Shown: positions 1 through 34,041 of the stretch, piece after piece | How positions within the stretch are numbered: position 1 is the stretch's first letter | How the letters are laid out: each line of letters starts with the position of its first letter | Made by a program: the position numbers and the translations under genes | The notes under the pieces: generated by a model | Seen by the model: the letters and a program-made list of their open reading frames with translations, nothing else | Told to the model about the DNA's origin: nothing | Databases searched by the model: none | Origin: an uncultured Desulfotomaculum sp. | GTDB lineage: Bacteria > Bacillota > Desulfotomaculia > Desulfotomaculales > Desulfotomaculaceae | Reading direction: 5' to 3' | Assembly: GCA_946411205.1 (NCBI GenBank) | Contig: CAMKDG010000029.1 | Span: forward strand, 1-34,041 | Length of the DNA: 34,041 nucleotides

Positions 1-315
1 TTCCTGGGGAGTACGGATTCTATGTTTTTGGGCTATGCCTTAGGAACTTTAGCAGTTATGTTGGTTATTAAGTCAACTACCGCAATTTCAGTGTTTGTTC
101 CTATTGTTATTTTAGGATTTCCTTTATTGAATCTATTTTTCGTCATTCTGCTACGTTACCTGAGATACCGCCCGCCGGATAAAGAAGATGATATTTACCA
201 TCGGATGATGGCACTGGGGTTATCTCATAAGCAAACGGTATTTACGATTTATACTAGTAACTTGGTACTTGGTGTTAGTGCCTTTTTATTAAATGTCTTA
301 CTACCAGCCAAGTGA
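1..315 (+). CDS. WecA/TagO-like undecaprenyl-phosphate sugar-1-phosphate transferase, C-terminal part
   Basis: The reading frame is open from the first base, so the gene starts outside the window; the ATG at 22 is internal. About 104 residues are visible, with three hydrophobic segments. They match the C-terminus of the MraY/WecA/TagO family, which loads a sugar-1-phosphate onto undecaprenyl phosphate at the membrane for wall polymer synthesis. Family landmarks are recognisable: FLGSTDSMFLG lines up with the usual F-M-G-D-A-G-S-x-F-L-G, and YHRMMALGLSHKQTV with the H-I-H-H-R-L-x-x-x-G-x-S-x-R-Q-T-V block. Both motifs are changed: the Asp of GDAGS is Ser, and HIHHR reads DIYHR. The family assignment is good, but catalytic activity is doubtful. 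Confidence 0.75.
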   Translation, partial: FLGSTDSMFLGYALGTLAVMLVIKSTTAISVFVPIVILGFPLLNLFFVILLRYLRYRPPDKEDDIYHRMMALGLSHKQTVFTIYTSNLVLGVSAFLLNVLLPAK

Positions 316-415
316 TCCTGCTGTTTTTTATGCTTACATTTGTAGTTATTGTTGGTATAAGGCAGAGAATTTCCTAGTAACTCTTTGGGTCTTATAATTT
401 ATTGTTAAACAAAAA

Positions 416-467
416 AGGCTGTATACACATAAGAACGACCCGGTTCTTGTGTATACAGCCTTTGCTT
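416..467. terminator. Bidirectional hairpin terminator
   Basis: Inverted repeat AGGCTGTATACACA(TA)AGAAC / GTTCTTGTGTATACAGCCT with a 6-nt loop. It has T-rich sequence on the right (TTGCTTTT) and an A-run on the left that becomes a U-run on the minus strand. It lies between the convergent ends of the transferase and lexA and can serve both. Confidence 0.85.
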
Positions 468-475
468 TTGCCTAA

Positions 476-1114
476 TTATAGCTTTCTCATCAGTCCGACA
501 ACTTTGCCAAGAATTTTAACATCTTGCACATAGATGGGTTCCATTAAGCTATTTTCCGGTTGTAAGCGAATTCTGTCCTTCTCTTTATAAAATCTTTTTA
601 CGGTAGCTTCATCTTCTACCAAGGCAACTGCGATATCACCGTTGTTTACGATATCCTGTTTTCTAACCAGGACCAAATCCCCTTCCAGAATACCGGCTTC
701 AATCATACTTAGACCACGAATGGTCAGCATAAAGAAATCCCCGTACCCGGTGAAGCTTCTGGGTAATGTTACTTTATCGTCATAGTTTTCCACGGCCAGG
801 ATGGGAACTCCCGCAGCAACTTCGCCAAGCATAGGAACACTGATCATTTCTTCATCAGGATAGCAGTTTTCTTGCTGGGTTGTTTTTGATTTATCCTCTG
901 AGATTACTTCAATGGCCCGTGGTTTGGTGGGGTCTCGGCGTAAATAGCCCTTTTGTTCGAGCCGTTTTAGGTAAGAATGGACAGTTGAGCTGGAAGATAA
1001 ACCAACGGCTTCGCCGATTTCTCGAACCGATGGGGGATAACCCTTTGATTTTACGTTATCTATAATGACTTGTAAGACAGCTTCTTCACGGGGATTTAAC
1101 ACAGTACCTTTCAC
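476..1114 (-). CDS. lexA: LexA SOS repressor
   Basis: LexA represses SOS genes and cleaves itself when RecA is activated. The N-terminal winged helix contains [20 protein letters not shown] and [11 protein letters not shown], hallmarks of Gram-positive LexA. The Ala-Gly cleavage site is in GEVAAGVPI. The catalytic serine is in RGLSMIEAG (Bacillus has GDSM; here Asp is Leu) and the catalytic lysine is in ATVKRF. Length is 212 aa, against about 205 in Bacillus. The start is uncertain: the GTG at 1114 has a purine stretch only 1 nt upstream, while the GTG four codons later (1102) is spaced better. The gene is followed by a terminator and preceded by a promoter with a LexA box, so autoregulation is likely. 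Confidence 0.95.
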
Positions 1115-1155
1115 ACCTTTCCAGTTAATGCAACATAAAACAATATATTTGGTAT

Positions 1156-1196
1156 ATTATAACATCACTTGGTTAAGAATGCAAAACATTTGTTCG
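1156..1196 (-). promoter_or_regulatory. lexA promoter with LexA (SOS) box
   Basis: On the minus strand TTGCAT (1184-1179), a 17-nt spacer and TATAAT (1161-1156) make a good sigma-A promoter, with transcription starting about 35 nt before lexA. Overlapping the upstream edge of the -35 is CGAACAAATGTTTT (1196-1183). It matches the Bacillus LexA box CGAACATATGTTCG at 11 of 14 positions, with one half-site perfect. The box lies upstream of the chosen start of the divergent activator gene, so it could affect that gene too. Confidence 0.7.
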
Positions 1197-1267
1197 ATAA
1201 AAGCTTTGTAGAATCGAGAAGGGTTTTGCAGAGTACGAACGAATTATCCAAATGGGGAAGTGATATT

Positions 1268-2635
1268 ATGTTGCCAATGGAAATGATATCTGCCATTCTG
1301 GATTCGGTGCAAGAAGCCATTGAAGTAACGGATCGAAATGGCAATATAATTTATGTAAACCCAGCCTTTTGCCAGATTACTGGTATCTCCTTAGCGGAAC
1401 GCACCAAAGAAAATATTTTTCAAATATCACCTGAAGGGGCTTTGGCGTTGGCTCTGAAAACCGGAGAACCAGTAAAAGGCCATCGTACTAAGGTAGGTGG
1501 GAGTAATGCTGAGGTAATCTCCAATGCTGTTCCTATTCGAGTAAGTGGTGAGATCGTGGGGGCAGTGGTTATTTTCCAGCACATCACCGATATTATCAAG
1601 CTAACGGAAGAAGTGAGACGTAGCAGTAACATTATTAGAAATCTCTCCGATAAATACGGCCAAGTAACCAAAAGTAAATATGATTTCGCACAAATTATTG
1701 GCAGCAGTAATGCGATTAAGGATTGTATGAGAACCGCCAAGATGGCTGCCACAAGCAGCAGTACCGTTCTTCTATTAGGAGAAAGCGGTACCGGTAAAGA
1801 ACTGTTTGCCCACGCCATTCACCATGCCAGTCCCCGGCGGGAAGGCCCGTTCATAGCGCTTAATTGTGCAGCGATTCCCGATACGTTATTAGAGAGTGAG
1901 TTGTTTGGCTATCATCGGGGAGCCTTTACAGGCGCCGTCAAAGACAAAATTGGCAAATTTGAATTGGCCCATGCCGGAACCTTGTTTTTAGATGAAATAG
2001 GGGATATGAATCTGTTGCTACAGGCCAAACTTCTTCGGGTGCTGCAGGAAAAAGAGATCGAACGTATTGGTGGTACCAGATCCATAGCCATTGATGTGCG
2101 TTTAATCGCGGCTACCAACCGTAATTTAAAAGAATTGGTGAGGGAAGGTCTGTTTCGAGAAGATTTGTACTATCGCCTTAATGTGGTGGAGATTAACCTA
2201 CCTCCCCTACGGGAGCGATATGGGGATATGGCCGAACTGGCAAATTATATCATTGTCAGACTGAACCGCAAATTGGGCAAAAAAGTGCTGGGACTCTCAA
2301 CGGATGCTCTGGCTCAATTAGATGTTTATCCGTGGCCGGGCAACATTCGGGAGTTGGAGAATGTGTTGGAACGAGTGATGGTTGCTTCGGATAGCGATCG
2401 GATCACCGTACGACAGCTGGCCCCGCACCTTAGTTTGAACTCATTGACGGTAAGTACCTGTGAGGCTACCATTACTCCTTTGGATCAGTTGGAAAAGATG
2501 ATGATTGAACGGGCCTTGGAGAAATATGGCGGGAGTCTAGATGGCAAAAAGGAAGCGGCTCGGCAATTGAATATCTCTTTGGCAACTCTTTATAATAAGA
2601 TTAAGAAATATCATCTTTTTGTTTCTAAGAATTAG
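1268..2635 (+). CDS. PAS-domain sigma-54-dependent transcriptional activator
   Basis: Enhancer-binding protein of the NtrC class that opens sigma-54 promoters with ATP. There is an N-terminal PAS domain (about residues 5-110; TDRNGNIIYVNPAF), then an AAA+ domain with Walker A GESGTGKE (about 171), the sigma-54 contact loop GAFTGA (about 218), Walker B GTLFLDEIG and an arginine-finger region. A C-terminal Fis-type helix-turn-helix (KKEAARQLNISLATLYNKI) follows. The ORF track begins at a TTG at 1169, but the ATG at 1268 has a GGGGAAG site 8 nt upstream and gives 455 aa. There is no receiver domain, so it probably senses a ligand through PAS. It sits directly before a sigma-54 promoter for fumarase, its likely target; the fumarate/malate link is inferred from position. 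Confidence 0.9.
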   Translation: MLPMEMISAILDSVQEAIEVTDRNGNIIYVNPAFCQITGISLAERTKENIFQISPEGALALALKTGEPVKGHRTKVGGSNAEVISNAVPIRVSGEIVGAVVIFQHITDIIKLTEEVRRSSNIIRNLSDKYGQVTKSKYDFAQIIGSSNAIKDCMRTAKMAATSSSTVLLLGESGTGKELFAHAIHHASPRREGPFIALNCAAIPDTLLESELFGYHRGAFTGAVKDKIGKFELAHAGTLFLDEIGDMNLLLQAKLLRVLQEKEIERIGGTRSIAIDVRLIAATNRNLKELVREGLFREDLYYRLNVVEINLPPLRERYGDMAELANYIIVRLNRKLGKKVLGLSTDALAQLDVYPWPGNIRELENVLERVMVASDSDRITVRQLAPHLSLNSLTVSTCEATITPLDQLEKMMIERALEKYGGSLDGKKEAARQLNISLATLYNKIKKYHLFVSKN

Positions 2636-2710
2636 AAATATTCTAGTTTTTAGAAATAAAACAGCTTGTAATGGCTGGATAGTAGGAGAAATATTCTAAA
2701 ATTTAGAAGT
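2634..2710 (+). promoter_or_regulatory. Tandem upstream activator sites
   Basis: Two copies of AGAAATATTCTA-N3-TTTAGAA begin at 2634 and 2687. Their centres are 53 bp apart, about five helical turns. Each contains the dyad AGAA(T/A)-TTCT. They lie about 190 and 137 bp upstream of the predicted sigma-54 start, the usual distance for enhancer sites. The likely binder is the activator encoded immediately upstream. Confidence 0.6.
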
Positions 2711-2803
2711 TTGTTGGTAATTAGAATGACATAGTTAGGGCAATATAGCGATTAAATCAAGAAAAATGCTATACCTAGGGGTTGTTGGACACAATGTCAT
2801 GGT

Positions 2804-2819
2804 TGGCATCTATATTGCA
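2804..2819 (+). promoter_or_regulatory. Sigma-54 (-24/-12) promoter of fumarase
   Basis: TGGCATCTATATTGCA matches the sigma-54 consensus TGGCACG-N4-TTGCW with the required GG-to-GC spacing; only the last two bases of the -24 element differ. Transcription would start near 2830. That is downstream of the ATG at 2827 used in the ORF track and about 33 nt before the start chosen here. Confidence 0.85.
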
Positions 2820-2862
2820 TTGATTTATGTTAACATTAGCCTATTCAAGGAGGTCGCTGGCG

Positions 2863-3705
2863 ATTAGAACCGTAGATTGTAACATCATCATAGACGAAGT
2901 AGCACGGCTATGCCAGGAAGCCAACTTCAAATTAGAAGAGGATGTTGTAGAGTCCTTTAAGCGTTCCTGTGAAAGCGAAGTCTCCCAAAGTGGTAAAGAG
3001 GTCCTGTCTCTATTGGTAGAGAACGCCAATATTGCTGCCACCGAGTCTATTCCTATGTGTCAAGATACCGGGGTGGCGGTGGTTTTTGTGGAGTTGGGTC
3101 AGGATGTCCAGTTGGTGAATGGTGATTTTTCCGAGGCCATCAATGAAGGGGTGAGAAGGGGTTACCGGGAGGGCTATCTGAGAAAATCTATGGTGGGTCA
3201 CCCTCTGGAAAGGGTGAATACCGGAGATAATACCCCAGCTGTGATCCATTTAAAAATGGTTCCCGGTGATAAAGTAAAAATCACCGTAGCCCCTAAGGGT
3301 GGCGGTAGTGAAAATATGAGTGCCTTAAAAATGTTGAAGCCGGCAGAAGGGGTAGAGGGAGCTAAAAAATTTGTGCTAGATACTGTGCAAAATGCTGGGC
3401 CCAATCCCTGTCCACCTTTAATTATTGGGGTAGGCATCGGCGGGACTATGGAAAAATGCGCCTTATTGGCCAAGGAAGCGTTGTTAAGGCCAGTGGGTCA
3501 GCCCCATCCCCTTCCCGATATGGCCAAGTTAGAACAGGAACTGTTAGTAAAAATTAATCGTCTGGGGATTGGACCAGCCGGTCTGGGTGGCCTTACCACA
3601 GCCCTAGCTGTTCACATCGAAATATTTGGTGCACATATTGCTAGCTTGCCGGTGGCAGTGAATATAAATTGTCATGCGGCTCGTCATAAAACTGTTGTCA
3701 TATAG
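2863..3705 (+). CDS. Fumarate hydratase (class I, Fe-S), alpha subunit
   Basis: Forms with the next gene an oxygen-sensitive [4Fe-4S] fumarase interconverting fumarate and malate in the cytosol. Three cluster cysteines are visible, in SIPMCQDTG, GPNPCPP and NINCHAARH, with the conserved GGGSENMS and GVGIGGTME segments. Homologues begin M-R-T-(I/V)-D; the same residues here read I-R-T-V-D, with the Ile encoded by ATT at 2863. An AAGGAGG ribosome site lies 9 nt before this ATT. The ATG at 2827 is upstream of the predicted transcription start and of the ribosome site, and no other ATG, GTG or TTG is suitably placed (CTG at 2857 is too close). I therefore choose an ATT start, giving 280 aa, the family length. 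The beta gene follows with a 13-nt gap. Confidence 0.9.
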   Translation: MRTVDCNIIIDEVARLCQEANFKLEEDVVESFKRSCESEVSQSGKEVLSLLVENANIAATESIPMCQDTGVAVVFVELGQDVQLVNGDFSEAINEGVRRGYREGYLRKSMVGHPLERVNTGDNTPAVIHLKMVPGDKVKITVAPKGGGSENMSALKMLKPAEGVEGAKKFVLDTVQNAGPNPCPPLIIGVGIGGTMEKCALLAKEALLRPVGQPHPLPDMAKLEQELLVKINRLGIGPAGLGGLTTALAVHIEIFGAHIASLPVAVNINCHAARHKTVVI

Positions 3706-3718
3706 GAGGACTGCAAAG

Positions 3719-4273
3719 GTGACTCGTGTTCACTTAACCACTCCCTTACGTCAGGAAACTTTGACTAACCTGCGGATTGGGCAGCAGGTGTTACTGAATG
3801 GTGTAATTTATACCGGACGTGATGCTGCTCATAAACGCTTGGTAGAGCTATTGGATCAAGGTAAAGAATTACCCATCGATTTGAAGGGTCAGATTATTTA
3901 CTATGTTGGGCCATCACCAGCCTCACCAGGACGGGTCATTGGTTCAGCCGGTCCCACCACTGCCGGGCGAATGGATTCCTACGCCCCCAGACTGATAGAA
4001 CAGGGCCTAAAGGGTATGATTGGTAAAGGGGCCCGCTCCCAAGCGGTGGTGGAATCTATGAAAAAACATGGTGCCGTATATTTTGCCGCCATCGGTGGTG
4101 CCGCTGCCCTCATTTCTCGCTGTATCATAGAATCGGAAGTAGTTGCTTATCCCGATCTGGGTCCGGAAGCTATTCACCGTTTGGTGGTGAAGGATTTTCC
4201 AGCCATTGTGGTAAACGATGCCTTTGGTGGCGATTTGTATCAGGAGGGCAGAAAGCTATATTGCCAGGAGTAA
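3719..4273 (+). CDS. Fumarate hydratase (class I, Fe-S), beta subunit
   Basis: C-terminal half of the two-subunit fumarase. The sequence shows GPSPASPGRVIGSAGPTT, MIGKGA and YFAAIGGAAAL, characteristic of the beta domain that helps bind substrate. The ORF track starts at an ATG at 3674 inside the alpha gene. The better start is the GTG at 3719 (T-R-V-H-L-T-T-P-L), preceded by AGGAGG at 9-10 nt; this gives 184 aa, the normal size. It is co-transcribed with alpha from the sigma-54 promoter. A 13-bp inverted repeat follows the stop. Confidence 0.93.
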   Translation: MTRVHLTTPLRQETLTNLRIGQQVLLNGVIYTGRDAAHKRLVELLDQGKELPIDLKGQIIYYVGPSPASPGRVIGSAGPTTAGRMDSYAPRLIEQGLKGMIGKGARSQAVVESMKKHGAVYFAAIGGAAALISRCIIESEVVAYPDLGPEAIHRLVVKDFPAIVVNDAFGGDLYQEGRKLYCQE

Positions 4274-4275
4274 GC

Positions 4276-4320
4276 AGTAGTATCTTCCTAGATCAAAGTA
4301 AGATAAGGGAAGATACTACT
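4276..4320 (+). terminator. Hairpin after fumarase beta
   Basis: Perfect 13-bp inverted repeat AGTAGTATCTTCC / GGAAGATACTACT with a 19-nt loop, just after the stop codon. There is no clear U-run after it, so it may be a weak terminator or a 3' end-protecting stem. Confidence 0.5.
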
Positions 4321-4347
4321 TGTATTCTAATTAGTTAAGGATAATAG

Positions 4348-4395
4348 TTGGTAAAATTTAGTCACCTTGCTTACATATAGTGTATACAGTATACA
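4348..4395 (+). promoter_or_regulatory. Putative pckA promoter with dyad operator
   Basis: TTGGTA (4348-4353), an 18-nt spacer and TACATA (4372-4377) form a weak sigma-A promoter. Just downstream, over the expected start site, lies the perfect dyad TGTATAC-A-GTATACA (4381-4395). That placement suits a repressor, and the TGTA..TACA ends resemble GntR-type operators. The binder is unknown. Confidence 0.45.
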
Positions 4396-4441
4396 GAAAG
4401 CAAAAGTACCCAGCCAGTCTAAAATGAAAGGGGTAATTTAT

Positions 4442-5968
4442 GTGGAGACTCTAAAACGGACGGTGGATGCCCGGCGTATTATTGATAATCCTTCCCTGGA
4501 AGAACTACGGGCAATGGCTTCTGCTAAAGAAAGGACGACGAAGTATGGCAGTGCCAGTTATATCTCCCAAATGCGCAATCGCAGTGCCAAAGCTACCTTT
4601 CTAGTTACTTGTGAAGGATTTCCCTTGGGGATTGACCAACAGGGGATGGCTCCGGAAAAAGCATTGGCTCTGGCTGCGCAAGTCCATGCATTCTTACAGG
4701 ATAAAGATGTGATAAGAATGGATCGTCAACTTTGTCTACACCCGTCCTGTAGCTTTCATTGTCGATTATACATTACGAAGGATTTTGCCAGCATCCCTTT
4801 CCAATGGAAAAACATGACCTTCGAACCACCGAATAAAGACCATGAGCCGGATTTTGTCAGTATTTATGTGCCTGAATGGCCGGAACGCATTATTTTCTGC
4901 CATCCCCAAGAAAAAATTACCTACATCCTGGGACCGGATTATTTTGGTGAGTGCAAAAAATCCTTTCTGCGCAAGGCCATGTATGCCATCAAAGAACGGG
5001 GTGGACTGGGTTTTCATGCGGGCAGTAAAGTTTTAAGAATTGCTAACGGAGAGGGTAATTTACGGGAAGTGGGCTTTATCATGTTTGGCCTATCCGGTAC
5101 GGGAAAAACTACCTTAACCATGCACGATCATGAGCTGATGGAACCAGAAAGGGTCATGATCCGGCAAGATGATGTGGTTTTGATGAATCAACAGGGTTAC
5201 TGTTTTGGTACGGAAAACGGCTTTTATATTAAGACAGAGGGATTGGATGAGTCCCAAAGGGTGCTTTATCAGGCGGCGATTTCCCCCCAAGCTATCTTTG
5301 AAAACGTAATGGTGCAAGAGGATGGTGCGATTGATTTTAATAATGTTGAGCTAACCTCCAATGGTCGTGGTGTCATCTTAAGGGGGGAAGTGTTGGGGAC
5401 TGATGATAAAATTGATTTGGAAAAAGCCGATAAGATTATTTTTATCACCAGACGAAATGATATCATCCCCCCGGTGGCTAGGTTAACGCCGGAACAAGCA
5501 GCGGCTTACTTTATGCTGGGGGAATCCATAGAAACCTCCGCAGGGGATCCCACCAAGGCTGGGCAATCCAAGCGAGAAGTTGGTACCAATCCCTTTATCA
5601 TGGGACCGGAAGCGGAAGAAGGTAACCGTTTATTGGCAATACTACGAGCAAATCCCGATATGGAATGCTATATTCTCAATACGGGTGCAGTGGGTGGCAA
5701 GAAAATTACCATTCAGCTTTCCACCGAGATCATGAAAGCCATTGCCAGGGGAACCATTCGCTGGGAAAGAGATAAGGATTGGGGTTATGAGGTTGCGGCG
5801 GAAATTCCGGGCCTGGCTATGTCCCAGTATCAACCAACAAAGTATTACGATACCCAGACCTATGATGAGCTGGTTGCCAAATTACGGCAGGAAAGAAGGG
5901 AATGGTTAAATAAATATCCGGGACTTAAGGATGAAATTTTATTAGCGGTAGAGACTTCAGGAATGTAA
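4442..5968 (+). CDS. pckA: Phosphoenolpyruvate carboxykinase (ATP type)
   Basis: Interconverts oxaloacetate plus ATP with PEP, CO2 and ADP, linking the C4 acids to gluconeogenesis. The P-loop FGLSGTGKTT is at about residues 215-224, followed by a kinase-2-like RQDDVV and the family block FENVMVQEDGAIDFNN. It is a rather divergent member: the usual GDDEH reads RQDDVV. The ORF track starts at a TTG (4367) that would place the promoter and operator inside the gene. The GTG at 4442 has GAAAGGGG 8 nt upstream and gives 508 aa, slightly shorter than the usual 525-540. It lies between fumarase and succinate dehydrogenase, consistent with a C4 metabolism block. Confidence 0.85.
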   Translation: METLKRTVDARRIIDNPSLEELRAMASAKERTTKYGSASYISQMRNRSAKATFLVTCEGFPLGIDQQGMAPEKALALAAQVHAFLQDKDVIRMDRQLCLHPSCSFHCRLYITKDFASIPFQWKNMTFEPPNKDHEPDFVSIYVPEWPERIIFCHPQEKITYILGPDYFGECKKSFLRKAMYAIKERGGLGFHAGSKVLRIANGEGNLREVGFIMFGLSGTGKTTLTMHDHELMEPERVMIRQDDVVLMNQQGYCFGTENGFYIKTEGLDESQRVLYQAAISPQAIFENVMVQEDGAIDFNNVELTSNGRGVILRGEVLGTDDKIDLEKADKIIFITRRNDIIPPVARLTPEQAAAYFMLGESIETSAGDPTKAGQSKREVGTNPFIMGPEAEEGNRLLAILRANPDMECYILNTGAVGGKKITIQLSTEIMKAIARGTIRWERDKDWGYEVAAEIPGLAMSQYQPTKYYDTQTYDELVAKLRQERREWLNKYPGLKDEILLAVETSGM

Positions 5969-6114
5969 TTCAATCTTCCAGTGGAGGCTGCCCATGTAAA
6001 GTTTGTGTCGGCAGATGGCATTCTAATACTAGGTTGTCAAGACGGGGCTACTTTACAGACAAAGCATGTATACAAGAAGGCTAGTGGTTTTTAACTAAGT
6101 TTGTCCAAAAAATG

Positions 6115-6123
6115 TGATATAAT
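6115..6123 (+). promoter_or_regulatory. Extended -10 promoter for sdhCAB-mdh
   Basis: TGATATAAT, a TGN-extended -10 box, lies about 37 nt before the sdhC start; no good -35 is visible. The rest of the 190-nt gap before sdhC shows only a weak 7-bp dyad (GTAAAGT at 5996 / ACTTTAC at 6050). Confidence 0.5.
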
Positions 6124-6159
6124 TTTCTAATCAAAGTTTGTAATTCTGGGGGGGTACTC

Positions 6160-6807
6160 ATGACGCAAGTGACCATGGCGCAGTCAGAAAATAATGGCTT
6201 CGCCAATTATCACTTCTTTATTCGTAAGCTGCACTCTTTTTTGGGAGTGTTTCCGATCAGTTTTTTCTTGGTTGAACATTTAATAGCCAATTCACTTGCG
6301 GCTATCAGCCCGGCCTTATTTGATACGACAGTAGGTAAACTGCAAAGTATTCCTTATCTGGGCGCAGTGGAAATCCTGTTGATTGCTTTACCGTTAACCA
6401 TTCATGCCTTGTATGGACTTTATATTGTTTATGTGGCAAAGAATAATGTTTCACGGTATGGCTATAGTAAAAACTGGATGTTTTATCTACAGCGCATTTC
6501 AGCACTCCTTACGTTGGCCTTTGTTATTATTCATGTATGGTTTCTTCGGATAGCCCATTCGTTATATGGCTTGGAGATTAACTATCTGACAGTGCAGAGT
6601 CAGTTGTCCAACCCGGCTTGGCTGACCTTTTATGTGGTGGGACTTTTGGCAGCAACCTTCCATTTTGCCAATGGTTTATGGAATTTTACGGTAAGCTGGG
6701 GTATCGTGGTAGGAGAACAGGCCCAGAATTTTGTTTGGAAGGCCTGTATGCTGTTGTTTGTTGCTATATCTGCCTTAGGGTTGTCTGCCATTTTGGCCTT
6801 TATCTAG
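6160..6807 (+). CDS. sdhC: Succinate dehydrogenase/fumarate reductase cytochrome b558 subunit
   Basis: Membrane anchor of complex II that carries haem b and exchanges electrons with menaquinone. It is 215 aa with five hydrophobic helices. Histidines H40, H82, H125 and H168 fall at the spacing of the four haem ligands in Bacillus SdhC (28, 70, 113, 155), so a dihaem Bacillus-type subunit is indicated. The ATG has a GGGGGGG ribosome site 5 nt upstream. The flavoprotein gene follows after 25 nt in the same operon. Confidence 0.93.
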   Translation: MTQVTMAQSENNGFANYHFFIRKLHSFLGVFPISFFLVEHLIANSLAAISPALFDTTVGKLQSIPYLGAVEILLIALPLTIHALYGLYIVYVAKNNVSRYGYSKNWMFYLQRISALLTLAFVIIHVWFLRIAHSLYGLEINYLTVQSQLSNPAWLTFYVVGLLAATFHFANGLWNFTVSWGIVVGEQAQNFVWKACMLLFVAISALGLSAILAFI

Positions 6808-6832
6808 TCATGGGAATGCAGGAGGTTTCAGC

Positions 6833-8590
6833 ATGCAAAATACCATTATTATAGTCGGTGGGGGCCTGGCGGGTCTGATGGCAACCATTAAGGCTGCGGA
6901 AATGGGCGTTAAGGTTCAATTATTTTCCTTGGTACCGGTAAAACGCTCCCACTCAGTTTGTGCCCAGGGAGGTATTAACGGAGCAGTTAATACCAAAGGG
7001 GAGGGTGATTCTCCGCTAATTCACTTCGATGATACCGTCTATGGGGGAGATTTCCTGGCTAACCAACCCCCCGTTAAGGATATGTGTGAGGCGGCACCGG
7101 CCATTATCAACTTAATGGATCGTATGGGCGTGATGTTTAATCGTACGCCCGAGGGATTGCTTGATTTCCGGCGTTTTGGGGGCAGTAAGCATCACCGGAC
7201 GGCCTTTGCCGGAGCCACCACAGGCCAACAATTGCTTTATGCCCTGGATGAACAGGTAAGAAGCTATGAAGTGGCGGGGCTGGTGGACAAATACGAAGGT
7301 TGGGATTTACTATCGGTTATTCTAGACGATGAAAAAGTTTGCCGGGGCATCACCGCACAGAATTTAAAATCCATGGAAATCCAAGCCTTTCCGGCTGATG
7401 CGGTTATTTTGGCCACCGGTGGCTGTGGCATTATCTTTGGCAAAAGCACTAACTCCACCATTAACACCGGGGCGGCAGCCAGTGCAGCTTATCAGCAAGG
7501 GGTTTATTATGCCAATGGGGAAATGATTCAAATTCACCCTACCGCCATTCCCGGAGATGATAAACTAAGGCTGATGAGTGAATCTGCCCGGGGTGAAGGG
7601 GGCAGGGTTTGGACGTATAAAGATGGTAAACCCTGGTACTTTTTAGAGGAATGGTATCCAGCCTATGGTAATTTAGTACCCCGTGATATTGCTACCCGGG
7701 CCATTTATAAAGTATGCTATGAACTGAAACTGGGTATTGATGGACAAAATATGGTTTATCTGGATGTGTCCCATATTAACAGGGACATCCTGGATAAAAA
7801 ACTTGCCGGTATCTTAGAAATTTATGAGCGTTTTGTGGGAGACGACCCGCACCAAGTGCCCATGCGAATCTTCCCTGCGGTACACTATTCCATGGGGGGG
7901 CTGTGGGTAGATTATCAACAAATGACCAATATTCCTGGTTTATTTGCCTGTGGCGAATGCGAATACCAGTATCATGGGGCGAATCGTTTGGGAGCCAACT
8001 CCTTGCTGTCGGCCATCTACGGTGGTATGGTGGCTGGTCCCCAGGCTGTCAAGTATAGTAAAGCCCTTAAGAAGAGTTGCCGTGATCTACCAGCCACTGT
8101 TTTTGCCCGGGAGCAGCAGCGGCAGCAGGCGTTGATGGATCAAATCTATCAGATGAACGGCCAGGAAAATGTTTATCAGTTGCACGAAGAACTGGGTAAC
8201 TGGATGACTGAGAATGTCACCGTGGTTCGTTACAATAAAAAGCTGCAGGAAACAGACCATAAAATTCAAGAACTCTTGCAAAGATGGCACAATATTAAAC
8301 TGGTGGATAAAGGCAAATGGGCCAACCAGGAAGCTGCTTTCACCCGTCATTTATGGCATATGCTGCAGTTGGCCAGGGTTATTACCCTGGGAGCCTTGAA
8401 CCGTAATGAAAGTAGAGGGGCTCATTATAAGCCGGACTTCCCGGAGCGCGATGATGCCAATTGGTTAAAAACCACCAAAGCCAGCTATACTGCGGAGGGA
8501 CCCTCATTTAGCTATGACGACATAGATGTATCCCTCATTCAACCCAGACCCCGGCGGTATGATGTGGATAAGGAGGCGGTTAACAAGTGA
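6833..8590 (+). CDS. sdhA: Succinate dehydrogenase/fumarate reductase flavoprotein subunit
   Basis: Catalytic subunit that oxidises succinate or reduces fumarate. It shows the FAD-binding GGGLAG (9-14), the covalent FAD histidine in RSHSVCAQGG (H40), HPTAIPG and RGEGGRVW in the active site, and the SMGGLWVD/GECEYQYHGANRLGANSLL segments. Its 585 aa match the Bacillus-type subunit. An AGGAGG site precedes the ATG. The stop overlaps the sdhB start by 4 nt (GTGA), showing translational coupling. The physiological direction cannot be read from the sequence. Confidence 0.96.
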   Translation: MQNTIIIVGGGLAGLMATIKAAEMGVKVQLFSLVPVKRSHSVCAQGGINGAVNTKGEGDSPLIHFDDTVYGGDFLANQPPVKDMCEAAPAIINLMDRMGVMFNRTPEGLLDFRRFGGSKHHRTAFAGATTGQQLLYALDEQVRSYEVAGLVDKYEGWDLLSVILDDEKVCRGITAQNLKSMEIQAFPADAVILATGGCGIIFGKSTNSTINTGAAASAAYQQGVYYANGEMIQIHPTAIPGDDKLRLMSESARGEGGRVWTYKDGKPWYFLEEWYPAYGNLVPRDIATRAIYKVCYELKLGIDGQNMVYLDVSHINRDILDKKLAGILEIYERFVGDDPHQVPMRIFPAVHYSMGGLWVDYQQMTNIPGLFACGECEYQYHGANRLGANSLLSAIYGGMVAGPQAVKYSKALKKSCRDLPATVFAREQQRQQALMDQIYQMNGQENVYQLHEELGNWMTENVTVVRYNKKLQETDHKIQELLQRWHNIKLVDKGKWANQEAAFTRHLWHMLQLARVITLGALNRNESRGAHYKPDFPERDDANWLKTTKASYTAEGPSFSYDDIDVSLIQPRPRRYDVDKEAVNK

Positions 8591-9336
8591 GCAAGGAGTT
8601 TGTTTCCTTAAAAGTTAAACGTCAAGCGGGGCCTGAGGAGCCTGCCTTTTGGGAAGAATTTAAAATTCCTTATAAGTCTAAAATGAATGTAATTACTCTT
8701 CTGATGGAGATTCAAAAGAAGCCGATTAATGCTAAAGGAGAAGCCACCACGCCGGTAGTATGGGAGTGCAATTGTCTGGAAGAAGTGTGTGGAGCCTGTA
8801 CCATGATCATTAACGGTCAGGCCAGACAGGCCTGCTCAGCTTTAGTGGATCAGCTTACTCAGCCGATTAAGCTGGAACCTCTGAGCAAATTTACCTTGGT
8901 ACGGGATCTGATGGTTGACCGTAGCCAAATGTTTGACAACTTGAAAAAGGTGAAGGCCTGGATTCCCATTGACGGTACTTACGACCTGGGACCGGGTCCC
9001 CGGATGGCTCAGAAAGTTCAGGAAGAGCATTATCCCATATCCCGCTGTATGACCTGCGGTTGCTGCATGGAGGCTTGTCCCAACGTCAATGAAAAATCTC
9101 AATTTATGGGTCCGGCTCCCTTGGCTCAGGTAAAGCTGTTTAATGCCCATCCTACCGGAGCGATGAACCGGGAAGAGCGGCTGGATGCTATTATGGGAGT
9201 AGGGGGGGTTACCGACTGCGGTAATGCCCAGAACTGTATTAGGGTTTGCCCGAAACAAATACCCTTAACGAAATCCATTGCTGGACTTAATAGAGATACT
9301 ACCATCCATGCTGTAAAAAGATGGTTAGGTCGCTAA
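8587..9336 (+). CDS. sdhB: Succinate dehydrogenase/fumarate reductase iron-sulfur subunit
   Basis: Carries electrons between the flavin and the haem membrane anchor. Cysteine sets for three clusters are visible: CNCLEEVCGAC with a later C for [2Fe-2S], CMTCGCCMEACPN for [4Fe-4S], and CGNAQNCIRVCPK for the third cluster. CNCLEEVCGAC is the Bacillus form. The gene starts at a GTG overlapping the sdhA stop and is 249 aa. mdh follows 46 nt later with no visible terminator. Confidence 0.96.
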   Translation: MSKEFVSLKVKRQAGPEEPAFWEEFKIPYKSKMNVITLLMEIQKKPINAKGEATTPVVWECNCLEEVCGACTMIINGQARQACSALVDQLTQPIKLEPLSKFTLVRDLMVDRSQMFDNLKKVKAWIPIDGTYDLGPGPRMAQKVQEEHYPISRCMTCGCCMEACPNVNEKSQFMGPAPLAQVKLFNAHPTGAMNREERLDAIMGVGGVTDCGNAQNCIRVCPKQIPLTKSIAGLNRDTTIHAVKRWLGR

Positions 9337-9382
9337 AAATGCTAGTTGGACTTACAATAATGAATCATAGGAGGAACAACCC

Positions 9383-10309
9383 ATGAAAAGAAATAAGATA
9401 ACTATTGTCGGTGCAGGAAATGTTGGGGCAACCTGTGCCCACTGGGCTGCTGCTAAAGAATTGGGAGATATTGTCCTGATTGATGTGGCAGAAGGCATTC
9501 CCCAAGGAAAAGCGTTGGATTTAATGGAAGCTGCTCCTGTGGAGGGCTATGACAGTATTATTATTGGTACCAATGATTTTGCTGACACGGCGAACTCCGA
9601 TGTGGTGGTTATTACCGCTGGTATGGCTCGTAAGCCTGGCATGAGCCGTGATGATCTTTTAAACATTAATGCGGGGATTGTGCGTAATGTTACCGAGCAA
9701 GTGGTAAAATACTCACCCAATGCCTATTTGTTAGTGGTAACCAACCCAGTGGATGTTAGTGCTTACATAGCTTACAAGGCCAGTGGTTTCCCAGCTAACC
9801 GGGTCTTTGGTTTATCCGGTGTCTTAGATTCTGCCCGTTTCCGTACCTTTATTGCCAGGGAGTTAAATGTATCCTTTGAAGACGTAACTTCCTTTGTGTT
9901 GGGCGGCCATGGTGATGATATGGTACCGATGGTCCGCTACACCTATGTGGGTGGTATCCCGGTGGAAAAACTAATTCCTGCCGATCGCCTGTCTGCTATG
10001 GTTGACCGTGCTAGAAAGGGTGGGGCTGAAATTGTCAACTACCTGAAAACAGGCAGTGCTTACTACGCCCCCAGTGCTTCGGTTATGCAAATGGCGGAAT
10101 GTATCTTGAAGGATAAAAAACGTATTCTGCCTGTATCGGCTTATCTGCAAGGTGAATATGGCGAAAATGATGTATTTTCCGGTGTTCCCGCTATTATCGG
10201 CGGTAACGGGGTGGAAAAAATTATTGAATTAGATTTGGATGAAACAGAAATGTCTGCTTTACGTAACTCGATCAATTCAGTAAGAACCAACATGGCCAAA
10301 ATCGGTTAA
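9383..10309 (+). CDS. mdh: Malate dehydrogenase (NAD, LDH-like)
   Basis: Interconverts malate and oxaloacetate. The Rossmann motif GAGNVG (10-15) is followed by the substrate loop [11 protein letters not shown], whose arginines bind the dicarboxylate and mark malate rather than lactate specificity. VVTNPVD and the catalytic GGHGDDMVP histidine are present. Length is 308 aa, typical of the LDH-like MDH group, with an AGGAGG site before the ATG. It is the last gene of the sdhCAB-mdh unit and is followed by a clear terminator. Confidence 0.96.
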
Positions 10310-10335
10310 TCAAAGAGCAGATAATTTATTAAAGA

Positions 10336-10367
10336 AAGCTTACGGTTAAACAACTGTAAGCTTTTTT
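10336..10367 (+). terminator. Rho-independent terminator after mdh
   Basis: AAGCTTACGGTT / AACTGTAAGCTT stem with a 4-nt loop, followed by TTTT. It ends the sdhCAB-mdh operon. Confidence 0.9.
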
Positions 10368-10444
10368 ACACCTGGCAACAGTTTGGCTTATTGGCATTGC
10401 TTTTATGGGTTTTTATTTGTTTGATATCGAAATATACACAGTTC

Positions 10445-10453
10445 TGGTATAAT
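10445..10453 (+). promoter_or_regulatory. Extended -10 promoter for first PSE transporter
   Basis: TGGTATAAT, a perfect -10 with TGN extension, lies about 45 nt before the start codon. There is no strong -35 at 17 nt. Confidence 0.6.
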
Positions 10454-10497
10454 ATAGTATGAGAAATATGGACATCAATAATTTATAGGAGAGCTAG

Positions 10498-11628
10498 ATG
10501 ACCTATTCCAATAAGCCGTCAGTCTTGATTAAGACTATCCCCGGTATTCTGCTGATGTTTGCCATTGCTGTACTAACGATGGGTGGTCAGGACCTCGGTA
10601 TACCTTGGCCAGGATTAGAATCCTATCTGAAATTAAACCCTATGACGAAGACCTTGTTTATTGATGCACTTCGTTTAAACTATATCTTGCTTAGTATTCT
10701 AATCGGCATGTTAATTGGGAACCTATTTACACTGCCGAATTGGATTATGGCAGGTGTGTCGACATCCAGGTTATTCATTAAATTAGGGGTTATTTTATTA
10801 GGTTCCTTATACAGCCTGGCAGATGTGGCCAAACTGGGTTTTACAGCGATTCTTTTAATCACCTCCTTTGTCATTTTAACCTTGCTTTTTACTTTGTGGC
10901 TAGGGAAACGTGCCGGGATGGATCCAGCCTCTGCTGCGGTATTATCTGCCGGTACAGCTGTGTGTGGGGTATCTGCCATAGTAGCTACTGCTCCTGCAGT
11001 CAGAGCGAAAACAACCGATGTGGTTTTTTCCATTGCGACTATTCTTACCTACGGAGTGGTGTCGATCTTTTTATTTCCTTTTATCGGCCACCTCTTAGAA
11101 TTAAGTCCCCACCAATTTGGGGTATGGTCTGGGACAGGAATTTTGAGTTCAGGACAGGTTTTAGCGGTTTGCCTCATTTATGATCCAGGGACGGCTAATC
11201 ATGCATCGGTAAGCCTGAAGACCGGTGAAATTTATAACTTAGCCAGGGTAGTGTTTCTACCCTTTGTGGTACTTGGTTTGGCAGCCATAACCAGCCGCAC
11301 GGCTCAGCTACCAGACGATGAAATAAACGTTCATACAGGTTTAGCCAGTAAATTTCCGATTTTTGTGCTTGGCTTTTTAGCCATGGTATTTTTAACTTCG
11401 TTGGGATTTTTCGGCCAAGCTTCTCCACCCTCACAGGAGTTAATTACCATTCGTAAACTCTACAACTGGTTCTTTGCCATCGGCCTAACGGGATTGGGAA
11501 TGCAAATATCCTTTTCAGAATTAACCCGGGCAGGGGGCAAGCCCTTGTTAGTAGGTTCAGCGGCAGCCCTTTTTAAAGCCATTTTGGCGCTCATTGTTGT
11601 ATTTTTACTAATACCAGAGAATCCGTAA
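10498..11628 (+). CDS. PSE/YeiH-family membrane transporter (UPF0324), copy 1
   Basis: Polytopic protein of 376 aa with about ten hydrophobic helices. The conserved blocks SAGTAVCGVSAIVATAPAVRAK and GILSSGQVLAVCLIYD match the 'putative sulfate exporter' (PSE) family. Family members are linked to sulfite/sulfate or other anion export, but the substrate is unproven and cannot be read here. The ATG has AGGAGAG 4 nt upstream. A second family member lies at 16435-17508; the two share the AVCGVSA / SICGVSA core but differ in length and in the loop before the last helices. A small membrane protein gene follows after 12 nt, so the two are probably co-translated. Confidence 0.85.
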   Translation: MTYSNKPSVLIKTIPGILLMFAIAVLTMGGQDLGIPWPGLESYLKLNPMTKTLFIDALRLNYILLSILIGMLIGNLFTLPNWIMAGVSTSRLFIKLGVILLGSLYSLADVAKLGFTAILLITSFVILTLLFTLWLGKRAGMDPASAAVLSAGTAVCGVSAIVATAPAVRAKTTDVVFSIATILTYGVVSIFLFPFIGHLLELSPHQFGVWSGTGILSSGQVLAVCLIYDPGTANHASVSLKTGEIYNLARVVFLPFVVLGLAAITSRTAQLPDDEINVHTGLASKFPIFVLGFLAMVFLTSLGFFGQASPPSQELITIRKLYNWFFAIGLTGLGMQISFSELTRAGGKPLLVGSAAALFKAILALIVVFLLIPENP

Positions 11629-11640
11629 GGTGATGATAAT

Positions 11641-11805
11641 GTGCAGACTGATAAGTTGAAAAGTAGCAAATTGAGAAGAAAAAGACCAGCAAGGGACCAT
11701 GAGCCGAGGCTTTTTTCCCCTTTTGTTACGGAGCGAATGGAAGATTATGCGGCCTTGTCTTTAGCCACCTTAATCATTATTATGGTGTTAGTTATTCACC
11801 AATAA
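11641..11805 (+). CDS. Small single-pass membrane protein (54 aa) paired with PSE transporter 1
   Basis: Not in the ORF track because it is short. It starts at a GTG at 11641, 5 nt after AAGGTGATG, and ends at TAA 11805. The first 32 residues are very basic and polar (KLKSSKLRRKRPARDHEPR). ERMEDYAALSL and a C-terminal hydrophobic helix (ATLIIIMVLVI) follow. It overlaps nothing and is followed directly by a terminator. The 40-aa protein after the second PSE gene has the same plan and the same D-Y-x-x-(L/I)-S-L junction, which supports it being real. No function is known; an accessory subunit of the transporter is the inference. Confidence 0.7.
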   Translation: MQTDKLKSSKLRRKRPARDHEPRLFSPFVTERMEDYAALSLATLIIIMVLVIHQ

Positions 11806-11810
11806 AACAA

Positions 11811-11842
11811 AAATCCTTACCAGCTGCGGTAAGGATTTATTT
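11811..11842. terminator. Bidirectional terminator
   Basis: AAATCCTTACC / GGTAAGGATTT stem with a 6-nt loop, then ATTTTTA on the plus strand and a U-rich stretch on the minus strand. It separates the convergent small membrane protein gene and the kinase-less sensor gene. Confidence 0.88.
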
Positions 11843-13300
11843 TTATATTAGGGGAGTATCACTAAGGATGTAAACAACCGTCCCTACGTAAATACCATCC
11901 TCATCATGTACCGGGGTAATCTCACAGGAAAGGCCAGTTGAAAGAGTAACCCTTTTGACAGAGTAAGAATCAATATTCTTGTAAATAAAATCTGCCAGCT
12001 CTCGGTCCACCACCTCGATACCGGTACCTTTAATTAAGTTGGTAAAGAAACATTTGGCCATAAGATTAGCATGGGAAATTTCGTGCTGTTTATTAACAAA
12101 AATGATTCCTTGGGGAATGCTCTCGAAGACCTTATCCATAATAGGGGCGATACTGTTGTCACCATCGTCTTTATTTCTGATTACCGTAAGGGAACCTAAG
12201 ATCTTATTATGTTTGATAATCGGCGAGTGGATGGCCTTTAATAATTTATCAGATAACTTTAAAGAGAAGGATGAGGAACCATAATGTTCTTTTTGTAAAT
12301 CAAGGTTTCCTAGAATTTCCTTAAGCCGGACATTTCTTAACAGACTTTTTCTATCTGCAAACATGCGGTGGGCAGTTTCATTGGCAAACAAAATGCGTCC
12401 GGAATTATTAGCGATCATGACCCCTTCATTAAGTTGATTAAAGATGGCAAAATCAATGTTTTCAAAATAGGTTTTAGCGGTATTAACCCCCCAGTACTCC
12501 ACCAGTAGTTCATATAGGCAGACGTACAAAGCGAAAACCAGCAGGAGGATGGTGAGGGCGCGAAATATTTCGATATTGTTAGCTTTGAAGAAAAAATAGA
12601 CTTGCCAAATGTTATTTTCGGTTTGTACCGAAAGCACATTGTATCGTTTGTTATCATAAACAAAACTCTCTTGATTGAGGCTAAGCTTACTCAGTTGTTT
12701 GTCTTCAAAGGGCCAGACAACGGCATTTCCGTCATGATCAAAAACAGCAACAACGTAGTTTTTACTGAGGAATTCTTGTAATATTTCATTTTGAAAGTTT
12801 TCCAAATGAAAATCGATAGCCAAAACTCTATTGTCAAGAACTTGCAAAGGTGTTAGCACGGTAACTACTTTATTTTTCGATAGACTATCCAGGTGTACCG
12901 GAGATAGGAGAGTAGTGTAGCCCTTTAGGTTTGCTACTTCCTGCACCATAGAGCGACTGATGCCAGGTTCACTATTGGTGGTAGCAAGCATGTTTCCTTC
13001 CTTATCGAGCAGATACACATCTTTGACGAGAGGATTCATTTGCACACTAGCTACAAATTGGTTTATATTTTCTGGTTTTTCCAGGTCGATTTTTTTTGCT
13101 GTATCAACACTAAGGCTTTTTATTTCGTTCAGAAATTGGTTTGTGTTATATAAAGCAATTTGTTGAATGCCAGCCTCATATTGAGTAATTAAATCTTTGG
13201 TATGACGAAATTCCATGATGGCAAAAACTAAGAAAATACTAATTAGAAATACCGTAAAAAAACTAGGGAAGAAAGTTCGGATTAAGGGGAATTGTTTCAT
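11843..13300 (-). CDS. Membrane Cache-PAS-PAS sensor protein lacking a kinase domain
   Basis: 485 aa. An N-terminal membrane helix (about 10-28) is followed by a roughly 220-residue extracytoplasmic region of Cache type (NPLVKDVYLLDKEGNMLATT), then a second membrane helix (about 250-271). Two cytoplasmic PAS domains follow (QLNEGVMIANNSGRILFANE; SIPQGIIFVNKQHEISHAN). The protein ends inside or just after the second PAS with no His-kinase, GGDEF or methyl-accepting domain, and a terminator follows, so this looks like its natural end. GGAGGAAGCTCA precedes the ATG. It is the third gene of an operon with a NarX-like kinase and its regulator, 19 nt after the regulator stop, suggesting an accessory ligand sensor that acts on the kinase. 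The ligand is unknown. Confidence 0.75.
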   Translation of the reverse strand: MKQFPLIRTFFPSFFTVFLISIFLVFAIMEFRHTKDLITQYEAGIQQIALYNTNQFLNEIKSLSVDTAKKIDLEKPENINQFVASVQMNPLVKDVYLLDKEGNMLATTNSEPGISRSMVQEVANLKGYTTLLSPVHLDSLSKNKVVTVLTPLQVLDNRVLAIDFHLENFQNEILQEFLSKNYVVAVFDHDGNAVVWPFEDKQLSKLSLNQESFVYDNKRYNVLSVQTENNIWQVYFFFKANNIEIFRALTILLLVFALYVCLYELLVEYWGVNTAKTYFENIDFAIFNQLNEGVMIANNSGRILFANETAHRMFADRKSLLRNVRLKEILGNLDLQKEHYGSSSFSLKLSDKLLKAIHSPIIKHNKILGSLTVIRNKDDGDNSIAPIMDKVFESIPQGIIFVNKQHEISHANLMAKCFFTNLIKGTGIEVVDRELADFIYKNIDSYSVKRVTLSTGLSCEITPVHDEDGIYVGTVVYILSDTPLI

Positions 13301-13319
13301 TGAGCTTCCTCCGAAAAGT

Positions 13320-13934
13320 TTACTTAATAATGCCTCGTTTTACTGCAATAGTAAGGGCCTCCTCAACAGAGTGAACATTTAACTTAGTAAAAATATCCCT
13401 TAATCTTCTGCGAAAGGTAGAAAGGCTCATATACAAGTCTGCAGCAATTTCTTTTTGATTTTTACCACTGGCTAATAATGATAGAATACTCATTTCTTTT
13501 TCAGATAAGCCGGAATCTGAAAGATGTAGCAGAGTTTCTGTATTTAAACCGGGGTATAGATAGGAACTACCACGGTTTGTCATCAGTACCGCGGATTTTA
13601 TTTCATCAAAGAACGCATATTTGGGGACAAATCCTTTAACGCCGCACTCCATAGCTTTCTTAATAAAAACAGGATCATCATAGGTGGTGAGGGCTACATG
13701 TTTAATGGTGGGATATTTATTCTTGATTTGCACAGCTAAATCGAGACCATCCCCATCGGGTAACCCAATATCCAGCAAAATTACATCAATATCCGAAGTA
13801 AGCTTGGCCAGGGCTTCTTGGCAAGATCCTGCCTCAGCCACCACGGTCATATTATTTTCCAGTTCCAGAAGTTGCTTAAGTCCCTGGCGGAAGACGTTAT
13901 GATCCTCAATTAACATAATCTTGATTTTCTCCAT
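13320..13934 (-). CDS. NarL/LuxR-type response regulator
   Basis: 204 aa when started at M-E-K-I-K-I-M-L-I-E-D-H, which has AGGAGG 8 nt upstream; the ORF track adds 27 residues. The receiver domain has the acidic pair in IEDH and the phosphoacceptor Asp in VILLDIGLPDGDG. A LuxR-type helix-turn-helix (SEKEMSILSLLASGKNQKEIAADLYMSLSTFRRRL) is C-terminal. Its start lies 29 nt inside the end of the kinase gene, indicating coupled translation. The kinase is its likely partner. Targets are unknown; the flanking transporter genes and the dyads before the kinase gene are candidates. Confidence 0.92.
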   Translation of the reverse strand: MEKIKIMLIEDHNVFRQGLKQLLELENNMTVVAEAGSCQEALAKLTSDIDVILLDIGLPDGDGLDLAVQIKNKYPTIKHVALTTYDDPVFIKKAMECGVKGFVPKYAFFDEIKSAVLMTNRGSSYLYPGLNTETLLHLSDSGLSEKEMSILSLLASGKNQKEIAADLYMSLSTFRRRLRDIFTKLNVHSVEEALTIAVKRGIIK

Positions 13935-15537
13935 CTGGTTTACCTCCTGGTAGAATAGGTACAGTAAGAGTAACACAAAATCCTGTTTCACAGTGCCCAA
14001 AGTGAATCTCAGCACCGATTAGACCAGCCCGCTCTTTCATACCCCAGAGTCCCTTGCCGGCCATAAAATCCCCCTGGGTTTCTCCGTTGTCGATTACCTC
14101 AATAATCATAGTCTCATTCTCTAAGGTAAAATTAATATCGACTTCCGTGGCTTTAGCATGTTTGACGATATTACTGAGAGCTTCCTGGATAATTCTATAA
14201 ATGATAATCTCATCTTTCTTTTTTATGCTTAAAGCACGATCCTGGTAGAAAATAAAAACTCTAATTTTATTTAGTTTTTCAAAGGTCGGGATATAGGATT
14301 CTAAAGCAGAAATTAAACCTACTTTATCAATCAGATAGGGGTGAATATCATTCATAATGCCCCGCATTTCGATGGCTGCATTTTGACAGTGGCTTCGCAG
14401 ATCGGACAGCCTTTGGATCAGCTCGTCGCCTTTTAAATCTCCGTTTTGATGCAATTTTAAAGTGAAGTCTAGGGAGTGAATAATGGTAGACATATATCTG
14501 GCAATCCAATCGTGAATTTCAATGGAAATTCTCTTTCTTTCTTTCTCCAAGGTATCTAACAAAAGGGGTTTGTCCTTTTGATCAGTGGCCGGTCTGGCCA
14601 TTAATAAGGCACCGATTAATCGATTCATAAAAAAGACGGGAATATAATCCACGGCTAATTCTAGCGGACGCCCATCTTTATAAAGCGTTACCCTTGCTTT
14701 GAGTTGTTCTTCTTGATACAGCAAAGCATGAAATAGCGGTTGGGTAATCCTTTGTAGATGGGGAAACTGTTCTGGAAACTTATCTATATTTTTATCCAGT
14801 ATCGCCTCTGGGAATAATTCAAATAAATCCTGGGCTGCTTTGTTTAAATCCTTTACAACACCTGTGGTGTTGATAAAAAGAAGGGAGGTTGTTGTATTAC
14901 GAAAGCAATAATTTAAATACACCCCTTTCTGAATGGCAGGCTTAAACATCAAGTATAACACAGGAGGTAGTAGTAGCAGGGCAGAGATTAAGCCAAAAAG
15001 CACAATATATTTTAGCTGATTACTAGTACTATTAATTTCCCCAGAAAAAACATGTATTTCTTGCTGATAAGATTTTAAGAGCATATTGACTTTATTCCGA
15101 AGACTATTGGTATATTCTTCGTTTTCCTTAAATAAAGCAGCACCTTCGTTAACGTTACCTTGATTCATTAAGATTTTACTTTCTACAAAAGATAAATAGG
15201 CTTGATAGGTTTCAATAAGTTCTAAAACTTTTTTATTTCGTTCAGGATTCTCAGGATCGTAGAGACCGGCTTCATTCGTAAGCCAGCTGGAGCCAGTCTG
15301 ATAGTAATTTTTTAACTGTTGCTGATCTTGAAAAAGAAGATAATCGCCCAAGCTGCCACTTGTTTGATCTAAGTGAAAAATAAATTGATTTAATTGGGCA
15401 ATACGCTCTTGATTCTGTTGGAAGGCATTAATTTGTCGATCCGTCTGACGAATATTTTTTAACAAAAATAAGCAGCAAGCGATTGATAGTACAACCAGGA
15501 TGATGGATATAGTTAGATATTTTTTATTAATTGTCAT
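13906..15537 (-). CDS. NarX/DegS-type sensor histidine kinase
   Basis: 543 aa from M-T-I-N-K-K-Y; the ORF track start at 15579 adds 14 residues without a good ribosome site. A membrane helix near the N-terminus, a helical extracytoplasmic region of about 160 residues (four-helix-bundle or CHASE3-like), a second helix (YIVLFGLISALLLLPPVLYL) and a PAS-like domain come first. A HisKA_3 dimerisation domain with the phospho-His in RISIEIHDWIARYMS and an HATPase domain (QEALSNIVKHAKA, VIDNGE, GLWGMKERA) follow. This class pairs with NarL-type regulators, and the gene overlaps the regulator. The sensed signal cannot be told. Confidence 0.9.
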   Translation of the reverse strand: MTINKKYLTISIILVVLSIACCLFLLKNIRQTDRQINAFQQNQERIAQLNQFIFHLDQTSGSLGDYLLFQDQQQLKNYYQTGSSWLTNEAGLYDPENPERNKKVLELIETYQAYLSFVESKILMNQGNVNEGAALFKENEEYTNSLRNKVNMLLKSYQQEIHVFSGEINSTSNQLKYIVLFGLISALLLLPPVLYLMFKPAIQKGVYLNYCFRNTTTSLLFINTTGVVKDLNKAAQDLFELFPEAILDKNIDKFPEQFPHLQRITQPLFHALLYQEEQLKARVTLYKDGRPLELAVDYIPVFFMNRLIGALLMARPATDQKDKPLLLDTLEKERKRISIEIHDWIARYMSTIIHSLDFTLKLHQNGDLKGDELIQRLSDLRSHCQNAAIEMRGIMNDIHPYLIDKVGLISALESYIPTFEKLNKIRVFIFYQDRALSIKKKDEIIIYRIIQEALSNIVKHAKATEVDINFTLENETMIIEVIDNGETQGDFMAGKGLWGMKERAGLIGAEIHFGHCETGFCVTLTVPILPGGKPDGENQDYVN

Positions 15538-15650
15538 TTTATCCCGTCCATTTTGGCAATTTATCCCTTCGTATAGCATGTCTTTATGCTGTTGTTTCGA
15601 CAGAGTAATACCGGAATCCTTTTGGCTGCTGACAAGGATTGCTTGGTTAA

Positions 15651-15730
15651 GTGTATTTCAGAAGACATAATACACGTCTTATGAAATACACAATAAAGAT
15701 CGGTAAACTGACACAAAAGTGTCATCCGAT
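15651..15730 (-). promoter_or_regulatory. Two large dyads upstream of the kinase operon
   Basis: Dyad 1 (15651-15691): GTGTATTTCA / TGAAATACAC, with an inner AAGAC / GTCTT. Its loop also carries AATACAC, so GTGTATT could pair with either copy. Dyad 2 (15699-15730): ATCGG..TGACAC-AAAA-GTGTCA.CCGAT. They lie 115-195 bp before the kinase start, either as operators in DNA or as leader RNA stems. No U-run follows on either strand, so they are not standard terminators. Confidence 0.5.
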
Positions 15731-15881
15731 GAGTACTTACGTTCATAGTCTTCCTTGATTATTGATTATTATTTTGGAAAATATTAAGATTCTAGTAACG
15801 TCATAGCTGGTGCAGAACAGATTGTGCAAGTGAATACAAGCAAGAACAAATATTAGGAGCTGATTAGGAGTTGATAGCGTA

Positions 15882-16343
15882 GTGTTTAAACACAACGTCT
15901 CACAACCTAAAAAGGAAAAGCTTGTCAAATGGTATGGTTGGATTATTATTCTTTTATTGTGTGTGACTCCTTTAGTAATTATCATCCTGCCTAAACTAAT
16001 GCTTAATGTTGGTAGAATAAACAAAATACTGAGAGAATCTCAAATACCAGAGACTGATAGCATAAATGGCGAGGTATTGGAAGTGCAATGGAATAGGACA
16101 GTTGATGGAGATATAATCTGCATTGAAGGTCAAGTGTTGATCGATACAAAGGAACGGGGTCAGATTAATACTGTTTTCCGTAAATATGTAGGATCTAAGT
16201 ATAACGAAACAATTGATATCTCACTCAAAGATCCCGTGGAGTTGACTGGTAAATATGAAGATGATAGTTTCTTAATCCGCAGTATTCTTAACCTAAAGAC
16301 TAAAGAGATTCATGATACAGCACCTTTAGTTTCAGTATATTAA
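15882..16343 (+). CDS. Unknown membrane-anchored protein
   Basis: 153 aa from a GTG at 15882 with TTAGGAG about 11 nt upstream, a rather long spacing. A short basic N-terminus (KKEKLVKWYG) leads into one hydrophobic helix (WIIILLLCVTPLVIIILP). An outer domain of about 115 residues follows, rich in beta-prone segments (DGDIICIEGQVLIDTKERGQ; EDDSFLIRSILNLKTKEIHD). I do not recognise the family. It lies 91 nt before the second PSE transporter on the same strand, with no terminator between, so it may belong to that transcription unit. Codon use and length make it a probable real gene. Confidence 0.65.
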   Translation: MFKHNVSQPKKEKLVKWYGWIIILLLCVTPLVIIILPKLMLNVGRINKILRESQIPETDSINGEVLEVQWNRTVDGDIICIEGQVLIDTKERGQINTVFRKYVGSKYNETIDISLKDPVELTGKYEDDSFLIRSILNLKTKEIHDTAPLVSVY

Positions 16344-16434
16344 TACTTTATTATCTGGAGGGAGGAGAGAACAAACATAAAATTAACTAACTAACCAGCA
16401 AAAAGGGAAGACAAAAAATGGAGGTGTATTGATC

Positions 16435-17508
16435 TTGGCACAAACACAAGTTGGTCAGGTCAAAAGTCAAAGCATTAGTGAACAGTTTATTAAAGCAATT
16501 CCCGGCCTAATTTTGGTAGTATTATTAGCAGTGGCGGCGATGTGGGGTGAGGGATACCTGAAAGCTAACCACAAAGCATTTTTTGAAGCAACCCTTTTAA
16601 ACCATATCCTATTAGCAATTATCTTTGGTATGATTATTCGTAACACCATGGGTGTTCCTTCCGTATTAGAACCCGGTCTTAAGTATTCTACCATTTTAAC
16701 CAAGACAGGTATTGTTATCATGGGTACCAAATATACCTTAGCCTCTTTAGTTAAGGTAGGTACTGTAAGTATGATCTTTATTACGATTGCTTTGTTTGCG
16801 ACTGTTATGTTGACTTTCTGGCTCCGCAAACGTTATGAAATGTCAGATTCTTTAGCAGGTTGCTTAGCAGCTGGCTTCTCTATCTGTGGTGTATCTGCCA
16901 CTGTAGCCACTGGTCCGGCAGTAAAAGCGAAAGGCCAGGAAATGGCTTACACCATTGCTACCATCTTAATCTTTGGTTTGATCGCTTTATTTACCTTCCC
17001 TGCTTTAGGTAAATTAATGGGCTTAACTCAAAACCAGTTTGGTGCTTGGGTTGGGGTAGGTATCGTTAACTCTGCTCAGGTTCTGGCTGCTGGTATGGCG
17101 TATGGTCATGATGCAGGTTTAATGGCTGGTATCTATAACATGGGTCGTGTTGTATTACTGCCCTTTGTTGTACTGTATGTAGTTATGTTAGTGCTGAAAA
17201 GCGATACTCAAGCGACTAGCAGCATCAACAAATCTCAGTTTATTTTGGATAAATTCCCGGTATTCGTACTGGCCTTCTTAGTTGCAGTTTTAGCGAACAC
17301 TGCTGGTCTCTTTAGCAAAGAAGAAGTAAAGTTTGCTGGTGAAACCATGAACTGGTGCTTTGCGTTAGGTTTTGCGAGCATTGGTTTGACCACGAAATTC
17401 TCCGATATGAAAGCAGCAGGTAAAGACGGTATTATCTTAGGCTTTATAGTAGGTGCCATTAAGGCTGTAATCGCTCTGCTGATCGTAAAATATCTGCTTC
17501 CCTTTTAG
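16435..17508 (+). CDS. PSE/YeiH-family membrane transporter (UPF0324), copy 2
   Basis: 357 aa, about ten membrane helices. Family blocks AAGFSICGVSATVATGPAVKAK, GIVNSAQVLAAGMAYG and YNMGRVVLLPFVVLYV are present. The track start (TTG 16429) is only 2 nt from the ribosome site; the TTG at 16435 lies 8 nt after GGAGGTG and is preferred. Clean codon bias (many TTA, GGT, GCT codons) suggests good expression. It is paralogous to the transporter at 10498. The substrate is unknown; a sulfur oxyanion is the family guess. A 40-aa membrane protein gene follows 41 nt downstream. Confidence 0.87.
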   Translation: MAQTQVGQVKSQSISEQFIKAIPGLILVVLLAVAAMWGEGYLKANHKAFFEATLLNHILLAIIFGMIIRNTMGVPSVLEPGLKYSTILTKTGIVIMGTKYTLASLVKVGTVSMIFITIALFATVMLTFWLRKRYEMSDSLAGCLAAGFSICGVSATVATGPAVKAKGQEMAYTIATILIFGLIALFTFPALGKLMGLTQNQFGAWVGVGIVNSAQVLAAGMAYGHDAGLMAGIYNMGRVVLLPFVVLYVVMLVLKSDTQATSSINKSQFILDKFPVFVLAFLVAVLANTAGLFSKEEVKFAGETMNWCFALGFASIGLTTKFSDMKAAGKDGIILGFIVGAIKAVIALLIVKYLLPF

Positions 17509-17549
17509 GTAGTTGACAGGTTGGAATATAAAAGTGGAGGTGCTTCTAA

Positions 17550-17672
17550 ATGACTGAAAAAAATAGCGCACTTGATGAACAAAGAGCTGCTGACCGTAAG
17601 GTTAGAAAGCAAGACTATATGGTTATTTCTTTAGGTATAGTATTGTTGCTTGTAGCTAAAATAATGGCTTAA
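17550..17672 (+). CDS. Small single-pass membrane protein (40 aa) paired with PSE transporter 2
   Basis: Missed by the ORF track. ATG 17550 with GTGGAGGTG 7 nt upstream; TAA ends at 17672. The polar, charged N-terminus (TEKNSALDEQRAADRKVRK) is followed by QDYMVISLGIVLLLVAKIMA, a single membrane helix. The helix entry D-Y-M-V-I-S-L matches D-Y-A-A-L-S-L of the 54-aa protein after PSE copy 1. Same position, same architecture and a strong ribosome site support a real partner peptide. The function is unknown. Confidence 0.75.
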   Translation: MTEKNSALDEQRAADRKVRKQDYMVISLGIVLLLVAKIMA

Positions 17673-17694
17673 ATTAGAATTTTCCCAGAAACGG

Positions 17695-17723
17695 CAGGGT
17701 AGGTTAAATTTTAACCTACCCTG
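17695..17723 (+). terminator. Hairpin after second PSE unit
   Basis: CAGGGTAGGTTAAA / TTTAACCTACCCTG, a 14-bp near-perfect palindrome followed by a modestly T-rich stretch (ATACTATCTTT). It is probably a terminator although the U-run is weak. Confidence 0.65.
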
Positions 17724-17789
17724 TCATACTATCTTTACACTTGCAAAAAGTATCAAATTTCTCAGGTGAGAGTGGGAGGAGGAGGCTCT

Positions 17790-18233
17790 TTGTATAAAAA
17801 CATTTTAATTGCAGTACATGGAGAAGAAAAGGAGAACTTTTCAATAGAGCTTACCGAATGTATTAAGCTGATCAAGCCTAACGTAACAATACTTCATGTT
17901 TCTGAAACAGGTCTTGACCATTATGGTTATGTGGATCAACTGGCCAGTGCAATTACCAAGGATCAATTCATTCAATACATTCATGATATGGCCAATGCCA
18001 AACAAAAAGAGGTATATGATTATTTTAGTAAGCTGACCAATACTCTTGAAATTAAAATGGAATGGAAGGTGCGGGATGGCAAACCTGCGGACGTAATTGC
18101 CGCTGAGATAAGACAAGGCAGCTACGATTTATTAATTCTCGGGACAAAACCCAAGGCCCCGGGTAATACATCTAGCAGAGTCAAAGAAAAGGTAATTGCG
18201 GAGGGAAAGTGTTCGCTGCTAATTATAAAATAA
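17790..18233 (+). CDS. Universal stress protein (UspA family)
   Basis: 147 aa from a TTG at 17790 (Y-K-N-I-L-I-A-V-H-G), with a GGAGGAGG run just upstream; the track start at 17766 lies before that run. The fold signature is clear: an N-terminal NILIAVHG strand, DVIAAEIRQGSYDLLILGTK in the middle and CSLLIIK at the end. The usual nucleotide-binding G-x2-G-x9-G-(S/T) loop is degraded (GTKPKAPGNTSSRVKE), so it may not bind ATP. It stands alone behind a hairpin; its role in stress or energy limitation is the family inference only. Confidence 0.85.
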   Translation: MYKNILIAVHGEEKENFSIELTECIKLIKPNVTILHVSETGLDHYGYVDQLASAITKDQFIQYIHDMANAKQKEVYDYFSKLTNTLEIKMEWKVRDGKPADVIAAEIRQGSYDLLILGTKPKAPGNTSSRVKEKVIAEGKCSLLIIK

Positions 18234-18290
18234 ATTTGTCATTTTAAAGAGATTAACTTTGTCAAATGTTTTAATATTCTGTTAAATGTC

Positions 18291-18318
18291 TTGTGTAGAA
18301 ATTTTTCTATGCTAAAAT
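18291..18318 (+). promoter_or_regulatory. Sigma-A-like promoter
   Basis: TTGTGT, a 16-nt spacer and TAAAAT with TGC extension (TGCTAAAAT), about 35 nt before the small membrane protein gene. Confidence 0.55.
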
Positions 18319-18350
18319 AACTAGTAAGATTGTTATTTTAGGAACGAGGC

Positions 18351-18569
18351 ATGATTATGAAAATAATTCTCAATCCCACCGTAAAAGAATTTGTCATATA
18401 TTTTGCTAGTCTTTTGCCGTGCTTTTTAATAACAATGCTGCTTTATTTTGTCATAAGGTGCTATAGTTATGAGAATGCCTGGGTGCTGATTCCATTAATC
18501 GCCTGTATTATGGTTTTATATATTTTTTTTAATGACGATACAAGGGATGATATAGAAGATATAGAATAA
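18351..18569 (+). CDS. Small two-helix membrane protein, unknown
   Basis: 72 aa with two hydrophobic segments (EFVIYFASLLPCFLITMLLYFVI and AWVLIPLIACIMVLYIFF) and an acidic tail (NDDTRDDIEDIE). Starts are possible at 18351 or the ATG at 18357; GAACGAGG precedes. It has its own promoter and a strong terminator, so it forms a single-gene unit. I do not recognise a family. Confidence 0.6.
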   Translation: MIMKIILNPTVKEFVIYFASLLPCFLITMLLYFVIRCYSYENAWVLIPLIACIMVLYIFFNDDTRDDIEDIE

Positions 18570-18574
18570 AAAGA

Positions 18575-18603
18575 GCCAGTTGGTTTTTTACCAACTGGCC
18601 CAT
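18575..18603. terminator. Bidirectional terminator
   Basis: GCCAGTTGGT-TTTTT-ACCAACTGGC with CCCATTTTATTT on the plus side and a U-rich stretch (CTCTTTTTATTC) on the minus side. It serves the small membrane protein gene and the convergent FapA-like gene. Confidence 0.85.
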
Positions 18604-18604
18604 T

Positions 18605-20425
18605 TTATTTAAATTGCAGATAACCTTCCTCGTCTAAAGAGACTTCAATATTTTTCAGAGGCTTGTCCAGAATACGACTCATTTTACCAACCTGAACCGA
18701 CACCCCGTCAAGGGCATAATCTAATTTTATCTTTTTACCACTGGCTACCTTAACGATCGATTTAGTACCCATTTCAGAGCCAATTTGCTTAATTCTTACA
18801 TCGTCTAGCGCTTCTATAATACCGCCTCGTACAATGCCATCAACCTTTACATTTCCTTCGGCCACTACGTGGGTATTAAATAATCCTCCACTGACTATAA
18901 CATCTCCAGAACTGCGGATAACAGAATTTAAAGCTACTTTTACATTGACTAAGCTTCGTTTGCTAATAAGGGAATCTATGAAATAAAAGAACTTGTTTAG
19001 TTCATGCAGTACCTGCTGGTAATCCGCAGTGGTCTTATAATGTAGGATGTTGATACCAGTCAAGCTAGCAATTGTTTTTTCTAAAGTATTCTCGAAGTCG
19101 CCTAGTAATTTTAAATCCAGCTGTTTTAACTTTTTGCTGGTACGTTCAAGTAAAGCGGGGAAGTGGATAAACTTCTTTTCAATTAATAATACTAAAATAT
19201 TACCAAAAATAACATTTGACTTAGCTGGAAGTTTTTCCATCATTAAAGAAGCTGAAATATAGAGATCTTCCAAGACTTTTAACAAATCTCCCAACAAAGG
19301 TTTTAAGGTATTACACAATACAATAAAACCACCGCTGACAACTTCAGAGTTAACAATATTTCCCTTAATGGTGATATCACCACCGGCAATAATGTTACAC
19401 TTGGTGATAAGGTTATTAACTGTAATATTGCCGGTGGCACTGACACTCATATCATTTTCTACGGAGCCGATAATGTTAACGTCACCCTTAAAGCGGATGT
19501 TGCCGGTTTTTACGTTAACATCTCCATTTATCGTTAGTACTGGTTCCACAGAAATAACTATGCTACCGGCAGATTTCTTCACCTTTGGCTGTCCATCATT
19601 GGTAGCACTGGCTTTAAGGCCATCCTCACTGACTTCTGCACCAGGTCCTGTTAATAGTTCAATTCGTTTTGGTTCCCGGGCTACACAGGGCCGATTAAAG
19701 ACCGTAATACCAGGGGTGCCAATTTGCCCGAGAATTTTTTGGGCTAAAGTTTCGCCAGTTGTGACCGATAGTATATTGCTTTGTTCTTTAAAAAGGATCT
19801 TTCCTGCAAAATTTTCTGAGGGAAGGTTGCTTTTTTGGTCAAATAATAGCTCAATATAATCGTCGGTGGAAGCACCGGGCGCGAGTCCCCTTGCTACTAC
19901 CACCATGCCATCCTCGGGATTATTAATTAGATCATCCAAGGCAGTTTCATCAATGCCATAAATCACGTTGTTGGCATGAAGCAATTCAAGTAGAGATTCT
20001 TTAGTATGGTTAAAAATCAATTCTCTTTTACGTTTTGTCTTTAGTGTTAGTGTATTGGCTGGTTGGCTATCGACCAACTCAAAGGTACTCATATATTCAT
20101 TTCTTAGTTCAAGAATCCCATTCAATTTGTCTGGGGAAACCAGAACCTTGATCTGACCAGGTTCGGTATGACTAATACATGTAACTTCAATAATATCTTC
20201 TTGGGATAATTCCGTTTTACCGGTAACAGGGTTGCCATTAACTACGACCTTAACCTCCTGAGATGGGATAAGAGTAGCCTTGGCAGTATCACCTATCGGG
20301 TTTTGGACAATTATCTTACCATCTTTTACCCAGGCCAAGCCCTTTCTTTCGGTGGTGATAGAATTAGGAACCGAAACCGGTACATTTGGGGGTGCTACAT
20401 TTTTATCACCAGTCGTATTTTCCAT
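18605..20425 (-). CDS. FapA/DUF342-family protein
   Basis: 606 aa, cytoplasmic. The order fits the FapA family. An N-terminal region of acidic-pocket type (ERKGLAWVKDGKIIVQNPIGD) precedes a KOW-like segment. A repetitive right-handed beta-helix (GDVNVKTGNIRFKGDVNIIGSV..GNITVNNLI..AGGDITIKGNIV) is interrupted by a roughly 110-residue helical stretch. The helix then resumes (SSGDVIVSGGLF..VVAEGNVKVDGIVRGG). Such proteins are tied to flagellar assembly, to membrane-localised FapA in Vibrio, or to polar organisation. No flagellar gene is nearby, so the role here is open. GAGGGGGG lies 9 nt before the ATG. Confidence 0.85.
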   Translation of the reverse strand: MENTTGDKNVAPPNVPVSVPNSITTERKGLAWVKDGKIIVQNPIGDTAKATLIPSQEVKVVVNGNPVTGKTELSQEDIIEVTCISHTEPGQIKVLVSPDKLNGILELRNEYMSTFELVDSQPANTLTLKTKRKRELIFNHTKESLLELLHANNVIYGIDETALDDLINNPEDGMVVVARGLAPGASTDDYIELLFDQKSNLPSENFAGKILFKEQSNILSVTTGETLAQKILGQIGTPGITVFNRPCVAREPKRIELLTGPGAEVSEDGLKASATNDGQPKVKKSAGSIVISVEPVLTINGDVNVKTGNIRFKGDVNIIGSVENDMSVSATGNITVNNLITKCNIIAGGDITIKGNIVNSEVVSGGFIVLCNTLKPLLGDLLKVLEDLYISASLMMEKLPAKSNVIFGNILVLLIEKKFIHFPALLERTSKKLKQLDLKLLGDFENTLEKTIASLTGINILHYKTTADYQQVLHELNKFFYFIDSLISKRSLVNVKVALNSVIRSSGDVIVSGGLFNTHVVAEGNVKVDGIVRGGIIEALDDVRIKQIGSEMGTKSIVKVASGKKIKLDYALDGVSVQVGKMSRILDKPLKNIEVSLDEEGYLQFK

Positions 20426-20446
20426 ACATTATTACCCCCCTCTTAA

Positions 20447-20476
20447 ATATCATTTTTTAGAAGTAATATCGGACAA
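20447..20476 (-). promoter_or_regulatory. Candidate promoter of the FapA-like gene
   Basis: On the minus strand TTGTCC (20476-20471), an 18-nt spacer and TGATAT (20452-20447), about 22 nt before the start codon. The remainder of the gap to 20718 is AT-rich with no clear gene. Confidence 0.45.
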
Positions 20477-20711
20477 TTAATTTAAATCTTAAGGTGGCTT
20501 CATTTTTGTGCTATCAGAAAGTAAGTTTGTCCTACAATTAATACCAACAGAAACATTTTTAAGCATAGAGTCAATTTGCTTAGCAACAATTATTAAAAAT
20601 TCGTAATTAATTGTTAGTTTTAAAATTCGGCATAGTATGCTTAGTTCCTCTAATCAAGTAATATTATGTTTTAAAAATAGAGCCATGTTAAAGGATAGCT
20701 CATTGGAGCAA

Positions 20712-20728
20712 AACCGGGTTATCCGGTT
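20712..20728 (-). terminator. Short hairpin at the end of ptb
   Basis: AACCGG / CCGGTT stem with a 5-nt loop including the stop codon, then TTTTG on the minus strand. It is a weak terminator candidate. Confidence 0.4.
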
Positions 20729-21663
20729 ATTTGTTCGCAGCACAAATTATCCTGATTATTCATGCCGTGTTTGGCTAGGCAAGCAAGTGCTAATGAAAGC
20801 AGTTTACCCTGGGGAGTGTCTGTCCGAGAGGGGAGGACAACAGGTGCTCCGGCACCTAAAACAACCCCTGCCATTAAACCACCGGCAAAATATGTAATGG
20901 ATTTTCCTAACAGATTACCCGCTTCAATATTGGGAACCAGCAAGATATCTGCCTGTCCAGCCACCGGACTTTTAATTCCCTTGTGTTCAGCAGCTTCCTT
21001 ACTAATGGCGATATCCAGGGCTAGGGGTCCAGCCACCAGAGCACCGGTAATTTCACCTTTTTGGGCCATTTGACTAATTTGCTGGGCTTCCAGGGTGACT
21101 GGCATTTTAGGGTTAACTTGCTCATTGGCAGAGAGAACAGCTACCTTTGGTAGGGGAATGCCCAGGGAATGGGCAAAGTCAATGGCATTTTGACAAATAT
21201 GTTTCTTCATTTCAAGATCTGGAGCAATATTCAGGCCACCATCTGTTAAAAAGAGTAGACGGTCGTAGCCTTTTACCTCATAAACAGCTAAATGACTAAG
21301 AAGCTTCCCTGTACGTAAACCCCAGTCACTGTTTAATACTGCTTTTAGGAAAGTACTGCTGTTCACCAGTCCCTTCATCAATACCTGGCAGAAATCGCCT
21401 CGGACTAGTTTAACAGCTAGTACCGGAGCTCCCAGGGCGTCTGCTTCCCAAATCTCAATACCTTTTAAATCAAAGTTAACATCCCAAGCAACCCGTTCAA
21501 TTTCGCTACGGGAACCCACGAGGACAGGTTCGACAAAACCTTCCTGCATGGCTTTTTTGAGGGCCAGTAAAACCTTTTCGTCTTGGGCGTTGGCCACACT
21601 GACCCGGAGCTTGGGTAAATTTTTTACGCTTTCCAGAACTTGATCAAAGTTCTTAAATTGCAT
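20719..21663 (-). CDS. ptb: Phosphate butyryltransferase (phosphate acyltransferase family)
   Basis: Transfers an acyl group from butyryl-CoA (or a branched acyl-CoA) to phosphate, feeding the kinase encoded just upstream. Typical blocks are visible: FLTDGGLNIAPDLEMKKHICQNAIDFA, GALVAGPLALDIAIS and ADILLVPNIEAGNLLGKS. Starting at M-Q-F-K-N (ATG 21663, AAGGAG 8 nt upstream) gives 314 aa; the track TTG at 21672 is too close to the ribosome site. It is the second gene after buk with a 40-nt gap. Substrate choice between butyrate and branched-chain acids cannot be fixed from sequence. Confidence 0.9.
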   Translation of the reverse strand: MQFKNFDQVLESVKNLPKLRVSVANAQDEKVLLALKKAMQEGFVEPVLVGSRSEIERVAWDVNFDLKGIEIWEADALGAPVLAVKLVRGDFCQVLMKGLVNSSTFLKAVLNSDWGLRTGKLLSHLAVYEVKGYDRLLFLTDGGLNIAPDLEMKKHICQNAIDFAHSLGIPLPKVAVLSANEQVNPKMPVTLEAQQISQMAQKGEITGALVAGPLALDIAISKEAAEHKGIKSPVAGQADILLVPNIEAGNLLGKSITYFAGGLMAGVVLGAGAPVVLPSRTDTPQGKLLSLALACLAKHGMNNQDNLCCEQITG

Positions 21664-21703
21664 CAGCAACACTCCTTACCAGACAATTTGAGTGGGGATC
21701 TAG

Positions 21704-22768
21704 TTACATACGATAAATTTTAGCTGCTTCTTCTTTTTTCAATACTCTTAGTGCGCCCAAGGCTAGGGATTCCATTTCCTCCTCACCGGGAACCAGGGTC
21801 ACCGGTGCAATAAAGGAGACCCGTCGGGTAATTTCCCCAGTGATAAATTGAGAATGGGCAAGGCCACCAGTAAGGACAATATGATCTACTTGGCCAGCTA
21901 GCACCGTAGACATGGCACCGATTTCTTTGGCCACTTGGTAACACATTGCTTCCAAGACTAATTTTGCCTGGGCGTCTCCCTCAGTCATGCGTTTTTCTGC
22001 TTCCCGGGCATCTTTGGTCCCAAGGTAAGCATACAGGCCGCCTTCCTTAAGAACTTGAGTCAACATTTCTTTTTCAGTATACTTGCCGGCATAACATAAT
22101 TTGATCAACTGAGCAGACGGTAGAGTACCGCAGCGCTCCGGAGAAAAGGGTCCTTCATTATTGGCGTTATTAACATCAATCATTTGTCCCCGCCGGTGAG
22201 GGGTTACTGAGATGCCCCCTCCCAGATGAACGATAAGAAGATTCATATCTTCATAACTTTGACCAAGATCCCGGGCTACCTTACGGGCTACAGCTTTCAT
22301 ATTTAATGCGTGGGATAGACTCATACGTGGCAGATTAGGGTGACCGGACAGGCGAGCTACCGGCTGCATTTCGTCCACAGCTACCGGATCCACGATATAA
22401 GCAGGAATATTGACAGACTGGGCTAGATGGTAAGCTATAATAGCACCCAGATTGGAAGCATGTTCTCCGCCAGGAGCCTTGTGTGACTCGTTAACTAAAT
22501 ACTCGTCCACAAGGTAGGTTCCTCCGGGCAGGGGCTTTAATAAACCACCCCGGCCTACGATGGCCCGGAATTGCTTTAATTGGCAGTCCTTTTCTTTGAG
22601 GACCGTTATGATCGCTTCCATTCGGTAATGGTATTGATCAGCGATTTTGGTAAAGGAGCAAATATCTTGATCCGGGTGCTCGATGACTTCTTTCCAGAGA
22701 AGTTGTTCATCTTGAAAAGCAGCGATCTTGGTGGAGGTAGAGCCAGGATTAATGACTAGTATCAGCAA
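21704..22768 (-). CDS. buk: Butyrate kinase
   Basis: Makes butyrate and ATP from butyryl phosphate; a member of the acetokinase (ASKHA) fold. Motifs are NPGSTSTKIA at the N-terminus, VGRGGLLKPLPGGTY, RMSLSHALNMKAVARKVA and LIVHLGGGISVTPH. Length 354 aa is normal. It starts at a TTG with GGAGTGATCAATC upstream. The order buk then ptb is the reverse of the familiar clostridial ptb-buk operon. The pair suggests butyrate or branched-chain fatty acid metabolism with substrate-level ATP. Confidence 0.94.
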   Translation of the reverse strand: MLILVINPGSTSTKIAAFQDEQLLWKEVIEHPDQDICSFTKIADQYHYRMEAIITVLKEKDCQLKQFRAIVGRGGLLKPLPGGTYLVDEYLVNESHKAPGGEHASNLGAIIAYHLAQSVNIPAYIVDPVAVDEMQPVARLSGHPNLPRMSLSHALNMKAVARKVARDLGQSYEDMNLLIVHLGGGISVTPHRRGQMIDVNNANNEGPFSPERCGTLPSAQLIKLCYAGKYTEKEMLTQVLKEGGLYAYLGTKDAREAEKRMTEGDAQAKLVLEAMCYQVAKEIGAMSTVLAGQVDHIVLTGGLAHSQFITGEITRRVSFIAPVTLVPGEEEMESLALGALRVLKKEEAAKIYRM

Positions 22769-22827
22769 GATTGATCACTCCATGTAAGATTTAGATGAAT
22801 AAAAAAAGGCAAGGGGTTTCAATAATG

Positions 22828-22836
22828 ATTATACCA
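22828..22836 (-). promoter_or_regulatory. Extended -10 promoter of buk-ptb
   Basis: On the minus strand TGGTATAAT (TGN-extended perfect -10), about 60 nt before the buk start. No strong -35 is seen. Confidence 0.5.
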
Positions 22837-22849
22837 AAGAATTTCGACA

Positions 22850-23164
22850 AAAACCCTCATATTTCTTCTTTCAATTCTAACAGGATGTATTATGCTTACT
22901 GTAGTGTAATATTATAAGCTGACAAATAATTTGTCACTATATAAATAGTAATGACAAAAGATTATAATTATAAACACCATTATTTAGCTTTACTTAGGCA
23001 CCAATATTTAATATAATGACCTAAAGTAAGTTACTTCGGAACGGCTAACTAGATATATTTTTTATCGGCGACTATCCTCCCTATGATAGTCGCTGTATCT
23101 TTATGAATTTTTGTGAATTTTTTAGCTTGCTAAGTTAACAAGGAAAAGAAGAGAGGTTGATACG
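22850..23164. other. AT-rich intergenic region with one hairpin
   Basis: No gene is visible between the divergent buk and Rnk-like genes. The only clear structure is GCGACTATC / GATAGTCGC (23068-23093, 8-nt loop), followed by TGTATCTTT about 70 nt before the Rnk-like start. It could be an attenuator-like stem in that gene's leader. The rest is AT-rich sequence with several TATAAT-like stretches that I cannot rank. Confidence 0.4.
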
Positions 23165-23578
23165 ATGTCCCGAATCATTTATATCACAAATACTGACCAA
23201 ATTAGGCTAAAGAAGCTAATTGATAAAGAAAAAGAGTTTAATATTGGTAATAAAGAGTATTTGATTAACTTGGAACAGGAATTAGACAGAGCGAATATAG
23301 TAACATCCCAAGAGGTACCACCTGATGTGATCACGATGAATTCAGAGGTGTTATTAAAAGATTTAGATACTGAAGAAGAAATGGTTTATACTCTGGTTTA
23401 CCCCGAAGAGGCAGATCTGCTGAATGATAAAATTTCTATATTAGCTCCGGTAGGTACAGCGATTTTAGGATACCGGATCGGCGATGTGCTGGAATGGAAA
23501 GTACCGGATGGCGTGGTGAAGTTGAAAGTGGAGAAATTGCTTTACCAGCCTGAGGCGTCTGGGGATTTTGATCTGTAA
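23165..23578 (+). CDS. Rnk/GreA-C domain regulator
   Basis: 137 aa. The N-terminal part is a short helical segment. The C-terminal part has the GreA/GreB/Rnk FKBP-like domain: VTMNSEV-type entry (VITMNSEVLL), MVYTLVYPEEAD, SILAPVGTAILGYRIGDVLEW and VPDGVVKLKVEKL. It belongs to the group named regulator of nucleoside diphosphate kinase, which binds RNA polymerase or affects its secondary channel. The long coiled coil of true GreA is absent. AGAGGTTGATACG precedes the ATG, and a strong terminator follows. Confidence 0.85.
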   Translation: MSRIIYITNTDQIRLKKLIDKEKEFNIGNKEYLINLEQELDRANIVTSQEVPPDVITMNSEVLLKDLDTEEEMVYTLVYPEEADLLNDKISILAPVGTAILGYRIGDVLEWKVPDGVVKLKVEKLLYQPEASGDFDL

Positions 23579-23587
23579 TAAATATGT

Positions 23588-23648
23588 AAAAAACCCCTCT
23601 CCAACTGGATGGTAAGATAAACCATCTAGAAGTGGAGAGGGGTTTTTA
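23588..23648. terminator. Strong bidirectional terminator
   Basis: AAAACCCCTCTCCA / TGGAGAGGGGTTTT with an inner ATGGT / ACCAT stem and T-runs on both strands. It serves the Rnk-like gene and the convergent copper amine oxidase N-domain-like gene. Confidence 0.9.
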
Positions 23649-23686
23649 TAGTTTTGGTTGAGCCAAATTGCTACATTATGGGTAGA

Positions 23687-24712
23687 TTATTGCATAGGGG
23701 TTTCATTATCTATGACAATTTGGGATTCAAACACATAGGCGTTATTCATGCGAGTTACTTCCTTGAAGAAGCGTAAGGGCACAAAGGTTATTCCATCAAC
23801 TAATTCCGGGGCTGTTCCCAGTTGAATAGGAGAGGTTTTCATATACGTATAGTAATCTTTGCCTGCTGTTAAAGAGATACCATTGCCGAGCAGAATACTT
23901 TGAGACTCGGCACTCCAGGTTACAGCAAATCCCAGTGCTTCTGAGATGGCACGAAGTGGTACCATGACCGTGCCTTGGTTATTCATATAAGCGGCCGGGG
24001 CTTCTATTTTTTTGTTGTTCACAATGATCTCTTTGGTTGAAATATCTCCAATAGCTGCTGCTTTTTCCTCTTCTGTTACATTCTGCAGGGGAGGAACTGC
24101 CTTTTCCTGCAACACCACAATTTGGCTTGGGTTTGTTTGAGCGGGGATGCTTTTAGTAGTTGCACCATAAATTACGACCAGCGTTTTATTGGCGAGCTCG
24201 CCGTCATAAACCGTTCCATCCTCTAAGGCAATTTTTGTATCCTCATTAATATTGAGTTTTAAAGAATGGTCGGCACTAACTAAGTCTTTGTCAAAGACGT
24301 CTACTTTAACATTTTGCTCTTTGTTTTCAACAGCAACAACTTTGGCGTTGTATTGGGGCGGGTAAATCATTAACATAGGCGCGTTGGCATCATAGAATCC
24401 GGTGATTACCGAACCTACAATGATTTCCGCATGATTCACAACATAGGTGTCACTAGATACGACGATGGTGGACGTTGCCCCGCCTTCACTTTCCACCGTG
24501 ATAAATTTTGAACCTTTCATACTTTCAGAATCTCTTATTTCTTTAACTGTGCCGGTAAAAGAGTTAAAATATGATTGTTTTGCACTTACTTCAGTGCTCG
24601 CTATATCGTTAGTAATTTGTAAATCTCCGGTGGTCGCCGCAAAAGCTGTCACGGATGTAGCTGATAAAATAGCAACCGATAAAAATCCTGCAAGTACATT
24701 TTTAAAGTTCAT
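23687..24712 (-). CDS. Secreted protein with copper-amine-oxidase-N (stalk) domain
   Basis: 341 aa. A Sec signal peptide (LAGFLSVAILSATSVTAFAA) precedes a beta-rich body of about 200 residues containing FTGTVKEIRDSESMKGSKFITVESEGG. The C-terminal stalk domain is clear: VNNKKIEAPAAYMNNQGTVMVPLRAISEALGFAVTWSAES and GITFVPLRFFKEV. This domain is common in exported proteins of Peptococcaceae and related bacteria. Despite its name it does not by itself show copper binding or oxidase activity. GGAGACGACAAC precedes the ATG. The gene ends at a strong terminator. Confidence 0.85.
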   Translation of the reverse strand: MNFKNVLAGFLSVAILSATSVTAFAATTGDLQITNDIASTEVSAKQSYFNSFTGTVKEIRDSESMKGSKFITVESEGGATSTIVVSSDTYVVNHAEIIVGSVITGFYDANAPMLMIYPPQYNAKVVAVENKEQNVKVDVFDKDLVSADHSLKLNINEDTKIALEDGTVYDGELANKTLVVIYGATTKSIPAQTNPSQIVVLQEKAVPPLQNVTEEEKAAAIGDISTKEIIVNNKKIEAPAAYMNNQGTVMVPLRAISEALGFAVTWSAESQSILLGNGISLTAGKDYYTYMKTSPIQLGTAPELVDGITFVPLRFFKEVTRMNNAYVFESQIVIDNETPMQ

Positions 24713-24849
24713 GTTGTCGTCTCCTTTTGGAAAAGTTACTTACATCTTACTAGACGGTTGTTACTTAAAAATGTTTCACCATAGCTCTTACGACTCTATT
24801 CCATCACCAAGGCACTGATAACAAGGCTAAATTTGTCCCCCACAAATAA

Positions 24850-24893
24850 GGAAAACGCTCAACACCCATTAGATGGGGGGATGGGCGTTTTCC
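24850..24893 (-). terminator. Terminator of the DUF2680-like gene
   Basis: GGAAAACGC / GCGTTTTCC with an inner CCCAT / ATGGG stem, then TTATTTG on the minus strand. Confidence 0.75.
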
Positions 24894-24906
24894 TAATTGC
24901 TACATT

Positions 24907-25266
24907 TTACTTATTGGCAGGGGTGTTGAAATTACCCATCATACCGGGGCCATAACCATAACCGTTACAGTTACCCATCATGCCAGAGCCCCTACCCATA
25001 CCGTACTGCTTATGAAAGTCTCTCATTTGGTCAAAGTGCTGGCTCCAGGCTTGGGCTTGATCTTCGGTTAATTGATTGTTTTTAACAGCATTGTCCAACT
25101 GGGTTTTATGCCAGTCAAACATTTGATTAAAGTATTGCTGGTTTTGGGTGCTGGGTGGTGTAGGTGCAGTGTTTGCTTGGGTACTATCGCTGGCAGCAAA
25201 AGCAGCAGGTACCAGTAGGGCACCTAAGGCAAGAGTTACGATACCGGCAGTAATTTTACGTTTCAT
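24907..25266 (-). CDS. Small secreted Met/Gly-rich protein (DUF2680-like)
   Basis: 119 aa. A signal peptide (KITAGIVTLALGALLVPAAFAA) is followed by a helical segment (QYFNQMFDWHKTQLDNAVKNNQLTEDQAQAWSQHFDQM) of the type seen in DUF2680/YckD-like proteins. A tail rich in Gly, Met and Asn follows (GRGSGMMGNCNGYGYGPGMMG). The tail's Met and Cys could bind soft metals, but that is inference. GGAGGAATGAATC precedes the ATG. Its promoter carries the 11-bp repeated operator that I attribute to the response regulator at 25539. Confidence 0.75.
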   Translation of the reverse strand: MKRKITAGIVTLALGALLVPAAFAASDSTQANTAPTPPSTQNQQYFNQMFDWHKTQLDNAVKNNQLTEDQAQAWSQHFDQMRDFHKQYGMGRGSGMMGNCNGYGYGPGMMGNFNTPANK

Positions 25267-25307
25267 GATTCATTCCTCCATCGAATAATTTTTAATTTAT
25301 ATTTAGT

Positions 25308-25362
25308 ACTATAGCAAAGAAGTTTCACAAAACTGTTTCAGGAATATCACATTTTGTTGATA
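25308..25362 (-). promoter_or_regulatory. 11-bp-phased operator and promoter, site A
   Basis: Read on the minus strand, hexamers TATCAA / TGTGAT / TGAAAC / TGTGAA start at 25362, 25351, 25340 and 25329, exactly 11 bp apart. After a 10-nt gap comes the -10 TATAGT (25313-25308). There is no good -35, as expected for an activator of the OmpR/PhoB type bound in its place. Confidence 0.7.
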
Positions 25363-25433
25363 TTTACCCTCCTAAAATAAAAAGATAAAAGTAGGAAGAA
25401 AATTTTTAAGGAATGTTTATCCTTTCTAACAAA

Positions 25434-25495
25434 TTTAACATTTTCGTGACAATTAGTTGCAAGCTTTGACAGGAGTATATTTTTCCCTTTACTAT
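25434..25495 (+). promoter_or_regulatory. Promoter of the two-component operon with related upstream repeats
   Basis: TTGACA (25466-25471), an 18-nt spacer and TACTAT (25490-25495) make a good sigma-A promoter. Upstream, TTTAAC (25434) and CGTGAC (25445) are 11 bp apart and GTTGCA (25456) continues the phase, resembling the hexamers at sites A-D but weaker. Autoregulation is possible. Confidence 0.55.
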
Positions 25496-25538
25496 AGACA
25501 CAGGAATCCCTAAAGGATGAATGAAGGAGGGTTCTACT

Positions 25539-26234
25539 ATGAGTCCTTTACATGTGCTAGTGGTAGATGATGAAGATAAAATTCGCCAGGTCATTGGCAT
25601 TTATTTAACCAATGAGGGATATCAGGTGGGAGAAGCGAGAAATGGTGAGGAAGCTCTACGTAAGTTCCAGGCAGAAGCCTGGGATGTAATCGTGCTGGAT
25701 GTGATGATGCCTAAACTGGATGGAGTAACCGTGTGCCAGGAAATCCGTAAAGTTTCCAAAGTGCCCATCATCATGCTGACGGCTAAAAACGATGAGGTGG
25801 ACCGTATTCTGGGCTTGGAGTTTGGCGCCGATGACTACATGGGTAAACCTTTCAGCCCCCGGGAACTGGTGGCCCGCATTAAGGCGGTACTGCGTCGGAC
25901 AGAGGCTGGGGAGAAAAAAGAAGAACATCTTTTAAAGTTGCCTGGTATGAGCATTGATTTAATCAGTCGGGAAGTCGTGGTTAAAGAAAAAGCAATTGCA
26001 CTGACCCCCAAAGAGTTTGATCTGCTGGCGCTGTTGGCCCGTTCTAGCGGAAGGTCCTATAGCCGAGAGCAGCTTTTAGAGGAAGTCTGGGGTTTTGACT
26101 ACTACGGTGACGTCAGGACTGTCGATACCCACATAAACCGTCTGCGGGACAAGCTGCGGACTGACGGTGCTCCTTCCTATATTAAAACTGTTTGGGGTGT
26201 GGGTTATAAATTTGAGGTGGACCATGAAGCTTAA
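25539..26234 (+). CDS. OmpR/PhoB-family response regulator
   Basis: 231 aa from the ATG at 25539 (S-P-L-H-V-L-V-V-D-D-E-D), with AAGGAGGG 7 nt upstream; the track start at 25521 lies over that site. The receiver has the acidic pair VVDDED, the phosphoacceptor in VIVLDVMMPKLDG, the MLTAK switch residue and the KPFSPRELVARI lysine. The C-terminal winged helix (LTPKEFDLLALLARSSGRSYSREQLLEEVWGF, VDTHINRLRDKL, VWGVGYKF) binds direct repeats in this family. It overlaps the kinase gene by 11 nt. The 11-bp-phased hexamers in four nearby promoters are its likely targets. Confidence 0.95.
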   Translation: MSPLHVLVVDDEDKIRQVIGIYLTNEGYQVGEARNGEEALRKFQAEAWDVIVLDVMMPKLDGVTVCQEIRKVSKVPIIMLTAKNDEVDRILGLEFGADDYMGKPFSPRELVARIKAVLRRTEAGEKKEEHLLKLPGMSIDLISREVVVKEKAIALTPKEFDLLALLARSSGRSYSREQLLEEVWGFDYYGDVRTVDTHINRLRDKLRTDGAPSYIKTVWGVGYKFEVDHEA

Positions 26235-27687
26235 CCACATTGTTACCAAACTGTGGGCGATCATGACCATTTTGGTGTTGTTGGTAATCGGCATTGTCGC
26301 TGCTGCTCAGAGCAGCTTTATGGAAGGTCTGTACTACGAACAACAGGTCAAGCAACTGACAACCTTAGGCAGTAAGGTAGCGGACATTGCCCGGGCGGAG
26401 CAAGACCCTGTTGCACTGGATCAGAAAGTGGCTCTTATTGCTGACCTGTATAATGCCAATGTAATGATTTTAAACGAAAAGGGCATTGTCATGCAGTGTC
26501 AAGGGATGGGCATTAGTACCAAGAATATGCAGATGAACATGAGACACCCGCATCATGGGCCCATGAGGATGAAGGACTTAGAAAAACTCTACCAAGGTCA
26601 GGCCGTGGTACACAAGGGCAACAACCCCTACTTTAATACTGACGTATTATCGGTGGGCATTCCCTTTAAAGACGCTACTAATATGGAGCGGGCGGTCATG
26701 ATCCATGCTCCCCTAGAACCCATTGCTGACGAACTGAAGCGATTGCAAAGGTTGGCCATCTACACCGCCGTCGGAGGCATTATGCTAGCTGCCTTATTAA
26801 GTTTGTTTTTCTCTAGGTTCCTTTCAAAGCCCTTGGTAAAAATGAACAAAGCTGCTCTGGCAATGGCCAGTGGCAATTATCAACAGCGAGTGGATATTCA
26901 AAGCAACGATGAAATTGGCCTACTAGCCAACTCTCTCAATACCTTAGCCTCTCGCTTGCAGGAAAAAATCAGCCAATTGGAACAGCAGGAGCAAATTCGC
27001 CGGGAGTTCGTCACCAATGTAGCCCACGAAATCAAAACACCTCTAACGGTTATGCAGGGTTTTACCGAAACCATGATTGATGGGTTGGTGAAAACGGAAC
27101 AGGAACGGGATGAATATCTGCAAAATATTTTAGATGAAATTAATCGCCTAAGGCGGCTGGTTAATGATTTATTGGATCTAAAGCGTATGGAAGAGGGGAA
27201 CTTTGCGTTTGATCAAGAACCTTGTAATTTACGGGAGATTATCGACCGGGTGCAGCGAAAGCTAGCCCAATTAGCTATTGAAAAAGGGTTACAAATGGAA
27301 ATGAGCATAGAAAAGAAGCTGCCTTCTGTCATCTGTAACAGTGACCGTATCGAAAGGGTGTTGATTAACCTAATCGCTAATGCTATCAGACATACCCCTG
27401 CAGGGGGTAAAATTGAACTCAGTGTGACCACGAAGGCCAATCAGGTGCACCTGCGCATCCGTGATACCGGTGAAGGCATTGCACCGGAGGATTTACCCCT
27501 GATTTGGGAGCGCTTTTACAAAGGAGATAAGTCTCGTGCCCGGATCCAGGGCGGCACTGGTTTGGGATTAGCCATCGTGAAGCGGATTGTAGAGGGCCAC
27601 GGGGGCCAGATTAATGTAGACAGTAGATTAAACGAAGGAACTACCTTTAATATTGTGCTGCCGATTAAACAAACTTGTGAGGTGTAA
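26224..27687 (+). CDS. Sensor histidine kinase with Met/His-rich sensor loop
   Basis: 487 aa from the ATG at 26224, inside the regulator's end, with GAGGTGG just upstream. Membrane helix 1 (about 11-29) and helix 2 (about 178-196) enclose an outer domain of about 148 residues. Residues 90-116 of that domain carry Met x7, His x3 and one Cys (for example MQMNMRHPHHGPMRM). HAMP (197-250), HisKA with phospho-His 268 (NVAHEIKTPLTVMQG) and HATPase (NLIANAIRHTP, DTGEGI, FYKGDKS, GTGLGLAIVK) follow. The layout is that of PhoR/ResE/CusS-like kinases. The Met/His cluster suggests direct sensing of a soft metal such as copper; this is inferred, not shown. Confidence 0.93.
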   Translation: MKLNHIVTKLWAIMTILVLLVIGIVAAAQSSFMEGLYYEQQVKQLTTLGSKVADIARAEQDPVALDQKVALIADLYNANVMILNEKGIVMQCQGMGISTKNMQMNMRHPHHGPMRMKDLEKLYQGQAVVHKGNNPYFNTDVLSVGIPFKDATNMERAVMIHAPLEPIADELKRLQRLAIYTAVGGIMLAALLSLFFSRFLSKPLVKMNKAALAMASGNYQQRVDIQSNDEIGLLANSLNTLASRLQEKISQLEQQEQIRREFVTNVAHEIKTPLTVMQGFTETMIDGLVKTEQERDEYLQNILDEINRLRRLVNDLLDLKRMEEGNFAFDQEPCNLREIIDRVQRKLAQLAIEKGLQMEMSIEKKLPSVICNSDRIERVLINLIANAIRHTPAGGKIELSVTTKANQVHLRIRDTGEGIAPEDLPLIWERFYKGDKSRARIQGGTGLGLAIVKRIVEGHGGQINVDSRLNEGTTFNIVLPIKQTCEV

Positions 27688-27689
27688 TG

Positions 27690-27744
27690 TGTTACAAAAA
27701 TGTGCAACAGTTGTTATAGCTTTGTAAAACTTCTTTGTTATTCT
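27690..27744 (+). promoter_or_regulatory. 11-bp-phased operator and promoter, site D
   Basis: TGTTAC / TGTGCA / TGTTAT / TGTAAA start at 27690, 27701, 27712 and 27723, exactly 11 bp apart. A 10-nt gap and the -10 TATTCT (27739-27744) follow, the same geometry as sites A and C. It begins 3 nt after the kinase stop and should drive the SHOCT gene. Confidence 0.7.
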
Positions 27745-27792
27745 AAGAGTAAGAAATACGGGCACACTTGAAAACAAAGGAGTGAGCCAACT

Positions 27793-28023
27793 ATGATGAT
27801 GACGTTTGCTGGGGGTATCACAGGTTTTCTCTGGTCCTTGATGATGATAGTAGGCATGACTTTACCAAGCCTTCTGGTGATTTGGGCCCTAGCAGCCGTT
27901 AGAGAACGAATTGCTGAAAGAAAAACCACTGTCCCTACACCGCTGGAGGTCTTAAAAACCCGTCTGGCCAAGGGGGAAATTACACTGGATGATTTTCAAA
28001 GACTAAAGGGACCCATGACTTAG
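27793..28023 (+). CDS. Small membrane protein with SHOCT domain
   Basis: 76 aa. One membrane helix (GFLWSLMMIVGMTLPSLLVIWALAA) is followed by a linker and a C-terminal SHOCT motif (LEVLKTRLAKGEITLDDFQRLK), a short helical module common at the ends of small bacterial membrane proteins. The N-terminal part is Met-rich. AAGGAGTG lies 8 nt before the ATG. Own promoter with phased operator (site D) and a terminator after it. Small SHOCT proteins often sit beside metal-resistance genes, in keeping with the neighbourhood, but no function is established. Confidence 0.8.
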   Translation: MMMTFAGGITGFLWSLMMIVGMTLPSLLVIWALAAVRERIAERKTTVPTPLEVLKTRLAKGEITLDDFQRLKGPMT

Positions 28024-28064
28024 GCTTGTAGCAGATGAAAATCGTAAGAATGATAGAGTATAAG

Positions 28065-28113
28065 AACAGCAAGCCAGGTAGCGACATTTTTGCTACCTGG
28101 CTTGCTGTTTTAG
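28065..28113. terminator. Bidirectional terminator
   Basis: An 18-bp stem, AACAGCAAGCCAGGTAGC and its complement, with a 9-nt loop, followed by TTTTAG. It overlaps the rsgI stop codon and serves the convergent SHOCT and rsgI genes. Confidence 0.88.
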
Positions 28114-29042
28114 TTGTGTCTGTTCATTCCCTTATGACTATCCTGAGCATGTTCTGTATGTGAGGAGGTGCCGGAAGTGCTACTGTCCATATGTCCCTGG
28201 GGAGAATGACTTTGTCTTTGACCAGATGCACCGGGTTTCATTGTTCCCTTTTCCATGTGATTTTCCTGGTTTTGCCGATGTCCCTTAACTTCCATATAAT
28301 GATGACCAAAGACATCGCCCGCTTTGATACCTGCCTGAGATAAGGCAGTCGGTACATCCTGCTGTTTCAGCAGGTCAAGTTTTACCGGTTGATTTTGCTG
28401 TTTACATTCTTCGTAGACAGTGTATTTGCCCAGGGGCATCCCGGCCTTTTCCGCAGCCCGGATCATTCCTTGGGGCTGGCTGGTTACCACCAATGATCCC
28501 TGGTAGCCCTGCTTTTCAAGTTGACCGTATAGGAAATCCTTTAACTGCTGTTCAGTTATATGGGGAAGGTTTTGCTCATTTATTTTAATCAAGGTGCCGA
28601 TAACCATAGTCTGTTTTTCTAAATGAGCCTGCTCCAGGCTGTATTGCAATAACGTATCTAGGGCAGTGTAAAGGTCCTGCCCCTTTAAGGTGATGGCAAA
28701 ATCATTGTCCGGTTGACCAACTATATTGGTCTGGGTGACTTTGCCTGCTGCATCCACCCACAAGCCAATTTCAGGCTGCCAGGCCAGGTTGATATACGCC
28801 GCCGCTGCCGGGGTAGGAGCGAAAGTGGGCATCAAGCCGGTGAAGAGGATTAAAAGTACCGCCGCTGCCACGGCCAACATTTTGGGCTTGGCTAGTAAAA
28901 CCGGTGGCTTCATATAGATGGTAGAGCCAACTGGCGGGACCGGCTTGATGCGGGTAGTCAGGTATTGACCGTCTTCGGTGTAAACCAATACATTTTTGTA
29001 GTTGTCTCTGTGGGCCATAACCACTGCTTTTACTTTTGCCAT
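28110..29042 (-). CDS. rsgI: RsgI-family anti-sigma-I factor with His/Met-rich extracytoplasmic tail
   Basis: 310 aa. A cytoplasmic RsgI N-terminal domain (about 1-52; VVMAHRDNYKNVLVYTEDGQY) binds SigI. One membrane helix follows (LAVAAAVLLILFTGLMPTF), then the conserved outer segment AAYINLAWQPEIGLWVDAAGKV, comparable to the usual S-Y-V-x-L-D-I-N-P-S-I-E motif. The last 60 or so residues hold about ten His and five Met in a low-complexity, Ser/Gly/Gln-rich tail (SHSPQGHMDSSTSG, SSHTEHAQDSHKGMNRHN). In Clostridium thermocellum RsgI tails are carbohydrate sensors; here the tail looks metal-binding. It lies 6 nt after sigI in the same operon. Ribosome site GAGAGG. Confidence 0.9.
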   Translation of the reverse strand: MAKVKAVVMAHRDNYKNVLVYTEDGQYLTTRIKPVPPVGSTIYMKPPVLLAKPKMLAVAAAVLLILFTGLMPTFAPTPAAAAYINLAWQPEIGLWVDAAGKVTQTNIVGQPDNDFAITLKGQDLYTALDTLLQYSLEQAHLEKQTMVIGTLIKINEQNLPHITEQQLKDFLYGQLEKQGYQGSLVVTSQPQGMIRAAEKAGMPLGKYTVYEECKQQNQPVKLDLLKQQDVPTALSQAGIKAGDVFGHHYMEVKGHRQNQENHMEKGTMKPGASGQRQSHSPQGHMDSSTSGTSSHTEHAQDSHKGMNRHN

Positions 29043-29048
29043 ATGTTA

Positions 29049-29777
29049 TTACCTCTCTGTCTCGGAGCTAAATAGTTTGGTGAACCTCTGGAGGGCCGAG
29101 AGGTCCGGCTCGGTGAATAGGAGTAGCGTAGCAATAATGTATTTACGTCCCTTTTCCAGTACGCGGGTACTTAGGCTGGTAATATCAACCAACTCTTTAG
29201 CAGGTAGCTTCCGGGTATTACGCAGGCAACCCAGCAGGTCTTCATTATGGAGAATGGTCATGGCCACCTGAAACAATTTTTCTCGCCTATCCCGGTGCTT
29301 GGGGGAACACTGCACCAGATCCTCCAGAGTAATGCTGTACTTGCTTAAATGCTGTTGGAATAGTTCGATGGTTTCGGCCATTCTTTCCTGCTGCAAACCT
29401 TCTTGGTAGGAGTTGTGAGATTGTTGCTCCAGTAAGAGAAGCATATTATTTTCAGCCTGATCTGGAATCGTTGCTAACAACAGTTCGTATTTAGCAGGAT
29501 TTCTTCGAAAGTAATCCGTCAGACGTCGTTGAATCACGATGTAGGCGAAGGAGGAGAAGGAAGCATTCTGGTTAAAATCGTAGCTGTCAATGGCCTCGTT
29601 AAAGGCCAACAGGGCAATGCTTAGTTCATCATCATTTTCCCAGCTTAAAAAACGCTTGCAGATACGGGAACTTATCCGGGCGATGTAGTCCCGGTGTTTT
29701 ATAATAAGTTCCTCTCTAGCCATTGCTTCGCCGTCTTTTGCTTTTTGCAATAATCGCTTGAGTGTAAATTGAAACAT
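29049..29777 (-). CDS. sigI: RNA polymerase sigma-I factor
   Basis: 242 aa, a sigma-70-family factor of the SigI group (heat or envelope signals in Bacillus, biomass sensing in C. thermocellum). Region 2 is clear: AREELIIKHRDYIARISSRICKR, SWENDDELSIALLAFNEAIDSYD, ASFSSFAYIVIQRRLTDYFRR. The C-terminal SigI domain (LEDLVQCSPKHRDRREKLFQVA..RKLPAKELVDITSLSTRVLEKGRKYIIA) follows. GGAGG precedes the ATG. It is co-transcribed with rsgI. Its own upstream region carries CCCACC-N16-TTGCGAA, a likely sigma-I promoter, so positive autoregulation is expected. Confidence 0.94.
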   Translation of the reverse strand: MFQFTLKRLLQKAKDGEAMAREELIIKHRDYIARISSRICKRFLSWENDDELSIALLAFNEAIDSYDFNQNASFSSFAYIVIQRRLTDYFRRNPAKYELLLATIPDQAENNMLLLLEQQSHNSYQEGLQQERMAETIELFQQHLSKYSITLEDLVQCSPKHRDRREKLFQVAMTILHNEDLLGCLRNTRKLPAKELVDITSLSTRVLEKGRKYIIATLLLFTEPDLSALQRFTKLFSSETER

Positions 29778-29799
29778 GGTTTTCCTCCGCTATTAGACA

Positions 29800-29828
29800 T
29801 TCGCAATGGACCAGTCTGTTTCGGTGGG
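29800..29828 (-). promoter_or_regulatory. Candidate sigma-I promoter of sigI-rsgI
   Basis: On the minus strand CCCACC (29828-29823), a 16-nt spacer and TTGCGAA (29806-29800). Sigma-I promoters described in Bacillus and Clostridium have a C-rich ACCC-type -35 and a CGAA-type -10 (recalled from the literature, not checked). The same pair occurs in front of the divergent gene at 30062. Confidence 0.65.
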
Positions 29829-29888
29829 TCAACAAAAAATCAGGACAAAGTATAAATCGCTCCCTAGGATAAAATTGTAGCAGGCAGG

Positions 29889-29945
29889 TTTCACAAAACT
29901 TTTACATAGATGTTACATTTCTGTGATAATTTGAACTGGTACAAT
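29889..29945 (+). promoter_or_regulatory. 11-bp-phased operator and promoter, site B
   Basis: TTTCAC / TTTTAC / TGTTAC / TGTGAT start at 29889, 29900, 29911 and 29922, exactly 11 bp apart. TGGTACAAT follows, an extended -10 whose hexamer begins 12 nt after the last repeat. It precedes the Met/His-rich exported protein gene and lies upstream of its sigma-I promoter; it also lies upstream of sigI on the other strand. Confidence 0.68.
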
Positions 29946-29959
29946 GTTCCGGCAACTGG

Positions 29960-29987
29960 CCCACCAAAAAATGTTTTTGCTTGCGAA
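29960..29987 (+). promoter_or_regulatory. Candidate sigma-I promoter of the 30062 gene
   Basis: CCCACC (29960-29965), a 15-nt spacer and TTGCGAA (29981-29987), the same elements as before sigI. Transcription would start near 29994, about 68 nt before the ATG. It is downstream of, and separate from, the site B promoter, so the gene appears to have two promoters. Confidence 0.65.
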
Positions 29988-30061
29988 AGAGTAGGTGAAA
30001 AGGGAAAAAGGGAGCAACTGAAACTAGGGGTTCCCCAAAAAATCATCAGGAGGTTTAACAG

Positions 30062-30406
30062 ATGGTAAGCAAAAAGAAATTGATTACTGGAGTTTTTACT
30101 TTAATTTTGGGGGTTTCGGTGGTGGGAGCAGCCTACGCCCTGCCTATGAACAACACTCCCATGCTAGACCAGAATACTGATGCTGCCAAGGCCACTGTAA
30201 CCATACACCAAAGCGGTAATACTGCAGGGATACCGATGCCAGCCAATGAACAAACCATGAATTCCCAAATGAGCCAAAGCAGTCAACAGATGGCTCAGCA
30301 TTATGAACAAATGCAGCAAAACCACCACCAGAAGATGATACATAATCATCAAGCCATGTCTGGTAGACAACCAATGAATAGTGGTCATAGGGGAGGGCAT
30401 AAATAA
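30062..30406 (+). CDS. Exported Met/His-rich small protein
   Basis: 114 aa. Basic N-terminus and signal peptide (KKKLITGVFTLILGVSVVGAAYA). The mature part of about 85 residues has roughly ten Met and eight His with much Gln, Asn and Ser (MSQSSQQMAQHYEQMQQNHH, MIHNHQAMSGRQ). There is no recognisable fold or family. The composition resembles metal-buffering proteins such as SilE/PcoE but without clear sequence homology. AGGAGG lies before the ATG. It is preceded by both a phased two-component operator/promoter and a sigma-I promoter, and stands divergent to sigI-rsgI. Confidence 0.8.
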   Translation: MVSKKKLITGVFTLILGVSVVGAAYALPMNNTPMLDQNTDAAKATVTIHQSGNTAGIPMPANEQTMNSQMSQSSQQMAQHYEQMQQNHHQKMIHNHQAMSGRQPMNSGHRGGHK

Positions 30407-30453
30407 TAGAGAAGAGCAAAGTAATCGATTGAAACCAAAAACTTGACAAAGTC

Positions 30454-30496
30454 AATATAATCAGTAATACTTATAATAAGTATTACTGATTATATT
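30454..30496 (+). promoter_or_regulatory. 43-bp perfect palindrome, probable MarR operator
   Basis: Two 21-bp arms with one spacer base, perfect throughout; the right arm begins ATAAGTATTACTGATTATAT. It ends 12 nt before the marR-like start codon. TTGACA (30443) lies just upstream and TATAAT-like sequences lie within, so a repressor bound here would block the promoter. The likely binder is the MarR protein itself. Confidence 0.8.
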
Positions 30497-30508
30497 TTGT
30501 GGTGATTA

Positions 30509-30928
30509 ATGCAGATGAAAATAGAAGAATCTTTAGGGTTTAAGTTGGCAAAAGCATCACAGCGGATGTTTGGACTTTTTGAAAACTATCTACTACGGGC
30601 CGACATCACATCCAAACAAAATGGAGCTATGCTGATTATCCATGAATACCCAAACTTAACGCAAAAAGAGGTTGCCAGCATTCAACGGGTTGACCAGACA
30701 ACAATGGGACAGATAATCGATCAGCTTGAAAAAAAGCAGTTTGTAATGCGTGTAAAGCACCCAACGGACAGGAGAGCTTATTGTCTTGTCTTAACTGAGG
30801 TGGGCGAAGATTTAATTACATCTTTGTGGGCCGATATGAAGCGTTGTGAGGCTGTGTTTCTGAAAAAGCTCAATCAGGATGAAATCGAGCAATTATTTAT
30901 ATTGTTAGATAAAATTGAAAGGGAGTAG
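30509..30928 (+). CDS. MarR-family transcriptional regulator
   Basis: 139 aa winged-helix regulator. Family features include ITSKQNGAMLIIHEYPNLTQKEVASIQRVDQTTMGQIIDQLEKKQFVMR split over the recognition helices, the wing HPTDRRAYCLVLTEVG, and dimerisation helices at both ends. The start is the ATG at 30509 (GGTGAT upstream) or 30515. Single Cys in the wing (RAYCLVL) and another in helix 5 (MKRCEAV) could allow thiol sensing; this is inference. A rhodanese gene follows 6 nt later in the same unit. The 43-bp palindrome upstream points to autoregulation. Confidence 0.92.
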   Translation: MQMKIEESLGFKLAKASQRMFGLFENYLLRADITSKQNGAMLIIHEYPNLTQKEVASIQRVDQTTMGQIIDQLEKKQFVMRVKHPTDRRAYCLVLTEVGEDLITSLWADMKRCEAVFLKKLNQDEIEQLFILLDKIERE

Positions 30929-30934
30929 GAATCA

Positions 30935-31294
30935 ATGAACAAAATGGATTATTTCAAAGCAAAAGTCGAGGCTACAATGAGTCCGATGGACTTTACCCAT
31001 GCATTAAAGGCCGAACCAGACAAGTTTTTGCTGGTTGATGTGCGTAATGCACCGCCACATATTATGAAGCAGAAAATTGCGGGAGCAAAGCATCTTCCAC
31101 TGGCCCAACTTGCGGAAAAGCTGGGTGAGTTGCCGAAAGACAAAACAATTGTTGTGTACTGCTGGGAAACATGGTGCAACATGGCTGCCAAAGCGGCAAT
31201 TATACTATTGGAGAATGGCTATGATGTTCTTGAACTGACGGGTGGTATTGCAGCTTGGACAACGATGGGATTTCCCGTTGAATCAGTAGAATAA
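30935..31294 (+). CDS. Rhodanese-like sulfurtransferase
   Basis: 119 aa single rhodanese domain. LLVDVRNAPPHIMKQKIAGAKHLPL is the N-terminal CH2-A block. The active-site loop is VVYCWETWCNMAAKAA, with the first Cys as catalytic sulfur carrier and a second Cys five residues on. LTGGIAAWTTMGFPVE ends the domain. Partner and substrate are unknown. It is co-transcribed with the MarR gene, which suggests induction by a sulfur, thiol or electrophile signal. A terminator follows. Confidence 0.9.
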   Translation: MNKMDYFKAKVEATMSPMDFTHALKAEPDKFLLVDVRNAPPHIMKQKIAGAKHLPLAQLAEKLGELPKDKTIVVYCWETWCNMAAKAAIILLENGYDVLELTGGIAAWTTMGFPVESVE

Positions 31295-31310
31295 TAGCCT
31301 GTATGCAATA

Positions 31311-31341
31311 AAGTCGAGTGTTTGAAATGCTCGGCTTTTTT
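31311..31341 (+). terminator. Terminator after the rhodanese gene
   Basis: AAGTCGAG / CTCGGCTT (one G-T pair) with an 11-nt loop, followed by TTTTTAT. Confidence 0.75.
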
Positions 31342-31369
31342 ATGTTTTCTTTCATAAAACAGGGAAAAG

Positions 31370-31475
31370 CCAGTTTTTGATTAAAATGAAAATCTGGTTT
31401 TTTAAAGTCTAAGACGTCTTTGTAAAAGGACGTTTTTTCTTTTGGCATATCAGAAAGTATAAACTTTCCGATATG
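31370..31475. repeat. Cluster of three further hairpins
   Basis: After the rhodanese terminator come CCAG..CTGG with a T6 run (31370-31403), ACGTC / GACGT with a T6 run (31414-31438), and GCATATC-A-GAAAGT / ACTTTC-C-GATATGC (31445-31475). The first two have terminator form on the plus strand. They sit in the otherwise gene-free gap 31295-31704. A minus-strand ORF (31200-31550) runs through them, but its reality is doubtful. The block could be a decayed or repeated element. Confidence 0.4.
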
Positions 31476-31594
31476 CATAAGGTGAACTAGGCTTCCGCCG
31501 GCGTCTAAAGACTTGGCACAAGCCAGTTCTTCTAATAAAACTTTTGCCAATTGTTATCAGAGAGCAAAGTATCCTACAATCAAATTTTTATTAA

Positions 31595-31649
31595 TATCAC
31601 AAAAACGTGAAACTTTTGTAACAGCCCTGTGAACTTTATCAGGTATCAT
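31595..31649 (+). promoter_or_regulatory. 11-bp-phased operator and promoter, site C
   Basis: TATCAC / CGTGAA / TGTAAC / TGTGAA start at 31595, 31606, 31617 and 31628, exactly 11 bp apart. A 10-nt gap leads to the -10 TATCAT (31644-31649). Order and spacing are nearly the same as at site A. It drives the His-rich protein and Fe-S protein genes. Confidence 0.72.
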
Positions 31650-31722
31650 AGCCATGTGAAAAATATACGAGCCCTCAGATAGCTAGTGAGAAAACGAAAA
31701 TAGATTGAAAGGGTGGCAAAAT

Positions 31723-32151
31723 GTGAGGTTAAAATGGTTTGGTTTATTTGGTATTTTACTAGCATTCATGCTGGTGGCGGGTCCCTTAGTAGGCAGCGCA
31801 ATGGCGGCAGGCGATCACGAAGATCCCCATGCTGGCCACGATATGAGTACCATGAACCACTCGGATCAAACGAGCGAACATGATATGCATGATATGGAAG
31901 GCATGTCCCAGGATGGTTCTGCAAGTGAGCATGAAGGAACTGCAGGAGGAGACCAAGGTTCCTCTCACAGCAGCCATGACTTAGGTGCCAAGGATGGTCA
32001 TGATTCCACTAGCGGCGGTCACGGAGGGGAATCTCAAGACCCGAATACGCCTCCTAACTGGCCAGTGATTTATGGTTTTGGTGCCTTTAACTTACTGGTG
32101 CTTATTGCTGCTGCGTTATTGAAAAACAAGGGTGTAAATGGGGTGAATTAA
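31723..32151 (+). CDS. His-rich membrane-anchored protein
   Basis: 142 aa from a GTG at 31723, 6 nt after AAGGGTGG; the track TTG at 31705 lies before that site. An N-terminal signal or anchor (FGLFGILLAFMLVAGPLVGSAMA) is followed by an acidic low-complexity region of about 80 residues with 11 His and five Met (DHEDPHAGHDMSTMNHSD, HDMHDMEGM). A C-terminal helix (WPVIYGFGAFNLLVLIAAALL) would hold the region outside the membrane. Composition suggests metal binding; no fold is recognised. The stop is 1 nt before the start of the Fe-S protein gene, so the two are translationally coupled. A phased operator (site C) is upstream. Confidence 0.8.
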   Translation: MRLKWFGLFGILLAFMLVAGPLVGSAMAAGDHEDPHAGHDMSTMNHSDQTSEHDMHDMEGMSQDGSASEHEGTAGGDQGSSHSSHDLGAKDGHDSTSGGHGGESQDPNTPPNWPVIYGFGAFNLLVLIAAALLKNKGVNGVN

Positions 32152-32152
32152 G

Positions 32153-33490
32153 TTGAGTCAACATAAAGGCAGTCAACTACTGAAAAATATATTAAAGAGT
32201 AAGTGGTATCCGGGAATCTTTCAATGGCCTACCCTAATTGTGTTTGCTGTAATTATGTATGAATTATTAATTGGCATCCCGGTAGCCCACGAGAACTTTG
32301 GTACAGCCATGACCTGGGTCCTTTGGTGGCCCATAATACCATTGATTTTCCTATTGGTCGGTCGTTTCTGGTGTGCCATTTGTCCCTTTGCCACGGTGAG
32401 TGATTTGGTTCAAAAGTTTGTTGGTAATAAGCGTCCGGTACCCAAGTTTTTGAAAAAGTACGGTATTTGGATTATCGATGCACTCTTTATTTTGATTACC
32501 TGGGCAGACCATATTTGGGGTATTGTAGGGTCTCCTAGAGGTTCCGGGGTACTGCTGCTAATGCTTACTACCGGTGTCATTGTAGCCGGTGCCTTCTTTG
32601 AAAGAAGAACATGGTGCCGCTACCTATGCTTTATCGGTGGGCTGGCGGGCAACTATTCCCGTGCCGGTGCACTTCAGCTACGGGGTACACCGGAAATCTG
32701 CGCCAAGTGTACCGTTTCTGCTTGCTATAAAGGCAGTGAAAAGGCTCCGGGGTGTCCCATGTTTGAATTTCCCAAAACAATGGATAACAGTGCCCGCTGT
32801 AACTTCTGCGGTGATTGTGTAAAAAGCTGCCCTAACGACTCGATCACTGTTTCTACAAGAATTCCTACCAAAGAACTATGGTTTATTCGTAAACCTAAAC
32901 TGGAAGAATCCTTCCTGGCTATTGTTATTATGGGTATCGTGTTCGTACAGAACATCACCATGCTGGAAGTGTGGGGGGAAATTCAGCAGTGGATGGGTAG
33001 CATACTGGGCACCAACAATAACGATGTTATTTTCACCGTTACCTTTATCATTGCAATGGCTATTCCAGCACTTCTTCTCTACCTAACCAGTTGGTTCGCC
33101 TCCTTAAAGAACTCAGACAATGCGTTGATGAACCTAACCAAATTTGGCTATGCGTTAATCCCATTGGACTTTGCCGGTCATATGGCGCACAACCTGTTCC
33201 ACCTGCTGGCTGAAGGAAAGTCCGTGCTATTCACTGGATTGGCTTTGTTTGGTATCAAGAAGGAGGGGGCATCTGCTGCCTTGGTGGGTATGGAAACTAT
33301 TGTCTTCTTGCAGTATACTCTACTGGCTCTGGGTACTCTAGCCTCTATCTATACAGCATACCGTATTGCCAAGGCTAATTACAAAGGAGAAGAGGTTAGG
33401 AGTACAGTGATTCCTTATTCCATCCTGATCTTGGTGCTGGTGGCCTTTAACATTTATCTGTTCCTGTTGCCGATGGCTCATAGAATGTAA
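32153..33490 (+). CDS. NosR/NapH-like polytopic membrane Fe-S protein
   Basis: 445 aa from a TTG at 32153 (GGGGTG upstream). Several membrane helices flank cysteine motifs of the NapH/NosR/CcoG group: GRFWCAICPFATVSDL and RTWCRYLCFIGGLAGNYSR at helix ends. A cytoplasmic ferredoxin-like part with CAKCTVSACYKG..CPMFEFP and CNFCGDCVKSCPND follows, enough for about two [4Fe-4S] clusters. Four more helices follow, with HMAHNLFHLLAEG as possible haem or metal ligands. Such proteins pass electrons across or to the outer face of the membrane; CcoG reduces copper. Coupling to a His-rich protein suggests metal-linked electron transfer, which is inferred. A terminator follows. Confidence 0.85.
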   Translation: MSQHKGSQLLKNILKSKWYPGIFQWPTLIVFAVIMYELLIGIPVAHENFGTAMTWVLWWPIIPLIFLLVGRFWCAICPFATVSDLVQKFVGNKRPVPKFLKKYGIWIIDALFILITWADHIWGIVGSPRGSGVLLLMLTTGVIVAGAFFERRTWCRYLCFIGGLAGNYSRAGALQLRGTPEICAKCTVSACYKGSEKAPGCPMFEFPKTMDNSARCNFCGDCVKSCPNDSITVSTRIPTKELWFIRKPKLEESFLAIVIMGIVFVQNITMLEVWGEIQQWMGSILGTNNNDVIFTVTFIIAMAIPALLLYLTSWFASLKNSDNALMNLTKFGYALIPLDFAGHMAHNLFHLLAEGKSVLFTGLALFGIKKEGASAALVGMETIVFLQYTLLALGTLASIYTAYRIAKANYKGEEVRSTVIPYSILILVLVAFNIYLFLLPMAHRM

Positions 33491-33496
33491 AGATAT

Positions 33497-33543
33497 AAAA
33501 ACAATCCCGTATCACTGTATAAAAGTGGTGCGGGATTGTTTTT
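33497..33543 (+). terminator. Terminator of the His-rich / Fe-S protein operon
   Basis: AAAACAATCCCG / CGGGATTGTTTT stem with an inner CAC / GTG pair, then a T-run. Confidence 0.88.
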
Positions 33544-34013
33544 GCATGTAAATCAGTCTTAGAATAGAGGCTTCAACAAGGGAGGGAAGGGATAACCGAT
33601 GAATGGAACATTCACGGATCAATTATTAACTAATGAACAAAAGGGTTGATTTGTGTCATTGGACATATGGGCGGTGAAACTTCCTGTAAAAATAATTCTA
33701 TTAGCTTCTGGAATTAATAAAATGGAGTCTTAAGGTTTTATAATTTCAATATTTTGTGTGCGTATTTTTTAGTTTATTTCGGAGTGGCAGGGAGGAGCAA
33801 ATAACTGTGTGAACCAGGGAGGATTATTATTGCCTTGATAGTTTTCTATTGTGATTATATTTCTCCATTAAAGTAGGTTTTGGTACCTTTATAGGAAGTT
33901 TTGTGTGAGATTTTGTGTTTGTCACAGAACATTTGTGAGCATCAAGAGCTGTTGTCTAAAATTGATTCCCCAAAATGGTTCCGATAATGTATATTATGTT
34001 AACTTAGACCAGA
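33544..34013. other. Gene-poor region with a doubtful mini-ORF
   Basis: No convincing gene. An ATG at 33599 with GGAGGGAAGGG upstream opens a 16-codon frame that meets TGA at 33647 and continues in the same frame to TAA at 33733. A GTG at 33653 in that frame would give 26 aa. Two more purine-rich ribosome-like stretches (33791, 33819) lead to no reading frame. TTGATT (33962) and TAATGT (33985), 17 nt apart, may be a promoter for whatever follows the window. Confidence 0.35.
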
Positions 34014-34041
34014 AAAACGCGATAGAGGTGCCTCTCTGCAC
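34014..34041 (+). ncRNA. Possible 5' end of a lysine riboswitch, cut by the window edge
   Basis: CGCGATAGAGGTGC resembles the opening of L-box (lysine) leaders, where GATAGAGGTGC begins the first helix. Only about 28 nt are visible, so the call rests on that short motif and on a promoter-like sequence about 30-50 nt upstream. No downstream gene is in view. Confidence 0.35.

Follow-up and report, generated by a model that had tools for sequence, protein, structure and literature searches.

Conserved one-helix membrane proteins encoded beside one branch of PSE-family transporters

Two transporter and small-gene units on one contig

The window analyzed here, a stretch of 34,041 nt from an uncultured Desulfotomaculum sp. 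(contig CAMKDG010000029.1), carries two transporter genes of the PSE family, PSE-A and PSE-B, each followed by a small gene (Table 1). PSE-A is 99% identical to PSE-A of D. aeronauticus, and the host of the window is a Desulforamulus near that species. Both transporters had been described as YeiH/PSE proteins from the sequence alone. The PSE assignment holds, with PF03601 scores of 196.5 and 213.2 bits (PSE-A and PSE-B, respectively) against a gathering cut-off of 24.5, but the YeiH label does not, as both proteins score below the curated cut-off of TIGR00698 (121.6 and 142.7 bits against 232.6) and fall outside the YeiH-like clade in a phylogenetic tree. The block of regulator genes between the two units, encoding a Cache/PAS protein, a response regulator and a histidine kinase, is conserved beside PSE-A in 19–23 loci.

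Table 1. Features of the two PSE loci (coordinates refer to the window).
Feature	Coordinates	Strand	Evidence
PSE-A, PF03601 transporter, 376 aa	10498..11628	+	Pfam PF03601 E=6e-58; TIGR00698 below curated cut-off
Small partner A, 54 aa, GTG start, motif FVTERMEDY, charged N-terminus, single C-terminal helix	11641..11805	+	
Terminator-like hairpin with T-run, immediately 3' of partner A; terminator-like on the - strand too	11811..11838	+	
Regulator block separating the two PSE units, conserved	11843..15537	-	Pfam
Cache/PAS protein (regulator block)	11843-13300	-	Pfam
Response regulator (regulator block)	13320-13931	-	Pfam
Histidine kinase (regulator block)	13906-15537	-	Pfam
PSE-B, PF03601 transporter, 359 aa counted from the listed TTG	16429..17508	+	Pfam PF03601 E=5e-63
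Small partner B, 40 aa, ATG start, motif VRKQDY, single C-terminal helix	17550..17672	+	
Strong hairpin immediately 3' of partner B, without T-run	17693..17725	+	
Universal stress protein, usual third cassette gene	17766..18233	+	Pfam PF00582 E=2e-7

As originally predicted, the small ORFs (54 and 40 aa) begin 12 and 41 nt after the stop codons of the two PSE genes, and both products combine a charged N-terminus with one C-terminal hydrophobic helix. The strong ribosome-binding site claimed for both is present at ORF B (GGAGGTG), but ORF A has a moderate one, AGGTGA beside the PSE-A stop codon, together with a GTG start. A hairpin directly follows each ORF (-15 kcal/mol, z -4.8 for ORF A; -24.6 kcal/mol, z -6.8 for ORF B), so that PSE and small gene look like a two-gene unit, and a universal stress protein (USP) gene lies after partner B. 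Profile matches within the genome of the window reached E=2.5e-19 for partner A and E=3.5e-22 for partner B.

Occurrence and conservation of the small genes

We searched 100 related genomes for PF03601 and inspected the DNA 3' of every PSE gene. The ORF at 11641-11805 belongs to what we term type A by its motif, its single C-terminal helix and its position next to a PSE gene, and the ORF at 17550-17672 to type B by its R-[KR]-Q-D motif, its single C-terminal helix and its position after PSE-B. A profile search for PSE-A with one genome per species returned 79 named loci in Bacillota and in delta-, beta- and gammaproteobacteria, holding 81 PSE-A genes. A type-A gene comes next after 80 of them, at a median gap of 15 nt; the sequence pattern had overlooked two of the 80, which were recognised separately. 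The hosts include Desulforamulus, Desulfofundulus, Desulfotruncus, Moorella, Desulfosporosinus, Desulfovibrio-like and other deltaproteobacteria, and also Sulfuricella, Gallionella and Thiodictyon. Shortly 3' of the 81st PSE-A (locus L078, from the organism of genome G046) an IS110-type transposase-like sequence begins and fills the rest of the contig; on another contig, the same kind of sequence has a type-A gene beside it. Read across these unjoined contigs, the pair looks to have been split by an IS110-type element.

In whole genomes, type A is almost confined to the neighbourhood of PSE genes. The type-A profile gave 41 matches in the 100 whole genomes, comprising 39 directly after a PSE gene, one directly before a PSE gene and the insertion-sequence case, so type-A ORFs are not a product of chance. 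Among 300 genomes drawn from the phylum nine scored, all from the order of the window, and ten genomes of other lineages yielded one match each, or two where there were two PSEs. Type-B genes follow all 15 intact PSE-B genes. The type-B profile matched 18 times: these 15, one decayed peptide after a broken PSE-B (G039), one gene at a contig start that is followed by a USP gene, and one orphan with no PSE nearby (G049), which counts against a role as a subunit. Conserved small ORFs thus follow the PSE genes of relatives, strongly contradicting the possibility, raised with the original prediction, that related species lack them. The same prediction called the peptide obligate, which holds in the sense of genetic linkage.

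The first alignment of type A has E-D as its sole invariant part, F, R and A being almost invariant; in the cross-phylum alignment a single helix comes after the motif F-x-x-[DE]-[RK]-x-E-D, whose F, E and D are invariant. Type B, several aligned members of which are 30-40 aa long, carries R-[KR]-Q-D-Y and a helix, with D15, K17, R19, Q21, D22, G29, L32 and K37 invariant (P0002 numbering). The D-Y-x-x-(L/I)-S-L junction first noticed in the two window peptides is not the conserved core. A comparison of synonymous and non-synonymous change, proposed at the outset as a check, indicates purifying selection in Desulforamulus and its near relatives: pN is 0.22-0.42 against pS of at least 0.75 in type A, and dN/dS is 0.07-0.12 in type B wherever dS was measurable and not saturated.

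The small partners A and B are real, conserved genes. Both ORFs are short and hydrophobic, as would be expected of spurious ORFs, leader peptides or small toxins, but their amino-acid motif is kept across phyla despite saturated synonymous change, the small gene lies nearly always after PSE and rarely before it, fusion to a further domain is found in 27 non-redundant loci, and no Rfam family was detected in the region (10200-18300). Cross-phylum conservation refutes spurious ORFs outright, and this group of explanations as a whole is scarcely credible.

The family is apparently without a name. ORFs A and B have no Pfam or NCBIfam match at E up to 10, including any profile match to OadG or another curated small-subunit family, and their relatives return chance-level or biotin/lipoyl-domain matches only, with no credible Pfam or NCBIfam match for types A, B or C (type C is described below). 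Profiles of the small proteins found nothing beyond chance matches among PDB sequences, and literature searches nowhere turned up a description of the partner as a family.

Scope of the partner within the PSE family

In a tree of 103 PSEs, PSE-A, PSE-B and a clade with an upstream partner gene group together (SH-aLRT 96), with YeiH-like and long PSEs outside; this is a quick tree that carried a long-branch warning, and its deep joins are uncertain. Group labels require seven changes on the tree, which is the minimum, against an average of 53.5 for shuffled labels. All members of the clade holding PSE-A and PSE-B have a partner. Its occurrence at both paralogues had been taken as independent, which is doubtful given their place in one partner-bearing clade: shared inheritance with co-duplication is the simpler account, and both paralogues probably inherited the partner in this way. 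An independent origin at each was set aside as less simple.

The partner is not family-wide, since canonical YeiH-like PSEs are without a partner gene. The proposal that all PSEs have one was rejected on this ground and because long PSEs carry a fused N-terminal helix; the claim of a partner peptide for this transporter family thus stands as to a conserved partner, narrowed to one branch. Within that branch, PSE-partner linkage has outlasted a change in gene order, as the partner gene precedes PSE in one small clade. The type-A peptide of Desulfovibrio-like and other deltaproteobacteria runs on into a biotin/lipoyl-like domain, for a total of mostly 123-135 aa; these fused partners match Pfam Biotin_lipoyl_2, and the A-M-K-M biotinylation motif is absent in 13 of 13 aligned Desulfovibrio-type partners. 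A third kind of small gene, type C ('EEWYDLLPIEKKLI...'), is found after certain very long PSEs, among them the third PSE (L003) of the genome of the window, and the type-A profile showed no similarity to type-C peptides.

An E-D-[WY]-W motif marks the N-terminal helix of long PSEs. When 153 non-redundant PSEs were assigned to classes by pattern, a small gene of its own accompanied 121 (type A in 69, type A with domain in 27, type B in 15, upstream in three and type C in seven), and the other 32 comprised 19 with the fused helix only, 11 YeiH-like, one cut at the locus end and the insertion-sequence case. The fused helix never occurs together with a type-A or type-B gene (0/153), and is also found in five of the seven type-C PSEs. 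In a profile scan of 62 PSE sequence windows, the N-terminal helix of long PSEs ranked first for type A (28.4 versus 20.8 for the next unrelated window, at a modest probability of 82%) and, separately, for type B (21.7 versus 14.1, at a modest 45%). These matches suggest homology between the small partners and the fused helix but fall short of proof.

Proposed role of the partner and related systems

Partner A tends to occur together with the gene aprA, a marker of dissimilatory sulfur metabolism. The aprA gene scored above cut-off in 35 of 38 genomes with partner A versus 33 of 62 without (Fisher p 5e-5, a value inflated by shared ancestry); of the three partner-A genomes lacking it above cut-off, two are 72% complete and one has contig-edge fragments only. 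Operon DVU0542-DVU0545 of D. vulgaris Hildenborough consists of genes for a USP, for a PSE (DVU0543), for DVU0544 (133 aa, one TM helix) and for a second USP, and its description gives neither family nor role for DVU0544 (PMC10102598). Genera related to D. vulgaris have the order PSE, partner, USP, often with a divergent kinase/NtrC-type regulator pair alongside. DVU0544 likewise lies after the PSE, before a USP (DVU0545) and near a kinase/regulator pair, and is of the same length as their partners; from gene place, length and single TM helix we infer that it is the D. vulgaris partner and a likely ortholog.

The most likely explanation, in our judgment, is that ORFs A and B encode accessory one-helix subunits of one PSE branch. 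In its favor stand the tight linkage to PSE in both directions of search, the short gaps, the linkage kept through a switch in gene order, the decay of the partner beside the broken PSE-B of G039, the helix match to long PSEs, purifying selection, the similar fitness gain on molybdate after disruption of DVU0543, DVU0544 or DVU0545 in D. vulgaris, and the association of partner A with aprA. As to binding, a read-through model did not discriminate. The TAA of PSE-A and the 12-nt gap are in frame with partner A, and the two were folded as a single read-through chain from an alignment holding 33 joined rows, giving mean pLDDT 81 and pTM 0.79 with the partner helix at 85-94 after a disordered linker. 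A control fold of partner A alone modeled the helix (residues 27-53) at 87-97; the helix being equally confident alone and joined, the fold lends docking no support, and docking was dropped as an argument. A search by sequence found no solved PSE structure, and a fold search against the PDB gave weak matches to CitS (2HCT family) only (best E 0.008), consistent with PMC8396727.

As an accessory subunit, each partner would span the membrane with a single helix, its charged N-terminus probably cytoplasmic and the acidic E/Q-D pair placed where the helix enters the membrane. This helix would probably pack against the scaffold domain of the cognate PSE and be needed for assembly, stability or gating, a similar helix in long PSEs being fused to the transporter's own N-terminus. 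The biotin/lipoyl-like domain of the Desulfovibrio-like subunit would probably lie outside the cytoplasm, and the cassette is often completed by a USP. The substrate may be a sulfur oxyanion, either sulfate or sulfite, of which molybdate would be an analogue. Salmonella YeiH confers sulfite resistance (PMC12880088). The PSE operons of D. vulgaris are co-regulated with lactate genes, their regulators controlling both (PMC3333781, PMC4641369), so that a carboxylate fits as well. The genomes themselves establish the conserved genes, their tight linkage to PSE, the switch in gene order, the domain fusion and the N-terminal helix of long PSEs as best profile match; binding, orientation, role and substrate of the pair are inferred.

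The D. vulgaris genetics bears on a different reading, in which the small protein is no constitutive subunit but a regulator, acting as a conditional inhibitor or destabiliser of its PSE (cf. MgtR, SgrT), as one-helix small proteins often do (PMC10710835). Under molybdate, DVU0542 and the kinase DVU0540 were important, and DVU0543, DVU0544 and DVU0545 detrimental, their disruption raising fitness (PMC10102598). Loss of an inhibitor should oppose loss of its transporter, but the losses of DVU0543 and DVU0544 have the same sign. The unit shared with PSE, the short gaps and the hairpin after the small gene also imply that the protein is made whenever PSE is, and the similar helix fused to long PSEs suggests permanent association, which together leave an inhibitor unlikely.

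Alternatively, the partner could act in the PSE pathway without binding PSE, for instance by serving the USP, or the biotin/lipoyl-like domain of the Desulfovibrio-like form, as membrane anchor or sensor. Versions fused to a domain exist, and 49 of 79 loci have a USP gene near PSE, the USP gene of Proteobacteria usually standing immediately after the small gene; however, no USP was called in the other 30, some of which are cut by contig ends. Many partners, such as the shortest type-B peptides, barely exceed one helix and leave few residues for other contacts, and the match with the long-PSE helix speaks for the transporter. We consider this very unlikely.

Taking the accessory-subunit reading further, PSE, the one-helix partner and the USP might assemble, in sulfur-cycling bacteria, into a transport complex of three parts. 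The partner would be a detachable scaffold helix that, in Desulfovibrio-like bacteria, holds the biotin/lipoyl-like domain on the outer side of the membrane, and nucleotide binding by the USP would gate the complex. This is a rather doubtful extension; if true, sulfur-oxyanion transport would have a new architecture. For the PSE branch of the A and B clades, expressing the large protein alone may give an incomplete transporter. The finding separates PSEs whose partner is a gene of its own (the A and B clades) from those in which it is possibly built in (long PSEs), and points to a possible function of DVU0544-type proteins in a model sulfate reducer for which mutants exist.

Among known systems, OadG, the gamma subunit of the sodium-pumping oxaloacetate decarboxylase, is a small one-helix protein encoded beside OadB. 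OAD_beta and PSE have both been assigned to the CPA/AT superfamily (PMC8396727), so that both systems pair a small one-helix protein with a CPA/AT membrane protein, and biotin-type domains occur in both. However, the small PSE partners have no Pfam match to any OadG model, in the PSE system it is the partner itself that is fused to a biotin/lipoyl-like domain, with the usual biotin motif absent, and decarboxylase genes were not noticed in the PSE cassette. PSE_2, the 11-helix form of PSE, has two extra N-terminal helices (PMC8396727), and the long PSEs described here would correspond to it, judging from their N-terminal extension. The likeness lies in the first helix of long PSEs, the best profile match of the small partners, a homology that is suggestive only; the partner differs in being a separate gene, usually after PSE. 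AcrZ, MgtS, SgrT and similar small proteins are transporter-binding proteins of ~30-50 aa, several of them one-helix membrane proteins (PMC10710835), but they serve other transporter families, whereas the PSE partner gene keeps its linkage to the transporter in different phyla and also occurs in fused versions.

Genes around the two PSE units

The gene just upstream of the second of the window's two PSE (PF03601) transporter genes, PSE-B, encodes a 153-aa protein that returned no Pfam match. The regulatory block situated between both units is conserved in about 20 genomes and may constitute a dedicated sensor for both PSE transporters.

Coordinates of features discussed in this section
Feature	Location	Strand or context
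153-aa protein, N-terminal membrane helix	window 15882-16343	shortly before PSE-B
Histidine kinase, LuxR-type regulator and Cache/PAS protein	window 11843-15537	strand opposite the PSE units, between both
Third PSE of the window's genome (L003)	G000:C91:3114-4052	
Type B small gene in genome G049	L182:2652-2759	no adjoining PSE

Fused, interrupted and orphan partners

The third PSE is a long transporter (about 500 aa) with an E-D-W-W helix fused at its N-terminus. Its gene is also followed by one for a distinct kind of small protein, type C, which has a single helix and 57 aa ('EEWFELQPIEKKLI...'). In genome G046, a PSE-A gene and the gene probably encoding its partner appear to be separated by IS110-type transposase sequence, the arrangement being spread over two contigs (L188, L046). 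The orphan type B gene in G049 appears intact, and genes similar to YeeE/YedE transporters lie nearby on the opposite strand. In G039 (L183), the PSE-B gene is shortened and apparently broken, and the helix of the type B partner following it is degraded as well.

Desulfovibrio-type partners

Several Desulfovibrio-type partners (L104, L106, L109, L111, L114, L130 and others) carry a fused biotin/lipoyl-like domain devoid of the A-M-K-M motif of biotinylated carrier domains. Two adjacent lysines (K79 and K80, L109 partner numbering) are invariant across 13 Desulfovibrio-type partner sequences.
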